A stretch of DNA of 64,000 nt from Paenibacillus sp. FSL W8-0186 (GTDB lineage Bacteria > Bacillota > Bacilli > Paenibacillales > Paenibacillaceae): assembly GCF_037969765.1 (NCBI RefSeq), contig NZ_CP150207.1, positions 372,001 through 436,000 on the forward strand, read 5' to 3'. Each line of letters starts with the position of its first letter. Position 1 is the stretch's first letter. Of this stretch, positions 1-64,000 are shown piece by piece. The translations under genes and the position numbers were made by a program. The notes below the pieces were generated by a model. The model saw only the letters and a list, made by a program, of their open reading frames with translations, searched no databases and was not told where the DNA came from.

Positions 1-2
1 CT

Positions 3-371
3 ACCTTCGCGGGCATGCGCTTGCTGTTCATGAGCTCGCAGAGCAAGAATAAGGAGCTCGCTGCGGAGTTTATTCAGCACATTATGTCCAAGGAAGAGAC
101 ATGGAAGCGTTATACGGAGCTGGGAACCCCGGTTGTCCTGAAATCGCTGGAGCAGGATTATATCCAGGACAAGCCGGAGATTAACCAAGCGATCTTTGAT
201 GCAGTCTCGTACGGTAAAGGCGCAGCGAAGGTCACTTATGCCGGGAAGCTGAGCGAGATTATCAGCCAGAACCTGGAGGGCGCCTTCTACGGGAAGATTT
301 CGGCTGAGGAAGCGATGAAGCAGGGCGTGGAGCAGTTGAACCGTGAGCTTCCTAACCTGATTGGAAAATAG
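3..371 (+). CDS. Sugar ABC transporter substrate-binding protein, C-terminal part (5' end outside window)
   Basis: The reading frame is open from the window edge, so only the last 122 residues or so are present. The start TFAGMRLLFMSSQSKNKE followed by AAEFIQHIMS matches the C-lobe of family 1 extracellular solute-binding proteins, where a conserved serine-lysine-asparagine-lysine-glutamate stretch precedes the helix closing the ligand cleft. The end, with alternating helices and a final ELPNLIGK, is a normal family C terminus. It lies just upstream of two permeases, so it is read as the lipoprotein receptor of that importer. The ligand is unknown; the downstream sulfatase suggests a sulfated oligosaccharide. 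Confidence 0.85.
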   Translation, partial: TFAGMRLLFMSSQSKNKELAAEFIQHIMSKEETWKRYTELGTPVVLKSLEQDYIQDKPEINQAIFDAVSYGKGAAKVTYAGKLSEIISQNLEGAFYGKISAEEAMKQGVEQLNRELPNLIGK

Positions 372-386
372 AGAAATGTTTATAGA

Positions 387-430
387 ACGAGACGCCTGCT
401 TGCTTCGATGACGCACAGGCGTTTCGTATA
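387..430 (+). terminator. Hairpin between binding-protein and permease genes
   Basis: Arms ACGAGACGCCTG (387-398) and CAGGCGTTTCGT (416-427) pair over 12 bases with one G-U pair. The following sequence has only a weak T run. The position suggests partial termination or mRNA 3'-end stabilisation, so that the binding protein is made in excess over the permeases. Confidence 0.55.
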
Positions 431-468
431 GGATGAAGAAAACCAGACTTCAGCGAGGTGGTTAACTT

Positions 469-1398
469 ATGAAACCAACGCTATCCCGTTCTGTGGAGAC
501 GGACGGGAAGACTAGATCCAAGCAGCGGCTGAGCATCGACTATGTAGGCTATGCGATGATCGCGCCCGGCTATTTAATTTATTTTCTGTTTATTTTCATA
601 CCGCTGATCGTCGGCGTATATTACAGCTTTACGAACTATAACTTCTACAGTACGCCGGAGTTTATCGGCTTGCAGAATTATGCCCGGCTCCTGCAGGATG
701 CGCTGTTCGGCAAGGCGATGTACAACACGTTCATCTATGCATTATTTACGATTGTGCCCCAATTGTTCTTAGGCTTAATTCTAGCCGTTCTGTTGAATGG
801 CAAGCTCTTTGGCCGCGTCTTCTCCCGGGCTAGCATTTATATTCCTAACGTCACCTCGATGGTGGCTGTTTCGATGATCTGGCTGTGGATTTATGACCCG
901 GCCCTCGGTATTTTGAATCGGATGATCAAGGTGTTTGGCATTGATCCCATTCAGTGGCTCTACAATCCGAACACGGCGATGATGGCCGTAGTCATTATGA
1001 GTATCTGGAAATCGCTGGGTTATACGATGATCGTTTACCTCGCGGGCCTGCAGTCGATTCCGTCCAGCTTGTACGAGGCGGCGCATATGGACGGGGCGTC
1101 GAAGATCCGGCAATTTTTCTCGATTACGATTCCGATGCTGAAGCCAACGACCTTTTTTATTCTGGTCATGTCCTGCATTAACTCGTTTATGGTATTTGAA
1201 CAGGTCAATATTATGACGGCCGGCGGACCGCTGAACTCGACGACAACCGTCGTGCATCAAATTTACCTCCGCGGCTTCCAGGATTTCCAAATGGGATATG
1301 CTTCGGCAATGGCCATTGTCCTCTTTCTCATCACGCTGGTCATTACCTTGATTAACTTCAAGTACGGCAATCAGGGGGATGATTTGGATGTGGATTAA
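469..1398 (+). CDS. Sugar ABC transporter permease, MalF/UgpA type
   Basis: This 309-residue membrane protein forms half of the channel of a carbohydrate uptake (CUT1) importer. A cytoplasmic basic N terminus (about 1-25) is followed by six predicted membrane segments starting near YVGYAMIAPGYLIYFLF. The EAA loop, which contacts the ATPase, is visible as EAAHMDGASKIRQFFSITIP near residues 203-222. The ATG is preceded by GAGGTGG. The second permease follows 3 bases after the stop, so they are co-transcribed. Family assignment is secure; the substrate is inferred only from the sulfatase downstream. Confidence 0.93.
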   Translation: MKPTLSRSVETDGKTRSKQRLSIDYVGYAMIAPGYLIYFLFIFIPLIVGVYYSFTNYNFYSTPEFIGLQNYARLLQDALFGKAMYNTFIYALFTIVPQLFLGLILAVLLNGKLFGRVFSRASIYIPNVTSMVAVSMIWLWIYDPALGILNRMIKVFGIDPIQWLYNPNTAMMAVVIMSIWKSLGYTMIVYLAGLQSIPSSLYEAAHMDGASKIRQFFSITIPMLKPTTFFILVMSCINSFMVFEQVNIMTAGGPLNSTTTVVHQIYLRGFQDFQMGYASAMAIVLFLITLVITLINFKYGNQGDDLDVD

Positions 1399-1401
1399 TC
1401 G

Positions 1402-2283
1402 ATGGGGGTGGGTAAATTGAGCAGCAGAAATATGGGCTTGGTAGTGATGTCGGTCGTTTTGCTGGCGGTATCGCTGGTCATGCTGGCGCCTTTCTTGATC
1501 ATGGTGCTGACCTCGTTCAAAACAATGGGAGAGATCCAGTCACCGACCTTTTCTTTGTTTCCGAAGGTATGGCATTTTGACAATTATGCCGAAGCGCTGT
1601 CGCGGGGCGATTGGCTGAAGTATTTCTATAACTCCTTTGTCGTCACGATCATTACGGTTGTGGTCAGTCTGGTGCTGAATTCGATGGCGGGATACTCCTT
1701 CGCGCGGCTGAAATTCCCGGGAAGAGATATTTTGTTCTTCTCGGTACTGATCGGAATTATGGTGCCGGCCCAGACGACGATGATCCCTACCTTTCTGATG
1801 ATGAAGCAGTTTCCGCTGGCGGGCGGCAATAATCTGTTTGGTCAAGACGGAATCGGATTCATTAACAGTTACACAGGCCTGATCCTGCCGTTTATCGCGG
1901 GCTCATTTGGGATTTTTCTCTGCCGGCAGTTTTTCCTCAATTTCCCCAGAGCTTTGGACGAAGCTTCGCAGATTGACGGGGCCTCCAAGTTCCGGGTATT
2001 CTATCAAATTTATTTGCCGCTGAGCAAGCCGATTCTGGCAACGCTGGCTATTTTTAAGACGACTTCGGCCTGGAATGATTATATGTGGCCTCTGATTATG
2101 ACGAATACCGAAGGAATGAGAACGGTTCAACTCGGGTTGACGATTTTTCGCGGAGAGACGAACGTGGAATGGAACCTGCTGATGGCGGCGACGACTCTTG
2201 TTGTCCTGCCGCTTGTAGTGCTATTTTTGGCGGCGCAGAAATATTTTGTACAGGGTATCGTGACGACAGGGTTAAAAGCTTAA
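1402..2283 (+). CDS. Sugar ABC transporter permease, MalG/UgpE type
   Basis: This 293-residue inner-membrane protein is the partner of the preceding permease. It has six hydrophobic segments and the EAA loop EASQIDGASKFRVFYQIYLP in the second half. It ends in the usual FVQGIVTTGLKA tail of the MalG class. ATG 1402 has only a weak ribosome site; a TTG at 1417 sits after a GGGGGTGGG stretch and may be the real start, which would shorten the protein by 5 residues. The sulfatase gene begins 16 bases after the stop, in the same operon. Confidence 0.93.
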   Translation: MGVGKLSSRNMGLVVMSVVLLAVSLVMLAPFLIMVLTSFKTMGEIQSPTFSLFPKVWHFDNYAEALSRGDWLKYFYNSFVVTIITVVVSLVLNSMAGYSFARLKFPGRDILFFSVLIGIMVPAQTTMIPTFLMMKQFPLAGGNNLFGQDGIGFINSYTGLILPFIAGSFGIFLCRQFFLNFPRALDEASQIDGASKFRVFYQIYLPLSKPILATLAIFKTTSAWNDYMWPLIMTNTEGMRTVQLGLTIFRGETNVEWNLLMAATTLVVLPLVVLFLAAQKYFVQGIVTTGLKA

Positions 2284-2299
2284 TTTAGGAGGGGTTGGC

Positions 2300-3778
2300 A
2301 TGAAGACCATTCTGGTATTGTTGGATACGCTGAATCGGCGCAGCCTTCCAGCCTATGGCGGTGAGGCGAGTACGCCGAATATTGACCGTGCCGCGGAGAA
2401 GTCCGTCGTATTCGGACAGCATTGGTCTGGATCGCTGCCTTGCATGCCGGCAAGAAGGGATCTGCTGACGGGGCGGGCATCGTTTCTGGAGAAAGGCTGG
2501 GGCGGCATCGAACCGTTTGACCGGACTTTGCCGGAGGTGCTGCGCGAGGCCGGAATATTCAGTCATATCATTACCGATCACTATCATTATTTCTCACGGG
2601 GCGGGGAGAATTACTGCCAGGCGTTTTCCACCTGGGACTTCCATCGTGGACAGGAGGGCGATCCTTGGCATTCCGTCATTGCCGAGCCGCCTAAGCCGGA
2701 GCAGTATTACGGCCGAATCGAGGATCAGTATGAGCATAACCGCAGCCGCTTTGAGCGAGAGGAAGATTATCCGGGACCGCGGACATTGTCTGCGGCATGC
2801 GATTGGCTGGAGCGCAATAAGGATGAGGATAACTACTTCCTGTGGGTGGAGGCCTTCGACCCTCATGAGCCGTTTGATTGCCCGCCGTATTATTTGGAGC
2901 AGTATAAGGACACATATAACGGACCGAGGTTTGACTGGCCGATTTATGGGGATGCCGATGTCCCGGAAGATGCTCTCCGTCACTTAAATGCAAGGTATGC
3001 CGCCAACCTGACGATGATCGATCATTGGTTCGGCAAGCTGCTGGACACGATGGATCGTCTCGAGTTACGGGAGGATACGTTGTTTATCTTTACGACCGAT
3101 CACGGCTTTTTGCTCGGGGAGCATGAGCTGCTCGGGAAGAACCAGATGCATGTCTACAATGAATTGGCCCATATTCCGTTGATGATCCGCCCGCCGGGCG
3201 GTCAGAGAGAAGGCATGCGAATCCATGCTTTATCGCAAACGGTGGATTTGATGCCGACGATTCTGGATTATATGGGCGTCCAGGCTCCTGAAGATGTGAG
3301 GGGCTACTCCCTTCGAGGGCTGCTGGAAGGTCGAGAGGATCAAGTGCGCGAAGCGGCGATCTATGGATATCATGGCATGGCGGTGAATGTGACAGACGGA
3401 CGCCATACTTACATGCGCGCTCCTAAGTCGGCAGATAATCATCCCTGCAATATCTACACGGCGATGCCGACGACGTTCCGCTCGTTTCTTGGCGGCGGTA
3501 TGGAAAAAGAGATCGAATGCGGACGTTATTTAGAGCGTACGGATTATCCGGTATTCAAAATTCCGCTGACGGCGGAAGGCAGGCCTTATACGGGCAATCA
3601 ACGGGTGCTGCAATCGCAGCTGTTCAGTCTCGAAGAGGATTACGCCCAGCAGCATCCACTGCAGAATGAGGCGGTGGAAGAGCATATGATCGATTTGCTC
3701 CGGGCGGAGATGGAGCGGGCCGATGCGCCGGAAGAGCAATACCTCCGCTTGGGGCTGGAGAAAAGAGAGGACGATTAG
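2300..3778 (+). CDS. Sulfatase, formylglycine type (S1 family), cytoplasmic
   Basis: This 492-residue enzyme of the alkaline-phosphatase superfamily is expected to cut sulfate esters, probably from an imported glycan. The modification signature C48-M-P-A-R52 fits CxPxR, in which Cys becomes formylglycine. The N-terminal LVLLDTLNR strand supplies a metal aspartate. The later FTTDHGFLLGEHELLGKN segment, with Asp-His and Lys, is the second metal and sulfate site. There is no signal peptide, so the protein should act in the cytoplasm. The cysteine signature and the next gene, a radical-SAM sulfatase maturase, agree with each other. The ribosome site TAGGAGGGG precedes ATG 2300. The exact sulfated substrate cannot be read. 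Confidence 0.9.
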   Translation: MKTILVLLDTLNRRSLPAYGGEASTPNIDRAAEKSVVFGQHWSGSLPCMPARRDLLTGRASFLEKGWGGIEPFDRTLPEVLREAGIFSHIITDHYHYFSRGGENYCQAFSTWDFHRGQEGDPWHSVIAEPPKPEQYYGRIEDQYEHNRSRFEREEDYPGPRTLSAACDWLERNKDEDNYFLWVEAFDPHEPFDCPPYYLEQYKDTYNGPRFDWPIYGDADVPEDALRHLNARYAANLTMIDHWFGKLLDTMDRLELREDTLFIFTTDHGFLLGEHELLGKNQMHVYNELAHIPLMIRPPGGQREGMRIHALSQTVDLMPTILDYMGVQAPEDVRGYSLRGLLEGREDQVREAAIYGYHGMAVNVTDGRHTYMRAPKSADNHPCNIYTAMPTTFRSFLGGGMEKEIECGRYLERTDYPVFKIPLTAEGRPYTGNQRVLQSQLFSLEEDYAQQHPLQNEAVEEHMIDLLRAEMERADAPEEQYLRLGLEKREDD

Positions 3779-3885
3779 TATGATTTCGCTTGGAGATCGG
3801 CGATTCCGCCGGTTTCCAGGTCTATTTTTATATATTGGCCTTAGCATAACTGCTATGGAAACGGGATACCGTGAAGGAGGACATG

Positions 3886-5142
3886 ATGAATCAATCTTGT
3901 GCAGCGGCAGCCTATGGCGATGTCGGCGTGATGTGGAAGACGGTGTCAGAGGACTGCAATCTTGCCTGCGACTACTGCTACTACAGTACTTGCGCTGGTA
4001 AGCCGGGTCCTAAAATCAATAGAATAGATTCTTCCGTTCTGGAGAAATTCATTCAGGAGTATATGAGCATCAGCAAGGGAAGGGCTTCATTTACTTGGCA
4101 GGGCGGCGAGCCATTGCTGGCAGGGCTGTCTTTTTTTGAAGAGGTGGTAGAACTGCAGGTGAAGCATGCGCCACCGCGCACCTCAATCAGCAATTCTCTG
4201 CAAACGAACGGGACGATGATCAATGAGAAGTGGGCCGCCTTCTTTAAGACATACCAGTTCCTGATTGGCGTCAGTCTGGACGGTCCGCAGCCGATTCATG
4301 ACGCTAGAAGAGTGGATTCCCGGGGAGCGGGCAGCTTCGATCGCGTGATGAAAGGGATCGGAGTTTTGCGCGAGCATGATGTTGATTTTAATATTCTTAC
4401 GGTCGTGCATCAAGGAAATGTCGGCAAGGCGCAGGAGCTAATGCGGTTTTACGAGGAGCAGGGTTTTGCGTACATCCAGTTCATTCCCTGCATGTCCTTC
4501 CGCTCCCAGCAGATCGGCATGCCAGGTGTCTATGAAATCACGCCTGAAGAGTACGGCAATTTTCTGTGCGAGGCATTTGACTATTGGTATAACGAAGGGA
4601 AGCCGCGTACATCCATCCGCTTCTTCGATAATATGCTGAGCTCCTATCTGTACCGGGACCCGGAGCTTTGCATTCTCAGTGCTGGATGTAGCACGATGCT
4701 TGTACTGGAGCAGAACGGGGATGCATATCCTTGCGATTTCTATATTCACGAGGATTGGAAGCTGGGGAATGCGGCGACGCACAGCATTCAAGAGCTGCTG
4801 TCTCACCCCTTGCGCGATAAGTTTCTCGATATGAAGCCTACGCTTCCCGAGTTGTGCCGCACCTGCGAATATCAGCGGCTGTGTCATGGGGGCTGCCCTC
4901 GCAACCGCAAATGGACAGAGGATTTAAGCGCTTCTGAGGTCGATTATTTCTGTGCGAGCTACAAGCAGATTTACGGGTATGCGGAAGAGCGGATGAAGAA
5001 GCTTGGGGCCGAATTAAGACAGCAGCTGTTCGAACGGAACCTGAAGCTCTACTTCAAAGGAAAACTGCCGGGACGAAACGATCCCTGCGCCTGTGGCAGC
5101 GCCAGAAAATACAAGCACTGCTGTGGAGAAAACACGATATAG
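3886..5142 (+). CDS. Anaerobic sulfatase-maturating enzyme (radical SAM/SPASM) with C-terminal SEC-C motif
   Basis: This enzyme of about 418 residues oxidises the sulfatase active-site cysteine to formylglycine by radical SAM chemistry. The CX3CX2C cluster motif is C24-N-L-A-C28-D-Y-C31. A SPASM region carries further cysteines (LCILSAGCS, YPCDFY, LCRTCEYQRLCHGGC) for auxiliary iron-sulfur clusters. The last 22 or so residues form a SEC-C zinc motif (GRNDPCACGS...HCCG). The frame stays open to a GTG at 3871, but AAGGAGG at 3874-3880 lies inside that extension, so ATG 3886 (or 3883) is the start. Its position directly after a CxPxR sulfatase gives the substrate. It probably ends the operon. 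Confidence 0.92.
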   Translation: MNQSCAAAAYGDVGVMWKTVSEDCNLACDYCYYSTCAGKPGPKINRIDSSVLEKFIQEYMSISKGRASFTWQGGEPLLAGLSFFEEVVELQVKHAPPRTSISNSLQTNGTMINEKWAAFFKTYQFLIGVSLDGPQPIHDARRVDSRGAGSFDRVMKGIGVLREHDVDFNILTVVHQGNVGKAQELMRFYEEQGFAYIQFIPCMSFRSQQIGMPGVYEITPEEYGNFLCEAFDYWYNEGKPRTSIRFFDNMLSSYLYRDPELCILSAGCSTMLVLEQNGDAYPCDFYIHEDWKLGNAATHSIQELLSHPLRDKFLDMKPTLPELCRTCEYQRLCHGGCPRNRKWTEDLSASEVDYFCASYKQIYGYAEERMKKLGAELRQQLFERNLKLYFKGKLPGRNDPCACGSARKYKHCCGENTI

Positions 5143-5171
5143 CCGGACCTGAGCCCAACACCGTACTGATG

Positions 5172-5708
5172 TCAAAACAACACAATGCCTGCACAGGCGG
5201 ACAAGCCGATCACCATAAGTGGGTGGACTTTGTATCTTATGATCGACGCGAAGGCGGCGCCACCGATCAGCAGGGTTGCAAGCGTCGTCCAATTGAATAT
5301 GCTGCTCGTTAGGTCAGGGAAGCCGAGGTGAATCGCGGCATAGATAATGAGCCCGATAATAATCGGACGCAAGCCGTAGAGCGAATATTGCACCCAGGGT
5401 TTGGTATGAATCTTGTAAAAAAATCTGGCCGCCAGCACGATAATGATCAGCGATGGCAAAGTAATCCCCACAATAGCGGCAATCGCCCCCGGCATTCCAG
5501 CCGTGTCCAGGCCGATCAGCATCGCGGCATTGACGGCAATGGAGCCGGGGGACATGCCGGCCAGAGCGACAATATGCTGAAAGCGTTCTGGAGTAATCCA
5601 GCCGTACTGGCTTACTTCATAATGGATCATGGAGATGACGGCATAGCCGCCTCCAAAAGACGCAAAACCAATTTTCATAAAAATAAGAAACAACTTCCAC
5701 AGCAGCAC
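5172..5708 (-). CDS. Chromate transporter subunit, short CHR type (YwrA/YwrB-like), second gene
   Basis: This single-CHR-domain membrane protein of about 178 residues matches half of a ChrA anion exporter. The conserved IGFASFGGGYAVISMI motif lies near the N terminus, followed by GMSPGSIAVNAAM. Several hydrophobic helices continue to the end. The frame extends to 5744, but a GTG at 5708 is preceded by GAGGTG with 6-base spacing, so this is the likely start. It follows the other half-size CHR gene in transcription order; such pairs act as heterodimers in Bacillus. Chromate export is the family's known role; true substrate specificity is untested. Confidence 0.88.
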   Translation of the reverse strand: MLLWKLFLIFMKIGFASFGGGYAVISMIHYEVSQYGWITPERFQHIVALAGMSPGSIAVNAAMLIGLDTAGMPGAIAAIVGITLPSLIIIVLAARFFYKIHTKPWVQYSLYGLRPIIIGLIIYAAIHLGFPDLTSSIFNWTTLATLLIGGAAFASIIRYKVHPLMVIGLSACAGIVLF

Positions 5709-5770
5709 GTTATTCACCTCTTGTAATAAGTCATCCTCAATCATCGGGTCTGTTCGAAGCGAACGAACGG

Positions 5771-6406
5771 TTAAATATAATACTCAATGAATTCCGTCCC
5801 AGAGCCTGCGGCCCGGGATTCTTTTTCTGTATGAAGCGGCAATCCCAGCGCTTTTTTCACGCCCATGATGACATTGCCTGCTGCGAGTCCGATCAAAATT
5901 AGGAAAATCGGGTTCAAGCCGGTAAACAACAATAGCAGAAGCGAGGCGATGGTTACCAGCTTAGTAGAAAGGTCGAACAGGGAGGTTTTACCCATTCTGT
6001 AGGCAGCGACAGCAATCAAGCCGATGACGGCGCCGTTGATGCCTTTGAAGGCGGCAATCATTTTCGGCTCATTTTGCAGCAGGGCATATCCCGCGCTTAA
6101 GCCGATCAAGATCAGAAAGGTAGGCAGCGTGATGCCCAGAACTGCCGCTACCGCTCCTGGAATTTTGCCCAGCCGGTAGCCGATAAAGGCCGAGGAATTG
6201 ACGCCGACCCCGCCGGGAGCCGATCCCGCAATGGAGAAAATATCGCTGATTTCCCGTTCATCCATCCACTGCCGCTGCTCCACCACTTCATGTTCAATTG
6301 TCGAAATCATCGCATAGCCCCCGCCAAAGGTAGAAGGCCCGATTTTAAAAAATGTCCAAAACAAATCCCGCAGTATGATCAACTTGCCAATAAATCCGGT
6401 TCGCAT
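5771..6406 (-). CDS. Chromate transporter subunit, short CHR type, first gene
   Basis: This 211-residue membrane protein has the CHR signature FKIGPSTFGGGYAMISTIEHEVVE near residues 18-41 and a second conserved stretch GSAPGGVGVNSSAF. It is the first gene of a two-gene operon with the shorter CHR protein, 62 bases apart. In split systems the two halves sit in the membrane in opposite orientation and work together. The sequence ends with a polar tail. The start at ATG 6406 has GGGAGAG upstream. Nothing nearby is related to chromate, so it may be a stand-alone resistance pair. Confidence 0.88.
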   Translation of the reverse strand: MRTGFIGKLIILRDLFWTFFKIGPSTFGGGYAMISTIEHEVVEQRQWMDEREISDIFSIAGSAPGGVGVNSSAFIGYRLGKIPGAVAAVLGITLPTFLILIGLSAGYALLQNEPKMIAAFKGINGAVIGLIAVAAYRMGKTSLFDLSTKLVTIASLLLLLFTGLNPIFLILIGLAAGNVIMGVKKALGLPLHTEKESRAAGSGTEFIEYYI

Positions 6407-6619
6407 GCTTCATTCTCTCCCTAATTGCTTGATGTCACAGCATACTTGTGATGAATCCGTTGTAACTAATTCAATTATAACAACTTTTTATCAAAATGGA
6501 ATTAAGTTTTTCGATTATTTATGATTTGCTCTAAAAAATATCTCGACAGATGTAATATAATAGTATTAAGTGAAAAATCGACATTATTTTCATAGTAATC
6601 CTATAGGGTATTAAAATCT

Positions 6620-6677
6620 TTTTATCCATTTGGATAAAAGTCTGGAACTGGAAAATTTACAAGCAAGTAGATATAAT
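6620..6677 (+). promoter_or_regulatory. Promoter and palindromic operator candidate for the ROK gene
   Basis: A perfect inverted repeat TTTTATCCA-TT-TGGATAAAA spans 6620-6639. Downstream lies a possible sigma-A promoter, TGGAAA (6649-6654), 17 bases, TATAAT (6672-6677), about 50 bases before the start of the ROK gene. The palindrome sits just upstream of the -35 element, which suits an autoregulatory site. The rest of the 320-base gap between the divergent chromate and ROK genes (6407-6728) is AT-rich and holds no visible gene. Confidence 0.5.
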
Positions 6678-6728
6678 GATCTATAGATATCCGATAAGAA
6701 TAATATGAATAAAACGAGGCGAACCTTG

Positions 6729-7928
6729 ATGAATAAAGTAAGCCAAGCAGCCTTAAGCGCAAAAAAATCGGTATTTGAGCGCATCGCCGGGCAGGAGCAT
6801 GTTTCCAAAGCCGAGCTGTTGGGCGAATTTGGTTTGACCAGCAGCAGCCTGACGAGATTGTTAGATGAGCTAACGAGTGAGGGATGGCTGGCAGAAGCAG
6901 GCTTCGGGGAGTCCACCGGCGGCAGGAAGCCGATTCTGTATCAGGTCAATCCCAGACATAAAGTGATTTTCGGATTGGAAATATCCCGGCTTTACTCTGC
7001 GCTGGGCCTGTTTGATTTGAATATGAAGGCTCTTTCCTATTGCCGCTGGACGATGGATGAGACGATGACGCCGGAGAAGCTGGTGCGCCATGTCAGTGCG
7101 AAGATCGATGTTATGCTGCAGGAGAACGGCTTGGACAAAGATAAGGTGGCGGGAATTGGAGTCGGGGCTGTAGGGCCGCTGGACAGGCATCGCGGGGTTA
7201 TTTTGGAGCCGCGGTACTTTGCCGCTGCGGGCTGGGCCCATGTTCCGATTTGCGAGCAGCTGGAGAAGGAGACGGGGATCCCTGCGACCTTGGAGAATGG
7301 AGCGAATACGGCTCTGATCGGCGAGCATTGGGCTTTACGCGGCGAGAAGGTTCAGCATATGCTGTACATCCACGCCGGATCGGGGCTGCGGTCCGCCATG
7401 ATGTCAGGCGGTTCCCTCGTTCATGGAGCGATGGATATGGAGGGCTCCATTGGCCAAATGATCATCCAGACGGATGGGCCGAGACTGCACAATGAGGGGA
7501 ATTACGGAGCGCTGGAGGCTTTTGCTTCGGTGCAGGCTTTGGAGAAGCAGGTCAGAGAGCAGCGAAAAATGGGCCGGAGCCAGCTGGCCGGAGCGGAGAA
7601 TTTTCAGCCGGACGGCATTCACTTCGATATGCTGGTAGAAGCGCTGAACGAGGGAGACCCCTTTATCCGCGAGCTATTTACCCAATCCGCCGTTTACATG
7701 GGGATCGGTCTGGCTAATCTGATCAACATCCTCCATCCGGAGACGGTAATCCTGGGGGGAGCGCTCATCAACGCTCACGGGCTGTATTACGATACCGCCA
7801 TTTCCGTCGCTCAGAAGAACATCTATTATTATCCGGAGTATCAGCCTGTGTTCTCGAAAGGCGTCCTCCAGGAAAACGCCGTTTCCACTGGTGCGGCGGT
7901 CATGATGTTCAAGCAGTTGCCGTTGTGA
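6729..7928 (+). CDS. ROK family transcriptional regulator (NagC/XylR type)
   Basis: This protein of about 399 residues has an N-terminal winged helix-turn-helix (about 1-65, KAELLGEFGLTSSSLTRLLDEL then a wing) and a C-terminal sugar-kinase-like ROK domain. The glycine-rich IGVGAVGPLDRH loop and LANLINILHPETVILGG segment are clear. The zinc motif CxCGxxGCxE of active ROK kinases is degraded to RLHNEGNYGALE, and the phosphate loop reads AGSGLRSAMMSGG, so it should bind a sugar without phosphorylating it. ATG 6729 has GAGGC upstream; ATG 6705 in frame is an alternative. No operon partner follows; the sulfatase locus is one possible target. Confidence 0.88.
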   Translation: MNKVSQAALSAKKSVFERIAGQEHVSKAELLGEFGLTSSSLTRLLDELTSEGWLAEAGFGESTGGRKPILYQVNPRHKVIFGLEISRLYSALGLFDLNMKALSYCRWTMDETMTPEKLVRHVSAKIDVMLQENGLDKDKVAGIGVGAVGPLDRHRGVILEPRYFAAAGWAHVPICEQLEKETGIPATLENGANTALIGEHWALRGEKVQHMLYIHAGSGLRSAMMSGGSLVHGAMDMEGSIGQMIIQTDGPRLHNEGNYGALEAFASVQALEKQVREQRKMGRSQLAGAENFQPDGIHFDMLVEALNEGDPFIRELFTQSAVYMGIGLANLINILHPETVILGGALINAHGLYYDTAISVAQKNIYYYPEYQPVFSKGVLQENAVSTGAAVMMFKQLPL

Positions 7929-8009
7929 GCGGGATTGCCGAACGAAGGAGTTCCTAGCGTGTGAGCGGTGGCCATCATGCTTGGCCGCCACCGTATGGTT
8001 GACGCCGTT

Positions 8010-8141
8010 GTGTGCTAGAGTGCCGTCGTGCGCTTGACCACCATCGTGTGCTAGAGTACCGTCGTGCGCTTGACCACCACCGTGTGCTAGACTGCTATCG
8101 CGTGCATGACCACGACCCTGTGCTTGGTCACCGTCATGCGA
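8010..8141. repeat. 36-bp tandem repeat, three copies and a degenerate fourth
   Basis: Units begin at 8010, 8046 and 8082 with GTGTGCTAGA and run to a GACCACC/GACCACG end. Copies 1 and 2 differ at only two positions; copy 3 has several changes; a fourth from 8118 (CTGTGCTTGGTCACCGTCATGCG) is decayed. There are no spacers between units. Confidence 0.8.
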
Positions 8142-8181
8142 CACCAAACACCGGGCCGGGCACTGGGAACGCCGCTGTAAG

Positions 8182-8660
8182 AATGATGCAATAGTACAGG
8201 AATTATCACACGTTATGCTACATTTCAGCTGTATTGATGTAAATGTGCAGGATTTTCTCTCATATGAGGACAAAGCTAGGTTTTACATAAATAAATGCTG
8301 TATCTTCGCAGTAAAATCAATTTTTAGGGCGTATGCTGGATTAAATGATGTACTTTTGCAGCAATCTCCTAACTGAAACTGGAGTGTCTATCCCACCATA
8401 AATTAAACTCGGGTTTATGTCTATACCCAGATGGTCACAGCAGATGGTCATAGTCAGTAACTAGATGTAATTCATGCAGTTAGTTCATCGGTTTTAGCCG
8501 TGATAGAGGGGACTAACTGTAAAACCTACATTTAGTTTTGAGCGATTTCGACGAATGAGCTCCATTCTGGCAAACTAACTGCATGTTTTACATTTAGCGC
8601 ATGGTTTTTTTGATAAAAGAGCTCAACTAGATGTATAGAATACACTTAACTTATCAAAGA
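8182..8660. repeat. Degenerate AT-rich repeats with 50-60 bp period
   Basis: Related phrases recur: AATGATGCA near 8182, ATTGATGTA near 8234, AATGCTGTA near 8293 and AATGATGTA near 8344, each followed after a few bases by a CAG or GCAG. Further on, AACTAACTGTAAAACC and AACTAACTGCATG stand before ACATTTAG. Similar sequence occurs at 11766-11960. Confidence 0.45.
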
Positions 8661-8814
8661 ATGGTTACTTGAGCTTCTGGAGGGCAAAATCCTCAATTTG
8701 TGAGTGATTTATTCGGTGATATGTGCGAGAACTGAGACAAATTTTACGAAAGCATCCCGACCAAAACACAAATATAAGAATGCATATATTGAATCGATGA
8801 AATTATCCATATTT

Positions 8815-8860
8815 AAGGGGATGAAGACTGCTATTGCAGTAATCCCCTCATGGTTTTTTT
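8815..8860 (+). terminator. Terminator-like hairpin in front of the aldo/keto reductase gene
   Basis: AAGGGGAT (8815-8822) pairs with ATCCCCT (8842-8848), and ACTGC/GCAGT extends the stem inside. A run of seven T follows at 8854-8860. No gene ends nearby; it may end a leader RNA or a small transcript. Confidence 0.55.
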
Positions 8861-8985
8861 CGTAACTAGAGGACATAATAACAAAATCGTTTAATATTCA
8901 GCACTTTTCTGCCGTACAGGTTGCGGGAAAGCGCTTTTTTGACTATTCTCATATTGAGAGTCGTATGTATTAAGGAGGATGGGAT

Positions 8986-9969
8986 ATGAACTATCGGCAA
9001 TTAGGAGATACAGAATTACGCGTCAGCGAGCTGAGCTTCGGAACATGGGCGATCGGCGGCAGCTGGGGGCATTCCGATGACCAGGAGGCGCTGCGCGGTC
9101 TGGCGACGGCGATGGAGCAAGGCGTTAATTTTTTTGATACAGCGGATGTGTACGGCTCAGGGCATGCGGAAGAGCTGCTGGCCAAAGCGACAAAAGGCAA
9201 AGAGGACGAAATCCATATTGCCACCAAGTTCTGCCGGGCGGGGGATATCCACGATCTGAATACGTATTCCGAGGAATCGGTTCGCGCCTACTGCGAAGGC
9301 AGCCTGAAGCGGCTGCAGCGCGAGCGCATCGACCTGTACCAGATTCACTGTCCGCCGCTTGCGGTGCTGAAGGATGGCAAGGTGTTCGAGGTGCTGGACA
9401 AGCTGAAGGCGGAAGGCAAAATCCGCCACTACGGCGTTAGCGTAGAGACGGTGGAGGAAGGATTGTTCTGTCTGAGCGTACCCGGCGTTAAAGCCCTTCA
9501 GGTCATCTTTAACATATTCCGCCAGAAGCCGGCGGAGCAATTATTTATGGAAGCCAGGGCGGCGGGAGTCGGCATTCTGGCGAGATTGCCGCTGGCGAGC
9601 GGTCTCCTGACAGGTAAATTTACAAAGGATACGAAGTTTAGCGAGGACGACCACCGGAATTTCAATGCGAACGGGGAGCAATTCAATGTAGGCGAGACAT
9701 TTGCGGGTCTGCCTTTCGCTAAAGGCGTGGAGCTGGCTTCCCAGCTGTCCTGGATTGCGGAAGGACGCGGGGATATGGCCCGGGCTTCCATGCGCTGGAT
9801 TCTCGATCACCCGGAAGTTACCTGCGTCATTCCAGGCTTCAAGAATGTCCGTCAAGTGGAGGACAACCTGGGAACGCTGCAGGTTCCGGCGTTCGGACCC
9901 GAGGAGCTGGAGCGCCTTCAAGCATTTTACCGCAGCGAGGTAGCGCAGCATATTCGCGGAGCGTATTAA
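8986..9969 (+). CDS. Aldo/keto reductase
   Basis: This 327-residue NAD(P)H-dependent oxidoreductase has a TIM-barrel fold. Visible are the N-terminal LSFGTWAIGGSWG, the GVNFFDTADVYGSGHAEELL segment carrying catalytic Asp and Tyr, the K of ATKFCRAG, the YQIHCPP strand, and a C-terminal cofactor-binding stretch (CVIPGFKNVRQVEDNLG). AAGGAGGATGGG stands before the ATG. It is monocistronic, followed by a strong terminator. The substrate is unknown; close relatives reduce sugars or other aldehydes. It lies next to the GH30 locus but has no visible regulatory link to it. Confidence 0.93.
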   Translation: MNYRQLGDTELRVSELSFGTWAIGGSWGHSDDQEALRGLATAMEQGVNFFDTADVYGSGHAEELLAKATKGKEDEIHIATKFCRAGDIHDLNTYSEESVRAYCEGSLKRLQRERIDLYQIHCPPLAVLKDGKVFEVLDKLKAEGKIRHYGVSVETVEEGLFCLSVPGVKALQVIFNIFRQKPAEQLFMEARAAGVGILARLPLASGLLTGKFTKDTKFSEDDHRNFNANGEQFNVGETFAGLPFAKGVELASQLSWIAEGRGDMARASMRWILDHPEVTCVIPGFKNVRQVEDNLGTLQVPAFGPEELERLQAFYRSEVAQHIRGAY

Positions 9970-9993
9970 TCGTCGCAATAGTGAACAACAAGA

Positions 9994-10036
9994 GCGATAC
10001 TTCTGGTTCATTCCGGACCAGGGGTATCGTTTTTTT
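9994..10036 (+). terminator. Intrinsic terminator after the aldo/keto reductase
   Basis: GCGATACTTCTGGT pairs with ACCAGGGGTATCG across a 9-base loop and is followed by seven T residues. Confidence 0.85.
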
Positions 10037-10130
10037 ATCGCGAAAAACCAAACTAGTCGTTTAGACTCAATTTAGCCTACCCGAAATTCTGTTCCTTTTC
10101 ATGCTGAATTAAACATGCTATTATCCAAAA

Positions 10131-10144
10131 TGAAATCGATTTCA
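10131..10144. promoter_or_regulatory. Perfect palindrome TGAAATCGATTTCA before the secreted GH30 gene
   Basis: The 14-bp palindrome lies 19 bases upstream of the ATG and just downstream of a possible -10 (TATTAT, 10119-10124). The identical 14-mer occurs at 24165-24178 in front of the LacI gene of the same locus. It also fits the CcpA cre consensus TGWAANCGNTNWCA, so either a LacI-family regulator or CcpA could bind. Confidence 0.65.
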
Positions 10145-10162
10145 AAGGGAGGAATTGGTAAA

Positions 10163-11683
10163 ATGTCAATCGCGGTTTTGTCGAAGAAAGTAGTCAAAAG
10201 AAGCTTATGCATGGCTTTGGCAGGTGGACTCGCATTATCTTCCCTGTTTGCATCAACGCAGGCGCATGCGGCCGGGGAAACGGTAGAGGTATGGATCTCC
10301 ACGTCCGATCCTTCGCAAGCGGATTCGGGTCTTAGCACCTCCGCCAGACTTTCACGCAAAGGAGATGTATCCTTTGGGGCCGATACGGGCAGCGTGACGT
10401 ACAGCATCCGCATCGACGAGAATGCAACCAGACAGCAAATGGACGGCTTCGGCGTATCGATTACCGACGCTTCCGCCTGGCTGCTGAATTACAAGCTGGA
10501 TTCCTCCAAGCGCGCGGAGGTCATGGAGCGATTGTTCGGCCAGACTGGCATCGGGCTGAGCCTGCTGCGCCAGCCGATCGGGGCCTCCGATTTTAACTGG
10601 GAAGCCTACACTTATGCAGATACCCCGAACGACAACAATTTGAACAATTTCTCCATCGGCAGGGACAAGCCGTACATCGTCCCGATGGTGAAGCAGGCTT
10701 TGGCCAAGAACCCGAACATCAAAGTATTCGCCTCTACGTGGAGCGCGCCGGCATGGATGAAATATTCCAATACCTTAAATGGCGGCAAGCTGAAGGGCGA
10801 GCATTACCAGACCTTCGCCGACTATTTGAAAAAATTCGTGCAGGCCTATCAGAGTGAAGGCATTCCGATTTACGCGATTACGGTTCAGAACGAGCCTATG
10901 TATGAGACGAGCGCCTATCCCTCGATGAAGATGAGCGAGCAGGATCAAGTCGGTGCGATCGGCGATTTTATCGGGCCAACCTTCCGCAATGCCGGACTGA
11001 ACACAAAGATCATTACGTTTGACCATAACTACCTGGACTGGAACTACCCGAACAAAGTGATTACCGATTTGAAAAACGGCGGAAAAGGCCACTTCGTTTC
11101 TGGAAGCGCTTTCCACCACTATGACAGCGGGGATGGCTCGCAAATGACGAGTCTTCATAATGCTCATCCGGATAAGGACATCTGGTTCACCGAAGGCGGC
11201 TTTGGCACGTGGAATGATCCGGAGAACGGCACCCATTCCGGCTTCGATAACATGGCGAACGAATTCATCAACATTACCCGCAACTGGTCCAAATCGATCA
11301 TTACGTGGAATCTTGCGCTGGATCAGCGAAGCGGCCCAACACTCCTTGCGCCGAACAACAGCAACCGCGGCATGATCACGATTCAGAATTCGGATAACCG
11401 CAACGATCGGCCGGAGAATAGCGTCACTTACAAAAAGCAGTACTATCTGCTGGGGCATTTCAGCAAATTCGTGGTTCCCGGCTCGTACCGGGTCGAATCC
11501 AATACCTATGGGGACATGAAGAACGTAGCATTCAAAAATCCGGACGGCTCCAAAGTCGTTGTCGTCTATAACCCGCAGTCCTCGAATCAGAACATTAAAA
11601 TCCAATGGGGCAAACAAGCCTTCACCTATAACATCCCGGGCAAATCCGTCATGACCTTCAAATGGCACGGTACGGTATCCTAA
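10163..11683 (+). CDS. Secreted GH30 family glycosidase (beta-1,6-glucanase/glucosylceramidase type)
   Basis: This 506-residue enzyme has a Sec signal peptide (1-36, cut near AHA-AG). Its (beta/alpha)8 barrel and side beta-sandwich are characteristic of GH30. The acid/base is E244 in VQNEP and the nucleophile E344 in DIWFTEGG. The N-terminal VEVWISTSD strand recurs in the two other GH30 proteins nearby. ATG 10163 has AAAGGGAGGA upstream; an upstream TTG at 10115 would put the operator inside the gene and is rejected. It is monocistronic, with a terminator after it. GH30 subfamilies 1 and 3 cut beta-glucosidic bonds; beta-1,6-glucan is plausible but not proven. Confidence 0.9.
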   Translation: MSIAVLSKKVVKRSLCMALAGGLALSSLFASTQAHAAGETVEVWISTSDPSQADSGLSTSARLSRKGDVSFGADTGSVTYSIRIDENATRQQMDGFGVSITDASAWLLNYKLDSSKRAEVMERLFGQTGIGLSLLRQPIGASDFNWEAYTYADTPNDNNLNNFSIGRDKPYIVPMVKQALAKNPNIKVFASTWSAPAWMKYSNTLNGGKLKGEHYQTFADYLKKFVQAYQSEGIPIYAITVQNEPMYETSAYPSMKMSEQDQVGAIGDFIGPTFRNAGLNTKIITFDHNYLDWNYPNKVITDLKNGGKGHFVSGSAFHHYDSGDGSQMTSLHNAHPDKDIWFTEGGFGTWNDPENGTHSGFDNMANEFINITRNWSKSIITWNLALDQRSGPTLLAPNNSNRGMITIQNSDNRNDRPENSVTYKKQYYLLGHFSKFVVPGSYRVESNTYGDMKNVAFKNPDGSKVVVVYNPQSSNQNIKIQWGKQAFTYNIPGKSVMTFKWHGTVS

Positions 11684-12273
11684 GATAGGATATTGATCAG
11701 AGCAGTATTAATAACTAAACCAGTCAAACCTCCGCGGCTAGTTGCGGAGGTATTTCTATTTATGAAGTTTTAACTGCATTTGTAGTCATTAATTATTGCA
11801 AATTCATAAGAGGAATCGGTTTGAATGCATTTGTGGTATTTAAAATAATCCGTTACAGAGCTCGCTAAGAAAAATTATGTTTTAAATACATGTTTTGCAG
11901 TTTTCCCCTCTAAATCAGAGCATTGCCATGAAATAGATACATGAAATGCATTAATTTTGCTAAGTAAGTCATCCAAACAAAATGAATAAGAGCCGGATAA
12001 CGATATAGTTTTGTTTACCCAAAACCCTTGATATGACTGGACTGTGACGGAAAAAGAAAGTTAGCGCGGAATTGCATAGTCCCCGTTTGAAGGCAAAAGT
12101 GAGTCGATATCGGGGATAGTTAGTTGTCAGATATAAGGGGGATGGCCTAACATGGGCAATGCAACCAAGGCACGCCGGATCCGCTGCGGCGATATATGGC
12201 CACATACACGGCGAGATATACAAGTAGAGCTGATCGCAGCTCGATAAACAAAAAGAGGGAGGGGGCCGCAACC
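11684..12273. other. Intergenic region with terminator and AT-rich repeats
   Basis: About 590 bases. A terminator stands at 11728-11760. Repeats resembling those at 8.2-8.7 kb fill 11766-11960 (AACTGCATTTGTAGT, GAATGCATTTGTGGT, ATACATGTTTTGCAG, ATACATGAAATGCAT). The rest must hold the promoter of the importer operon, but no clear -35/-10 pair was found. An in-frame upstream extension of the next gene to 12196 is rejected. Confidence 0.5.
11728..11760 (+). terminator. Intrinsic terminator after the secreted GH30 gene
   Basis: ACCTCCGC (11728-11735) pairs with GCGGAGGT (11744-11751) and is followed by ATTTCTATT. Confidence 0.75.
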
Positions 12274-13194
12274 ATGTCAGAAAAACGCAGCTTTCTTAAA
12301 GAGTTAAACAAAAATAGGACGTTGTTTCTGATGATTGCTCCTACGCTGCTGTTTTTTATTATCTTCAGCTATATTCCGATGATCGGCGTGTATTACGCGT
12401 TCACGAACTTTGACTTTGAGGGCGGATTGTTCGGAAGTGAATTCGTCGGCTTCAAAAACTTCGAGTTTCTGTATAAGTCAGGCATCCTCTGGAATCTGAC
12501 GAAGAATACGGTGCTTTACAACCTGGCGTTCCTGATCATCGGCAATATCATGCAGATCATCAGCGCGATTTTCCTGGCTCAGCTAGCCAGCAAATGGTTC
12601 AAGAAGACGGCGCAGTCATTGATGTTCCTGCCGTACTTCCTGTCCTGGGTACTAGTTGGGGCGTTCGTGTTCAACATGTTCTCCGACCTGGGGGTCGTAA
12701 ATACGCTGCTCAAACAGATCGGCCTGCAGCCGTATGATTTCTATCTGAATGCAGCGCCGTGGAAGTACATTATTGTCTTTTTTAACGTATGGAAAGGCAT
12801 CGGGTACGGAACGATCATATATTTGGCGGCCATCATGGGCATCAGCGATGAGCTGTACGAAGCGGCCAAGATCGACGGGGCGAATATTTTTCAGCAAATC
12901 AGAAGCATCACGCTGCCGCTGCTTAAGCCGACGTTCATCCTGCTGATTTTGTTCAGCCTGGGCGGCATTCTAAAGGGCCAATTCGACTTGTTCTATCAAA
13001 TTATCGGCAACAACGGCTTACTGTACGATGCGACGGATATCATTGATACGTATGTGTTCCGGTCACTCACAGTCAATTTCGATATTGGTATGGGAACGGC
13101 TGCTGGATTGTACCAATCCTTCTTTGGCTTCGTTCTGATCATGACGGTCAACTACATCATCAAGAAAACCCGCGAGGAGTACGCATTGTTCTAA
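12274..13194 (+). CDS. ABC transporter permease, LplB type
   Basis: This 306-residue integral membrane protein has six predicted helices, beginning at RTLFLMIAPTLLFFIIFSYIP. The EAA loop is EAAKIDGANIFQQIRSITLP. The start ATG 12274 follows GAGGGAGGGGG with suitable spacing. LplB, YtcP and LipO genes form a standard Paenibacillus importer set for oligosaccharides or complex glycans, with the binding-protein gene last. The second permease follows after 15 bases. The flanking GH30 genes suggest uptake of GH30 products. Confidence 0.93.
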   Translation: MSEKRSFLKELNKNRTLFLMIAPTLLFFIIFSYIPMIGVYYAFTNFDFEGGLFGSEFVGFKNFEFLYKSGILWNLTKNTVLYNLAFLIIGNIMQIISAIFLAQLASKWFKKTAQSLMFLPYFLSWVLVGAFVFNMFSDLGVVNTLLKQIGLQPYDFYLNAAPWKYIIVFFNVWKGIGYGTIIYLAAIMGISDELYEAAKIDGANIFQQIRSITLPLLKPTFILLILFSLGGILKGQFDLFYQIIGNNGLLYDATDIIDTYVFRSLTVNFDIGMGTAAGLYQSFFGFVLIMTVNYIIKKTREEYALF

Positions 13195-13209
13195 AGGAGG
13201 GGGAGCAGC

Positions 13210-14148
13210 ATGCACGTTCAAGCAGAAGAGCTGCCGATGGTTCGAAAGACGAACAAGGGCACCAAAATCAAGCCAGATAAAGCAACCATTGCATTTAATG
13301 TGATCGGATATACGCTGCTTACAGCGATTTCTATAGTCTGTCTTATTCCGTTCTGGCTCATTGTTGCCGGCTCATTTACGGATGAGATGGAGATTATTGC
13401 CGAAGGCTTCAAGCTGTTTCCAAACACGATCTCGTTCGAGGCTTATAAGTCGGTGTTCGCCACACCGGAACAAATTTACCGGGCCTATGGCGTTACCATC
13501 GGGGTTACGGTAGCAGGGTCAGTCCTCGGCCTGCTCCTGACATCAATGGCTGGATATGTTCTGTCCCGCAAGGACTTCATTTACCGCAACAGCTTGTCCT
13601 TCTTCATTTATTTCACGACGCTGTTCAGCGGGGGGCTGATTCCATGGTACATCATGATGACCAAGTATTTGGGGCTGAAGGACAGTTACTGGGCCTTGAT
13701 ATTGCCGCCTCTAGTCAGCGCTTGGAATATCATCCTGATGCGCAACTTCATGAAATCGATTCCAGATTCGGTCATCGAATCGGCGAAGATTGACGGGGCC
13801 GGAGATTTCCTGATTTACCGGAAGATTATCCTTCCGCTTTCCACACCGGGCCTGGCCACCATCGGGCTGTTCCTGGCCCTCGGTTACTGGAACGACTGGT
13901 TCAACGCCAATGTGTTTATTACGTCGGATCACAAGTATCCGCTGCAGTTTTTGCTCTATAAAATATTGTCCAGCGCCGCGGTGCTGCGCACCCAAACGGG
14001 AGCCTACCTGGCAGCCAATGTTGTTCCGCCGACCGAGACACTCAAAATGGCGGTGGCGGTCGTCGCCACGGGACCGATCATTCTGCTCTATCCATTCGTC
14101 CAGAAATACTTCGTAAAGGGCCTGACGATTGGAGCCGTCAAAGGTTAG
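13210..14148 (+). CDS. ABC transporter permease, YtcP type
   Basis: This 312-residue membrane protein pairs with the LplB-type permease. A polar N terminus of about 35 residues precedes six helices. The EAA loop reads ESAKIDGAGDFLIYRKIILP, with Ser in place of the usual Ala. The C terminus KYFVKGLTIGAVKG is typical. AAGGAGGGGGAGCAGC precedes the ATG. It belongs to the same operon as its neighbours on both sides. Confidence 0.93.
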   Translation: MHVQAEELPMVRKTNKGTKIKPDKATIAFNVIGYTLLTAISIVCLIPFWLIVAGSFTDEMEIIAEGFKLFPNTISFEAYKSVFATPEQIYRAYGVTIGVTVAGSVLGLLLTSMAGYVLSRKDFIYRNSLSFFIYFTTLFSGGLIPWYIMMTKYLGLKDSYWALILPPLVSAWNIILMRNFMKSIPDSVIESAKIDGAGDFLIYRKIILPLSTPGLATIGLFLALGYWNDWFNANVFITSDHKYPLQFLLYKILSSAAVLRTQTGAYLAANVVPPTETLKMAVAVVATGPIILLYPFVQKYFVKGLTIGAVKG

Positions 14149-14221
14149 AACCGGGGTACCGGCTAACATAGATATCAGCTTGGAGGAAATACAGATGAGG
14201 TAACCAAAAGGAGGAGTCAAC

Positions 14222-15784
14222 ATGTTAAAAACCAAGAAACGCTTGTCGCTGCTGCTGGTGTTATCGTTAATGATCACTTTGCTCGCGGCCTGCGGCGGGG
14301 GCACAGCGTCCAATTCGCCAGGAAACGAAGGTACAGAGAAAGCGGCGAATGGGGAAGGAGCGGCTGGAGAGAAGCTGGAGAAGGTCAAGCTGACCTGGTA
14401 TCTCGTCGGCGATGCGCATAAAGATCAGAGCAAAATCGTCGCCGAATGGAACAAGATGCTGGAAAGAGACCTGAATACGACAGTTGACCTCAAGTTTACG
14501 ACCTGGAACGACTGGATGACCAAGTATAACCTGCTGCTGACGTCCGGCGAGAAAATCGACATGATTTTTGCCTCCAGCTGGGCGGATTTCTACAAGCTCT
14601 CGAAGCAAGGGGCATTCCTGGATTTGAAAGACCTCTTGCCGCAGTATGCGCCGGTCACTTGGGGGAACGTCCCGAAAGAGGATTGGGACTCGGTAACGGT
14701 CAGCGGAGGAATCTATGCTGTGCCAAATACCAACCCGGAATATACGCCGCTGGGCTACGTTTACCGTGAAGATTGGCGTAAAGAATTCGGCCTCCCTGAA
14801 TTTACGGATCTGGATTCCATCGAAGCCTATTTGGATGCGGTGAAGACGCAGAAGAAGGTTATTCCGATTAACGGAGCAGCCTATGAGAATGTGAACAGCT
14901 TGTATAAATTCTGGAACGACTTCCAATTGATTGGCGGCGACGTCATTGGCGCAACGTCCTATGACAATCCGCGCGACATTCAGATTCTCCCGTACACCGA
15001 GGAGTTTGAAGCCTGGGTGAAGAGAATGAAGACATGGGAGCAAAAAGGCTACTGGAACAAAAACGCGCTTTCTTCCAACCAGGAGGCAGGCGACTTCATC
15101 AAAACCGGCCAAGGCGCGATTTACTGGCGCAACCCGTCCAGTGCAGGCGGATTTATCAATGAAGTGAAAGCGAAAAATCTGGATATGGAAATCGGCTATT
15201 TCCCATTCAGCCGCTTCCACAACTATGTCATTCCAACGCTGCCGAGCTCGAATGCCATGGCGATTCCAAAGAGCTCCGTCAACCCTGAGCGTTCTCTGAT
15301 GGTGCTGGATAAGCTGCGCAATGATCCAGAATACTTCAACCTAATGACTTATGGAATCGAAGGCACGCACTGGGCGAAGGGCGAGGACGACAAGACGATT
15401 GTCATTCCTGCGCCGGGCGTGAATTTGGATGAAACGCCGCGTTACGACATTGCCAGCTGGGGCTGGCGCTATGAGCCGAACATGAAAGGCGAGAAAGGCG
15501 GCTGGGACGGACTGGATGCGCTGAAGGAAGAATTCAAGCCGATCAGCAAGCCGGATATTTTCGGACCGATTTATCTCGATTATGCGCCTGTTAAGGCCGA
15601 GCTTGCAGCTGTGAACCAAGTGTTCGAGCAATACGGCAAACCGCTTATGCTTGGACTGACCTCGGATGTGGACGCTTCTCTGAAGACATACCGCGAGAAG
15701 CTGAAGACCGCTGGCGTCGATAAGCTGCTGGAGTATATCCAGGAGGAAGCGAACAAGTATTTTGACGAAAGAGGCATCGAGTAA
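14222..15784 (+). CDS. LipO-type substrate-binding lipoprotein (DUF3502 C-terminal region)
   Basis: This 520-residue receptor has a lipoprotein signal with lipobox LLAAC, so C24 is lipidated. A Gly/Ser/Asn/Glu-rich linker (about 25-60) follows, then a two-lobed binding domain starting at KVKLTWYLVGD. The last 70 residues or so, including YGKPLMLGL and an alternating helix pattern, match the DUF3502 region of LipO proteins. It is the third gene of the importer. An inverted-repeat terminator lies after it and before the cytoplasmic GH30 gene. The ligand is inferred to be a GH30-released oligosaccharide. Confidence 0.92.
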   Translation: MLKTKKRLSLLLVLSLMITLLAACGGGTASNSPGNEGTEKAANGEGAAGEKLEKVKLTWYLVGDAHKDQSKIVAEWNKMLERDLNTTVDLKFTTWNDWMTKYNLLLTSGEKIDMIFASSWADFYKLSKQGAFLDLKDLLPQYAPVTWGNVPKEDWDSVTVSGGIYAVPNTNPEYTPLGYVYREDWRKEFGLPEFTDLDSIEAYLDAVKTQKKVIPINGAAYENVNSLYKFWNDFQLIGGDVIGATSYDNPRDIQILPYTEEFEAWVKRMKTWEQKGYWNKNALSSNQEAGDFIKTGQGAIYWRNPSSAGGFINEVKAKNLDMEIGYFPFSRFHNYVIPTLPSSNAMAIPKSSVNPERSLMVLDKLRNDPEYFNLMTYGIEGTHWAKGEDDKTIVIPAPGVNLDETPRYDIASWGWRYEPNMKGEKGGWDGLDALKEEFKPISKPDIFGPIYLDYAPVKAELAAVNQVFEQYGKPLMLGLTSDVDASLKTYREKLKTAGVDKLLEYIQEEANKYFDERGIE

Positions 15785-15797
15785 TTGAAGGATGGAG

Positions 15798-15826
15798 GAA
15801 GCGGCGAATATTCGTCGCTTCTTTAT
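15798..15826 (+). terminator. Terminator-like hairpin between lipO-type and GH30 genes
   Basis: GAAGCGGCG and CGTCGCTTC pair around AATATT, followed by TTTATT. The short T run suggests incomplete termination, allowing read-through into the GH30 gene. Confidence 0.55.
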
Positions 15827-15910
15827 TAAACGGGAGCGGCAGTGTGAGAGTTCAGGCAGGATGAAAGGCAGGTTATAAGACAGATGTGTTAGAGAGAGGA
15901 GAACGCCACA

Positions 15911-17320
15911 ATGCATAACACGAAACTACTTTCCGATGCCGTTGAAGTATGGTGGAGCTCGGAGGTGGATCCGGGGAAATTGAAATGGTTTGAAGGGCCG
16001 CGCGACATTCCCTACAGATTGAGCCGGCAGCCGGATATCGCTTTGACGGTGCCGCAGGAGACGGAGACGACTCGTATTACGATCACGCCAAGTCATGCCG
16101 GTCAGCAGATATTGGGCATGGGCACCTCGATGGAGGATACCACGATTAGCAATCTGGCAAGGATGAGCCCCGCCCGCCGGGAGGAGGTTCTGCGGCTTTT
16201 GGTCGATGAGGAATCGGGCATCGGGCTGAACTTAATCCGGATTACACTGGGAACCTCGGATTTTACCGGACAGGCCTTTTATACGTACAACGATATGCCC
16301 GAAGGGGTAACCGATTTTGAGCAGCGGTATTTTTCTATAAAAAAAGATGTTGAGCTCGGGATCGTAGAGACTGTTCAGCAGTTGATCGCGCTGGCGCCGA
16401 AGGTTAAGATATTTGCCTCCTCCTGGAGCCCGCCAGCCTGGATGAAGACAAGCGGCAGCCTGAAGCGGGGCAGCTTGAAGGAGGGGCCGGAGTACACGGC
16501 GGCCTTGGCGAAATATTACCGGTTGGCCATTCAGGCCTACCAGGAGCACGGGATTCCGATCTATGCGATGACTCTGCAGAACGAGCCGTTGTTCGAGACG
16601 GATTATCCGAGCTGTTATATGCCGCCTGAGAGGCAGAGAGAGCTGGCCGTCGCTTTGCGGCAGGAGCTGGAACAGCATGGGCTGGAGACGAAAATATGGA
16701 TTTTCGATCATAATTTCAGCGACGCTTGGGCATACGTCACGCCTATTCTGAATGACGCAGCTGGATGCGGCGCCGTTGACGGGATTGCGCTGCATGACTA
16801 CGAAGGCTCGCCAGAGGTCATGAGCGAAATACATGCCGCTTATCCGGACAAGCCGATTTATTTAACGGAGCGCTCCTTGTGGGGATCGGCCGGTGCAGAC
16901 CGGATGGCGCAGTATTTCCGCAATTACGCCTGCAGCTACAACGCTTGGGTGACGATGCTGGACAGCAATATCAGCCCGCATCAATGGCTCGGAACGCCGG
17001 GACCTACGATGATGATCCGAGATGCGGCGGATGTAGACAACTATTGGATCATCCCGGAATATTACCTGCTGGGGCAGTACACCCGGTTCGTGAAGCCGGG
17101 GGCGTACAGGGTAGCCAGCGATTATGGCTCCAAGGAGACCGTGACGAATGTCGTCTTTCGCAATCCGGGCGGCGAGCTCGTTGCGGTGATGATTAACCAG
17201 AGCGATGCGGAGCAGGAATTCTGCGTACTTTGTGAGGGGCGCCAGTGGTTGGCCAAGCTTCCTGCAAAGACGGTGGGAACCTATCGCTGGCGGGCCGGCG
17301 CGGGGACAGTTACCGGCTAG
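15911..17320 (+). CDS. Cytoplasmic GH30 family glycosidase
   Basis: This 469-residue GH30 enzyme has no signal peptide or membrane segment. It starts directly with the VEVWWSSEVDP strand shared with its paralogues. The acid/base is E225 in LQNEP and the nucleophile E320 in IYLTERS. It differs from the two exported enzymes by having FETDYPSCYMPPE after the acid/base and a divergent substrate-side loop (LDSNISPHQW). AGAGAGGAG precedes the ATG. Placed behind the importer, it is inferred to process imported oligosaccharides inside the cell, complementing the secreted and surface-bound enzymes. Confidence 0.88.
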   Translation: MHNTKLLSDAVEVWWSSEVDPGKLKWFEGPRDIPYRLSRQPDIALTVPQETETTRITITPSHAGQQILGMGTSMEDTTISNLARMSPARREEVLRLLVDEESGIGLNLIRITLGTSDFTGQAFYTYNDMPEGVTDFEQRYFSIKKDVELGIVETVQQLIALAPKVKIFASSWSPPAWMKTSGSLKRGSLKEGPEYTAALAKYYRLAIQAYQEHGIPIYAMTLQNEPLFETDYPSCYMPPERQRELAVALRQELEQHGLETKIWIFDHNFSDAWAYVTPILNDAAGCGAVDGIALHDYEGSPEVMSEIHAAYPDKPIYLTERSLWGSAGADRMAQYFRNYACSYNAWVTMLDSNISPHQWLGTPGPTMMIRDAADVDNYWIIPEYYLLGQYTRFVKPGAYRVASDYGSKETVTNVVFRNPGGELVAVMINQSDAEQEFCVLCEGRQWLAKLPAKTVGTYRWRAGAGTVTG

Positions 17321-17344
17321 GCTTGAATGCGAATGAAGAGTTAG

Positions 17345-17364
17345 GGGGCGGCTTCTGCCGCCCC
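17345..17364. terminator. GC-rich hairpin without T run
   Basis: GGGGCGGC-TTCT-GCCGCCCC is a perfect 8-bp stem with a tetraloop. With no following T run it is more likely an mRNA-stabilising or processing element than a terminator. Confidence 0.45.
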
Positions 17365-17448
17365 GGACCTGACGCCTGTGCCAGCAATGCTGCTAAGCGC
17401 TGGACAGGGTCCATAAATGAGCTAAGGCAGCCAAGGGATTGCCAAAAA

Positions 17449-17462
17449 TGTAAGCGTTATTA
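17449..17462. promoter_or_regulatory. CcpA cre-like site before the large GH30 gene
   Basis: TGTAAGCGTTATTA matches TGWAANCGNTNWCA at all but the C in position 13. It lies 24 bases before the start codon, a position suited to catabolite repression. Confidence 0.45.
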
Positions 17463-17486
17463 TTTTGAGGGGAGCTGAGAATACGC

Positions 17487-20400
17487 ATGAAAGGCATGAG
17501 GATTACGAAGAAGGGCAAGTCCGTCTTGTCTCTCGTTTTAAGCACGTCACTCGTCTTGTCGATGTTCTCTGGACTCTTTGCCAGTTCTGTCGGCGCGGCG
17601 GCCGAGCCGGTTGAGGTATGGGTTACGACGGGGGATAAGTCCAAGTTGTTACACCAAGAGCCGGGTATTGCGTTTGGTCCGGCGGGCGGGGCAAGCCCGT
17701 ACACGATTCATGTGGACGAGAATACGACTTATCAGGAAATCGAAGGCTTTGGAGCGGCGTTAACCGATTCATCAGCCTGGCTGCTGGGGGAAGTGCTGAC
17801 CGACGCAGCGCGTGATGAAGTGATGGAGCAGTTGTTCGATGTCAACCAGGGCATCGGCTTCAGCTACATTCGGCTGCCGATGGGCTCCAGCGACTTTGCC
17901 CGCTCGCATTATACGTACAACGATACGGCGGGAAATGCGGAGGATCTTTCGTTAAGCCAGTTTTCGATCGATCATGACCGGCAGTATATCATCCCAGTGT
18001 TGAAGCAGGCTCTGGCGATGAATCCCGAAATCAAGATCATGGGCTCTCCATGGAGCGCCCCGGCCTGGATGAAGGATAACAAGTCGCTGGCCAAAGGCAA
18101 GCTGAAGCCGGAGTATTACGATGCCTACGCCCGGTACTTCGTGAAGTTCATCGAGGCTTACGCCGCGGAAGGCATTGAGATCGACACAGTTACGATTCAG
18201 AACGAGCCGCATCACGAAGCCGACAACTATGCCAGCATGCGCATGGAGGCGGCGGAGCAGGCCGAGTTCATTAAGAATCATTTGGGCCCAGCCTTCGCGG
18301 CGGCGAATATCAACACGAAAATATTGATTTGGGATCATAACTGGAGCGACCCGGATTATCCAATCGAGGTGCTGAACGACCCGGAAGCGAAGCGGTACAT
18401 TGCGGGTTCGGCCTTTCACGGATATGCGGGAAAAGTAGAAAATCAGGCTCAGGTGCATGATTTGCATCCCGATAAAGGCATTTATTTTACGGAGAGCTCC
18501 GGCGGAGATTTCGCACCCGTCTTCGGCGACAACCTGGCTTGGGATGTGCAGAACCTGATCATCGGTTCAACCCGCAATTGGGCCAAGACGGTGCTGAAAT
18601 GGAACCTGGCTCTCGATGAGGATTACGGCCCGCGGGTGGGCGGCTGTACGGACTGCCGCGGCGTGGTGACGGCGGATAAGCCGTCCAAATCGATTACTTC
18701 CTTGAATGAAGAATATTATGCGTTTGGTCATGCCAGCAAATTTGTGCGGCCCGGCGCGGTTCGCATCAAATCGAACACGCTCGGCAGCGGCAGCATCGAG
18801 AATGTGGCCTTCAAGAACAAAGACGGCTCCAAGGCGCTGATCGTGCTCAATTCCGCGAAGTCGCAGCGGGAGTTTAAGGTGCAGTGGGGCGCCCAGAGCT
18901 TCACGTATACTCTGCCTGCGGGGGCGGTTGCTACCTTTACGTGGGACGGAGCGCCAACGGGAGATGCCGGCATGAATCCTTATGGCCGGGTGGAGGCCGA
19001 GGACTACGCGAATGCCAGCGGCATTCAGACCGGAGTGGCGGCCGATGCAGGAGGTGGCTCTTACGTAGCGCCTGCGGGCAATGAAGGATATATCGCTTTC
19101 GATAACGTGCAGTTCGTGGACGGCACGGCGACCGTGAAGGTCCGGGCGGCAGCGGAGCAGGATGCGTCGATCGAATTCCGGGCAGGCTCGCCGCAAGGGC
19201 AGCTGCTGGGCGAAGTGCGCCTGGCGAATACCGGAGGATTGCAGCAGTGGGTGACGAAGAGCGCTGTGATTCAGCATGCGGCGGGTACTCTTCCGCTGTA
19301 TGTCGTGCTCAAAGGGCAGGTGCATTTGAACTGGTTCCAGTTCTCGTTCGAGCACTACCGCGATACGCTGAACTACTTGTCCTATAACGGCGGCTTTGAG
19401 GAAGGCACGCTTGAGGACTGGGAGGAATGGATGCCGGCCGGTCAGGAAGCCGCGCATAAGGCCGAAATGGGCGATGCCCGCAGCGGCGAATACAAGCTGA
19501 CCCACTGGGCGGGTCAAGCCTACGAGCAGAGAACCTACCGGACGGTACAGGTTCCGAATGGGACTTATAAGGCCTCGGTATGGCTTCGCAAAGGAGACAA
19601 CATCGAAATTCAGCTTCAGGCCAAAAATTACGGCGGGCCAGACCGCTCCGTAACGGCGAATGCAGGATTCATCGGCGACTACAGGCAATATGTGCTGGAC
19701 GACATCCGGGTCACGAACGGCCAGCTGGAAATCGGCGTCCATTCCAAAGCTACGGTGGGCGAGTGGGCCACCTTTGATGACTTCGAATTGACGCCTGTGA
19801 CGACGAATGCGCCTGCTGCGGGCGCGGGCGCCGGAGCTCCGGCGGTACCGGGTCAGGTTAACGCCGCGGTGACGGGCGGATTCCGTGCCGAGCTGCGGTG
19901 GGATTCTGCAGGCAGCGACGTCAATGGCTATAAAATTTACCGTTCCGTTAAGGATATCGCCGGCGCGACGGTCATCGACGGCGCTTATGTTGATTTCGTG
20001 GAAGCCGGCATGACAGGGGCAGCCAGCCTAACCTTTATGGATGAGGGTTTAAGAGGGGACACGACGTATTATTATGTGGTGACGGCCTTCAATGACCATG
20101 GCGAATCCGGGGTGTCGCAGCAGGTCAGCATCACTACAGCATCGGGCACCGATACCGTTCCGCCTGCTGTGCCTGCGGGCCTCAAAGCAGAAGCTGGAGT
20201 AGAGCAGGCTGCTTTAAGGTGGAATTACAGCCTGGACAGTGATTTTGCGAGATATCATGTATATCAAAATGACGCCAGAATCGCTTCCGTCGAGCCGGCC
20301 ACCGAATCGAGATTTGTGGCAAAAGGCTTGCAGCCTGGCGCGGAATACCGGTTCGCGGTAACAGCGGTCGACCAGGCGGGCAACGAGTCGGCGAAATCTG

Positions 20401-23174
20401 CCGAGGTTACGGTAATCCCGTTGTCTGCCGGCACTTTGATTCCGTTTGAGAATATGGATTTCGAGCTCGGCACTTTTGCCGGATGGTCGGAGTGGCACCC
20501 GGAACAGCAGCCAATCGCCCAGTTCGTCGATAACGACAGCCCAAGAGGACAATACAAATTAACGCATTGGGGCTCAGGGGATTATATTCAATCGACGTTC
20601 CGCACGCTGGAGGTGCCAAACGGCAAATACAAGGTTCAAGTGTGGGCCCGGACGGGCGGAGGCCAGAACAAATTCCAGCTGGAGGTTAAAAATTACGGCG
20701 GAGAGAATCTGGCCAGAGATATGCGCAAAGCCGATGGCGGAAGCTGGACTCCGTTCTTCCTTGATAACATCCAAGTCACGAACGGCCAGCTGGAAATCGG
20801 CGTCTATTCGGACGCCAAAGCCGGGAATTGGGCGGCGATTGACGATTTCCAAGTGTTCAGCTACGCGCCTTCCGCGCCGGCGGGAATCAAGGCAATCGGC
20901 GGCGATCAAAGCGCCTCGCTGCAGTGGCAGCGGAACACGGAATTCGACATGGCTTCCTATAATGTGTACCAGGACGGAAGCCTGGTGCGCAATGTGACTG
21001 CACCTACCGTGGTGATCGAGGGCCTGACGAACGAGCAGACCTACACCTTCGCCGTTCGGGCCGTAGATACGGACGGGAACGAGTCGCTGTCATCCCGGTC
21101 CGTCACCGTAACACCGCGCGTTCCGGTGCCGGTGGAGAACGCGGGCTTCGAGCATGGCGACACGACGGGCTGGAGCAGCTGGAACTCCGGCGGTGATGCC
21201 CATTTTGTCGATAGCGACAATCCGCGTACAGGGAATTATAAGCTCACGCATTGGGCGGGAGCCGACTACATGCAGAATACGTATCGAACGATCGGCTTGG
21301 CCAGCGTGACAGATGATACCTACCAAGCATCGATCTGGGTGAGAACCGGAACTGATCTGAATGCCCTCCGTATGGAAATCAAAAAATACGGCGGCCCGGA
21401 TTTGGAGATTGATTTAAGCTCAGCCAGTTCTTCCGATTGGACGCTGTTCATCAGTGAGCCATTTCAAATCACGAGCGGGGAAGTGGAAATCGGCTTATTC
21501 ACGGACGCCAAGGGCGGCAATTGGACGGCGTTCGACGATTTCCAACTAATTCAGGTGAACCACGGGGACAGCGTACCGGTGACCGGGATTTCGCTCGTTC
21601 CTGCGGAGCTGACGCTGAATCTAGCGAATCATCGGACACAGGCGCTAACAGCCGTCATTACGCCGGACAACGCTACCCACCGGGAGGTAGAGTGGAGCAG
21701 CGATAACGAGTCGGTCGCGGTCGTGAACGGCGGGGTAGTCACGGCGGTAGGCGCCGGGGCGGCGACGGTGACGGCAACTACGGTGGACGGCGGTTATTCG
21801 GCCAGTGCAAGAGTGACGGTGATTGCAGAGCCGACCTCACCTCAGCCTGAGCCGAAACCAAGCCCGGGTTCAGGGTCGTCCTGGAGCGGCTCGGGAAGCA
21901 CCGGCCAGTCCGCTCAGCAGCCTGTGGACAAGGAGAACAAGCCGGCCGTTACACGGAATGGCAGCACTGCAGTAATTGGCAACTTCCCTAGCCAGGCAGC
22001 ATTGATTCAGGTTAGCGGAGAGCTGCTGAAGGAAGCGGCTTCTGGCGATGGGGTAACGAGACTGCTGTTGGGTCTTAGCGGGGCGTCCGAATCCGAGCCG
22101 CTCGTCGTTGAGCTGCCGGTGCAGGCACTATATGAGATTGCAGCTGCAACCAGCAATCTGTCCATGGCGTTCCAGACGAGACATGCGGAATACGAGTCGA
22201 GTTTGTCCGCCATGCTGCCTGCCGTTCAACCGGCAGATGATCAGGCCGTGCTGCGGATTGAAATCGGAGAAGCCGCGGACGGCGCCAATCTGTTGGGCGA
22301 TGCCGTCAGAAGCACGCTGATCGCAGCTGTCCCGGCGTTTCATATCGAGCTGCAATCCGGCGGGGTGAGTAACGAGATCAGCCACTTTGGCCAGGCTTAT
22401 CTCTCCCGGACGTTAAAGCTGGATTCTAAGGCAGATCCGTCTGGAATAACGGGGATTGCCATTGATCCTGCAACGGGGCAAATGAGCTTTGTTCCGCTGA
22501 CCGTGCTGCATACGGAAGATGGTCAGGTGCATGCGGTGCTGAAGACGAATTATGCGGACGACCGGATCATCGCCATCATTGCCGTCCAGGCCAAGACCTT
22601 TGCCTACATTCAGGCGCATTGGGCGAAGACGGGTATTGAGGCGCTTTCGGCAAGATTCATTATTCATGGTACGGCAAACGGCGCATTTGATCCCCAGCAG
22701 CAGGTGACTCGCGCAGAATGGGTTTCCATGCTTGTTCGGGCTTTAGGTCTGGCGCAAGGGGGAACACAAAGCACGCATTCGTTCACCGATGTACCGGAGG
22801 CGGCATGGTACAAGGATTCCGTTCAGACCGCTGTTGAGGCGGGCTTGATTCAAGGCTTCGCGGACGGCACCTTTAAAGCGAATGAGGCGGTAACCCGAGA
22901 GCAAATGGCTGTTACCCTGCTTAAAGCGATGGAGCTTGCAGACGGGCCGCAAAATGAGGCTGCAGGCAGCCAAGCGCAGCTGAACATGGCCTCCTTCAAG
23001 GACGCGGAGGATGTCTCTGCATGGGCTGTAGAAGCCATGTCCCGGCTGACAGGTACGGGAATCCTTGCAGGAGACAACCAGGGGCTGCTGCAGCCCAACC
23101 GGCAGGCTTCCCGGGCTGAAGCGGCTGTGGTGCTTCACAAGGTATTGCAGAGATTAAATTTCATAACCGAATAG
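17487..23174 (+). CDS. Cell-surface multidomain GH30 glycosidase with CBM, FN3, Big2 and SLH domains
   Basis: This 1,895-residue protein has, in order: signal peptide (1-38); GH30 catalytic region (about 42-490; acid/base E240 in IQNEP, nucleophile E336 in YFTESS); a CBM6-like jellyroll (497-622); a CBM4/9-like jellyroll (632-772); two FN3 domains (785-885, 892-977); a second jellyroll (985-1126); a third FN3 (1128-1212); a third jellyroll (1213-1357); a Big2 domain (1363-1445); a Pro/Ser-rich linker (1448-1490); an unrecognised region (about 1490-1700); and three SLH repeats (about 1705-1890) that hold it on secondary cell-wall polymer. GAGGGGAGC precedes the ATG. The three jellyrolls share YKLTHWAG/YKLTHWGS and end in FDDF or IDDF. 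It is the outer-surface depolymerase of the locus; the polymer is unproven. Confidence 0.92.
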   Translation: MKGMRITKKGKSVLSLVLSTSLVLSMFSGLFASSVGAAAEPVEVWVTTGDKSKLLHQEPGIAFGPAGGASPYTIHVDENTTYQEIEGFGAALTDSSAWLLGEVLTDAARDEVMEQLFDVNQGIGFSYIRLPMGSSDFARSHYTYNDTAGNAEDLSLSQFSIDHDRQYIIPVLKQALAMNPEIKIMGSPWSAPAWMKDNKSLAKGKLKPEYYDAYARYFVKFIEAYAAEGIEIDTVTIQNEPHHEADNYASMRMEAAEQAEFIKNHLGPAFAAANINTKILIWDHNWSDPDYPIEVLNDPEAKRYIAGSAFHGYAGKVENQAQVHDLHPDKGIYFTESSGGDFAPVFGDNLAWDVQNLIIGSTRNWAKTVLKWNLALDEDYGPRVGGCTDCRGVVTADKPSKSITSLNEEYYAFGHASKFVRPGAVRIKSNTLGSGSIENVAFKNKDGSKALIVLNSAKSQREFKVQWGAQSFTYTLPAGAVATFTWDGAPTGDAGMNPYGRVEAEDYANASGIQTGVAADAGGGSYVAPAGNEGYIAFDNVQFVDGTATVKVRAAAEQDASIEFRAGSPQGQLLGEVRLANTGGLQQWVTKSAVIQHAAGTLPLYVVLKGQVHLNWFQFSFEHYRDTLNYLSYNGGFEEGTLEDWEEWMPAGQEAAHKAEMGDARSGEYKLTHWAGQAYEQRTYRTVQVPNGTYKASVWLRKGDNIEIQLQAKNYGGPDRSVTANAGFIGDYRQYVLDDIRVTNGQLEIGVHSKATVGEWATFDDFELTPVTTNAPAAGAGAGAPAVPGQVNAAVTGGFRAELRWDSAGSDVNGYKIYRSVKDIAGATVIDGAYVDFVEAGMTGAASLTFMDEGLRGDTTYYYVVTAFNDHGESGVSQQVSITTASGTDTVPPAVPAGLKAEAGVEQAALRWNYSLDSDFARYHVYQNDARIASVEPATESRFVAKGLQPGAEYRFAVTAVDQAGNESAKSAEVTVIPLSAGTLIPFENMDFELGTFAGWSEWHPEQQPIAQFVDNDSPRGQYKLTHWGSGDYIQSTFRTLEVPNGKYKVQVWARTGGGQNKFQLEVKNYGGENLARDMRKADGGSWTPFFLDNIQVTNGQLEIGVYSDAKAGNWAAIDDFQVFSYAPSAPAGIKAIGGDQSASLQWQRNTEFDMASYNVYQDGSLVRNVTAPTVVIEGLTNEQTYTFAVRAVDTDGNESLSSRSVTVTPRVPVPVENAGFEHGDTTGWSSWNSGGDAHFVDSDNPRTGNYKLTHWAGADYMQNTYRTIGLASVTDDTYQASIWVRTGTDLNALRMEIKKYGGPDLEIDLSSASSSDWTLFISEPFQITSGEVEIGLFTDAKGGNWTAFDDFQLIQVNHGDSVPVTGISLVPAELTLNLANHRTQALTAVITPDNATHREVEWSSDNESVAVVNGGVVTAVGAGAATVTATTVDGGYSASARVTVIAEPTSPQPEPKPSPGSGSSWSGSGSTGQSAQQPVDKENKPAVTRNGSTAVIGNFPSQAALIQVSGELLKEAASGDGVTRLLLGLSGASESEPLVVELPVQALYEIAAATSNLSMAFQTRHAEYESSLSAMLPAVQPADDQAVLRIEIGEAADGANLLGDAVRSTLIAAVPAFHIELQSGGVSNEISHFGQAYLSRTLKLDSKADPSGITGIAIDPATGQMSFVPLTVLHTEDGQVHAVLKTNYADDRIIAIIAVQAKTFAYIQAHWAKTGIEALSARFIIHGTANGAFDPQQQVTRAEWVSMLVRALGLAQGGTQSTHSFTDVPEAAWYKDSVQTAVEAGLIQGFADGTFKANEAVTREQMAVTLLKAMELADGPQNEAAGSQAQLNMASFKDAEDVSAWAVEAMSRLTGTGILAGDNQGLLQPNRQASRAEAAVVLHKVLQRLNFITE

Positions 23175-23215
23175 GGCAGGAGCTAGGTTCGGTCTGAATG
23201 ATTTGCATTAAAAGG

Positions 23216-23250
23216 GCGGGTGGATGAAAATCCATCCGCTTCTTTTTTTA
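23216..23250 (+). terminator. Intrinsic terminator after the large GH30 gene
   Basis: GCGGGTGGAT and ATCCATCCGC pair with one G-U around GAAA, followed by TTCTTTTTTT. Confidence 0.85.
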
Positions 23251-23335
23251 TCAGGCTTTGTTACAACAAGGAATATGAAAACACAGCGTCGAATAAGAAA
23301 ATAGGTCTGGTACTTTTATTTTGGAGCTGATTTCA

Positions 23336-24067
23336 ATGGATTTAGAGCAAAGAAGGCTTTGGAATGAAAACCATAAGAAGTTAACTGAAGTCATATTAAA
23401 TCCAAACGAACATGCTCGAGCGATTGAGCTATTTCTGAATCACCATGCTTTGTTGCACTCAGCGAAAATGAGTAACGGCTGCATCCATACTTTGGAGGAT
23501 TTCGTTCTGGAAGGTCTGGAGGAAGGGGCATTAAGGAAGTACCCAGTAAATGCTCCAGATACAAAGAATTCAATCGTATGGCATCTGTGGCATATTGCAA
23601 GAGTCGAGGACATGACGATGAATATTTTGGTTGCAGACAGTCAGCAGGTACTTCATTCTGATCATTGGCTGCAAAAAATGAACATCAGATTTCCCTATGG
23701 CGGAAACAGCATGAGTGATGATGATATCGCAGAACTAAGTTCAGTTATTAATATAAATTCATTATTAGAATATAGAATAGCTGTGGGAAAACAAACCCGG
23801 AAAATCATCTCATCACTGCAACCAGGCGAGTTCAGAAATAAAGTTGAAGATTGTAGAGTCAAAAGGTTGTTTGATGAAAATGCCATCCTTCAGGAAGCAA
23901 GCGATATTGCCGATTATTGGAGCAAGAAGACAGTTGCCGGACTTGTGCTAATGCCAGCAACGAGGCATAATTTTTTGCACTTGAATAAGTGTGCCCGTAT
24001 AAAGGATAAATTGCAAAAGAAAATGAAAAAACCAAACCGGAAGGCTCAGCAGAATGGAATACGATAA
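23336..24067 (+). CDS. DinB-like four-helix protein
   Basis: This protein of about 243 residues is rich in helices and has the histidine pattern of the DinB/YfiT fold: IVWHLWHIARVEDMTMN near 85-101 and MPATRHNFLHLNKC near 209-222 supply candidate metal-binding histidines. The frame is open from TTG 23321, but GGAG at 23323-23326 points to ATG 23336. The C terminus is strongly basic (KDKLQKKMKKPNRK). Family members include metal-dependent thiol transferases and proteins of unknown function. It is enclosed between two terminators, so it is not part of the GH30 operon. No function can be given. Confidence 0.75.
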   Translation: MDLEQRRLWNENHKKLTEVILNPNEHARAIELFLNHHALLHSAKMSNGCIHTLEDFVLEGLEEGALRKYPVNAPDTKNSIVWHLWHIARVEDMTMNILVADSQQVLHSDHWLQKMNIRFPYGGNSMSDDDIAELSSVININSLLEYRIAVGKQTRKIISSLQPGEFRNKVEDCRVKRLFDENAILQEASDIADYWSKKTVAGLVLMPATRHNFLHLNKCARIKDKLQKKMKKPNRKAQQNGIR

Positions 24068-24075
24068 CCTTAATT

Positions 24076-24101
24076 ACCGCCTTTGGAAAAGGCGGTTTTC
24101 G
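24076..24101 (+). terminator. Intrinsic terminator after the DinB-like gene
   Basis: ACCGCCTTT (24076-24084) pairs with AAAGGCGGT (24088-24096) across a 3-base loop, followed by TTTCGATTT. Confidence 0.75.
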
Positions 24102-24163
24102 ATTTAAAAGTAACCGGCAATTAATGATGAACATAGCCTTTATTTAAAAAGCCAATTAAACAA

Positions 24164-24192
24164 TTGAAATCGATTTCATTCGATTTTATAAT
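24164..24192 (+). promoter_or_regulatory. Promoter with overlapping operator before the LacI gene
   Basis: TTGAAA (24164-24169), 17 bases, TATAAT (24187-24192) form a good sigma-A promoter. The perfect palindrome TGAAATCGATTTCA (24165-24178) covers the -35 element. It is identical to the site at 10131-10144, pointing to autoregulation and shared control, or to CcpA. Confidence 0.7.
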
Positions 24193-24230
24193 AGAAGCAA
24201 TAATGATTGAAAGTGTGGTAGTCCGTGATT

Positions 24231-25241
24231 ATGAAGGAGAGCAAAATCATTGATGTTGCCAGGAGAGCCAATGTGTCGCCCGCTACGGTATCCCGCGTGC
24301 TGAACGGCAGCAACCTCGTAAATGCCAAGACGGAGGAAAGGGTGCTGCAGGCCATCCGGGAGCTGGATTACATCCCTAATAATATGGGCAAGCAGCTTCG
24401 TTCGCGCAAAACGATGAATCTGGCGGTCGTCGTCTCCGATGTGCGCGTATCTTATTATGCGGAAATCATCAAAGGCATCGAGAACATGGCCAATTCGCTC
24501 CATTATAACGTCCTCATTTGCGATGCGCAGAACGAGAAGGCGAAGGAACGGGAGTTCCTTTCCTTGCTCATGAACCGGACAGTGGACGCTCTAATCCTTG
24601 TAACGCCGAATCTATCGGATGAGGAGATTGCAGTCTATGCCGATAACGGGTATATGGTGGGCCTGATTGGACGGAAAATTGAGCACGCGCGCATCCCATG
24701 TTCTTTTACGGATAACATCAAGCTGGCCCAGGAGGTGGTCTTCCATCTTGCGGAGCAGGGACACCGGAAAATCGCTTTTCTTAGCGGATATGCGGATGCG
24801 ACGGACAGTATCGAGCGATTGGAGGGTTATGTGAAAGCGCTTAAAGCATGCGGCATCCCGTTTGAGCCTGCTCTGGTCGAAAACGGCGATTTCTCGGAGG
24901 AAGGAGGCTGCGAGGCCTTCCACCGACTGTGCAGCAGCGGGGCTGACTTTACGGCCGTATTCGCCGCAAACGACGAGATGGCACTGGGGGTGTACAAGGC
25001 TTGCAATGAACTCGGAATATCCATTCCCGATCAATTGGCGGTTGCCGGGGTGGATAACATTAGGCTGACTAACTATGTGACGCCAAGAATCAGCTCGGTA
25101 GAGCAGCCGCTTTATGCGATGGGGGCCGTGCTGGCCGAGAAACTGATCGATCAGATGAACGACAATGTGTGGGCGGAGAAGCGGTGTTTTAAAGTCGATG
25201 CGAAGCTAGTCGTGAAGGAATCTTCCAAAGGAGCGGAATAA
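24231..25241 (+). CDS. LacI family transcriptional regulator of the GH30 locus
   Basis: This protein of 336 residues has an N-terminal LacI helix-turn-helix (IIDVARRANVSPATVSRVLNGS) with the hinge region GKQLRSRKT, and a periplasmic-binding-protein-like sensor domain (LAVVVSDV to RISSVEQP). It is expected to bind a sugar effector and repress until induced. ATG 24231 is chosen over GTG 24225; neither has a strong ribosome site. Its own promoter carries the 14-bp palindrome also found before the secreted GH30 gene. A membrane AraC regulator follows 12 bases after the stop, so both regulators are co-transcribed. Confidence 0.92.
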   Translation: MKESKIIDVARRANVSPATVSRVLNGSNLVNAKTEERVLQAIRELDYIPNNMGKQLRSRKTMNLAVVVSDVRVSYYAEIIKGIENMANSLHYNVLICDAQNEKAKEREFLSLLMNRTVDALILVTPNLSDEEIAVYADNGYMVGLIGRKIEHARIPCSFTDNIKLAQEVVFHLAEQGHRKIAFLSGYADATDSIERLEGYVKALKACGIPFEPALVENGDFSEEGGCEAFHRLCSSGADFTAVFAANDEMALGVYKACNELGISIPDQLAVAGVDNIRLTNYVTPRISSVEQPLYAMGAVLAEKLIDQMNDNVWAEKRCFKVDAKLVVKESSKGAE

Positions 25242-25253
25242 GGGGGGATAGGA

Positions 25254-27536
25254 TTGCTTAGTCGAAAAGATACGCGCTATTACGGGAAAATATTTCTGGC
25301 GATGACCCTGTCGATCGTACTAACCATCACGGTTCTTTCTGGTATTCTCTACATTAATTTTGAACGAATTGCGCTTCAGCAGTCCTACGACCAGACGATG
25401 AACAGCCTCTCCCAGACCACTCAGGAGGCATCGGTGATGGCGGTCACGGCTTCCACATTCGCCAAGCAAATATATAGCGACCAGCATATCGCCAACCTGC
25501 TGAACTTTGCTGATGTCCATCCGATGGAGATTTCTACAGCCGTCCGGCAGCTGACCAATTATCGGGAGACTTCGCCTTTCATCGATTCGATTTATGTCTA
25601 TAACGCCAAAGCGCATACGTTCTATGTGAGTACGGATATGAGCGTGGCTGCGGTATTCGATGAATCGGAGTTTTACGATCATGAAATGCGGGAGATGCTT
25701 GGCAATTTGGAGGCCTATGACTCCCTGATGCCAATCCCCCGCAAGCTCAGCATTGAAGGGCTCGCTGGAAATATTGCCGAGAAGCAGCGGGATGTATATA
25801 GCTTCCTGTTGTACGACACGCTGATGCCGAAGGCGAACAGAAACGCCATTGTGGTCAACATTAAAGAAACACAACTACATAAGCATATCGACGGCTCCCT
25901 GACGAGCGATCCAGCGAACACTTTTTTGCTGGATAAGGGCGGCTATCTCGTCTCCAGCAGCTGGAAATACCCTATGCTCACCGATATGAAGGGAACCTCG
26001 TATATTAATCGGATTTTGGCCGACCCGGACTCCTCGGGCTATTTTGTGGAGGAAGTGGACGGCGTGAAATCTTTGGTTACTTACACGGAGCCGGATTATT
26101 TGGGCTGGCGGTATGTCCGGATTCTTCCGTACACGGTCATTTCTGAACGGATCGACATCCTGCGCGGGAAGACGATTATCATCACGGTCTCCATTCTGCT
26201 GGCCGGGCTGGGCATATCCTACTTCGTATCACGGCGATTGTTCTCCGGGCTCAGCAAGAAGCTGTCCCGCCTGGGCAATCTGGAAGCGGAGCAGAGGAAC
26301 AGCCTGCAGTCGATGAAATATGAATATTTGCGCAGGCTGCTGCACGGGGATGCCGACCGGAACCCGGATCGTGTTAAGACCGGCTTTGCCCGTTATGGGG
26401 TCGGGCTTGATCCCTACTCCCCGGTACGCGTGCTGCTGATGACAGTGGATGATTACCGCTCCTTTATCGAAGCTTACACGGTGGAGGATCGGCAGCTGCT
26501 GCGGTTCGGGGTGCTTAACATCGCCCAGGAAATGCTGAACGAGGCCGGGTTTGCAGCTGCCGGCGTCGTGCTTGGCGATGACCGTATTGCCGTAATCGTG
26601 CAGGCCAGGGACGAGGGAGCGGAGAATGAGCGCGAAGCGATTCTTGAGCATGCCGGCCGAATCCAAGCGGCGGTGACCCAATATTTAAAGCTGTCGATCA
26701 CGGTCTCAACCAGCATGATCGGCGAGGACATCCAGGCCGTCCACGGGCTGTGCCTGCAGGCGATCGAGGCTTCCTTCTCCCGCGTATTCCATGGCCCGGG
26801 CAGTATCATTGACTCGGAGACCGTGGAGCTGAAGAAAGCAAAACCATATGAATATCCCCTGGATAAGGAGAAGCAGCTGATTGACGAGCTGTATCTCGAA
26901 CGGATTCCTGCCGTAAAGGAGCTGTTCAGCGAAATTATCCGGGATACGGAGAATTACTCCTATATGTCGTTCCAGCTTGCGGTATCGCATTTGTCCTTTG
27001 CGCTGCAGAACGCCATTCGGTCGATGGGACGCCGCCTCTCCGTGGCGGGTGAACTGGCGATTCCTTCGATGCCGCTGTATCAGCATGAATGGAACGAGAC
27101 GCTGGAGGAGTTCATGGGGCGCTATATGCATTTATTCGACCGTCTGGAGAAGCATATGGAGGAGAACAAGGGGAGAACGAGACAGGAGGACGTGTCGGAA
27201 CGGATCATGAAACTGATTGATGAGAAGTATATGGATTCGAGCCTGTCGCTGGATTTGCTTGCGGATGAGCTAGGGCTGTCGGCCGACTATATCGGCCGGA
27301 TCTTCAAGCAGACGACATCGAAGACGATCCTTGGTTATATTCAGGAGGTCCGGATGAACAAGGTACGTGAGCTGCTGGTCGAAACCGAAGATCCGATCGG
27401 GGAAATTGCCGAACAGGCCGGATTTTCCAACAATCCGTATTTTTATAAAGCCTTTAAGAAGCATAACGGCGTAACGCCGGCTGAGTACCGCAGAATCAAC
27501 GGCTGGCAGGCGGAGCAGGAGCAGGAACTGGTTTGA
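25254..27536 (+). CDS. Membrane-bound AraC family regulator with extracellular sensor domain
   Basis: This 760-residue protein has a first membrane helix at 12-34, an extracellular sensing domain of about 270 residues, a second helix near 306-325 (IIITVSILLAGLGISYFVS), a linker region, and two AraC helix-turn-helices at about 650-750 (SLDLLADELGLSADYIGRIF, GEIAEQAGFSNNPYFYKAF). The start is TTG 25254, with GGGGGG 6 bases upstream. Such one-component regulators in Paenibacillus commonly sit beside LplB/YtcP/LipO importers and switch them on. It shares an operon with the LacI regulator, so the locus probably has both an activator and a repressor. Confidence 0.9.
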   Translation: MLSRKDTRYYGKIFLAMTLSIVLTITVLSGILYINFERIALQQSYDQTMNSLSQTTQEASVMAVTASTFAKQIYSDQHIANLLNFADVHPMEISTAVRQLTNYRETSPFIDSIYVYNAKAHTFYVSTDMSVAAVFDESEFYDHEMREMLGNLEAYDSLMPIPRKLSIEGLAGNIAEKQRDVYSFLLYDTLMPKANRNAIVVNIKETQLHKHIDGSLTSDPANTFLLDKGGYLVSSSWKYPMLTDMKGTSYINRILADPDSSGYFVEEVDGVKSLVTYTEPDYLGWRYVRILPYTVISERIDILRGKTIIITVSILLAGLGISYFVSRRLFSGLSKKLSRLGNLEAEQRNSLQSMKYEYLRRLLHGDADRNPDRVKTGFARYGVGLDPYSPVRVLLMTVDDYRSFIEAYTVEDRQLLRFGVLNIAQEMLNEAGFAAAGVVLGDDRIAVIVQARDEGAENEREAILEHAGRIQAAVTQYLKLSITVSTSMIGEDIQAVHGLCLQAIEASFSRVFHGPGSIIDSETVELKKAKPYEYPLDKEKQLIDELYLERIPAVKELFSEIIRDTENYSYMSFQLAVSHLSFALQNAIRSMGRRLSVAGELAIPSMPLYQHEWNETLEEFMGRYMHLFDRLEKHMEENKGRTRQEDVSERIMKLIDEKYMDSSLSLDLLADELGLSADYIGRIFKQTTSKTILGYIQEVRMNKVRELLVETEDPIGEIAEQAGFSNNPYFYKAFKKHNGVTPAEYRRINGWQAEQEQELV

Positions 27537-27602
27537 TGGCATGATTGTGAATGCTGATGATAGCAGCGGGGTAAATCCTGTGGACTTTCATGGTATGCAA
27601 AA

Positions 27603-27636
27603 AGACGCTAACCGCAGGGTTGGCGTCTGTTTCAAT
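27603..27636. terminator. Bidirectional terminator between convergent genes
   Basis: AGACGCTAACC and GGTTGGCGTCT pair around GCAG. The plus strand continues GTTTCAATTT, and the minus strand has TTTTT after the stem. Confidence 0.7.
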
Positions 27637-27650
27637 TTCCACTCGCAATT

Positions 27651-28106
27651 TTATGAATTGCGTTCCTTCAGCTTCTGGTGCAGATCGTTCAACTGCTGCA
27701 GCAACTGCTCATATTCCTCCCGTCCGATTTGGCAGGCACGAATTTCCTCGCTGATCCCCAGTGTAATATGCGCCTTCTCCTCGAAGGCTTTGGGCTGAAG
27801 ATGAATAAATACCTTTCTCTCATCCACCTGGGAGCGCCGCTTCTGCAGCCAGCCGTTGGCTTCCATTCGAGCAAGCATAGGAGTTAATGTGCCGGTGCCC
27901 AGATCAAGCTTCTCCCCTAGCTCCTTGACGGTGATCCCGTCCCTCTCCCATAGCGCGAGCAGCACTAAATACTGAGGGTAGGTCAGCCCGAAGGGCTGGA
28001 GCACTCCGGCATAGAGCTTGTTGAATTCACTGGCGGTTTCGTATACTGCGAAGCAGAGCTGTTTCTTGAGCGTCAAAAAATCTTCCACAATGTTCACCTT
28101 GTTCAT
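27651..28106 (-). CDS. ohrR: MarR family redox sensor, OhrR type
   Basis: This 151-residue winged-helix repressor has the OhrR signature LKKQLCFAVYETASEFNKLY, in which C18 corresponds to the peroxide-sensing cysteine. The DNA-binding region GITVKELGEKLDLGTGTLTPMLARMEANGWLQKRRS is intact. It is read from the minus strand behind the glutathione peroxidase gene with a 36-base gap, so they form an operon. ATG 28106 has no clear ribosome site; a GTG 18 bases further in is preceded by AAGGTG. Organic hydroperoxides are the known OhrR signal. Only one obvious sensing cysteine is seen, consistent with the 1-Cys class. Confidence 0.88.
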   Translation of the reverse strand: MNKVNIVEDFLTLKKQLCFAVYETASEFNKLYAGVLQPFGLTYPQYLVLLALWERDGITVKELGEKLDLGTGTLTPMLARMEANGWLQKRRSQVDERKVFIHLQPKAFEEKAHITLGISEEIRACQIGREEYEQLLQQLNDLHQKLKERNS

Positions 28107-28142
28107 CCGTAGGTTGTATGTTCATGCAATGTCTCGAATGAA

Positions 28143-28619
28143 TTACAGCAAAGGGATTAAATCCTCTTCGATTTTGCTTGGCGGGGTCGTTGGGCCGTAT
28201 CTTTTCACGACATTCCCCTCGCGATCAACGAGGAATTTGGTGAAATTCCATTTGATCTTGCTGGACAGCAGGCCCTTCTGCTGCTCCTTCAGGAATGTGA
28301 ATAACGCATCCTCGTGCTTTCCGTTAACGTCGATTTTGGCGAAAATCGGAAAGGTAACGCCGTAATTGATCTGGCAGAACTGCGTGGTTTCTTCAATGTT
28401 ATCGTACTCCTGGTTGTTGAACTGATCGCTGGGGAAGCCCAGAATGACCAATCCCTGATCCTTGTATTTACGATATAACTCTTGGAGTCCGCCGAATTGA
28501 GGGGTAAACCCGCATTTGCTGGCCGTGTTCACGATGATTAAAGGCTGTCCCTTATAATCTTGGAGCGATTTCTGCTCCCCATTGGTCATTGTAACCTGGA
28601 AATCATACACGGTATTCAC
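28143..28619 (-). CDS. Glutathione peroxidase family thiol peroxidase
   Basis: This 158-residue thioredoxin-fold peroxidase has its peroxidatic cysteine at C36 in NTASKCGFTPQF. A second cysteine, C82 in TTQFCQINYGV, is placed as the resolving residue in thioredoxin-dependent members. The conserved GFPSDQFNNQE and IKWNFTKFLVDREG blocks complete the active site. The start is GTG 28619, with GGAGG 7 bases upstream. It is the first gene of an operon with OhrR, with an operator-like repeat in its promoter, so it is probably induced by organic peroxides. Bacillus BsaA is the close relative. Confidence 0.93.
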   Translation of the reverse strand: MNTVYDFQVTMTNGEQKSLQDYKGQPLIIVNTASKCGFTPQFGGLQELYRKYKDQGLVILGFPSDQFNNQEYDNIEETTQFCQINYGVTFPIFAKIDVNGKHEDALFTFLKEQQKGLLSSKIKWNFTKFLVDREGNVVKRYGPTTPPSKIEEDLIPLL

Positions 28620-28640
28620 GGTGAAACCTCCTTAATTTAG

Positions 28641-28667
28641 TCGTACACGATTCAATCGTACACGATT
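28641..28667. promoter_or_regulatory. Candidate OhrR operator
   Basis: TCGTACACGATT occurs twice (28641-28652, 28656-28667), 3 bases apart. The second copy lies within the palindrome AATCGT-AC-ACGATT (28654-28667). It stands about 25 bases before the peroxidase start codon. Confidence 0.6.
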
Positions 28668-28800
28668 AAACTCGGTTTGGCAACAGGAAATCCCGTCAAA
28701 TCATGAAGCGGGGGTGCAATAATATACTATGCCTGACGTCACATGCAGCTCTATAATGCAAGGTAATTTCCCTTGTGAAGGAGCTAAGGAGCAGTGCTTA

Positions 28801-29397
28801 ATGAACATGACCTCATTTCTGATTTACTGTGTTATCGTGACGTTTACGCCCGGGCCAACCAATATTCTTATCCTGGCTGCGGTTAATCACTATGGGACGA
28901 GAAAAACGATGAAATATATCGCCGGGGCCTCTCTCGCTTTTTTCCTGCTAGTTGCGGCGTCTGTTATACTGAACCATGTGCTGGCAGCGAGCTTGCCGCC
29001 GTTTTTGTCCGTGGTGCGGGTAGTCGGCAGCATATTTATGCTCTATCTCGCTTACCAGATCTATAGAATGGATGTATCCAAGGAATCAGCTGGTCAGGCC
29101 ATAACAATTGCCTCCGGCTTCGCGATGCAGTTCGCCAACCCGAAGGTCGTCCTGTTTACGCTGACCGTGATTCCGGCTTATGTGATGCCTTATTACACGT
29201 CGAAGCTGATGTTGTCCGCATTTGTCGTGATCGTATCGCTTATCGGTTTAGCAGCTTATGTGACCTGGGCGGTGTTCGGTACTCTTTTCAGAAAATTTAT
29301 GCAAAAATATCAGAAGGCAGCGAACATTATTACGGCTTTGTTTCTAGTTTACTCCGCGTTTCTGGTGTCCGGGATCGCTGAGTTTGCAAAGGGGTGA
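28801..29397 (+). CDS. LysE/RhtB family amino-acid exporter
   Basis: This 198-residue inner-membrane protein starts with the LysE-family block FLIYCVIVTFTPGPTNILIL and has about six hydrophobic helices, including VVRVVGSIFMLYLAYQIYR and the FANPKVVLFTLTVIPAY motif. The frame opens at 28729, but AAGGAG at 28786-28791 places the start at ATG 28801. The next gene, an AraC regulator, overlaps its stop by 4 bases. The export substrate is unknown; homoserine, threonine or other amino acids are usual. Confidence 0.9.
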   Translation: MNMTSFLIYCVIVTFTPGPTNILILAAVNHYGTRKTMKYIAGASLAFFLLVAASVILNHVLAASLPPFLSVVRVVGSIFMLYLAYQIYRMDVSKESAGQAITIASGFAMQFANPKVVLFTLTVIPAYVMPYYTSKLMLSAFVVIVSLIGLAAYVTWAVFGTLFRKFMQKYQKAANIITALFLVYSAFLVSGIAEFAKG

Positions 29398-30194
29398 AGG
29401 AAGTGGAACGGTTCATATACAGGCAATCGGCGGGGATCACCGTATTATCGGCCAGCATTGCCGATTTTCAATATAAGAAGCATAGCCATGAGGAGTATGC
29501 CCTTGGCGTCACCTTGCGCGGCATTCAGGAATACCATCTGGACGGCAGCCTGCAATCCTCTCACCGGAACGGCGTGATGCTGTTCAACCCGGAGCAGAAT
29601 CATGACGGGCGGTCACAGGAAAGATCGGGGATTGATTATGTGATGGTTTATATTCATCCCAAGCTTTTTCTGGACTTGCTGGGACAAAAGGAGGTTGTCC
29701 TGTTCGATACACCGATCGTCTATCATGCCGGATTGCGCCAAAGCATTCTGAATTTGACGAACGCGATTTTTAGCGGCAGGCCGGAGGCGCTTTGCCATGA
29801 ATTGCTGCTGGGGCTGGCAGGGCATTTTTCCGAGGTGGAGATGCGGACGGCGGACCGTCAGGATCATGCATTTGCCCGCAAGGCTAAGGAAGTGATTCAG
29901 GGCAATGTGACTCAGGTATTGAAGCTGGATGACGTCAGCATGTTGTTTGGAATGTCGAAATATCAGTTCATCCGCGCGTTCAAGGCGAATACGGGAACGT
30001 CACCGTATCAATATTATTTGAACTGTAAGGTAGAGCGCGCCAAGCAGCTAATTGAGAAGAGCAAGGATATTTACTTGGCGGTAAGCGAGTGCGGATTTGT
30101 GGATTTAGCCCATTTGAACAGGCACTTCAAGAACATTTACGGGACGACAGCCTTCGAGTATATGTCGCATCTGGTCGCCCATAATTTGGATTGA
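29394..30194 (+). CDS. AraC family regulator with cupin sensor domain
   Basis: This 266-residue cytoplasmic regulator has an N-terminal AraC-binding cupin (HEEYALGVTLRGIQEYHLDG and VMLFNPEQNHDG) and two C-terminal helix-turn-helices (LDDVSMLFGMSKYQFIRAFKANTG, SECGFVDLAHLNRHFKNIYG). The GTG at 29394 overlaps the LysE gene's stop; a second GTG at 29403, after AAGG, is an alternative. Translational coupling suggests that it controls the exporter in response to an amino acid. Confidence 0.9.
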   Translation: MKEVERFIYRQSAGITVLSASIADFQYKKHSHEEYALGVTLRGIQEYHLDGSLQSSHRNGVMLFNPEQNHDGRSQERSGIDYVMVYIHPKLFLDLLGQKEVVLFDTPIVYHAGLRQSILNLTNAIFSGRPEALCHELLLGLAGHFSEVEMRTADRQDHAFARKAKEVIQGNVTQVLKLDDVSMLFGMSKYQFIRAFKANTGTSPYQYYLNCKVERAKQLIEKSKDIYLAVSECGFVDLAHLNRHFKNIYGTTAFEYMSHLVAHNLD

Positions 30195-30278
30195 CAGCAT
30201 AAAGCACCCAAGGATATAGTGATAACGAAAAAAAATTGCAGGCAATCGGGACGATTGCCTGCCCTAAGGAAGGTGCTT

Positions 30279-31172
30279 ATGAAAACTCATGCCTCTGTAG
30301 CAGGCAAGATTGCATTAAGCTTCGTCATGGTCATGGTTGTTATGATCATCGTCTCTTTTATTTTTGCAGCCATAGGCGTAGCTAGAGGGATGAATCTGGC
30401 TGAGCTGGAGGCCTCGATCGGGGAGAGCCTGCTGGTCCAGTATTTGCAAATGATTTTGTTTATAGCGAGCTCTTATGCGATGTATGCGTTCTTTGAACGG
30501 AAGAAGGGATGGGCAATCGGGCTCAGGCAGCGGCGGGGAGCAGCGTATGCTCTGCATGGCGCCGTGGCCGGCATCATTCTTATTTCAGCCTCTGCTGTTT
30601 TGGTTTGGGCTTTCGGCGGGGTTTCCTGGCAATGGGCCGAATGGGATCAGGAAATGCTGGTTCCTATGCTTAAGGGAGTTCTCCTGTTCGTTGGCGTCGC
30701 GGTATCCGAGGAAATATACTCCCGCGGATATGTTCAGGGACTGCTGCGCCATCATTACGGAAGCACGACTGCCATCGTAGTGAGCTCTGTTCTGTTTGCG
30801 CTTCTACATAGCCTTAATCCGGGCATGTTCAGCTCTCCGCTACCGGTCATCAACTTGATCATGGCTGGCGTCATTATGGCGGTGGCTCGCGAGGTTACCG
30901 GAGGATTGTGGTGGCCAATTGGCCTGCACTTGACCTGGAACTATTTTCAGGGCTACATATATGGCTTCAATGTCTCGGGGACGACGCGGGATTACTCTTT
31001 GCTTCATACGGTTGACCAAGGTCCGGCCTGGCTGTCGGGAGGGGGCTTTGGCCTAGAGGGAAGCGCGCTGTCTATTGTTCTACTGATCCTCGGCACCATT
31101 GCTGTGTACATGATGTACAGAAACAAAAATAAGAAAATTGATGCGGATTCCGTATCTTCGTTGTTGAAATAA
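30279..31172 (+). CDS. CPBP family intramembrane glutamic endopeptidase
   Basis: This protein of 297 residues has about eight hydrophobic segments. The CPBP/Abi signature is present: SEEIYSRGYVQG with the paired Glu and Arg, FALLHSLNPG with one His, and HLTWNYFQG with His and Asn in the third motif. The frame opens at 30219, but AAGGAAGGTG before ATG 30279 decides the start. Family roles range from prenyl-protein processing to bacteriocin immunity; no partner gene is visible here. Confidence 0.88.
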   Translation: MKTHASVAGKIALSFVMVMVVMIIVSFIFAAIGVARGMNLAELEASIGESLLVQYLQMILFIASSYAMYAFFERKKGWAIGLRQRRGAAYALHGAVAGIILISASAVLVWAFGGVSWQWAEWDQEMLVPMLKGVLLFVGVAVSEEIYSRGYVQGLLRHHYGSTTAIVVSSVLFALLHSLNPGMFSSPLPVINLIMAGVIMAVAREVTGGLWWPIGLHLTWNYFQGYIYGFNVSGTTRDYSLLHTVDQGPAWLSGGGFGLEGSALSIVLLILGTIAVYMMYRNKNKKIDADSVSSLLK

Positions 31173-31217
31173 GTTCTGCTTATATTGGCGGAGGGAAGCG
31201 TAGAAGGCATACCTTAA

Positions 31218-31250
31218 ACCAGCCCTGTTTCATAATGAAACAGGGCTGGT
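31218..31250. terminator. Long perfect inverted repeat
   Basis: Two 16-base arms (ACCAGCCCTGTTTCAT and its complement) are separated by one base. No T run follows on the plus strand, so it may end transcription only weakly or serve as a stabiliser. Confidence 0.55.
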
Positions 31251-31331
31251 TGGCCTGGATTTCTTGTCCGCGCTTAACCCTTCGGTTATAGTGGAGTATA
31301 GACAAATACGGTTAGATGAAAGAGGAAGATC

Positions 31332-32309
31332 ATGGCAACGATTCATGATGTAGCACTAAGGGCGGGGGTATCGGTAACGACGGTATCCCGCGTGATGAAT
31401 AACAGGGGATATATTAGCGAAACTACCCGCAGCAAAGTATTTGCGGCCATGGATGAGCTGGGATACCAGCCGAATGAGATCGCACGCTCTTTGCTTCGCA
31501 AGCAGTCGAATATTCTAGGCCTGATTGTGCCCAGCGTATCTCATCCGTTCTTTAGCGAATTAGCGGATCGCATAGAATATTATGCTTATCTGAAGGGTTA
31601 TAAAGTGCTGCTGTGCAATTCTCAGCTTGATCCCGTCAAGGAACGGGACTATATTGAAATGCTGCGCCGCAACCGGGTGGACGGCATCATTATGGGAAGC
31701 CATACGCTGGAGGTTGATGAATACCGCAATCTCCGCTCGCCGATCGTTACGTTTGACCGCCAGATCGGGGAGGATATTCCTTACATCAGCTCGGATAACT
31801 ATGAAGGAGGCAGGCTGGCGACGGAAAGGCTTATCAGCCAGGGCTGCCGCAAGATTGCCCATATATGCGGTAATTTACAGCTCGATTTGCTGGCAAATCG
31901 CAGGACGGATGCATTCAGGGATGTTGTTCAGCGGCATGGTGTGGAGCATCTTATTATTCAGACGGATATGAACGTATTTGACCAAGCTAGGTATGAGCAG
32001 CTGCTGCGGGAGCTGTTAACCGCCAATCCCGAGATTGATGGAATTTTCGCGACAAGCGACATTATCGGGGCATTCGCGATAAAAGAATGCGAATTTGCAG
32101 GCAAACGGGTGCCAGAGGATGTCAAAATTATCGGCTACGACGATGTGAACGCAGCCCGCTGGTTTACGCCGGAGCTGACTACCATCCGTCAGCCGATTGA
32201 CGAGTTCGGAAGGATGGCGGTAGAAGTGCTTAGCAGTCAGGTAGAAGGGGAGCCAGTGGAGATCGCCAATTCACTGCCCGTGGAATTAATTGTTCGAGGA
32301 ACAGCATAA
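31332..32309 (+). CDS. LacI family regulator of the fructan/sucrose operon
   Basis: This 325-residue regulator has an intact N-terminal helix-turn-helix (TIHDVALRAGVSVTTVSRVMNNRGYIS), hinge QPNEIARSLLRKQ, and a sugar-binding sensor (ILGLIVPSVSHPFFSEL to ELTTIRQPIDEFGRMAVEVL). GAAAGAGGAAG precedes the ATG. It stands upstream of the fructan operon in the same direction, separated by a terminator. Two TGTYAA-N4-TTGACA repeats in the operon promoter are the likely binding sites. By analogy with ScrR-type proteins the effector may be fructose or a phosphorylated form; that is inference. Confidence 0.92.
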   Translation: MATIHDVALRAGVSVTTVSRVMNNRGYISETTRSKVFAAMDELGYQPNEIARSLLRKQSNILGLIVPSVSHPFFSELADRIEYYAYLKGYKVLLCNSQLDPVKERDYIEMLRRNRVDGIIMGSHTLEVDEYRNLRSPIVTFDRQIGEDIPYISSDNYEGGRLATERLISQGCRKIAHICGNLQLDLLANRRTDAFRDVVQRHGVEHLIIQTDMNVFDQARYEQLLRELLTANPEIDGIFATSDIIGAFAIKECEFAGKRVPEDVKIIGYDDVNAARWFTPELTTIRQPIDEFGRMAVEVLSSQVEGEPVEIANSLPVELIVRGTA

Positions 32310-32323
32310 TATTCGATGTAATA

Positions 32324-32363
32324 AACGCGTTCATTTGGCATCATCAAATGGATGCGTTTTTTT
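32324..32363 (+). terminator. Intrinsic terminator after the LacI gene
   Basis: AACGCGTTCATTTG pairs imperfectly with CAAATGGATGCGTT around a 7-base loop and runs into seven T. Confidence 0.8.
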
Positions 32364-32422
32364 GTGGCATCATCAACACGAACGGACCATTCGACAAAAT
32401 CAGATCATTTTCTATAAATTTA

Positions 32423-32462
32423 TGTCAAACGATTGACATATGTTAAAGGTTTGACATACAAT
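32423..32462 (+). promoter_or_regulatory. Promoter with tandem operators of the fructan operon
   Basis: TGTCAA-ACGA-TTGACA (32423-32438) is a perfect inverted repeat. TGTTAA-AGGT-TTGACA (32441-32456) is a close second copy, 18 bases further on. TTGACA (32433-32438), 18 bases, TACAAT (32457-32462) gives the promoter, so the first site covers the -35 element and the second fills the spacer. Repression by the adjacent LacI protein is inferred. Confidence 0.65.
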
Positions 32463-32479
32463 CTTAATTGCAAGCATGC

Positions 32480-32518
32480 TGCAAGCGATTACATTACGGC
32501 AAGTGATTCAAGCGCTTG
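32480..32518. promoter_or_regulatory. cre-like site and CAAGCGCTTG palindrome
   Basis: TGCAAGCGATTACA (32480-32493) fits the CcpA cre consensus except for C in position 3. CAAGCGCTTG (32509-32518) is a further perfect palindrome of the LacI/CcpA type. Both are downstream of the promoter, a usual place for catabolite-repression road blocks. Confidence 0.5.
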
Positions 32519-32573
32519 CCACACCAAACATGAACCATTAGTTTCCAGTAACTTAATTAACGGGGGGAAAGCA

Positions 32574-33908
32574 ATGAAACGATGGAATGGGTTGAGCGTG
32601 ACAGTAATTTTTGTACTTTTGGCAATGATTGTGTCGGCCTGTGGGGGGAGCGGCGGCAATTCCGGCAGTGGTGAGACAGGCAATAACGGAGCTAACGCGT
32701 CGGGCAAAGCCGTTAAAATCTCTCTACTGAACTCAAAAGGTGAAATCCAGACTCAGCTTGAAGAAGCAGCAAAGGCGTTCCACGAGGATAATCCGGATAT
32801 CACCCTGGAAATCATGGCTGCTCCGGCAGGCACCTCTCCATTCGAGCGGGCTTCCACTTTGTATGCCTCGGGAAATCCGCCAACGATGATGATGCTCGAT
32901 ACAGGGGATGTAGAGAAGTTTAAGGATCGGATTCTTGATTTGAGCGAGGAGAAGTGGAATGCGGATGCCGTCGAGAATGCGACGAACCTGACGACATTCG
33001 ATGGCAAGAATTATGGCTTCCCGCTAGCGATCGAAGGTTATGGCTTCATTTACAACAAAGCCGTTCTTGATGAAGCGGCGGGCGGCAGCTTCGATCCGTC
33101 TACGGTGAAGACCAGAGATGATCTGGAAAACTTGTTTAAGCAGATTGAAGCGTCCGGCAAAAAGGCGCTGATCATCTCTCCAATGGATTGGTCGCTCGGC
33201 GCCCACTTCCTGCCTTTGGCTTATGCCGGACAGAACAAGGACATGGCCGAAGTAAACCAATTCATGGATTCACTGAAGGCCGGCACAGAAGACTTATCGG
33301 GTAATGCCGTACTGAATGGTCTGTTGGATACATTCGATATGATGAAACAATACAATATCGACAAGAAGTCTCCATTAGCGGGTGTATATGAGCGCGGCCC
33401 TGAAGTGCTCGGCAAAGGCGAGGTGGGCATTTGGTTCCAAGGCAACTGGGCATGGCCGCAAATTCAAGATTTCGACACCGCAAGCGGAGCTTACGGCTTC
33501 CTGCCCGTACCGGTCAGCAACAACCCGGAAGATTACGGCAACCAGGAGATTTCATCGGCGGTTTCCAAGCGGATCATTGTAGACAAAGAGAAGAGTACGC
33601 CTGAACAGCAGGAAGCCGCGAAGAAATTCCTGAATTGGATCGTGTACGAGGAGAAAGGCCAGGACTTCCTAGTCAACCAAGCAAGCATTATTCCAGCGTT
33701 TAAGAATATCACGATTCCAGCCGCTGATCCGCTCGGCCAGTCTATTCAGGACTACATTGCCAGAGGCAAATCCCAAGAGTCCATGAGTACTCTTCCCGCG
33801 GATCACTGGGCCAAGGTCGGTGCTTCGATGCAGAAATATTTAAACGATTCCGGCGATCGGGCTACATTGATTAAAGAAATCGAAGAGTATTGGACAAGCG
33901 TGAAATAA
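32574..33908 (+). CDS. Sugar-binding lipoprotein of the fructan/sucrose importer
   Basis: This protein of 444 residues is an extracellular solute-binding protein of family 1. The signal ends in the lipobox VSAC with C23, followed by a Gly/Ser/Asn-rich spacer. The mature domain begins KISLLNSKGEIQTQ, and contains the family region PTMMMLDTGDVEKFKD and an aromatic patch GIWFQGNWAWPQI. The frame opens at 32433, but GGGGGGAAAG points to ATG 32574; the upstream part holds the operators. It is the first gene of the operon, followed by a hairpin and two permeases. Fructo-oligosaccharide or sucrose binding is inferred from GH32 and fructokinase. Confidence 0.92.
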   Translation: MKRWNGLSVTVIFVLLAMIVSACGGSGGNSGSGETGNNGANASGKAVKISLLNSKGEIQTQLEEAAKAFHEDNPDITLEIMAAPAGTSPFERASTLYASGNPPTMMMLDTGDVEKFKDRILDLSEEKWNADAVENATNLTTFDGKNYGFPLAIEGYGFIYNKAVLDEAAGGSFDPSTVKTRDDLENLFKQIEASGKKALIISPMDWSLGAHFLPLAYAGQNKDMAEVNQFMDSLKAGTEDLSGNAVLNGLLDTFDMMKQYNIDKKSPLAGVYERGPEVLGKGEVGIWFQGNWAWPQIQDFDTASGAYGFLPVPVSNNPEDYGNQEISSAVSKRIIVDKEKSTPEQQEAAKKFLNWIVYEEKGQDFLVNQASIIPAFKNITIPAADPLGQSIQDYIARGKSQESMSTLPADHWAKVGASMQKYLNDSGDRATLIKEIEEYWTSVK

Positions 33909-33938
33909 TCTATTTACATCAGATGACAAGTTGATAGT

Positions 33939-33980
33939 GATGGGTAAGAGCACATCGTGTATCTTACCCATCGCTTTCTT
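33939..33980 (+). terminator. Hairpin between binding-protein and permease genes
   Basis: GATGGGTAAGA (33939-33949) pairs perfectly with TCTTACCCATC (33962-33972) and is followed by GCTTTCTT. A partial terminator or stabiliser that raises binding-protein levels is likely. Confidence 0.65.
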
Positions 33981-34009
33981 CACAATGACAGAGGAAAAGA
34001 GGAATCGTT

Positions 34010-34894
34010 ATGATCAAAGAAAAGGAATGGTGGCCACGGCTTCGGACGAGATTGCTGTTTACCGGTCCGACCTTATTCGCTTTTCTTACCGTAATGATCG
34101 TTCCATTTATTTATGGTATTTATCTGACCTTCACGAATTGGGACGGCATCGCGACGACACATACGCTAGTAGGGTTCGAGAATTATGGAAAAGTGTTTCA
34201 AGACGAGGTCTTCTGGAAGTCCTTCGGATTGACGCTGAAATATGTATTGTTTACCGTCATCCTGGTCAACGCCGTTGCCTTTCTATTAGCCTTCGGACTA
34301 ACGAGAGGATTGAAGGGCCAGAATATATTCCGGGCCGGGTTCTTCATCCCGAATCTGGTCGGCGGCATCGTGCTCGGTCTGATCTGGCAGTTTATTTTCT
34401 CAAATGTTCTGGTATTCATAGGAGAGAAGGCGGGAATTCCGCTATTCAGCACATCTTGGCTGGCTGACCCGCAGAAAGCCTTCTGGGCTCTCATCATTGT
34501 GACCATTTGGCAGTACGCCGGGTATATGATGGTCATTTATATCGCTGGGCTCATGAGCGTGCCTAACGATATATTGGAGGCAGCGAGCATCGATGGCGCC
34601 AATGGCTGGACGAAGCTGCGGACGATGACTTTGCCGCTGATGGTTCCTTCGTTTATCGTTTGTATATTTTTGACGCTGCAGCGCGGCTTTATGGTCTATG
34701 ATGTCAACCTGTCGCTGACAAAGGGCGGCCCCTTCAAGAGCACGGAAATGGTGTCAATGCATGTCTATGAAAAAGCGTTCCTCTCCCGTGATTACGGCCT
34801 AGGACAAGCGGAGGCGTTAGTGCTCTTCCTTCTGGTCGCAGTGATTACGCTGCTTCAGGTGTATTTTGGGAAGAAGATGGAGGTAGAGGCATAA
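34010..34894 (+). CDS. Sugar ABC transporter permease, MalF/UgpA type (fructan operon)
   Basis: This 294-residue protein has six membrane helices, starting at RLLFTGPTLFAFLTVMIVPFIYG. The EAA loop is EAASIDGANGWTKLRTMTLP. AGAGGAA precedes ATG 34010. Its stop overlaps the next start in TAATG, so the two permeases are translationally coupled. The start lies after the intra-operon hairpin. Confidence 0.93.
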   Translation: MIKEKEWWPRLRTRLLFTGPTLFAFLTVMIVPFIYGIYLTFTNWDGIATTHTLVGFENYGKVFQDEVFWKSFGLTLKYVLFTVILVNAVAFLLAFGLTRGLKGQNIFRAGFFIPNLVGGIVLGLIWQFIFSNVLVFIGEKAGIPLFSTSWLADPQKAFWALIIVTIWQYAGYMMVIYIAGLMSVPNDILEAASIDGANGWTKLRTMTLPLMVPSFIVCIFLTLQRGFMVYDVNLSLTKGGPFKSTEMVSMHVYEKAFLSRDYGLGQAEALVLFLLVAVITLLQVYFGKKMEVEA

Positions 34895-35727
34895 TGGACA
34901 CGGCTCGTAAAGGATTCGCTGGAGTATGGTTGAAAACGGTTGGGCTAGCTCTAGTGCTCGCACTATTTATTTTTCCATTTATCTTTCTACTAATTAACTC
35001 GTTCAAGGCCAATACTGCGATTACCTCAAATCCGCTATCCCTGCCGCCGAGCCTGGATTGGACGAACTATCGCAATGCATTCGAGAAAATGAGTTATACC
35101 GCTTCGTTCTTGAACTCGCTGACCGTAACGGTTCTAGGTGTAGCGTTAATTTCGCTGTTTGCCGCGATGACGGCGCATTACTTCGTGCGCAATCAGACTA
35201 AATTTAATCAGTATACCTTTATGATGATGGTTGCTGCGATGATTATTCCCTTCCAGGCGATTATGATTCCACTGGTCAAAATATATGGAACGCTAAACAT
35301 GCTGGACAACAAGTGGGCTCTCATCTACATGTATTTAGGATTTGGCAGCCCGCTGGCGGTGTTCATCTATCATGGATTCGTAAAGGGCGTACCTGCCGAA
35401 TTGGAGGAGGCGGCTTTGATCGACGGCTGCACGCGCACGCAAACATTTTTTCGGATCGTGTTCCCTGTGCTGGCGCCGACAACCGCGACCATTTCAATCT
35501 TGAATGTGTTGTGGATCTGGAATGACTTTCTTCTGCCGTCCCTTATTCTTGTATCTCCGCATAATCGGACGCTACCGTTGTCTACGTTCAGCTTCTATGG
35601 GACGTATTCCGTGGATTACGGGCCTTTGATGGCCGGATTGGTGCTTACCATATTACCGGTCATGCTCGTCTATCTATTCGCTCAGAGATATATCATTCAA
35701 GGGGTTATGCAGGGTTCTATTAAATAA
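34894..35727 (+). CDS. Sugar ABC transporter permease, MalG/UgpE type (fructan operon)
   Basis: This 277-residue membrane protein is the partner of the preceding permease, with the EAA loop EAALIDGCTRTQTFFRIVFP and a C-terminal RYIIQGVMQGSIK tail. It begins within the stop codon of the previous gene. The GH32 gene begins 10 bases after its stop. No ATPase gene is present in the operon. Confidence 0.93.
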   Translation: MDTARKGFAGVWLKTVGLALVLALFIFPFIFLLINSFKANTAITSNPLSLPPSLDWTNYRNAFEKMSYTASFLNSLTVTVLGVALISLFAAMTAHYFVRNQTKFNQYTFMMMVAAMIIPFQAIMIPLVKIYGTLNMLDNKWALIYMYLGFGSPLAVFIYHGFVKGVPAELEEAALIDGCTRTQTFFRIVFPVLAPTTATISILNVLWIWNDFLLPSLILVSPHNRTLPLSTFSFYGTYSVDYGPLMAGLVLTILPVMLVYLFAQRYIIQGVMQGSIK

Positions 35728-35736
35728 AGGATTTGT

Positions 35737-37230
35737 ATGGGAGGAACTATGACTACTCAGAGGATGTACACGCTGAATGATGCTAATGAGTTCATTAGGG
35801 AATCAAAGCATCTGCTGAAGAACGATTACCGGTTGAACTACCACCTGATGGCCGAGTTCGGCTGGATGAATGATCCGAATGGATTTATTCATTATAATGG
35901 GGAATACCACCTGTTCTATCAACACTATCCCTATAAACCGGTATGGGGACCGATGCATTGGGGCCATGCCGTCAGCCGGGATCTTGTAAACTGGAGGTAT
36001 CTCCCGGTGGCGTTAGCACCGGATGAAGAATACGACCGTGACGGTTGTTTCTCCGGCAGCGCGATTGCCAAAGAGGGCAAGCTTGCTCTTTTGTATACGG
36101 GACATGTGGTGACTGGTCCGAACCAGGATCAGGACTATGAGCAGGTTCAGGCACTGGCGATCTCGGAGGATGGGGTGAATTTCCGCAAATACGAAGGCAA
36201 CCCGATCATCGGCCGTGATCAAATCCCGGAAGGAGTGAGCCGTAAGGACTTCCGCGATCCTAAGGTAATGGAGTACAATAACCAGTACTATATGGTTATA
36301 GGCTCGAATGATGCACAGGGCAACGGTCTTGTACTGCTGTACCGCTCCAAGGACTTGCTGAACTGGACATTTGTTAACATATTGGCCAAAAGTGACGGTA
36401 CCTTCGGCGACAACTGGGAATGTCCGGACTTGTTCCTGCTGGGGGATAAGGCTGTTCTGATGATGTCGCCGCAGCGTATGCCGGCGCAGGGCGAGCAATA
36501 CAACAATCTTCATTCCAACATGTATATGGTGGGCGAATTTGACTCCGAAGCCGGGACCTTTGCGTTGGAGCGTTACGCTCAGGTCGATCATGGCTTCGAC
36601 TTCTATGCGCCTCAGTCCACGGTGGATGACCGGGGAAGACGTATCGTGATCGGCTGGATGGATATGTGGGAGCAGGAAATGCCAACCCAGCAAGGCCATC
36701 ATTGGGCAGGCGCGATGAGCTTGCCGCGTGTTGCGGAGCTGGATGGCGACCGCATTTTGTTCAGCCCCGCGGAAGAGATTGAGTCGAGGCGCAGCAACGC
36801 TTATGAGCAGGCGAATATTGAGCTGAGCGGGGAGAGGAAATTAGCGATCTCCGGCGACAGCTACGAGCTGCAAGTCGAGTTCGAAGCCGGGAACGCTGGG
36901 GAATTTGGCCTGAAGCTTCGAACAGATGAAGCGGGTCAAGAAGAGACGGTTATAGCTTATCAACAGGAAGAAGGAATGCTGCTGTTTGATCGGGAGCGGG
37001 CAGGCATCGGACCGGGCGGCCAGCGTAAAGCAGCTGTGCCTCTTCAGGAGGGTAAGCTGTCGCTGCGGATTTTCGTGGATAAATCCTCGGTGGAGGTATT
37101 CGCTGGGGATGGAGAAGTGGTGATGACGGCACGGATTTATCCAAGTGCTGATGCCCGGGGCATTAAGCTGTTCTCGACAGGCGACAGCAAAGTGACGATG
37201 CTGCGAAAATGGGATATTCATCCGGTTTAG
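35737..37230 (+). CDS. GH32 beta-fructosidase (fructan/sucrose hydrolase), cytoplasmic
   Basis: This 497-residue hydrolase has all three GH32 acidic motifs: D46 in WMNDPNG (nucleophile), D174 in FRDP (transition-state stabiliser) and E228 in WECPDLF (acid/base). A five-bladed propeller is followed by a C-terminal beta-sandwich (about 360-497) that includes FVDKSSVEVFAGDGE. There is no signal peptide, so it works on imported sugar. ATG 35737 has AAAGG upstream; ATG 35749 after GGGAGG is a possible alternative. It may cut sucrose, kestose or levan oligomers; the importer suggests oligosaccharides larger than sucrose. Confidence 0.93.
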   Translation: MGGTMTTQRMYTLNDANEFIRESKHLLKNDYRLNYHLMAEFGWMNDPNGFIHYNGEYHLFYQHYPYKPVWGPMHWGHAVSRDLVNWRYLPVALAPDEEYDRDGCFSGSAIAKEGKLALLYTGHVVTGPNQDQDYEQVQALAISEDGVNFRKYEGNPIIGRDQIPEGVSRKDFRDPKVMEYNNQYYMVIGSNDAQGNGLVLLYRSKDLLNWTFVNILAKSDGTFGDNWECPDLFLLGDKAVLMMSPQRMPAQGEQYNNLHSNMYMVGEFDSEAGTFALERYAQVDHGFDFYAPQSTVDDRGRRIVIGWMDMWEQEMPTQQGHHWAGAMSLPRVAELDGDRILFSPAEEIESRRSNAYEQANIELSGERKLAISGDSYELQVEFEAGNAGEFGLKLRTDEAGQEETVIAYQQEEGMLLFDRERAGIGPGGQRKAAVPLQEGKLSLRIFVDKSSVEVFAGDGEVVMTARIYPSADARGIKLFSTGDSKVTMLRKWDIHPV

Positions 37231-37257
37231 AGTATGACATACAAGGGGGCGCTTGAA

Positions 37258-38238
37258 TTGGCGACAGTGTATACGATTGGAGAAGCTTTAATCGACTTCA
37301 TTCCTGACAGAAAGGGAGCAGAGCTGAAGCAAGTGGAGAGCTTCACGAAGGCGGCGGGCGGAGCGCCGGCTAATGTGGCGTGCGCGGTAGCCAAGCTTGG
37401 CGGCCATGCGGCGTTTATCGGCAAGCTGGGAGCTGACGCCTTCGGCGACTTTCTCGTCGAGAAGCTGGCCGCTAGCGGAGTGGATGTATCGCGCGTGCTG
37501 CGCACAAGCGAAGCAAATACTGCGCTGGCCTTCGTCAGCCTTAAGGAGGACGGAGATCGGGATTTCTCCTTCTATCGCAATCCAAGCGCCGATATGCTGC
37601 TGCATGAGAACGAAATTGGCAGCGGCTGGTTCACCGCTGGAGACCTCCTTCACTTTTGTTCCGTCGATTTAATCGAGGCTCCGGTGAAATATGCCCATCG
37701 AAAAGCGATTGAGCTGGCCAGGCAAGCGGGTGCGGTCATCAGCTTCGACCCTAATGTCAGGCTGCCCCTGTGGCCTGATCCCGAATCATGCCGCCGGGCC
37801 ATTCATGAGTTTCTTCCGTTAAGCCATATCGTGAAGATCAGCGACGAGGAGCTGTCCTTCATCACCGGTCATGAGGATGAGAAAGAGGCGATCGCCTCGC
37901 TGTTCGTCGGGGATGTACAGCATGTCATCTACACGCGCGGTGCAGCTGGCGCAACGTGGTTCTCGCGCAATGGCCTAGAGGTGTCCGAGCCCGGCAATCG
38001 TGTGGAAGTCGCGGATACGACCGGAGCCGGAGACTCTTTCATCGGGGGTGTGCTGTATCAATTGCAGTCGGCACCGCAACCATTGAAGGAGTTGGGGCAG
38101 CTAAGCCGCGAACACATCGGGGAAGCTCTGAGGTTCGCCAACGCTGCCGCTGCCCTTACGGCAAGCCGCCCCGGAGCGATCGACGCGCTGCCAACGCTGC
38201 GGGAAATTGATGCGTTTCGATCAAGCACGAAGAGATAA
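37258..38238 (+). CDS. PfkB family fructokinase
   Basis: This kinase of about 326 residues should phosphorylate the fructose released by the GH32 enzyme. It has the PfkB N-terminal block (GGAPANVACAVAKLGG) and the catalytic C-terminal block VADTTGAGDSFIGGVLY, with Asp as base. An ATG at 37234 is in frame but lacks a ribosome site; TTG 37258 is preceded by AAGGGGG 8 bases upstream and gives the usual MATVYTIGEALID start. It is the last gene of the operon and is followed by a terminator. Confidence 0.92.
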   Translation: MATVYTIGEALIDFIPDRKGAELKQVESFTKAAGGAPANVACAVAKLGGHAAFIGKLGADAFGDFLVEKLAASGVDVSRVLRTSEANTALAFVSLKEDGDRDFSFYRNPSADMLLHENEIGSGWFTAGDLLHFCSVDLIEAPVKYAHRKAIELARQAGAVISFDPNVRLPLWPDPESCRRAIHEFLPLSHIVKISDEELSFITGHEDEKEAIASLFVGDVQHVIYTRGAAGATWFSRNGLEVSEPGNRVEVADTTGAGDSFIGGVLYQLQSAPQPLKELGQLSREHIGEALRFANAAAALTASRPGAIDALPTLREIDAFRSSTKR

Positions 38239-38245
38239 CTAGATG

Positions 38246-38285
38246 ATGAAGACCTTGCCAAACCGGCAGGGTCTTCATTTTTTTA
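38246..38285 (+). terminator. Intrinsic terminator of the fructan operon
   Basis: ATGAAGACCTTGCC pairs with GGCAGGGTCTTCAT (one G-U) around AAACC, then seven T. Confidence 0.88.
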
Positions 38286-38565
38286 ATGGAAATGCACGTC
38301 GATTTTTCTTCTTGCGTCGCCCGATGACTTCGGCATGCGAACTTCAAGGCCGCCGTTCTTATAGGTAGCAGTAACGCCAGACGTTGTTGTCGATGTCGAT
38401 ATGCACATCTTCCTTCTTCTCCAAGCCGGGGATGTCGCAGGCGGCGACGAGCTCGCGCTCAGTCTCGTAGACGTCAACATTCAGAAGACCGGACCGCTGC
38501 CGATAATTATTCTTGAAAGGGCTCATACCAGGCAGAGGAGACTTGTTGATGATACACAACAACAT
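38283..38565 (-). pseudogene. Broken Hsp20 small heat-shock protein gene
   Basis: On the minus strand one frame (stop at 38359) encodes NVDVYETERELVAACDIPGLEKKEDVHIDIDNN-like sequence typical of the first half of an alpha-crystallin domain. A second frame ending at 38283 encodes TATYKNGGLEVRMPKS, the characteristic last strand. They join near 38375, where roughly 50-60 residues of the domain centre are missing and the frame shifts. The N-terminal arm is also short. The remnant abuts the terminator of the fructan operon. It is clearly non-functional as an Hsp20 unless the shift is a sequencing error, which the missing core makes unlikely. Confidence 0.75.
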
Positions 38566-38747
38566 GGTGCCGCACAGACAAGGCTTCTGAAGTGTAGTAT
38601 AATGTTTCGTTGAACGTAAATGTTGAACGGGAATTCATGTATGCGATTACTATGAGCCCATTTTTGCGCACGATACAGAAATGGCATCCAGGCATACCGC
38701 ATTTCATCCATGAACAACAGATGCGCCAAGATGGAGGACATACCATA

Positions 38748-39977
38748 ATGAAAAAATCCATAGAAACTCATTCCCGCATCCATCCGGACTCGGACTCCCG
38801 GCTATGGCTGCTGGTACTGGGTATTATTTTTCTCGCTACAAATTTGCGAGCCCCTATTACTTCTGTAGGTCCCCTGGTTGAGACCATCCGTACCGACCTG
38901 GGGATATCCAATACGCTGGCAGGATTGATTACTACACTGCCGCTGATCGCCTTTGCGCTGTTATCCCCTGTAGCCCCCAAGCTGGCCCGCCGTTACGGCA
39001 TGCCGCTCGTTCTCCTCGCTTCCGTTATACTGCTTGGCGTCGGCATCCTCATCAGATCGTCGTGGGGAATCGGGACGCTGCTGATCGGAACGGTAATTCT
39101 CGGGCTGGCCATATCCGTCTGCAACGTTCTAATGCCCAGTCTGATCAAGGAAAAATTTCCACTGCGAACCGGGCTAATGATCGGTGTATATTCGGTAGCC
39201 ATGAATCTGACGGGGGCGATCGCATCCGGGGTCAGCGTACCTGTTGCTGAAGGAGCTGGCCTAGGGTGGAAGGGCGCGCTGGCGATTTGGGCCGTGCTGG
39301 CCTTGATCGCATCCGTGTTCTGGGCGCCCCAGCTGCGGCGCGAGCGCCAGCAGGCGCATATTTCCGGACAGCGGGACAAGCCAACCAACGTGTGGAAATC
39401 CGCGCTGGCCTGGTACGTCACTTTGTATATGGGATTACAATCATTGTTATTCTACGTCGTAGTAACCTGGCTTCCAGACATCTTGAAGAGCCAAGGCATG
39501 TCAGCTGATTCAGCAGGCTGGACGCTCTCATTCATGCAGCTGTCCGTGCTGCCGATCACCTTCATTATGCCGATCATCGCCGGGCGCATGAAGAGTCAGG
39601 TCGGTTTGATGATCATAACGGTATCTTTTTTCTTTATAGGCATGGGCGGAATTTTGTACGGCAGCGACCGGTTGACGATGCTCTGGGCAATCATGATCGG
39701 CATCAGCTTAGGGAGTTCCTTTAGCCTGGCGATGATGCTGTTCGGTCTAAGAACGAGCAATGCTTATGACGCAGCCGAATTGTCGGGGATGGCTCAATCG
39801 GTCGGATACCTCCTGGCTGCAATAGGTCCGACATTTGTGGGCTACTTACACGATGCAACCCACGGGTGGCGGCTGCCGATGTTTTTCCTGATCGGGGTAG
39901 CCGTACTTGTACTTATATTTGGCGTGGCTGCCGGAAGGAATCGTCTCATTGGACGGCCGGCGGAGGGGGAATCTTGA
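38748..39977 (+). CDS. MFS transporter, CynX/NimT family
   Basis: This protein of 409 residues has 12 predicted membrane helices. It starts with a short basic tail and the family block GIIFLATNLRAPITSVGPLVETI, then ARRYGMPLVLLASVILLGVG at the loop between helices 2 and 3. The frame opens at 38610, but ATGGAGGA at 38731-38738 selects ATG 38748. Known members carry cyanate or 2-nitroimidazole; most are uncharacterised exporters. It is monocistronic, with a terminator at 40021. Confidence 0.9.
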   Translation: MKKSIETHSRIHPDSDSRLWLLVLGIIFLATNLRAPITSVGPLVETIRTDLGISNTLAGLITTLPLIAFALLSPVAPKLARRYGMPLVLLASVILLGVGILIRSSWGIGTLLIGTVILGLAISVCNVLMPSLIKEKFPLRTGLMIGVYSVAMNLTGAIASGVSVPVAEGAGLGWKGALAIWAVLALIASVFWAPQLRRERQQAHISGQRDKPTNVWKSALAWYVTLYMGLQSLLFYVVVTWLPDILKSQGMSADSAGWTLSFMQLSVLPITFIMPIIAGRMKSQVGLMIITVSFFFIGMGGILYGSDRLTMLWAIMIGISLGSSFSLAMMLFGLRTSNAYDAAELSGMAQSVGYLLAAIGPTFVGYLHDATHGWRLPMFFLIGVAVLVLIFGVAAGRNRLIGRPAEGES

Positions 39978-40020
39978 TTTTACAATTACACAATAGTCCG
40001 CTTAACGCTGGCTAGACATA

Positions 40021-40056
40021 AAGAGAGCGTCCCTATGCTGTAGGGACGCTCTTTAA
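40021..40056. terminator. Bidirectional terminator
   Basis: AGAGCGTCCCTA and TAGGGACGCTCT pair perfectly around TGCTG. Flanking A and T runs allow use by the MFS gene on the plus strand and by the DUF1266 operon on the minus strand. Confidence 0.85.
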
Positions 40057-40085
40057 TATGGATCGAGGGTATACGATGGCAATAA

Positions 40086-40727
40086 TTACGGCTTAAGGTG
40101 AAGCATTGGATTTTGGTTGCTATTCATCAATTGCATGATAATTTTACGGTTCCTGCTGACGAAGCTGAAGGGATTGTCCTGCAGCAAATACTGCTGGCCA
40201 ACGGCATAGCTGGTAACATAAGTCTCCCAGTCCGAGAAATCCGCTTTAATCAAAGAAATAACTTGGCCGATATATGCCCACATTTCATTTTCCGATAAAT
40301 AGCCTACCTCTTTCCCGGCAAAGCAGTTCAACATCGTCCATGAGTAATCGTACGCTCCGATCCCTCCAGTGGAGAGGCTCCATAAATAACGGTTGACGAC
40401 CGTGAACTGGCGCTTCCTATGTTCGTCTGTCAGAGCCTCGATATATCGGCTGCGCTCGGCGGCGGACAGTGTGGAGAGCTGGCAATAATCACGATAATAT
40501 TCGCAACGGCGGCCCGTCTCTAGGAACCACCCGATTGTGGCGGCGAGCTTTTCTTTATCATGAATATCCTGCTGCTTCAGGAAGCCGCGCATGCGCCCCC
40601 ACATACGATATTGCATCTTCGGGTTCATAACGAAGTAGCCGACCTCCTGGCCGATGGAGCAAAGGGAGAGTACGGTGTTCACGTAAGGCATCCAGGCTTT
40701 GCGTTCCTCCGGCTTATCTATGTTCAT
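40086..40727 (-). CDS. DUF1266 domain protein, third gene of the Hsp70 operon
   Basis: This 213-residue protein has no signal peptide or membrane segment. The centre and C terminus carry the DUF1266 pattern: GAYDYSWTMLNCFAGKEVGYLSENEMWAYIGQVISLIKADFSDWETYVTSY-like, with aspartate, glycine and tryptophan positions conserved in the family. It is rich in aromatic residues and helices. It follows the J-domain protein by 21 bases on the same strand and ends at a terminator. From memory, DUF1266 proteins (YbeU, YbeR) also flank hscC and the djlB/djlC co-chaperone genes in E. coli, so a role as client or partner of this Hsp70 is inferred. Its biochemical function is unknown. Confidence 0.75.
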   Translation of the reverse strand: MNIDKPEERKAWMPYVNTVLSLCSIGQEVGYFVMNPKMQYRMWGRMRGFLKQQDIHDKEKLAATIGWFLETGRRCEYYRDYCQLSTLSAAERSRYIEALTDEHRKRQFTVVNRYLWSLSTGGIGAYDYSWTMLNCFAGKEVGYLSENEMWAYIGQVISLIKADFSDWETYVTSYAVGQQYLLQDNPFSFVSRNRKIIMQLMNSNQNPMLHLKP

Positions 40728-40748
40728 TGGCTTTGAACCCCCCTGTAA

Positions 40749-43067
40749 TCAGTTGTAGCGCATGTATCTCCATTGTCTGCGAGCCTCCTGGACGAATGGA
40801 ATGTAGAACAGGATCAGGAGGGCTGTCAGGTACATGACTGTGGACGGCAGCTTGTCTGGCGGGACGGTTGTCCTGATTGTATCGTCGGCCACGATATAAT
40901 AATCGGACAGAGGGTGATCGCTTAAATAATTGTCCGACATTCGCCTTAACTCTATTAACTGGTCCATCTCCTGCTGGAGCTCCTGCGGAGGAGATAACCT
41001 CATTTCCCCCGAGATTTCCACAGTCTTGTCATTGAACACTTCCATGGCCTGCTTGTAATTGCTGATGATCATCACGGAAGCATTTCCCGAATATCCGATG
41101 CAGACATACCCGTTTAACCGATCCATAAGCCCGAGCTCCCTCGCTTTATCTGCGTGCAGGTACCGATATGTGGAGGAGCCATTGGCATCCTTGTCTTCGA
41201 TTTCCAGAATCCCTGTATATAAGGCATTCGTTAGCTTTATTCGCACGGCATGCGTCCCCGGTGGGAGACGATCCATGGCAGCGGCATCATGAACGGTGAT
41301 GATCTGCGGAGGGGCAAACACGGTTTGCACATAAGCCCAGGCCGTTTGGCCGGTATGCTTGACGATGGACTGGTTAATGATGAGATGGAGAATAATGATG
41401 ATCGTCAAGACAGGCCATCTTCGGGAAAAAAGCAGAACCACAGCTCTTTTCAACCGGCTAAGTAATGGCAGCCGACCCAGCTCCATGTTGATTTCCCGCC
41501 GCGCCTGCTTGCGGGCAGGACTTTTCAAATAAGGCAGAGCATTCTCAGTATGGCGGTGAACCGCGGCCAGGCCAAGAACAGCCTCAATATCTTCCCCGTC
41601 TATCGCCAGCGCCTGGTTGAAGTCCGCTTTGGCTTGATCCATGTTCCCCAGCTTCATCTGACATTGTCCTGCCAAGGCGAGAGCCTCGGCATGCTCCGGA
41701 ATTTGGGCCAGAACCTGCTGCGCATCTTCTAACGCTTCGGAGAATCTGTTCATGCCCAGCAGCATATGAGCTCTCATCAGGAATGCTTCGCTATCTCCAG
41801 AGGCGAGACGGATATAATCGTTGCAGGAAGCGAGGGCTTCCTCGCCATTTCCGGTTCGGCGATAGAACTCGGTTTGCAGCCGGAGCAGGTCCTTATCGTC
41901 CTTAAAAATATCGAGCGCCTTAATGAGATTCACATGGGCGGTGCGCCTATCATCCTCGATAAGCGCCATGGCGACGGCCTCGCGATAACGGAGAAATTCC
42001 TCGCGGCGCTCGTCTGTCATGTCCTGCGCTTGCAGAATGGCCGAGTAATCCATATGTAGTCCGGGCAGATCCATGATGACATAAGTATCTATTTTGGGAT
42101 ATTCCTCGGCAAAATCCTCATCCTCCATGCTCCGTTCGCGCCAGCGAAAATGTTCTTCAAGGATGCTCCAGACGTCTCTGGGCAAAAAGTAATGTTGCTC
42201 GCAATAATTGAGCATTCTCTCGGCCACCGCCCGCTGGTAATCGATGTTCCACAGCGTATCCGAACCAAGGAGCTCCAGCCAGCGACGGGTGTCCATTCGG
42301 GCAGCGAAATCCGAATATAATGCATGAACCTGCGCCATGAATTCATCTACCGGATAGGCAGATTCTTCATACCCGTCATCAAAATCAAAATCATAATCAT
42401 ACTCGTCATCAATTTCCTCATCAAAATCCTCATCTATTTCCTCATCATCGTCGTCATCCCGATCGTTATCTTCGTTATGCTCTTCAGGCTGCTCGTCGCG
42501 GCTCAGGGTATGCCATTTCGGAAGGCGCGGGATGCGGAGGGGCTCCGCGTCGGGCTCTTCGATACTTTCTGGAGGATCCTCATCATCGTCGTCATCCCGA
42601 TCGTTATCTTCGTTATGCTCTTCAGGCTGCTCATCGCGGCTCAGGGTATGCCACTTCGGAAGGCGTGAGATGCGGAGGGGCTCTGCATCGGGCTCTTCGA
42701 TACTTTCTGGAGGATCCTCTTCCTCTAAGTCATCGGGAGCGTCTTCGGACTCTAAGTCATCCGGTGTGTCTTCGTCCTCTGCGTTATGGGGAATCTCGCT
42801 GAAAATCGGTTTTTCCAAAGAGGAGAAACCCGCACCCTGCTCCACTTCTTCCTCAGCTCTTTCCTCATCCTCATCTTCTTCGTAGAGGATTTGTTCCTGC
42901 TGATGCTGTTTCGCCAGCTTCATGGCCCGATCATAGGCCTCCCTCAGCCTCTGGTATCCTTGAGGATCATCTTCGGGATGATGAATTTTCAGCTGCTTGG
43001 CGTAGGCTCGCCGAATGACGGAAGTGTCATAGGTTTGCTCAACACCGAGAATTTCCCAAATGCTCAA
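40749..43067 (-). CDS. J-domain protein with acidic repeats, TPR region and two membrane helices (DjlB/DjlC-like co-chaperone)
   Basis: This 772-residue protein starts with a J-like domain (1-52): WEILGVEQTYDTSVIRRAYAKQLK followed by HHPEDDP in place of HPD, as in the DjlC class. Residues 61-235 are extremely acidic and contain two 46-residue tandem copies (118-163, 164-209). A helical region (240-360) and TPR-like repeats (about 363-510) follow. One membrane helix lies at 547-567. A domain of about 165 residues (570-735) and a second helix (741-760) complete it. Its first 4 bases overlap the Hsp70 gene (ATGA), showing coupling. It probably recruits the adjacent Hsp70 to the membrane; clients are unknown. 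Confidence 0.82.
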   Translation of the reverse strand: MSIWEILGVEQTYDTSVIRRAYAKQLKIHHPEDDPQGYQRLREAYDRAMKLAKQHQQEQILYEEDEDEERAEEEVEQGAGFSSLEKPIFSEIPHNAEDEDTPDDLESEDAPDDLEEEDPPESIEEPDAEPLRISRLPKWHTLSRDEQPEEHNEDNDRDDDDDEDPPESIEEPDAEPLRIPRLPKWHTLSRDEQPEEHNEDNDRDDDDDEEIDEDFDEEIDDEYDYDFDFDDGYEESAYPVDEFMAQVHALYSDFAARMDTRRWLELLGSDTLWNIDYQRAVAERMLNYCEQHYFLPRDVWSILEEHFRWRERSMEDEDFAEEYPKIDTYVIMDLPGLHMDYSAILQAQDMTDERREEFLRYREAVAMALIEDDRRTAHVNLIKALDIFKDDKDLLRLQTEFYRRTGNGEEALASCNDYIRLASGDSEAFLMRAHMLLGMNRFSEALEDAQQVLAQIPEHAEALALAGQCQMKLGNMDQAKADFNQALAIDGEDIEAVLGLAAVHRHTENALPYLKSPARKQARREINMELGRLPLLSRLKRAVVLLFSRRWPVLTIIIILHLIINQSIVKHTGQTAWAYVQTVFAPPQIITVHDAAAMDRLPPGTHAVRIKLTNALYTGILEIEDKDANGSSTYRYLHADKARELGLMDRLNGYVCIGYSGNASVMIISNYKQAMEVFNDKTVEISGEMRLSPPQELQQEMDQLIELRRMSDNYLSDHPLSDYYIVADDTIRTTVPPDKLPSTVMYLTALLILFYIPFVQEARRQWRYMRYN
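42441..42716 (-). repeat. 138-bp tandem duplication inside the J-domain gene
   Basis: Two adjacent 138-bp units (42441-42578 and 42579-42716) differ at only a few positions and encode 46 residues each, starting DPPESIEEPDAEPLRI and ending in a run of Asp. The frame is kept. Confidence 0.9.
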
Positions 43068-44770
43068 AAGTAGTCACTCCACTTCTCCAGATGATCAAGC
43101 TGTTTTCGGAGCTTCGCAGCAGCCTTCTTCACCTCTTGTTCATTCTGGGAAGTAAGCACCCTCTCGAATTCAAGAAGAAGAAAAGCGATTTCTTCTCTTT
43201 TCTCGCCAAGCGCTTCTTCATATAGGCGTTCGCCCCTGGCCAGCAGCAGTCGGTTTTCGCTGCGCTCGCGCGGGTGGATTTTAATATCCTTCAATTCATC
43301 CAATCGCCGGGCGATGTCTTCCGGCGTTAGGAGCCCCGGGTTTTTCTCAATGATCATTGACTTCTTCATCCCGGTGCTCGTCGTTGTTACCTCGACCTCC
43401 AAAATTCCGTTAATGTCGTATGTAAACCGCACATCGATCGATTGCTCTCCGGCCTTGTCAGGCGGGATATCGACTTCCAGCTCTCCCAGCTTGATGTTAT
43501 TGGAGACTAGACGGCTTTCTCCTTGATAGATATCTACGGCAATGATTTTTTGCTGATCATAAAGGGTATAGTAGGATTCCACTTTACTAACCGGGATTGG
43601 CGTATTGCGCTCGATAATCGGCGAGAAATGCCCATGCTCGAATTGATTGCCCCCGCCCATTCGTTTTGAGGTTTCGATGCCCAGCGTATAAGGGCATACG
43701 TCCGTCAGGACGACTTCCTTCAGGCTTTCGTTCCGCTCCTTGAGCGCGACTTGAATAGCTGCTCCAAGAGCTACGGTTTCGTCGGGATTTACGCCGGCAA
43801 AAGGGAGACGCCCGAACATTTTCGTTACGATCGACTTGATGACAGGCATCCGGGTCGCGCCCCCGATCAGAATGACCGCATCCATATCCCGTGGAGACAG
43901 TGCGGCGTCCCGCAGCGCGCGTTCGATAGGGTGGCGCAGGCGCAGCATGAGCTGGGCGGCGATTTTCTCGTATTCATTGCGATCGATAGTAGTTTCGTAG
44001 GTCGCGTCCTCAATGGTAAAAGTCATGGTTCCGGTCGGATCTTGGCCAAGCGCCCGCTTGCATAGCTCCGCCTGCTTGAACAGCCCAGAACGGGCTTTGA
44101 GATCCAGGGAGGTATAGTCGAGGCCATGCTTCTGCACGAAATAAGAGACGAGCAGTTCTGTGAAATCCTCCCCGCCTAAATAGTTGTCTCCTGCAATCGA
44201 TTTGACCTCCATGACACCTTCAAAAAATTCAAGGATCGATACGTCAAAGGTGCCGCCCCCCAGATCGAAGACCAGAAATTTGGTCTCGGATTCTTCCTGG
44301 TGCAAGCCGTAAGCAATCGCCGCTGCCGTTGGCTCGCTGATCAGCCGCTCCACCTTCAAGCCAGCGAATTCAGCGGCGCGCTTCGTCGCTTTCCGCTGGG
44401 TATCGTTGAAGTAAGCCGGTACGCTGATGACGGCCTCGGTCACCTCTTCTCCAAAGTGGGCTTCAGCATCGGCCTTGAGCGATTTGATGACAAACGAAGA
44501 GAGCTCTTCCGGAGTAAAGGTGTATTTGCCCAGCCGGTACAGCTTCTCCGTGCCCATATAGCGTTTAAAAGTCGAAGCGGTCAGATCGGGGTGGGTCATG
44601 AGCCGTTCCTTGGCGATTTGTCCGATCAGGATCTCGCCGTTGTCGTCTACGCCGACGACAGAGGGAGTCAGATGCTCTCCGTGAACGTTTGGTATTAGTT
44701 TTGGACCTTCCTCCGTCCAATAAGCCACCAGACTATGGGTGGTCCCTAGATCGATCCCAATCATTGTCAT
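43064..44770 (-). CDS. hscC: HscC-like Hsp70 chaperone
   Basis: This 568-residue chaperone has the full ATPase signature set: MIGIDLGTTHSLVAYW at the N terminus, SEPTAAAIAYG, DLGGGTFDVSILEFFEG and IGGATRMPVIKSIV. The beta-sandwich substrate domain begins after VCPYTLGIET. The lid is short, and the protein lacks the C-terminal EEVD-like tail and the length (about 610) of DnaK, fitting the HscC class (about 556 in E. coli). It is the first gene of an operon with a coupled J-domain membrane protein and a DUF1266 protein, not with grpE or dnaJ. A dedicated rather than housekeeping chaperone role is inferred. Confidence 0.9.
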   Translation of the reverse strand: MTMIGIDLGTTHSLVAYWTEEGPKLIPNVHGEHLTPSVVGVDDNGEILIGQIAKERLMTHPDLTASTFKRYMGTEKLYRLGKYTFTPEELSSFVIKSLKADAEAHFGEEVTEAVISVPAYFNDTQRKATKRAAEFAGLKVERLISEPTAAAIAYGLHQEESETKFLVFDLGGGTFDVSILEFFEGVMEVKSIAGDNYLGGEDFTELLVSYFVQKHGLDYTSLDLKARSGLFKQAELCKRALGQDPTGTMTFTIEDATYETTIDRNEYEKIAAQLMLRLRHPIERALRDAALSPRDMDAVILIGGATRMPVIKSIVTKMFGRLPFAGVNPDETVALGAAIQVALKERNESLKEVVLTDVCPYTLGIETSKRMGGGNQFEHGHFSPIIERNTPIPVSKVESYYTLYDQQKIIAVDIYQGESRLVSNNIKLGELEVDIPPDKAGEQSIDVRFTYDINGILEVEVTTTSTGMKKSMIIEKNPGLLTPEDIARRLDELKDIKIHPRERSENRLLLARGERLYEEALGEKREEIAFLLLEFERVLTSQNEQEVKKAAAKLRKQLDHLEKWSDYF

Positions 44771-45002
44771 TCAGGTAACCTCTTTCTCGAATATGTATTC
44801 AATCTACTTAGGTATATATCGACAGATTTTAGCCTAAATTTCATAATTTGCCCATAAAAGAATTGTGCTGTTAGAATCATGTTCCCGGCACCCTAAGTAT
44901 GGTAATGTTTAGATCAGCATGTTTATTGGAGAAATATATGATATGACCTTACTGAAAGAATGATATATAATAATTTGATAATTATAGATAGATGGAGTCG
45001 AT

Positions 45003-46352
45003 ATGATGAGTGTTCAAAGAAATATTAACGAGCAGAAGAAGGATCGATTTTCTTCTACCGGGTTTATAATGGCCGCGATCGGGAGCTCCGTGGGCCTCGG
45101 GAATATGTGGAAGTTCCCTTACATTACCGGTGAGAACGGCGGGGCGGCATTTTTCCTGCTATTTATTATCTGCCTAGTGGTTATAGGGCTGCCCGTGCTT
45201 CTGGCTGAGCTGGCGATCGGCCGCAGCGGACGGGGCAGCGCAGCAACCGCATTCGTAAGGGTGGGCGGTAAGCCTGGCTGGAAGGGGCTTGGCATTCTGC
45301 AGGTCATTGCTCCCTTTATGATTCTGTCGTTCTATATCATCGTTGCAGGCTGGACGCTGCATTATGCGGTGACGGCTTTTAGCGGGAATTTGTTTAGTGA
45401 TACGGATTTTGCGGGACAGTTCTCCCATTTTGTATCCGGCTATATGCCGATCTTCTGGCAGTTCGTTGCCCTGCTGATCACAGGCGGCGTGGTCATTCTC
45501 GGGATTTCCGGCGGCATCGAGAAATTCAATAAAATTCTGATCCCGAGTCTTGTCGTTCTGTTGATCGTCCTGATGATTCGGGCCGTAACCCTTCCGGGGG
45601 CGGAGGCGGGGGTATCCTTTTTCCTTAATCCGGATTTCTCCCAATTGACCGCCGAGTCGGCGTTGGTCGCGCTGGGACATGCATTCTTCTCCCTGTCGCT
45701 CGGGATGGGTATTTTGTTGACGTATGGTTCCTATGTGCGGAAGGAGCAGTCCCTTGGCTCAGCGACGCTGGCCATTGGCGCGGGCGATTTGATCTACGCA
45801 TTTATTGCAGGGCTGATCATTTTCCCGACGACCTTCTCGTTTGGCATCGCTCCGGATCAGGGGCCGTCGCTTGTATTTATCGCGCTGCCGGCTGCGTTCT
45901 CGGCTATGCCGTGGGGAGCATTCTTCGGGGGACTATTCTTCATCCTGCTGGCCATCGCTGCCTTGACGTCGGCCGTATCCCTGCTGGAGGTTCCTGTATC
46001 CTATACGATGGAGCGCTTCGGCTGGAGCCGCAGACGATCCGTCTGGATTCTCATCCTGCTGCTCTTCCTGCTGGGGGTGCCTTCCTCGTTATCCCTTGGC
46101 ATGGTTCCAGAGCTTACGTTTGGCGGAAAAGCCTTCTTTGACTGGGTGGACTTCATCACGTCCAACATCATGCTGCCGATCGGCGGGCTGGCGATTACGA
46201 TCTTCGCAGGGTACTTCTGGAAGGGAGCGGCGGAAGCTTCCGGCCTGCGTGCTGGCTGGTTCCGCGTGTGGCTGTTCATGCTGCGCTACATCGCGCCGAT
46301 TCTTGTATTCCTGGTGCTGCTGCATACTTCGGGCATTATCCAATTTAAATAG
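45003..46352 (+). CDS. Sodium-dependent neurotransmitter-symporter family transporter (NSS/SNF)
   Basis: This 449-residue membrane protein has 11-12 helices. The family N-terminal motif FIMAAIGSSVGLGNMWKFPYITGENGGAAFFLLF, including the unwound part of helix 1 that binds Na+ and substrate, is intact. LAELAIGRSGRGS and the helix 6 region HAFFSLSLGMGILLTYGSY are also present. Bacterial members import amino acids such as tryptophan, tyrosine, leucine or alanine with sodium. It stands alone, transcribed divergently from the Hsp70 operon, and ends at a strong terminator. Alanine dehydrogenase 2.3 kb away might use such an amino acid, but no shared control is seen. Confidence 0.93.
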   Translation: MMSVQRNINEQKKDRFSSTGFIMAAIGSSVGLGNMWKFPYITGENGGAAFFLLFIICLVVIGLPVLLAELAIGRSGRGSAATAFVRVGGKPGWKGLGILQVIAPFMILSFYIIVAGWTLHYAVTAFSGNLFSDTDFAGQFSHFVSGYMPIFWQFVALLITGGVVILGISGGIEKFNKILIPSLVVLLIVLMIRAVTLPGAEAGVSFFLNPDFSQLTAESALVALGHAFFSLSLGMGILLTYGSYVRKEQSLGSATLAIGAGDLIYAFIAGLIIFPTTFSFGIAPDQGPSLVFIALPAAFSAMPWGAFFGGLFFILLAIAALTSAVSLLEVPVSYTMERFGWSRRRSVWILILLLFLLGVPSSLSLGMVPELTFGGKAFFDWVDFITSNIMLPIGGLAITIFAGYFWKGAAEASGLRAGWFRVWLFMLRYIAPILVFLVLLHTSGIIQFK

Positions 46353-46358
46353 AAAGAG

Positions 46359-46406
46359 GCTCTCCCTGCAAACCATGCGTTGATGGTTTCGGGAGAGCTT
46401 TTTTTG
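46359..46406. terminator. Terminator between NSS and DMT transporter genes
   Basis: GCTCTCCC and GGGAGAGC enclose a second short stem (AAACCAT/ATGGTTT) and are followed by seven T. Confidence 0.85.
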
Positions 46407-46430
46407 TGACAAGAATGAGGCTTCAAAAGG

Positions 46431-47444
46431 TTAGAGGGCGTTTAGGTTTGAATCTTTCTGGCGGCCGGACCGGCTCGCGACAGCGCGGGTAGTTGCCCTC
46501 GACTCGGCGGCTTGTCCTCGTTTCTTCTGCATTTTGCGCTGAACCAGATTGTTGCGCACGATGGCAAAAATGACGAGCAGCGTGCCCAAGATTTCGAACA
46601 TCGAGACCTGGTAGCCTTGGACAGCCATAATGACCAAGGTCGTAATTGGAACAAAGTTTATATATAGAATCCCATTCAGCGGCGTCAGCATTTTCAGTCC
46701 TGCGTTCCAGCTTAAGAGGGCCGCGATGCCCGGCAGAAGAATCATAAAGGACATTTCCCATTTAACGGCCTCCAGTGTCTGCAGGGAAGGTGCGGGCAGC
46801 AGGCCAAGCAGTGTAGCCAGGAATACGATGACCAGCGACACCATGCTGCCTAAGATACAGGTTAAGGTCGAATACCGCAGAACTGACCAGTCCTTGAACC
46901 GGCTTCCTCCCATCGAATACAATACCCAGCCTGTAACCCCGAGCAGAATAAGCAGCAGCGGGAACAGTGATTTGCCAGCTTCCGCAAAGAAGGCAAGCTT
47001 GCCGTTGGTAATCACGAGCACGGCGCCTGCCAAACATAGGAGCATACTGATGATGGTATACCCGGGCGGCTTCTCCTTCGCGGTAATCCAGACGAACAGG
47101 ACCGAAATCATCGGCATGAGCACTTCGATTAATGAGGCGGTGATCGTGCCCGAATCCCCCATGAGATGCTGCCCCGTGAACACGAGCATATTATAGACAA
47201 CAAAAGCCATTATGCCGTAAAAAAGGAGAGCTTTTCCTTTCCCCTCCAGGCGAAAGGCTGCTTTTCCTTCCTTCATCCACAAGAGGGCTGACAGAATAAC
47301 GGCAACGACGCCATAACGGATAAAAGAGAAATAGAACGGATCAATTTTCTGCAAAGCGACATGCGCGACGGGGAACATCGCTCCCCAGGACATACTTGCA
47401 ATAAGACATAGGGCCGATCCCATGATGACTTGCTTCTTATTCAT
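46431..47444 (-). CDS. EamA/DMT family transporter
   Basis: This 337-residue protein has ten predicted helices in two EamA repeats: GSALCLIASMSWGAMFPVAHVAL at the start of the first, and GVTGWVLYSMGGSRFKDWSVLRYSTLTC at the start of the second. The C terminus is a long basic tail (QRKMQKKRGQ... to NLNAL). The drug/metabolite superfamily mostly exports amino acids and metabolites. It is divergent from a LysR gene 156 bases away, the usual arrangement for a regulated exporter. Confidence 0.92.
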   Translation of the reverse strand: MNKKQVIMGSALCLIASMSWGAMFPVAHVALQKIDPFYFSFIRYGVVAVILSALLWMKEGKAAFRLEGKGKALLFYGIMAFVVYNMLVFTGQHLMGDSGTITASLIEVLMPMISVLFVWITAKEKPPGYTIISMLLCLAGAVLVITNGKLAFFAEAGKSLFPLLLILLGVTGWVLYSMGGSRFKDWSVLRYSTLTCILGSMVSLVIVFLATLLGLLPAPSLQTLEAVKWEMSFMILLPGIAALLSWNAGLKMLTPLNGILYINFVPITTLVIMAVQGYQVSMFEILGTLLVIFAIVRNNLVQRKMQKKRGQAAESRATTRAVASRSGRQKDSNLNAL

Positions 47445-47600
47445 TTCATCGTTCTCCTTAACAATTTCCGGACGAATATTTCATATCAAATGATAGATTA
47501 ATCACAGACATCAGTAAAATGATTGTAAATCAATTTATCCATCATTTATAATGATATCAGGATGAATAAGTACGGAAGCGTCAGATGGAGGAGAACCGAA

Positions 47601-48473
47601 ATGGACTTGAATGACTTGCGGATATTCCAGTGTGTAGCCATGCATGGCAGCATCAGCAAGGCTGCGCAGGAGCTGAGCTATGTGCAGTCCAATGTCACGG
47701 CCAGAATCAAGCTGCTGGAACGTGAGCTGCATACCGAACTATTTTACCGGCATAACCGGGGTATGATTCTCAATACGGAAGGGAAGCGGCTGCTGGAGTA
47801 TGCGAACGATATTTTGGCCAGATTTGATGAGATGAGGAAAGTATTTCAGGGGTCGTCCACACCATCCGGCATCCTGGAGATCGGCATCGTGGAGACCGTC
47901 ATCGCGCTGCCGGAGCTGTTATCCTCTTACCTGCAGCATTATCCCAACGTCGACCTGTCCCTGAAGGCAGGCGTCACCGAGCAGCTGCTGCAGGAAGTGA
48001 TCGACTTCAAACTGGACGGCGCGTTTGTGACGGGGCCTATCCAGCATCCGCTAATTGAGCAGTACGAGGTGTTCCAGGAGGAGCTGGTGATTGTCTCCAA
48101 GGGAACGGAATTTTCACTCGACGAAATTACCGCCAAACCACTCCTGCTATACAATAAAGGCTGCAGTTATCGCGAGAGATTGGAGAGCTGGCTTAGGGAA
48201 GAGGGCATCGTTCCGAAGAAAATCATGGAGTTCGGCACGTTCGATACGATTATCGGCAGCGTGGCCGCCGGCATCGGGCTGACGATCGTACCGCAATCTA
48301 CTGTCGGATACGTGGCCGCACAGGGAACACTCCACTGCCATCGTGTGCCGGACCCTTACCGCGAGGTTACCACGGTGTTTATCCGCCGGAAGGACTCCCA
48401 TATTACGAGCTCGATCCAGGCCTTTATCGATGAAATCATTAAGGTGGGAAGCACGCTGCCGACGGCTTTATAG
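47601..48473 (+). CDS. LysR family transcriptional regulator
   Basis: This protein of 290 residues has the N-terminal winged helix (MDLNDLRIFQCVAMHGSISKAAQELSYVQSNVTARIKLLERELHTELF-type sequence) and the C-terminal effector-binding fold (GILEIGIVETVIALPELLSSYLQHYPNVDLSLKAG). GGAGGAGA before ATG 47601 decides the start; the frame also runs from 47562. It is divergent from the EamA exporter and likely regulates it; the effector is unknown. CynR- and YwbI-like proteins have the same layout. Confidence 0.92.
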   Translation: MDLNDLRIFQCVAMHGSISKAAQELSYVQSNVTARIKLLERELHTELFYRHNRGMILNTEGKRLLEYANDILARFDEMRKVFQGSSTPSGILEIGIVETVIALPELLSSYLQHYPNVDLSLKAGVTEQLLQEVIDFKLDGAFVTGPIQHPLIEQYEVFQEELVIVSKGTEFSLDEITAKPLLLYNKGCSYRERLESWLREEGIVPKKIMEFGTFDTIIGSVAAGIGLTIVPQSTVGYVAAQGTLHCHRVPDPYREVTTVFIRRKDSHITSSIQAFIDEIIKVGSTLPTAL

Positions 48474-48633
48474 CCATGGACTCGGCAGCGGTTTTTTTGC
48501 AAATAAACACATGGAATTTGCTACTTTTAGCGCATTTGTGAACTTTAATTAGGTAAAGTCAGTAATTATGCATTATAATTTAGTAATTATACATTCGGCG
48601 CTTGCTGATATGAAAATAAAGGATGGTGTATAT

Positions 48634-49752
48634 ATGATTGTAGGGGTGCCTAAAGAGATCAAGAACAATGAGCATCGCGTCGGCATGACGCCTGCTTCGG
48701 TATTGTCCTATGTTCAGGCTGGGCATGAGGTATGGATCGAGAGCGGAGCCGGACTTAGCGTCGGTTTCGCGGATGAGGATTATAAGGCCGCAGGTGCAAA
48801 AATCGTGCCCGCGGCGGCCGACGCTTGGTCGGCAGAGATGGTCGTCAAAGTGAAGGAGCCAGTAGCCGAGGAGTTCCAGTACCTCCGCGAAGGCCTCATT
48901 TTGTTCGCTTACCTCCATCTGGCTCCCGAGCCTTCACTAACCAAGGAGCTTACCGGCCGCGGCGTGACTGCTATCGCTTACGAGACCATTCAGCTGGATA
49001 CAGGCGCACTGCCCCTCCTGTCGCCGATGAGTGAGGTTGCGGGACGGATGGCGATACAGATCGGCTCTCATTTCCTGGAGAAATCCAATGGCGGCAAAGG
49101 CGTGCTGCTCAGCGGGGTGCCTGGCGTAGAGCCTGGTAAGGTAACGATTATCGGCGGGGGAATGGTCGGCGTTAACGCGGCAAAGGTTGCTCTTGGCCTC
49201 GGTGCGGACGTTCGCATTATCGATTTGAACCTCGACCGGCTGCGCCAGTTGGATGATCAGTTCCAGGGCCGGGTCAAGACGCTTGTCTCCAACCCGTTCA
49301 GCATTGCTGACAGCGTCAAGCAGGCCGATCTTCTGATCGGAGCCGTTCTGATTCCGGGAGCGCGTACGCCAAGGCTCGTTAGCGAAGAGATGGTGAAGAC
49401 GATGTCTCCGGGCTCTGTCATTGTCGATGTGGCCGTGGATCAGGGCGGTTCCATTGAGACGATCGACCGGATTACGACCCACGATCAGCCGACCTACGTC
49501 AAGCATGGGGTCATCCATTATGCCGTAGCGAACATGCCCGGGGCGGTAGCACGCACCTCGACATTGGCATTGACGAACGTAACTACGCCGTACGGTCTGC
49601 AAATTGCCAATAAGGGCTATGCCAAGGCAGCGTTGGACAACCCTGCGCTGGCGAAAGGCATTAACGTCTTAAGCGGCCATGTGACCTACAAAGCTGTAGC
49701 CGACGCGCAGAATCTTTCTTATACAGACGTATACAGCCTGCTGAATCCGTAG
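48634..49752 (+). CDS. ald: Alanine dehydrogenase
   Basis: This protein of 372 residues catalyses NAD-dependent oxidative deamination of L-alanine to pyruvate and ammonia. It starts [20 protein letters not shown], the invariant N terminus. Lys in MVVKVKEP and His in [10 protein letters not shown] are the substrate-site residues. The Rossmann motif [29 protein letters not shown] is intact, and [25 protein letters not shown] complete the family pattern. The frame is open from 48568, but AAAGGATGGTG and family length place the start at ATG 48634. It is monocistronic. Its role in carbon and nitrogen supply is well known in spore formers. Confidence 0.96.
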
Positions 49753-49798
49753 GCCGCACAACTTAAGATTTATGTAAGATATGCGTAAGGAAAATGAG

Positions 49799-49840
49799 AA
49801 CACCCCTCTTTATGATGGTTTCATAAGAGGGGTGTTTGCT
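49799..49840 (+). terminator. Intrinsic terminator after ald
   Basis: AACACCCCTCTTTAT pairs with ATAAGAGGGGTGTT around a 9-base loop and runs into T residues. Confidence 0.82.
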
Positions 49841-49901
49841 GTTTATGCGGCAGCGGCAGCCTCAATAAATGCGGAAAAGTGATGGAGGAGGAACTTATAT
49901 T

Positions 49902-50078
49902 ATGAAGAAGCATCTGGTCATGAAGTGGATTTTTTATATTTGCATCGCTTCATTTCTCGTAAACGGCATGATTTATTTGGCCACAAAATCAAGTGATTCG
50001 CTAATCAGCTTGCTGTCTGCGACGGGTCTCGGTCTGGTTATGGGGATCGGCGCCCTGCTTACCCGCAAATCGAGTTAG
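49902..50078 (+). CDS. Small two-helix membrane protein
   Basis: This 58-residue protein is preceded by a very strong ribosome site, GGAGGAGGA at 49884-49892. It has two hydrophobic segments (about 9-28, WIFYICIASFLVNGMIYLAT, and 34-52, LISLLSATGLGLVMGIGAL) with a basic tail (TRKSS). It lies between the ald terminator and a convergent AraC gene. No family is recognised. The ribosome site and hydrophobic pattern support it as a real gene, but its role is unknown. Confidence 0.65.
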   Translation: MKKHLVMKWIFYICIASFLVNGMIYLATKSSDSLISLLSATGLGLVMGIGALLTRKSS

Positions 50079-50092
50079 AGGGATTCCCGGTT

Positions 50093-50902
50093 CTAGCTGC
50101 GTCTCCGGATATATTCCTCAGGCGTAATGCCGATGATCGCCTTGAAGTCCCGAATGAAATGCGATTGGTCAAAATAACCCAGCTCGGCAGCAAGCTCCGG
50201 GAGCGGCGAGGCATAGCCGTAATCAAGCAGCTCGGCGGCATTCTGCAGACGGTACAATTGAATGACCCATTTCGGATGTACGCCCACGTATTGGTTGAAC
50301 AGCCGCTGCAGCGTGCGGATGCTCATTTGCGCATACTCGGAAAGCTGCTTCACTGCTGTAAGCTCGCGGTGGCGGTGAATGTGGTCAATCAGATCGTTAA
50401 GCAGTGTAACATAAGGATCCTGCTGCGGTAGACGTTCCAGCAATAAAGCGTCCATGACGCCAATCATGTCAGCGCTGTCTGAAAGCTGCAGGAGGCTGTC
50501 CTCCAATTGCTGCGGGGCCACTCCGAGAATATCCAGTGTGCTGGTGCCTTGTCCGGTTAGCTTGGACACAGGGCTTTTCATAAAGGGATAGAAACCGCCC
50601 GGTTTGAATTTAACCCCGAATACCGTGCCCTTCCCTTCGAGCAGATGGGAGTATTTTACCGTAGAGATGCCGAAAATCGCCGTCTTTTGCTGTTCCACCA
50701 CCAAATTGACGCATGGATTGGGGAGCACGTCCTGCTGGTAGGAGGGTTGTCCACTCAAATCCCATTCAACGATCCAGTAATGCTTCACAAAGAAGCGGAG
50801 CGCTTCTGCCGGGGCATGGCGAGTCAGCTGGAACTTTTTCTCCCCTTCTGGCAGATTTAGTACTCCCATGCTTGGTCTTGACGGTATAGAAGCTTGCCGC
50901 AT
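50093..50902 (-). CDS. AraC family regulator with DUF6597-type N-terminal domain
   Basis: This 269-residue regulator has an N-terminal sensing region with FVKHYWIVEWDLSG and LPNPCVNLVVEQ, as in the DUF6597 class, then AraC helix-turn-helices at about 160-260 (LTAVKQLSEYAQMSIRTLQRLFNQYVG, ELAAELGYFDQSHFIRDFKAIIGITPEEY). It is divergent from an SRPBCC gene about 115 bases away, which is the likely target. It is a single-gene transcript. Confidence 0.9.
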   Translation of the reverse strand: MRQASIPSRPSMGVLNLPEGEKKFQLTRHAPAEALRFFVKHYWIVEWDLSGQPSYQQDVLPNPCVNLVVEQQKTAIFGISTVKYSHLLEGKGTVFGVKFKPGGFYPFMKSPVSKLTGQGTSTLDILGVAPQQLEDSLLQLSDSADMIGVMDALLLERLPQQDPYVTLLNDLIDHIHRHRELTAVKQLSEYAQMSIRTLQRLFNQYVGVHPKWVIQLYRLQNAAELLDYGYASPLPELAAELGYFDQSHFIRDFKAIIGITPEEYIRRRS

Positions 50903-51017
50903 TGTATCACTCCTGACATTTTGGGGTGCTGTGTCGCGTTTTTACAATACCTGGTTGTATACCAAGATTATAATAACGTTAACCGTGGCGATACAAGCTA
51001 AGAAGGAGTGATTTACA

Positions 51018-51467
51018 TTGGAATTGAAATACGAGTTCTATATTAACGCCGAGCCGGGGAAAGTGTGGGATGCGCTGATTCAGCCGGAAGGAACCAAGGC
51101 GGCCTTTTTTGGCTGCACTCTGCGTTCTACCTTCGAAGAGGGGGCTGCCTTTGCTTACGTAGGCCCGGGAGCTGAGGGGGATGAGACCGTCCATCTATAC
51201 GGAGAGGTGCTCGCCTTCGAACCGCATAAAGTATTTAGCGGCATAGAGCATCCCGGCCCCGCCTATTTCGACAACCATGCTGAACTGGAATCACGGTTTA
51301 CTTTTACGCTTGAAGCCGTGGGCCAATGCACGAAGCTGACTTTGGTTAATGACCGTTTTACCCCGAACCATCCTAGCCTGCAGAAGGCGGAACAGAGCTG
51401 GTGGATGATTCTCAGCGGCATTAAGACCTATGTGGAAACAGGAAGCACGCTTGATTTTGGCTGGTGA
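51018..51467 (+). CDS. SRPBCC (AHSA1-type) lipid/ligand-binding fold protein
   Basis: This 149-residue cytoplasmic protein begins KYEFYINAEPGKVWDALIQPEGTKAAFFGC, the classical start of AHSA1/START-like folds, with strands and the long C-terminal helix (WWMILSGIKTYVETG). The start is TTG 51018, with AAGGAGTGA upstream. It faces a divergent AraC regulator. Relatives bind hydrophobic ligands or act as polyketide-cyclase-like enzymes; the ligand here is unknown. Confidence 0.88.
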   Translation: MELKYEFYINAEPGKVWDALIQPEGTKAAFFGCTLRSTFEEGAAFAYVGPGAEGDETVHLYGEVLAFEPHKVFSGIEHPGPAYFDNHAELESRFTFTLEAVGQCTKLTLVNDRFTPNHPSLQKAEQSWWMILSGIKTYVETGSTLDFGW

Positions 51468-51495
51468 TGTGGCCTAGAGCGGCAGAACGTTAAGG

Positions 51496-51532
51496 AACTA
51501 AGGGCGTCCCTTGAGGGCGCCCTTAGTTTTTT
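51496..51532. terminator. Terminator after the SRPBCC gene
   Basis: AACTAAGGGCG and GCGCCCTTAGTT pair (one internal mismatch) with six T following. Confidence 0.82.
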
Positions 51533-51672
51533 GATTTCAATTTCCATTCATCTACGTCTCTAGCATCAATATGAAGTATGCTGCAAATCAGCAAAGCCAA
51601 CGTTACGGAAGGAATGCCTACGCCATATTCAATATTTAGCGAACAAATTTGCACAAAATGATGGGATGGCAT
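51523..51672 (-). pseudogene. Possible remnant of an XRE-type helix-turn-helix protein
   Basis: On the minus strand a 49-residue frame includes LNIEYGVGIPSVTLALLICS-like sequence, close to the last part of an XRE helix-turn-helix (ErGv.iPsv.tl..ic..L). The N-terminal recognition part is missing, no ribosome site is seen, and its stop lies in a terminator. It is read as a decayed gene; a genuine small ORF is less likely. Confidence 0.35.
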
Positions 51673-51720
51673 ATACTTTGAATGGTCTGAAATGGGAATA
51701 TACGGAAAAGTAAATAGGGA

Positions 51721-52779
51721 GTGTCGATAGCCTTGAAGCAGGGTCTTGAAGAATTGCCGGTGCCGCCCTATCGGCCCTTATCGATGTTGCTGAGGCGCGC
51801 AGGAGCAACCCTAATCGATTATATACTGTTTGCCGCACTGGTTCGTTCGGCGATGAATATAGATCAGCTGTTCATGATGCAGGATACGCATATGTTATTC
51901 GTTCTACTTGGGGTTATTTTACTGATATTGTCTTACTATGTGCTGCTCGAAGGCTTGACGGGTTGTACGATCGGCAAGCGTGTTATTCGTATCCGCGTGG
52001 TCGATCGATACGGGGAGCCGCCGGGGCTGTACAGAGCGCTAATCCGCAGCGTGCTGCGCGTGCTTGACTGCAATCCTCTGCTGCTTGGCGGTCTTCCGGC
52101 AGCTCTGGGCATTGTTATGACGGATCGGGGACAGCGGTTCGGGGATATGGCTGCACACACCTTTGTGGTGAAGACGTGCGATTCACCTTCTTGTACGATG
52201 AACCGCGGGAAGGAGGTTATCGCCATAACCTTTGCGGCTGCACCCATTGTACTGGCAGCCATACTCCCGATGATCATGCGGGTCAATCCCCTTCCGGAGG
52301 AGAGAGCGTCTAAGGAAGCATATACCGATGAGAAAATACATATCAGCCATAGCGGCATGTTCAAAATTACGACGAGCCCGGATTGGCTGTTTGATCCCAA
52401 TCTGGACAATGAGGCGGATATCTCGATTTCCAATCGGTTCTCGAATAAATATTTAGCCGTTTTCTCCGAGTCTAAGAAGCGTTTCAAGGATGGCTGCACG
52501 CTGGAGCAATATCTGGAATACGCCGAGCAGAGCTTCGCCGCAGGCCTTGCCCATTCGCCAATTTATAAACCCCGGGCTACTGTAATTAACGGATATCCGG
52601 CTTATCAGTTTGCCGTTGAACAGGAAGTGAACGGGGTGAAGGTCGCATATATTGTGACCACAATCGAGACGAAGCTGTATTATCATTGGATTACTGTATG
52701 GACGGATGCCGCTAAATATAAGGAATATCAGCAGGAGCTGCATTCCGTAATCCGCACTTTTAACAATTTTACGACTTAA
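51721..52779 (+). CDS. RDD family membrane protein with C-terminal PsbP/DcrB-like domain
   Basis: This 352-residue protein has an RDD domain (about 18-155) with ten-residue blocks RRAGATLIDY and LLEGLTGCTIGKRVIRIRVVD, and membrane helices at 34-46, 57-80 and about 163-182. The C-terminal part of about 150 residues (205-352), outside the membrane, has HISHSGMFKITTSPDWLFD, RATVINGYPAYQF and a closing HSVIRTF, like the mixed alpha-beta PsbP/DcrB fold. GTG 51721 or TTG 51733 may start it; AGGGAG at 51716-51721 fits the TTG better. A frameshifted paralogue lies at 62.4 kb. Function is unknown. Confidence 0.78.
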   Translation: MSIALKQGLEELPVPPYRPLSMLLRRAGATLIDYILFAALVRSAMNIDQLFMMQDTHMLFVLLGVILLILSYYVLLEGLTGCTIGKRVIRIRVVDRYGEPPGLYRALIRSVLRVLDCNPLLLGGLPAALGIVMTDRGQRFGDMAAHTFVVKTCDSPSCTMNRGKEVIAITFAAAPIVLAAILPMIMRVNPLPEERASKEAYTDEKIHISHSGMFKITTSPDWLFDPNLDNEADISISNRFSNKYLAVFSESKKRFKDGCTLEQYLEYAEQSFAAGLAHSPIYKPRATVINGYPAYQFAVEQEVNGVKVAYIVTTIETKLYYHWITVWTDAAKYKEYQQELHSVIRTFNNFTT

Positions 52780-52797
52780 GCGCTCGTCCAAAGCTTC

Positions 52798-52846
52798 ATA
52801 GTTCCATCGTTCAACCTGAGGTTGGACGAACGGAGCTATTTTTTTG
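52798..52846 (+). terminator. Terminator after the RDD gene
   Basis: ATAGTTCCATCGTTCAACC pairs imperfectly with the segment up to GGAGCTAT and is followed by seven T. Confidence 0.75.
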
Positions 52847-52864
52847 GCTTTTCGTAAGCTTGAC

Positions 52865-52913
52865 TTGACTTTTCGAACCTACACTTTTAGATAATTGTGT
52901 ATAGTAAATACTA
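52865..52913 (+). promoter_or_regulatory. Promoter and small palindrome before the histidine kinase gene
   Basis: TTGACT (52865-52870), 17 bases, TAGATA (52888-52893) is a possible promoter. Downstream, TAGTA-AA-TACTA (52902-52913) is a short inverted repeat that may be an operator. Confidence 0.4.
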
Positions 52914-52940
52914 CAACGCTATGGCGAAGGATGTGTAGTC

Positions 52941-54713
52941 TTGTCAAAGTTTTTGCGGTTTAACACACTGCGCAATCAAATTTTACTCGGTTTCATGCTG
53001 GTTATGATCATCGTGCTGGCTTCTGTCGGCTTTTTTACGTTTGGCCAAGTCTCCGTCCTGCTGAGCAACAATGCGGAGAAGCATATTCAGCAAACTGCGG
53101 TTCAAGCCACGGGCAAACTGGATGCCCTCCTGCAGCAAATCAATACGCTGACCGCCCAGGTGGCGATGAGCGCAACGACGCAGCGGCTCCTCTCCGAAGA
53201 GATGGCAGGGGTGCCAATCAGTTTCACAGACCGCCAGCTGCTCCAGCAGGAGGTGCGCAAATATGAGGCTTATGCGACAGGCATACGCTCGCTTGAGTTG
53301 TACACGGCCGATTACCGAAGACTGCTGCCGCTCGATGATTTCAGATTGACTGAACGGGTGTCCAGCGAGTGGATTGACCGGGTCGATGAGCAAATGGGTC
53401 GGCTGGTGTGGTTTGGCCTCGATCCTCAGAATCCTGACGGAGTTATCGCCATCCGCAGTATCCGGCTAATCGACCAGTCGTTCTCACATGCCGGGTATTT
53501 AATGGTTCATATTGAGAAAAGCTATTTCGAGCTAGCCGAGGCGACGGAGCGCGAAATGCGCGAATCGATGGGGCTATTCGACCAATCCGGGAAAACGATA
53601 TTTTCTGATTTTCCCCAAGAGGTGGATTCGAGGATGCTGCTCAGCCATGTCGGGGAGAGCATTACCATTGACGGCACATCCTATATCGCCATTCAGAAGC
53701 AGTCCGAAGCCACGGGCTGGACGCTCGCGATCCTGACTCCTATGAGTTACGTTACCGAGGGGATATCGGTGCTTCGCACTACGATTCTTGTATCAGGCGT
53801 AGTTGGCGGCTTGCTCTTTCTGATCTTTACCCTTATTCTATCCACGATGATCACGCGTCCTATTCTGAATCTGATCAAGGCGATGCGCGGCGCCCGCTTC
53901 GGGACGCTGAAGACTAGCCCGATTACGTCTACGACAATGGAAATTCATGAACTCAACAACTCTTACAATCAAATGGTTGTCGATCTGAACGAGCTGATTG
54001 AAGTCGTTTATGAGAAGGAAATTCTCCAGAGCCGGACGGAGCTGAAGGCGCTTCAGGCTCAGATTAACCCGCATTTTCTGTTTAACACCCTTGAGGCGTT
54101 CTACTGGGAGCTGGAGGATAAAGGGGAAGAGGAGCTCGCCCAGATCGTTGTGGCGATGTCCGGATTGTTCCGTTACGTCATTACTAAAATGGATGAGGAT
54201 GAATGGGTAACGCTCGGCGATGAGCTGGATCACGCGGAAAGATATTTGAAAATCATGGCCATGCGCATGATGGACAGGCTTTCCTGGCGGATTGAAGCGG
54301 ACGAGGACTGCCGCCGGGTACCCGTACCCAAGCTGCTGATTCAGCCGCTCGTCGAGAACGCCATATTACATGGCGTAGAGCAGCGGGTTGGACCAGGCAC
54401 GGTCATTTTGCGGGTGGAGCAAGCTAGCCGCCCCGGATTTACCCGGGTGACCGTGCAGGACGACGGCCCTGGAATGGATCAGGAGAGGCTTCGTTACTTG
54501 TATGCCGTTATGCGAAAAGGACATGTGAGTGCTACAAAAGGACATGGCATCGGCATGGTTAACGTCGAGCGAAGGCTGCGGCTGAGCTTTGACTCCAGCA
54601 CCGAGGGGCTCGAAATTAAGAGCGAGAAGGGACAGGGGACCACGGTGTCCTTTGAAATACCGAATGAATATGGGAGTGACATGAGTCATGAAGACGATAC
54701 TTATCGTGGATGA
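52941..54713 (+). CDS. Sensor histidine kinase, YesM type
   Basis: This 590-residue kinase has TM1 at 13-35, an extracellular sensor region of about 240 residues, TM2 at 280-303, HAMP (300-353), a phosphoacceptor region with H378 in QINPHFLFNTLE, and an ATPase domain with N473 in LVENAILHG and the glycine boxes DDGPGM and GHGIGMVNVERRL. The start is TTG 52941 after AAGGATGTG. It overlaps its response regulator gene by 26 bases. YesM/YesN-type pairs in Paenibacillus sense extracellular sugars; the xylo-oligosaccharide importer that follows is the likely target. Confidence 0.93.
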   Translation: MSKFLRFNTLRNQILLGFMLVMIIVLASVGFFTFGQVSVLLSNNAEKHIQQTAVQATGKLDALLQQINTLTAQVAMSATTQRLLSEEMAGVPISFTDRQLLQQEVRKYEAYATGIRSLELYTADYRRLLPLDDFRLTERVSSEWIDRVDEQMGRLVWFGLDPQNPDGVIAIRSIRLIDQSFSHAGYLMVHIEKSYFELAEATEREMRESMGLFDQSGKTIFSDFPQEVDSRMLLSHVGESITIDGTSYIAIQKQSEATGWTLAILTPMSYVTEGISVLRTTILVSGVVGGLLFLIFTLILSTMITRPILNLIKAMRGARFGTLKTSPITSTTMEIHELNNSYNQMVVDLNELIEVVYEKEILQSRTELKALQAQINPHFLFNTLEAFYWELEDKGEEELAQIVVAMSGLFRYVITKMDEDEWVTLGDELDHAERYLKIMAMRMMDRLSWRIEADEDCRRVPVPKLLIQPLVENAILHGVEQRVGPGTVILRVEQASRPGFTRVTVQDDGPGMDQERLRYLYAVMRKGHVSATKGHGIGMVNVERRLRLSFDSSTEGLEIKSEKGQGTTVSFEIPNEYGSDMSHEDDTYRG

Positions 54714-55476
54714 TGAACCAAGGACACGGGAAGGGATCCGTAAAACGTTGGAGGCCTGGTCCTCCGGCCGACACCGGATTGAAATTGCATCTAGCGGCGT
54801 GGCGGCATTGGAGTGGCTGCAGGAGCACGAGGCCAATTTGCTCGTGACCGATATACGGATGCCGGAAATCGGAGGCCTTGATCTTATTGAGCGATTGGAG
54901 AATTTGAAGAATCCGCCCGTTGTCATCGTCATTTCCGGTCATCCGGAGTTCGACTATGCACAAAAGGCGCTAAAATTCGGCGTAATCGAATATTTATTGA
55001 AGCCGCTGGATAAATTAAAACTCATTCAGGCTGTCGAACTTGCTCTCCAGCGGGAGGAGAAAATCCACCGGATCGAGCGGATGGAAAAGCTGGTCGATCC
55101 GAAGCTCATGGAGACGATGGAGCATGAGAATGCATACAGCACCCCGGTTCGCGACGCGATCCGTTATTTGGACGAGCATTTGCACGAATCGGTATCCATG
55201 CGCGACTTGGCGGATCACCTTCATATGAATGCCAGCTATTTCAGCGTGCTGTTCAAGGAACAGACGGGCCTTACATTCAGCGAATATTTGACAAAGCGGA
55301 GAATTCAGAGGGCGAAGGTCCTGCTTACGACGACAACGCTTCCCATTGCCGAGATTGCGGAGAGGGTCGGATACCAGACGGCCAGATATTTCGTCAAAGT
55401 CTTCCGCGAAATGGAGCAGGTAAGCCCTGGGCAATATAGAAGCAACGTAAAGGATCCAGACGACACAATCCAATAA
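54688..55476 (+). CDS. Response regulator with AraC output domain, YesN type, compact
   Basis: This 262-residue regulator has a receiver domain (1-122) with acidic pocket D8-D9-E10, phosphoacceptor D55 in VTDIRMPE and Lys in EYLLKPLD, then a short linker and the AraC helix-turn-helices (about 155-255: VSMRDLADHLHMNASYFSVLFKEQTG, IAEIAERVGYQTARYFVKVFREME). Most YesN-type proteins are near 500 residues with a long central region; this one lacks it. It is translationally coupled to the kinase and stands just upstream of the importer genes, which it probably activates. Confidence 0.93.
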   Translation: MKTILIVDDEPRTREGIRKTLEAWSSGRHRIEIASSGVAALEWLQEHEANLLVTDIRMPEIGGLDLIERLENLKNPPVVIVISGHPEFDYAQKALKFGVIEYLLKPLDKLKLIQAVELALQREEKIHRIERMEKLVDPKLMETMEHENAYSTPVRDAIRYLDEHLHESVSMRDLADHLHMNASYFSVLFKEQTGLTFSEYLTKRRIQRAKVLLTTTTLPIAEIAERVGYQTARYFVKVFREMEQVSPGQYRSNVKDPDDTIQ

Positions 55477-55578
55477 TAGTGGCATAAATCCCAATCCCTC
55501 TATCATTACGGCATGATCCTACCATTGTTACAATTTAATTAAGCGGAATGAAACCGCTAGCATTCGTAGAAAAGGGGT

Positions 55579-55592
55579 TGTAAACGTGTTCA
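55579..55592. promoter_or_regulatory. cre-like site across the start codon of the binding-protein gene
   Basis: TGTAAACGTGTTCA fits TGWAANCGNTNWCA with one mismatch (G at position 10) and covers the GTG start at 55586. A CcpA site here would block transcription elongation. Confidence 0.4.
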
Positions 55593-56911
55593 AGAAAAAA
55601 TGGACGATGCTGCTATTGACATCATTGTGTCTCGCTTTGGTTTTGGGGGGCTGCGGTTCAAAGGGCAACAACGGCGGCGCATCTCAAGGCGGCGGCGAAG
55701 CCAAAGGCGATCAAGTCACGGTAACCTTCATGCATCTCTGGCCTGAAGGCGTATCTGCTGGACAGAACAAAATCGTGAACCAAATCATTACCGAATATCA
55801 GAACGAGAACCCTAACGTTAAAATCAAACAAGAGGTATTGGATAACGAGCAGTACAAAAACAAACTAAAAGTACTGTCCGCATCCAACGAACTGCCGGAT
55901 GTAGGTGTAACCTGGGCGGCGGGATTCCTGCAGCCTTATGTTGAAGGCAATCTGTTTGCTCCTGTAGACGATCTGCTGAACGGCGAGCTGAACGGTAAAT
56001 TCGTTGCCGGCACGACCGAGGCATATAATATTGACGGAAAAACGTATGCGCTTCCACTAGAGTTCAATATCGCGCCTGTATATTACAATAAAGCGATTTT
56101 TGCAAAATACAATCTTGAGGTTCCGCAAACGTACGAGCAATTTAAGCAAGTTGTGAAAACGCTGTCCGACAACGGCGTAGCGCCGATTGCCCTGGGCAAC
56201 AAAGACCGCTGGACCGGTTCCCTCTGGTACATGTACATGGCTGACCGGATTGCGGGACAGCAAACGCTGGCTAACGCGATCAGCGGCTCCGCTTCCTTCA
56301 AGGATGAAGGGCTGATTAAGGCTGCAACGGAAGTTCAAGCGCTCGTAGACAGCAATGCTTTTGTCAAAGGTTTCAACGGTTTGTCCAATGAAGAGGCGAA
56401 ATCCGAGTTCCTGAACGACAAAGCAGCAATGTATATGATGGGTTCCTGGGATCTTCCAAACTTTACGACGAATGAAGAAATTCCGCAGGAATTCCGCAAC
56501 AATGTCGGCTTCTTTAAGTTCCCGACCGTGGAAGGCGGCAAGGGCGACATCAACAGCTGGGTTGGCGGTCCGGGCGTAGGCTTGTTCGTGGGTGAGAACT
56601 CCAAAGTGAAGGATGAAGCCAAGAAATTTGTAGAATACTTCGTCACCAAATGGGGCGAGCAATCCGTAACCGGCGCAGGCGTTATCCCGGCTACGAAGGT
56701 AGATACGTCCAATCTGGAGCTGCCTCAATTGTATATCGATCTGTTTAATGAAATGAATCAGGCAAGCAGCATCACCTTGTTCGCAGACGTACAAATGCCT
56801 GCGAATGCGGCAGAGACGCACCTTAACATGATCCAGGCTCTCTTTGGCAAGGCGGTAACGCCGGAGAAATTCTCGGAAGAGCATGACGCGGCAATCGCCA
56901 GAGGACAATAA
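55586..56911 (+). CDS. Sugar-binding lipoprotein of the xylo-oligosaccharide importer
   Basis: This 441-residue solute-binding protein has a lipobox VLGGC with C23 lipidated, a Gly/Asn/Ser spacer, and the family 1 fold from VTVTFMHLWPEG. ELPDVGVTWAAGF and AAMYMMGSWDLPNF give the binding cleft pattern. The start is GTG 55586 with AAAGGGG upstream. It is the first gene of a three-gene importer, followed by a hairpin. The GH43 beta-xylosidase at 59.6 kb suggests a xylan-derived ligand; this is inference. Confidence 0.92.
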   Translation: MFKKKWTMLLLTSLCLALVLGGCGSKGNNGGASQGGGEAKGDQVTVTFMHLWPEGVSAGQNKIVNQIITEYQNENPNVKIKQEVLDNEQYKNKLKVLSASNELPDVGVTWAAGFLQPYVEGNLFAPVDDLLNGELNGKFVAGTTEAYNIDGKTYALPLEFNIAPVYYNKAIFAKYNLEVPQTYEQFKQVVKTLSDNGVAPIALGNKDRWTGSLWYMYMADRIAGQQTLANAISGSASFKDEGLIKAATEVQALVDSNAFVKGFNGLSNEEAKSEFLNDKAAMYMMGSWDLPNFTTNEEIPQEFRNNVGFFKFPTVEGGKGDINSWVGGPGVGLFVGENSKVKDEAKKFVEYFVTKWGEQSVTGAGVIPATKVDTSNLELPQLYIDLFNEMNQASSITLFADVQMPANAAETHLNMIQALFGKAVTPEKFSEEHDAAIARGQ

Positions 56912-56954
56912 AGCTGAGGTTCAAAGGCACTTGTGCAACACAGGATGAAGAGAT

Positions 56955-56987
56955 CTATCCGGCAGTATTGCCGGATAGACTTTTCTT
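56955..56987 (+). terminator. Hairpin between binding-protein and permease genes
   Basis: CTATCCGGCA (56955-56964) pairs perfectly with TGCCGGATAG (56969-56978) and is followed by ACTTTTCTT. Partial termination is likely because both permease genes lie downstream. Confidence 0.72.
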
Positions 56988-57031
56988 AACAGCGACTTAG
57001 AAACGACTATGGAGGAAAGGAGTCGGACAAC

Positions 57032-57913
57032 GTGGATAAGGTGCTCTCCAATAAAAAGATAATTGCACTCTATGTACTGCCATCACTGCTTCTCATTTTG
57101 GGCGTCGTGTACATTCCGATCATACTTACCGGCTACTACGGCTTGAATAAATGGAATGGCATCAGCGCCATGAGTTATATCGGTTTTGAAAACTATCTGG
57201 CTCTAGCGAAGGATAGCGCATTTTGGAGCAGTGCCTGGCACTCGCTTCTGCTGGCTTTGTTCTCTACGCTCAGCTTAGTGATTTATTTGGCTGTAGCTAT
57301 GGTTCTTGCTACCCGCATCAAGGGAGCGAACCTGTTCCGTAAAATCTATTTGATCCCGATGCTGTTGTCGTCGGTTGCGATTGCGCAATTGTGGCTAAAA
57401 ATTTACCATCCGACCAATGGGATCGTAAACAGCTTTTTGCAATCTATCGGTATTGCTAATCCTCCTGCATGGCTTGCAGACACATCGCTGGTACTGCCTG
57501 CACTGTTCATTCCGATTCTGTGGCAATATGCGGGTTTTTATATTCTGATCTACTATGCAGCGCTGAAGAATATTCCGGCTTCCCTGGAGGAAGCGGCGAA
57601 GATAGACGGTGCGAACGCACTGCAAATCGCTTGGAAAATCAAGCTTCCGCTTGCGATGGAAGTGATCAAGGTTACGATCGTTCTTGCCGTTGTCGGGTCG
57701 CTGAAATATTTTGACCTGATCTACGTCATGACCGACGGCGGACCAAACGGAGCCAGTGAGGTTATGGCCTCGTACATGTATCGCGTAGCTTTCCGGGCTC
57801 ATGATTTCGGCTACGGCAGCGCGATCGGATTCTTCCTGCTCGTCATTTGTCTCATCATTACGTGGATTATTCGCAAATTAACCGCTACGAAAGATACCAT
57901 TCAATATTCCTAA
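57032..57913 (+). CDS. Sugar ABC transporter permease, MalF/UgpA type (xylo-oligosaccharide locus)
   Basis: This 293-residue membrane protein has six helices, starting at IIALYVLPSLLLILGVVYIPIIL. The EAA loop is EEAAKIDGANALQIAWKIKLP. The start is GTG 57032 behind GGAGGAAAGGAG. The partner permease follows after 13 bases. It lies beyond the intra-operon hairpin and should be made in smaller amounts than the binding protein. Confidence 0.92.
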   Translation: MDKVLSNKKIIALYVLPSLLLILGVVYIPIILTGYYGLNKWNGISAMSYIGFENYLALAKDSAFWSSAWHSLLLALFSTLSLVIYLAVAMVLATRIKGANLFRKIYLIPMLLSSVAIAQLWLKIYHPTNGIVNSFLQSIGIANPPAWLADTSLVLPALFIPILWQYAGFYILIYYAALKNIPASLEEAAKIDGANALQIAWKIKLPLAMEVIKVTIVLAVVGSLKYFDLIYVMTDGGPNGASEVMASYMYRVAFRAHDFGYGSAIGFFLLVICLIITWIIRKLTATKDTIQYS

Positions 57914-57926
57914 GGAGGGACGCTTC

Positions 57927-58811
57927 ATGATATCTGGAACCGCAGGACAGCTTCAGAGCGGGCCGGCTAGCTCGGGGGCAGCCCTTGGACGCAAAATAGG
58001 CTATGGCCTGCTGTATATCATTCTGATTCTGGTGGCTGTTCTTCAAATACTGCCGCTCGTATGGCTGCTGTTCTTCTCGCTTAAAAACAATCAGGAAGTG
58101 TTCAACCTTCCGCCGTTCTCGCTCCCGATGGACCCTAAATGGGCAAACTATAGCAAGGTATGGAACGCGGGGAATATTAATGTGTACTTCTTGAACAGCG
58201 TATGGGTTACTGTGTTGGCGACCGCGCTCACAGTCCTCCTGGCAAGTCTGGTCACGTATGCCGTGACGAGAATGAAGTGGAAGGGAAGCTCCTTCGTGCT
58301 TGGCCTGTTTATGGTCGCAATGATGATTCCTGTCCACTCGACGCTCATTCCTTTGTTTAGCGTATATAACAAAATCGGATTGACGGATCATCCGTTGTCG
58401 CTCATATTCTCCTATGTTGCGTTCAATATGCCGATTACGATCATGATCCTGCTGGGCTTCTACTATGCGCTGCCGCGCGAGGTGGAGGAGGCCGCCGTCA
58501 TCGACGGCTGCTCGGTGAACCGGATGTTCGCGCAAATCGTATTTCCTATGACGAGCTCCGTGCTGGCCACAACAGCGATCATCAACATGATCTATAACTG
58601 GAACGAGTTTATTTTCGTAAATACGTTCATTAGCTCCGATATCTACAAGACCCTGACGGTCGGTGTACAGAACTTCATCGGTCAATATACGACGGACTGG
58701 GGTGCAATCGGCGCTACTCTGATGATCAGCATTCTGCCGATCCTGATCACCTTCCTGTTCCTTAGCGACAAGATCGTCGAAGGGATCGCCGCCGGTTCGG
58801 TTAAGGGTTAA
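57927..58811 (+). CDS. Sugar ABC transporter permease, MalG/UgpE type (xylo-oligosaccharide locus)
   Basis: This 294-residue protein is the second channel half, with a polar N terminus of about 25 residues, six helices and the EAA loop EEAAVIDGCSVNRMFAQIVFP. It ends in DKIVEGIAAGSVKG. AAGGAGGGACGC precedes the ATG. It is the last gene of the operon; a terminator lies at 58917. As in the other importers, no ATPase gene is present. Confidence 0.92.
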   Translation: MISGTAGQLQSGPASSGAALGRKIGYGLLYIILILVAVLQILPLVWLLFFSLKNNQEVFNLPPFSLPMDPKWANYSKVWNAGNINVYFLNSVWVTVLATALTVLLASLVTYAVTRMKWKGSSFVLGLFMVAMMIPVHSTLIPLFSVYNKIGLTDHPLSLIFSYVAFNMPITIMILLGFYYALPREVEEAAVIDGCSVNRMFAQIVFPMTSSVLATTAIINMIYNWNEFIFVNTFISSDIYKTLTVGVQNFIGQYTTDWGAIGATLMISILPILITFLFLSDKIVEGIAAGSVKG

Positions 58812-58916
58812 GTTGATACAGAAACAGTAAGAAGCCGTGATTAAAGTAATTTATAGCAGTAACTGACTGTTAAGAAGCCGTGAACAAAATAATGTTATAG
58901 CTAATCTGTATGTGAT

Positions 58917-58951
58917 AAAGAACCTGGGCGAACCCCGGGTTCTTTATTTTT
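58917..58951 (+). terminator. Terminator of the xylo-oligosaccharide importer operon
   Basis: AAAGAACCTGGG pairs with CCCGGGTTCTTT (one G-U) and is followed by ATTTTTG. Confidence 0.82.
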
Positions 58952-59201
58952 GGGTTGAGGGTAAGTTTGGGGATGAGGGCGTGACGCAGTGTGTAGGATA
59001 GATGGACGATGAGGCGTAGTAAGTAGTAAGTAAGTAGTATAGTGTGACCAGCCAGGCAACATGTGCGAACGTAACGGTGGCACGGGAGTGAAACGGGTAA
59101 GGAGCAAGTGAGTGAATGAGTAACAAAATAGCTGAGTAGCAGGGTAAGCAAGGTAACTAATTGTCTGGCGATCGGATGTGCGTAAATTAGGTGGTGGCAT
59201 G

Positions 59202-59386
59202 CTAACGGACATTGGTTCCGCTATAGCTTCAAAATTGGCGAATTTGCAGATCTAACGGACACAGGAGCCCCTATTGTGCCTAAAAGCCTCGTAAAAAAGA
59301 CGATTAAGGGCAAATAACGTCCCTGGTGTCCGTTAGGGTTGGGAAAGTATCTTTTTGGGGAGAATAGCGTCTCTTGTGTCCATAAG
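59202..59386. repeat. Four 24-bp units, two direct and two inverted, at 50-bp spacing
   Basis: Units starting CTAACGGACA lie at 59202-59225 and 59252-59275. Units in the opposite orientation, ending GTGTCCGTTAG or GTGTCCATAAG, lie at 59313-59336 and 59363-59386. Each pair is offset by exactly 50 bases. Similar CTAACGGACA sequences are familiar from Paenibacillus intergenic regions, which is recollection, not a search result. Confidence 0.7.
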
Positions 59387-59566
59387 GACTCAGTGGGGAG
59401 CCGAACCACAAATGGACAACGAGTAACCAACTGAAAGTTGTGAGTAACCACGGCCACACCGCAGACAACGAGCTAACCTCAGACCAGCCAAGTATGAGTG
59501 ATGATCAACCACAAAGCAGGCCGCCCCAGGATAACCATATCCTTGGACGGCCTGCTGTTTCATAGA

Positions 59567-61174
59567 TTAATTGTTCTTGTAGACGAAATAGTCGAAGTCG
59601 GCTGGCTCGTTTTGACCGGAAGTGTCCTGGCACTGCATGCCTACGAACGCTCCTGTGAAGAAGCCTCCGCCTTGGATGTAGTCGTCCGACAGCTTGTAGG
59701 AATAGAAGTTGATCGGGATGACGGTCCAATTGGCTCCATCGAACGAATAGGAGTAACGGTACACATCGGTCTCAACGTCTACGCGCAGGTACACATACTG
59801 GACGTCCTCAGGAATCGCGATTTCATTGCCTTGCAGCGGTGCGGAGAACGTAAAGTTGTCGCATGCCACGATTTCCAGGATTCTGCCCTTGTCCTCATTC
59901 CAGGAAATTTGGCAGGAAGTCCAGTTCTGGGTGTTGTAGTAATTGACTAACCCGGCAGACTGCTGGAATGTCGTTGGATTGAACGCAACCTTGGTTTCCG
60001 CCGTGAAGTTGAAATGCTGCCAGCGTCTGGCAATGAACGCCTGTGTAAATTTGGACGTCAGCGATTCCTTGCCGTAAAGACGCAGATGGCCTGGTTTGTC
60101 GGTAAGTGAAACGATATTCTCGCCAAGTGGAATCCGCAGGCTCTGGAAGTGGAGGTTCAGCTTGTCGCTATCGAAATCGTCTTTCTCTGGGAAATCGGGC
60201 TCCCACTTCACTTCCGGAATGTTAGGCCCTTCGATTTGCAGGGAAGGCTGATTGCCGCCCACGACGTAAGGCCAGTCGTTCTTCCATTCCAAGCGCTGAA
60301 TAGCCGTCTCTCTGCCCAGCGGGCAATAGCCGCGAGGGTCGAGCAATGGCTGACCTTCCCGGGACAACGGTCTTCCCGTCAGGTGAACGAGGAACCATTC
60401 GTCGGTATGCGTCTGCACGATCGAGGCATGTCCAGCCTTTTGCAGCGGGTTACGCGGTACGGCAAATGACGAGATCAGCGGGTTGTCTGGATGTACCTCG
60501 TAAGGGCCGCGCAGATTTTTGGATCGTGCCAGCGTTGCGCAGTGATCGTATTTGGTGCCGCCTTCGGCCGTCAGCAAATAGTAGTAGCCGTTGATTTTGT
60601 ATAAGTGTGGCGCTTCCGTCAGCTTAATATCGGTTCCTTTGAAAATAACTTCCCGCTTGCCAACCAGCTTCTTCTCACTGGCGTTGTACTCTTGAAGTAC
60701 GATCCCATAGAAACTGTGATGGCCGACGCGCTGATCCCACAGCATGTTGACGAGATATTTCTTGCCGTCCTCATCATGGAACAACGATGGATCGAAGCCG
60801 GAGCTGTTCAAATAAATCGGCTCGGACCATTCGCCGTCGATCGTATCGCAGGTCACGAGATAGTTGTGGCAGTCCTTCCATTGGCCTTCGGTCACTTTTA
60901 CGTCCGTGTAAATGAGCCAGAATTGACCGTCCGCGTAGGACAGCTGAGGCGCCCAGATTCCGCCGGAATCCGGATTGCCCATCATGTTGAGCTGGCTTAA
61001 GCGGTTCAGAGGTCTCGTTACCAGCCGCCAGTTCTTCAAATCCTTTGAGTGGTAAATGCCCACGCCAGGGAACCATTCGAAGGTGGATACGGCAATATAG
61101 TAGTCTTCTCCAACACGACAAATGCTCGGGTCTGGGTTGAAGCCCGTCAAAATCGGGTTTTGAATGATAGCCAT
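59567..61174 (-). CDS. xynB: GH43 beta-xylosidase (XynB type), cytoplasmic
   Basis: This 535-residue enzyme removes xylose from the non-reducing end of xylo-oligosaccharides. Its five-bladed propeller has the catalytic acids D15 in FNPDPS (base), D128 in SGFDPSLF (pKa modulator) and E187 in LTEAPHLYK (acid), which match D14, D127 and E186 of the Selenomonas enzyme with an offset of one. A concanavalin-like C-terminal domain (about 325-535) ends FDYFVYKNN and closes the active site, as in subfamily 11. There is no signal peptide. AAAGGAGC precedes the ATG. It is divergent from an AraC regulator and convergent to the importer. Confidence 0.95.
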
Positions 61175-61282
61175 GCCTTTTGCTCCTTTATTAGGTTATT
61201 TGGAAAAGATGGGAGTCGAATAATTGAGGTTCACACAGATAAATTACCCATTTCCACAAATGGCCTACGGGTACTATATCTA

Positions 61283-61306
61283 TGTTACAATAACTATATT
61301 GTAACA
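61283..61306. promoter_or_regulatory. Palindromic operator candidate between GH43 and AraC genes
   Basis: TGTTACAATA (61283-61292) and TATTGTAACA (61297-61306) are perfect inverted arms around ACTA. The core ATTGTAACAAT (61298-61308) is the exact reverse complement of ATTGTTACAAT at 55524-55534, before the importer operon. A common regulator of the locus is implied. Confidence 0.55.
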
Positions 61307-61405
61307 ATCTTATATGAAGCTTCCAATATCCATTGTATGTGGTTTTTTACCCAAATCAATTAACTTTGTCGGCTGTGAGAAATGATTGTAAAGGAGTCAG
61401 GTGCT

Positions 61406-62290
61406 ATGGAGGTCAAAACGGATCGAATGAGAAAAGAAATGATGCTGCCCGACATGGAATCCACTTTCCGCGTATTTGCCGCCCACTGGCGCACGGTCGA
61501 CCGGGATTGGAAGTATCCTTCCCATAAACATCCCCTGTTCGAGGTCAATCTGGTTCTGTCCGGTACGCAGGAAATGAAGGTCAATCGAACGGTCTACGTA
61601 CAGCAGCCGGGTGATCTGCTCCTGCTTGGGCCGGATGACGTGCATGAAAGCCGGGTGCTCGGCGAGGAGGAAATGACGTATTATTGCGTGCATTTTGACG
61701 TGGATGAACGAGCCTTCCGGGAGCTGTTGTACCGCAACGAAGCCTGTTATCATGCTGCGGGAAGCGAACTGGCATCAGCGATCCGCCCTGCGCTGGACAA
61801 GCTGATCGCTCTGACGTCGGAGGAGGCTGTGGTCCGCGTAGAATCCCGCATGGCAGCATTGTCTGCGTTGTTCGAGCTGTTTGCGGGAATTAGCGGCACG
61901 CTTGGCAGGCGGGACGGCGATGCTCCGCCATCGCGGATGTCTCAGACCGCTTCCGAGGTTGCTGCTTTACTGGAGCAAGCCGTGGATGAAACAGCGGAAG
62001 GAACCCGCGATGGCCGGGACATGGAGACGATCGAGTCGATCGCTGCGGCAGTAGGCTACAGCCCCTCTTCGGTGAACCGGATGTTTACATCGGTATTTGG
62101 CGTGTCCCCGCGGCAGTACATGTCCAACTTGATGCTCAAGAAGTCCAAGCTGCTGCTAATGGATCCCGAGTTAACAATCGAGGACGTTTCGCATAGGCTG
62201 GGCTACAAGAATATCGCCCATTTCAGCCGCCAGTTCAAGCGCTGGACCGGAGAATCGCCAAGCCGTTTCAGGGGGCGGTTTCATAATTAG
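61406..62290 (+). CDS. AraC family regulator, cupin type, of the xylosidase locus
   Basis: This protein of about 294 residues has a cupin sensor (YPSHKHPLFEVNLVLSGTQEM, QQPGDLLLLGPDDVHESR) with metal- or ligand-site histidines, and a C-terminal pair of helix-turn-helices (ESIAAAVGYSPSSVNRMFTSVFG, EDVSHRLGYKNIAHFSRQFKRWTG). ATG 61382 is in frame, but AAAGGAG at 61390-61396 selects ATG 61406. It is divergent from xynB with a 24-bp palindrome between them, so it probably controls xynB and itself in response to a pentose or xyloside. Confidence 0.92.
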   Translation: MEVKTDRMRKEMMLPDMESTFRVFAAHWRTVDRDWKYPSHKHPLFEVNLVLSGTQEMKVNRTVYVQQPGDLLLLGPDDVHESRVLGEEEMTYYCVHFDVDERAFRELLYRNEACYHAAGSELASAIRPALDKLIALTSEEAVVRVESRMAALSALFELFAGISGTLGRRDGDAPPSRMSQTASEVAALLEQAVDETAEGTRDGRDMETIESIAAAVGYSPSSVNRMFTSVFGVSPRQYMSNLMLKKSKLLLMDPELTIEDVSHRLGYKNIAHFSRQFKRWTGESPSRFRGRFHN

Positions 62291-62408
62291 GGCTTTAATG
62301 TCTGGTTCAGGAATTCATATTTACAGCAGTAAAAAAATAACATATACTCCTTACTGTTTGGCATTTCAAAAGGAATGACCTATAAATTGGTAAGGAGTGA
62401 TTTTTTCG

Positions 62409-63514
62409 TTGAATCAAAACCAAACACGTAATCCGGGCCCCAGCTTAGACCCGAATTATAATGCTCCAGTTTCTGGGCCTCCTCCATGGGGAAATTACAA
62501 CGGTCCGCCAGTTCCACCGGAGCCGCAATATTCGCGGGTAGAAGCAATCGCCCGCAGCTATGGAACCGGCATCGTCTTTAGACGTTGGGCCGCTACGATG
62601 ATAGACCTGGTCACTTTTGTGGGGATTCTCTTTACGATGCTCTCTTTTAACAATCCGTATTTGGCCCCGGTCTTTATTGGTTTCCTGCTGCTGTATCATC
62701 TTTTGCTTGAAGGCTTTACGGGTTACACAGTAGGAAAATTCATTGTCCGCATGATGGAAGGCCGCCGGGATTGCTTAAGTCCTTGATTCGGACGCTGCTC
62801 CGCCTCGTCGAGACGAATCCAGCGTTATTTGGGGCCATACCTGCGGGAATATGCGCTCTGGCCACGAAGAAGAAGCAGCGTCTAGGGGATATGGCCGCCA
62901 ATACATATGTGTTAAAAGTGTCGGATTTAAAGTTCAAGGAGCCGAGCCGCCGGGCCAAAATTACGCTTACGGCGATATTCTCTGTCATTATTTGCCTGGC
63001 AGTAATACCGAACGTGATTGCCTTGACCATAACCGATTATCCGGAGTCTAAGCCGGTAAGCGTTGTACATAGAAGTGAAGATGGTCAGTTTCAAATAACG
63101 GATGGATTAGGATTAAGACGTGATTCTTCGACAATCAAAGAGATTGACGCGAACCTGGCAATATCCAACTATTGGGGCAGCAAAGGTATTGTTGTATTTA
63201 CATATCCAAAAGAGGAATTTGAAGCTGATGTTACGCTAGAGGATTTTTACTTAGCCATGAAGGAGGAAAGGCTGGGTGCAGCGACAACCGTTATCCAGGA
63301 CCGGATGATCCGAATAAACGGCGATGGGGCTTACGAATTGATCTACCGGGAGAAGGTCGACGGAGATGATTACATTTATATTGCGACATTTGTAGCTACA
63401 CCGGAGCATTTTCATGAAGTCATCGCCATTACGGAAAAACGGTATTACGAGGAAGACCGGTCTAAGCTTCGCGCAACCATAGCTACCTTCAAGGAAACGA
63501 GCGGCGATACATAA
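62409..63514 (+). pseudogene. Frameshifted RDD / PsbP-like membrane protein gene
   Basis: This is a paralogue of the gene at 51.7 kb. The first frame (from TTG 62409 after AAGGAG) encodes a Pro/Asn-rich start, an RDD region and GFTGYTVGKFIVRM, then runs to a stop at 62786. The continuation, PPGLLKSLIRTLLRLVETNP with the rest of the RDD and the C-terminal domain, lies in another frame that is open from about 62757 to 63514. Compared with the paralogue (RIRVVDRYGEPPGL), one base plus a few codons of the loop are missing near 62755. A pseudogene, an overlapping two-part gene started at TTG 62771, or a sequencing error are possible. Confidence 0.72.
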
Positions 63515-63569
63515 GTTATGCTGCAGCCAGGATTGCCCCAAGGTCAAAATATATGACCTATTGGGGAAG

Positions 63570-64000
63570 TTATTTTTTATAGCTCTCCCCTCGCTTTCTG
63601 GAGGACCTGGGCGAGTGGCCAGTCACTTTTTTGAACATTTTCGAGAACAGAAACGGGTCGGTATAGCCGACAGAGCGCGATACATCGCTGATGGTAAGCT
63701 CGGGGTTGCGGAGCAGCTCGATGGCTCGATTCATCCGATATTCCAGCAAAAAGGTTTGTAAAGAGACGCCGAACTGCGCCTTGAACAGCCCGGATAAATA
63801 AGTCCGGTCAAGCCCGACGGAACGGGCGATGTCCATGACGGTAATTTTTTGGCTGTAGCTTCGCTCGATCCATTCAATGGCTTTGCTCACATAGACTTCT
63901 TTGGAGTGGGAGGCCTTAGGCTCCAGTGCCGCATCCGGTGAACAGGAAATCAGTTCGGCCATCATGCGGTAAACGATACTCTGAATCAGAACGTCTCCGC
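63570..64000 (-). CDS. AraC family regulator, C-terminal part (5' end outside window)
   Basis: The frame is open to the window edge, so about 143 residues are present. Two helix-turn-helices of the AraC class are clear: ITVMDIARSVGLDRTYLSGLFKAQFG and ISDVSRSVGYTDPFLFSKMFKKVTGHSP. The short upstream part (DVLIQSIVYRMMAELIS) belongs to the linker helix before the DNA-binding region. The basic C terminus RSSRKRGESYKK is complete. The sensor domain and target genes are not in the window. Confidence 0.88.
   Translation of the reverse strand, partial: GDVLIQSIVYRMMAELISCSPDAALEPKASHSKEVYVSKAIEWIERSYSQKITVMDIARSVGLDRTYLSGLFKAQFGVSLQTFLLEYRMNRAIELLRNPELTISDVSRSVGYTDPFLFSKMFKKVTGHSPRSSRKRGESYKK

What the first reader, a model, noticed from the sequence alone, without database searches (positions are those of the whole stretch)
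40086..44770. Hsp70 / J-TPR membrane protein / DUF1266 operon: a dedicated chaperone system in a Gram-positive
Seen: an HscC-length Hsp70 gene overlaps by 4 bases a gene for a J-domain protein with acidic, TPR and two membrane segments; a DUF1266 gene follows 21 bases later and a terminator closes the unit. No grpE or dnaJ is present. Known (from memory): in E. coli, hscC lies with the DjlB/DjlC J-proteins and DUF1266 proteins YbeU/YbeR, and that set is little understood. Inference: the three-part set is conserved across distant phyla as one machine, with a membrane-anchored co-chaperone and a DUF1266 client or adaptor.
Basis: partly seen in the sequence, partly recalled or inferred. Interest (0 to 1): 0.78.

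Follow-up and report, generated by a model that had tools for sequence, protein, structure and literature searches.

The report
Membrane-linked HscC chaperone operon with DUF1266
A Paenibacillus-type bacterium carries a small operon for a specialised Hsp70 chaperone, its membrane-anchored helper and a third protein of unknown function; comparison with other genomes shows that helper and third protein often travel together and are sometimes one fused protein, so the third protein looks like a working part of this little-understood chaperone machine.

Summary
Three tightly spaced minus-strand genes (window 44770-40086) encode an HscC-class Hsp70, a J/TPR protein with two predicted membrane segments, and a DUF1266 protein; a 12-pair terminator stem follows. 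The Hsp70 lies inside the HscC clade and shows the published HscC deletions. The linkage holds outside Enterobacteria: in 118 genomes of the same family all 20 with DUF1266 also have HscC (24 of 118), and 30 of 32 DUF1266 genes lie beside a J gene. In two Bacillus records J and DUF1266 are one protein, directly after hscC. DUF1266 is not universal: of 61 HscC loci 59 have a J gene and 31 have DUF1266, and many DUF1266 genes elsewhere have no HscC link. Best reading: HscC works with membrane J arms, and DUF1266 is a cytoplasmic subunit of the arm, adaptor or regulator rather than client. DUF1266-linked J proteins carry HPE in 29 of 31, the others in 2 of 28, but the link is clade-level and a separate set holds HPE systems without DUF1266. 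Function is untested. A new variant of a known kind.

The parts
43064..44770 (-). hscC-class Hsp70, 568 aa
   Evidence: Pfam HSP70 473.3 bits; 46% identical to E. coli HscC, 38-40% to DnaKs by BLASTP; inside the HscC clade; HscC deletions present
40749..43067 (-). J-domain / acidic / TPR / two-membrane-segment co-chaperone, 772 aa, TTG start overlapping the hscC stop by 4 bases
   Evidence: HPE-type J domain shared with DjlB/DjlC
42900..43067 (-). J domain, residues 1-56
   Evidence: alignment A1; Pfam DnaJ 22.1 bits, below its cut-off
42972..42980 (-). HPE motif, residues 30-32 (HPD in ordinary J domains)
42378..42899 (-). acidic linker, holding a 46-residue (138-base) tandem duplication at about 42441-42716
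   Evidence: sequence, unit length counted by eye; the second copy is missing in the 721-aa P. woosongensis protein of L143
41562..41762 (-). TPR repeats, residues 436-502
   Evidence: Pfam TPR_19 39.9 bits
41388..41444 (-). predicted membrane segment 1, residues 542-560
   Evidence: hydropathy scan
40848..41387 (-). about 180 residues between the membrane segments, probably outside the cell (topology inferred)
   Evidence: hydropathy scan; 9 relatives found for residues 535-772, all with TPR domains in their Pfam lists
40791..40847 (-). predicted membrane segment 2, residues 741-759
   Evidence: hydropathy scan
40086..40727 (-). DUF1266 protein, 213 aa, all-helical predicted fold
   Evidence: PF06889 85.7 bits, residues 54-209; AlphaFold2 model, mean pLDDT 90.0
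40024..40052 (-). intrinsic terminator closing the unit, 12-pair stem

Best explanation
The three genes encode a dedicated HscC chaperone system. The J protein sits in the membrane with its J domain, acidic linker and TPRs in the cytoplasm, and recruits and switches on HscC there, without GrpE. DUF1266 is an all-helical cytoplasmic subunit that works with the J protein at the membrane, as an adaptor that helps bind or choose the client, or tunes the J arm. One HscC can be served by several J-DUF1266 arms encoded elsewhere in the genome. Shown here: gene content, HscC class, linkage, fusion, predicted domain layout. Inferred: physical interaction, topology, client type and function.
For: HscC class: tree and diagnostic deletions. 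Co-occurrence: all 20 DUF1266 genomes of 118 have HscC, 0 of the 94 without HscC have DUF1266 (Fisher 5e-19, not corrected for kinship). Linkage: of 29 family HscC genes 23 have J and DUF1266 beside them, 4 J alone, 2 neither. J-anchored named loci: of 75, 56 hold HscC, 67 DUF1266, 49 both, 1 neither (set selected by the HPE motif, several loci from the same genomes). Gene order varies: HscC-J-DUF1266 mostly, J-DUF1266-HscC in G100 and G116, hscC divergent from J in L167, L173, L183, L190, DUF1266-J with hscC facing in Enterovibrio and E. coli. Flanking genes share no recurrent family: the commonest is in 5 of 87. Fusion: J-TPR-hydrophobic hairpin-DUF1266 in Bacillus sp. REN10 (672 aa) and in DE0224 (645 aa), 43% identical, right after hscC. 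Arms: 7 J-DUF1266 pairs without a neighbouring hscC, all in genomes with HscC. Membrane segment in 76 of 88 J proteins of the 75 loci. Published: DjlC stimulates HscC ATPase and is membrane-inserted (PMC8215388 section 12 part 2).
Against: No binding or function was tested. DUF1266 is absent beside 30 of 61 HscC genes, so it is not needed for every HscC system; two genomes with HscC and an HPE-type J (L189, L217) have no DUF1266 match anywhere. In the Pseudomonadota sample 12 of 20 DUF1266 genomes, and in the Bacillota sample 8 of 14, have no detected HscC; 3 of the 8 Pseudomonadota genomes with both have them apart (G657, G707, G861). Twelve of 88 J proteins show no membrane segment at the cut-off used. 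Two HscC genes (G025, G049) stand apart from the J-DUF1266 pair of their genome. The DUF1266 model has no informative PDB match, so the fold suggests no function.
Confidence: 0.62

Rival explanations
1. DUF1266 is a modulator that binds the J domain itself, in the way CbpM inhibits CbpA, or otherwise sets the J-HscC cycle in place of GrpE. The HPE form of the motif would be the form that DUF1266 can control.
For: J-DUF1266 adjacency closer than HscC-DUF1266 in the own family. HPE in 28 of 30 DUF1266-linked J proteins and in 2 of 20 others; 9 of 9 plasmid loci fetched later agree; 7 of 7 J-DUF1266 pairs without hscC are HPE. A J-domain inhibitor complex, CbpM-CbpA, is known (PMC8215388 passage).
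Against: The tree needs only 3 changes of HPE and 7 of DUF1266; the independent-pairs test gives no support (p = 1, few pairs). L138 (DUF1266, no HPE), L269 (DUF1266, GPE) and L106, L142 (HPE, no DUF1266) break the rule. In the set selected by HPE, 7 of 56 HscC loci (L159, L168, L182, L189, L192, L216, L217; L182 is a short contig) show no DUF1266, and the genomes of L189 and L217 have none at all.
Confidence: 0.2
2. DUF1266 is a dedicated client that HscC and the J protein fold or assemble.
For: Client genes often lie with their chaperone (general knowledge); DUF1266 occurs elsewhere in other contexts.
Against: Natural fusion of J protein and DUF1266 is unexpected for a client; several paralogous J-DUF1266 pairs per genome.
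Confidence: 0.1
3. The genes are co-inherited as an accessory island without working together directly.
For: Patchy distribution: HscC in 24 of 118, 9 of 398 and 18 of 398 sampled genomes, also on plasmids.
Against: Fusion, different gene orders, linkage in two phyla whose HscC proteins group by phylum, and no shared flanking genes.
Confidence: 0.08

Closest known systems
E. coli HscC with DjlB/DjlC and neighbours YbeR/YbeU (DUF1266)
   Same: HscC-class Hsp70, HPE-type J domain, membrane J protein, DUF1266 gene beside each J gene
   Different: Here one operon in the order hscC-J-DUF1266; the J protein has an acidic linker, TPRs and two membrane segments with about 180 residues between them; BLASTP finds no similarity outside residues 2-75
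DnaK-DnaJ-GrpE
   Same: Hsp70 family and J-domain logic
   Different: No GrpE signature in the Hsp70, 36-41% identity depending on the alignment, separate locus in the same genome
HscA-HscB
   Same: Specialised Hsp70 with its own J protein and without the GrpE signature
   Different: No Fe-S genes beside it; Hsp70 35-36% identical and outside the HscC clade
HscC-J pairs without DUF1266 (many Pseudomonadota, some Bacillota)
   Same: HscC with a J gene next door
   Different: J motif mostly RPD, RPE, SPE, NPE, PPE or lost, HPE in 2 of 20; J proteins with other membrane layouts
CbpA-CbpM
   Same: J protein with a small partner that binds its J domain (complex named in PMC8215388, passage; the neighbouring genes are recalled)
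   Different: Likeness of mechanism only; no comparison of CbpM with DUF1266 was run

Membership tests
HscC-class Hsp70 | Length 550-580 aa (PMC8215388) | tested here: met
   568 aa
HscC-class Hsp70 | Groups with HscC, apart from DnaK and HscA | tested here: met
   100/100 branch, 53 HscC rows against 2 DnaK and 1 HscA
HscC-class Hsp70 | DnaK residues 76-101 deleted | tested here: met
   (also deleted in the same genome's DnaK, so not diagnostic alone)
HscC-class Hsp70 | GrpE signature (290-295) deleted | tested here: met
HscC-class Hsp70 | Deletion of the loop holding D211 | tested here: met
   (shared with own DnaK and HscA)
HscC-class Hsp70 | Insertion of 4-8 residues in loop L1,2 of the substrate domain | tested here: met
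   insertion present, 10 alignment columns against DnaK, longer than the quoted range
HscC-class Hsp70 | Deletion in helix B of the lid (nine residues in the review) | tested here: met
   gaps of 3 and 11 columns in that stretch
HscC-class Hsp70 | ATPase stimulated by its own J protein and not by DnaJ | not testable with these tools
   needs biochemistry
DjlB/DjlC-type J protein | N-terminal J domain with HPE motif | tested here: met
   44-45% identity to DjlB/DjlC in the J domain; P31, E32, D34 and G37 invariant in the 11 aligned
DjlB/DjlC-type J protein | Tail-anchored | tested here: not met
   two segments, 542-560 and 741-759; filed as working like DjlC, not as DjlC itself
DjlB/DjlC-type J protein | Similarity along the whole protein | tested here: not met
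   BLASTP covers residues 2-75 only
DUF1266 (PF06889) | Score over the family's cut-off | tested here: met
   85.7 bits against 27
Housekeeping DnaK | Meets NCBIfam DnaK cut-off | tested here: not met
   459.9 against 648, and 451.1 against 822.55
Anti-phage defence system | Match to a PADLOC model | tested here: inconclusive
   only a weak match, 13.9 bits, E 0.0039, Hsp70 to PDC-M61B; none for the J and DUF1266 proteins. Of 87 flanking proteins, each PADLOC family shown (25 of 37) matched one

The most novel reading that the evidence does not exclude
HscC systems come in at least two kinds: HPE/DUF1266 systems, and systems without DUF1266 whose J motif has mostly drifted to RPD or further. 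DUF1266 is a previously unrecognised Hsp70 cofactor family that binds the J arm and sets its cycle or client choice, filling the place that GrpE or a CbpM-like regulator fills elsewhere, and several J-DUF1266 arms share one HscC at the membrane.
Probability: 0.25. Interest if true: 0.8.

Novelty: new variant of a known kind. Interest (0 to 1): 0.55.

Why it matters
The job of HscC is little understood and DUF1266 is a family of unknown function. The fusion and the linkage give DUF1266 a concrete, testable role beside an Hsp70, in E. coli K-12 as well as in Gram-positives. The HscC-linked J proteins with RPD in place of HPD bear on the statement of a 2026 review that HPE seems the only tolerated change of the motif (PMC13254874, passage): either RPD works with HscC or these J proteins do something else.

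Tried and rejected

Errors and dropped material: one search read minus-strand matches on the wrong strand, so its tree is discarded and one search replaces it (69 rows; L124, L236 and L237 dropped as shorter than 110 residues). In one search my filter of overlapping ORFs hid some genes; one search repeats the scan without that filter and is the one counted. Searches used 87 of the 198 candidate flanking proteins, at most one upstream and one downstream per locus; some loci, near-identical ones among them, were left out.

Full report
Check of the observation. The Hsp70 stop and the J start overlap by 4 bases, and 21 bases separate the J stop from the DUF1266 ATG. Pfam gives HSP70 (473.3 bits), TPR repeats, a J domain below its cut-off (22.1 against 27.8 bits) and DUF1266 (85.7 against 27 bits). 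A 12-pair stem followed by a T-rich tail lies at 40052-40024. The J protein has an acidic linker and two hydrophobic segments. There is no grpE or dnaJ in the unit; grpE, dnaK and dnaJ lie together near 3.76 Mb. The nearest named records are Paenibacillus woosongensis, so the window is probably that species or near it.

The Hsp70 is HscC. It is 46% identical to E. coli HscC and 38-40% to the E. coli and own DnaKs (BLASTP). In a tree of 53 HscC rows with two DnaKs and one HscA, the HscC rows form one group with 100/100 support and the window lies inside. Features that a review gives for HscC (PMC8215388; I saw the outline and abstract, passages, and section 12 part 2) are present: 568 aa, loss of the GrpE signature, loss of the stretch matching DnaK 76-101, loss of the loop holding D211, an insertion in loop L1,2 and a shortened lid. 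The 76-101 and D211 losses are also seen in the own DnaK and do not decide alone. NCBI already calls many close relatives 'molecular chaperone HscC', so HscC in Paenibacillus as such is not new.

The J protein belongs with DjlB and DjlC by its J domain only. That domain has HPE instead of HPD, as in DjlB and DjlC; in 11 J domains that I chose and aligned, P31, E32, D34 and G37 never vary. BLASTP to DjlB/DjlC covers residues 2-75 only. A 2026 review states that HPE is found in DjlB and DjlC and seems the only tolerated change (PMC13254874, passages).

Neighbourhood in the same family. In 118 genomes, DUF1266 occurs in 20 (32 genes) and HscC, clearly apart from DnaK in score (at least 682 against at most 400 bits), in 24 (29 genes). 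All 20 DUF1266 genomes have HscC; none of the 94 genomes without HscC has DUF1266 (Fisher 5e-19; not corrected for kinship). Of the 29 hscC genes, 23 have both J and DUF1266 beside them, 4 have J alone and 2 (G025, G049) neither. Of the 32 DUF1266 genes, 23 are in such trios, 7 are J-DUF1266 pairs without hscC in the stretch fetched, and 2 are solitary. The own genome has one trio, one J-DUF1266 pair, one solitary DUF1266 gene and one solitary HPE-type J gene.

Neighbourhood beyond the family. In 398 Bacillota genomes DUF1266 is in 14, HscC in 9, both in 6 (Fisher 5e-8). In 398 genomes of the phylum of Enterovibrio (Pseudomonadota, by the record's name) DUF1266 is in 20, HscC in 18, both in 8, at one locus in 5 (Fisher 3e-7). 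HscC was sought with strict limits (1e-135 and 1e-120), so distant members may be missed. All 18 Pseudomonadota hscC genes and all 5 Bacillota ones from outside the family have a J gene next door. So do 9 of 9 plasmid loci, one for each genus other than Escherichia among the 34 plasmid records with a hit; two of the 7 Escherichia records were opened, look like chromosome pieces, and none of the 7 is counted. In sum 59 of 61 HscC loci have J and 31 of 61 have DUF1266. A scan of one genome for each of 84,980 species with the pattern HPE[DET]D[PA]xG[FY][QK] gave 381 confirmed stretches, of which the best 80 were kept as 75 loci: within 10 kb, 56 hold HscC, 67 DUF1266, 49 both, 1 neither. This set is selected for HPE and for likeness to the window's J domain, and some genomes give several loci.

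Why the linkage is likely functional. Gene order differs: hscC-J-DUF1266 in most Bacillota, J-DUF1266-hscC in G100 and G116, J before hscC in G335 and G508, hscC divergent from J in L167, L173, L183 and L190, DUF1266-J with hscC facing in Enterovibrio and E. coli. In the careful tree the HscC proteins of the two phyla form separate groups, so the shared arrangement is not one recent transfer. Flanking genes have little in common: the commonest family is in 5 of 87. Most telling, two records (titled Bacillus sp. REN10 and Bacillus subtilis DE0224; I did not check the second name) carry one protein with J domain, TPRs, a hydrophobic stretch and DUF1266, directly after hscC; the two are 43% identical. 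The REN10 contig is also G308 of the Bacillota sample (equal contig length and protein), so it is one case and not two. The predicted structure of the REN10 fusion (mean pLDDT 83.7) shows a folded J domain, a helical and TPR body, two long helices at 364-439 with middling confidence, a flexible linker and a separately folded DUF1266 domain. The tool gives no inter-domain error, so no interface is claimed.

DUF1266 itself. The window protein is predicted with confidence (pLDDT 90.0) as an all-helical domain without an informative match among solved structures. Elsewhere DUF1266 occurs in tandem in one protein (for example L272), with TPRs (L131, L134) or with a copper amine oxidase N-terminal-type domain (L130), and my profiles find no HscC or DjlC-type J in the stretches fetched there. 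DUF1266 is therefore a general module that HscC systems have recruited once or more; one clade of J-linked DUF1266 is neither rejected nor shown.

A link between the J motif and DUF1266. The motif was read by eye from the printed J domains. At 50 HscC loci with a J gene, DUF1266-linked J proteins carry HPE in 28 of 30 (exceptions: L138, motif lost; L269, GPE). The other 20 are HPE in 2 (L106, L142), RPD in 7, SPE in 2, NPE in 2, RPE in 1, PPE in 1, and without a recognisable motif in 5. In the 9 plasmid loci, fetched after this count, the one with DUF1266 is HPE and the eight without are RPD (4), RPE (1) or lost (3). The 7 J-DUF1266 pairs without hscC are all HPE. Against it: on the HscC tree HPE needs only 3 changes and DUF1266 7, and the independent-pairs test gives no support; and in the HPE-selected set 7 of 56 HscC loci show no DUF1266 within 10 kb (L159, L168, L182 on a short contig, L189, L192, L216, L217), the genomes of L189 (Pseudobacteroides) and L217 (Pelosinus) having no DUF1266 match at all. 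So HPE does not require DUF1266; the other direction, DUF1266 with HPE, is the stronger one, and all of it may be inheritance.

Mechanism. The best-supported picture is a J arm in the membrane that brings HscC there, with DUF1266 as a cytoplasmic subunit of the arm. Published support for the HscC-J step comes from E. coli: DjlC, not DnaJ, CbpA or HscB, stimulates HscC, and DjlC is in the membrane (PMC8215388). That DUF1266 takes part rests on linkage and fusion only. Several J-DUF1266 pairs per HscC, as in the own genome and in E. coli with DjlB-YbeR and DjlC-YbeU, suggest that arms choose clients or places. The long stretch between the two membrane segments, also seen in many relatives, probably lies outside the cell and could sense or dock there; this is inference.

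What is in print. In the held library the word DUF1266 is in 3 papers (listing, and passages of PMC7582179, where a DUF1266 gene of E. coli 042 is raised in an hns2 mutant, 8.2-fold at 25 C and 5.0-fold at 37 C). None of these 3 is among the 7 papers that hold both hscC and djlC (listing, passages of two). Of 5 papers holding at least two of ybeU, ybeR, djlB and hscC, two name ybeU or ybeR: PMC6935094, where a passage lists them as poorly characterised neighbours, and PMC10652928, seen as a listing only. The main survey of bacterial J proteins, Barriot et al. 2020, was seen only as a citation and may already describe part of the HscC-J neighbourhood. A search for 'HPE motif' with J-domain found nothing.

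Verdict. This is a Gram-positive form of the HscC/DjlC system, with DUF1266 as a recurring third part of the J arm: a new variant of a known kind, whose function is still open but now directly testable in E. coli K-12.

Noticed in passing
window 42441-42716: A 46-residue (138-base) unit in the acidic linker of the J protein is present twice in tandem; a P. woosongensis relative (L143) has a 721-aa protein without the second copy.
   Followed up: partly
L016:5801-7177 and L017:4806-7345 (own genome near 2.04 and 2.05 Mb): A solitary HPE-type J gene and, about 15 kb on, a J-DUF1266 pair without hscC.
   Followed up: partly
L018:9786-10541 (own genome near 1.076 Mb): A solitary DUF1266 protein with a hydrophobic N-terminus and no DjlC-type J or HscC gene in the 18 kb fetched.
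   Followed up: no
L299 (Pseudomonas oryzihabitans plasmid): An hscC-J pair (RPD motif, no DUF1266) lies next to copper resistance and heavy-metal two-component genes.
   Followed up: no
L130, L131, L134, L272: DUF1266 fused to a copper amine oxidase N-terminal-type domain, to TPRs, or in tandem, without HscC nearby.
   Followed up: partly
L288, L289, L291, L293, L294: HscC-adjacent J proteins in which the HPD/HPE motif is not recognisable.
   Followed up: no
proteins P0128-P0136: All nine relatives of the window J protein bear a precomputed Pfam domain PF27158 that the local Pfam scan did not report for the window protein; what it describes was not looked up.
   Followed up: no
E. coli genomes: The djlC-hscC stretch of K-12 has a match in 4379 of 5426 complete E. 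coli genomes, so it is common but not universal at this sensitivity.
   Followed up: no
window 45003-46352: The gene divergent from hscC encodes a sodium:neurotransmitter symporter family protein; 3 of 87 flanking proteins, that of L143 among them, match this family.
   Followed up: no
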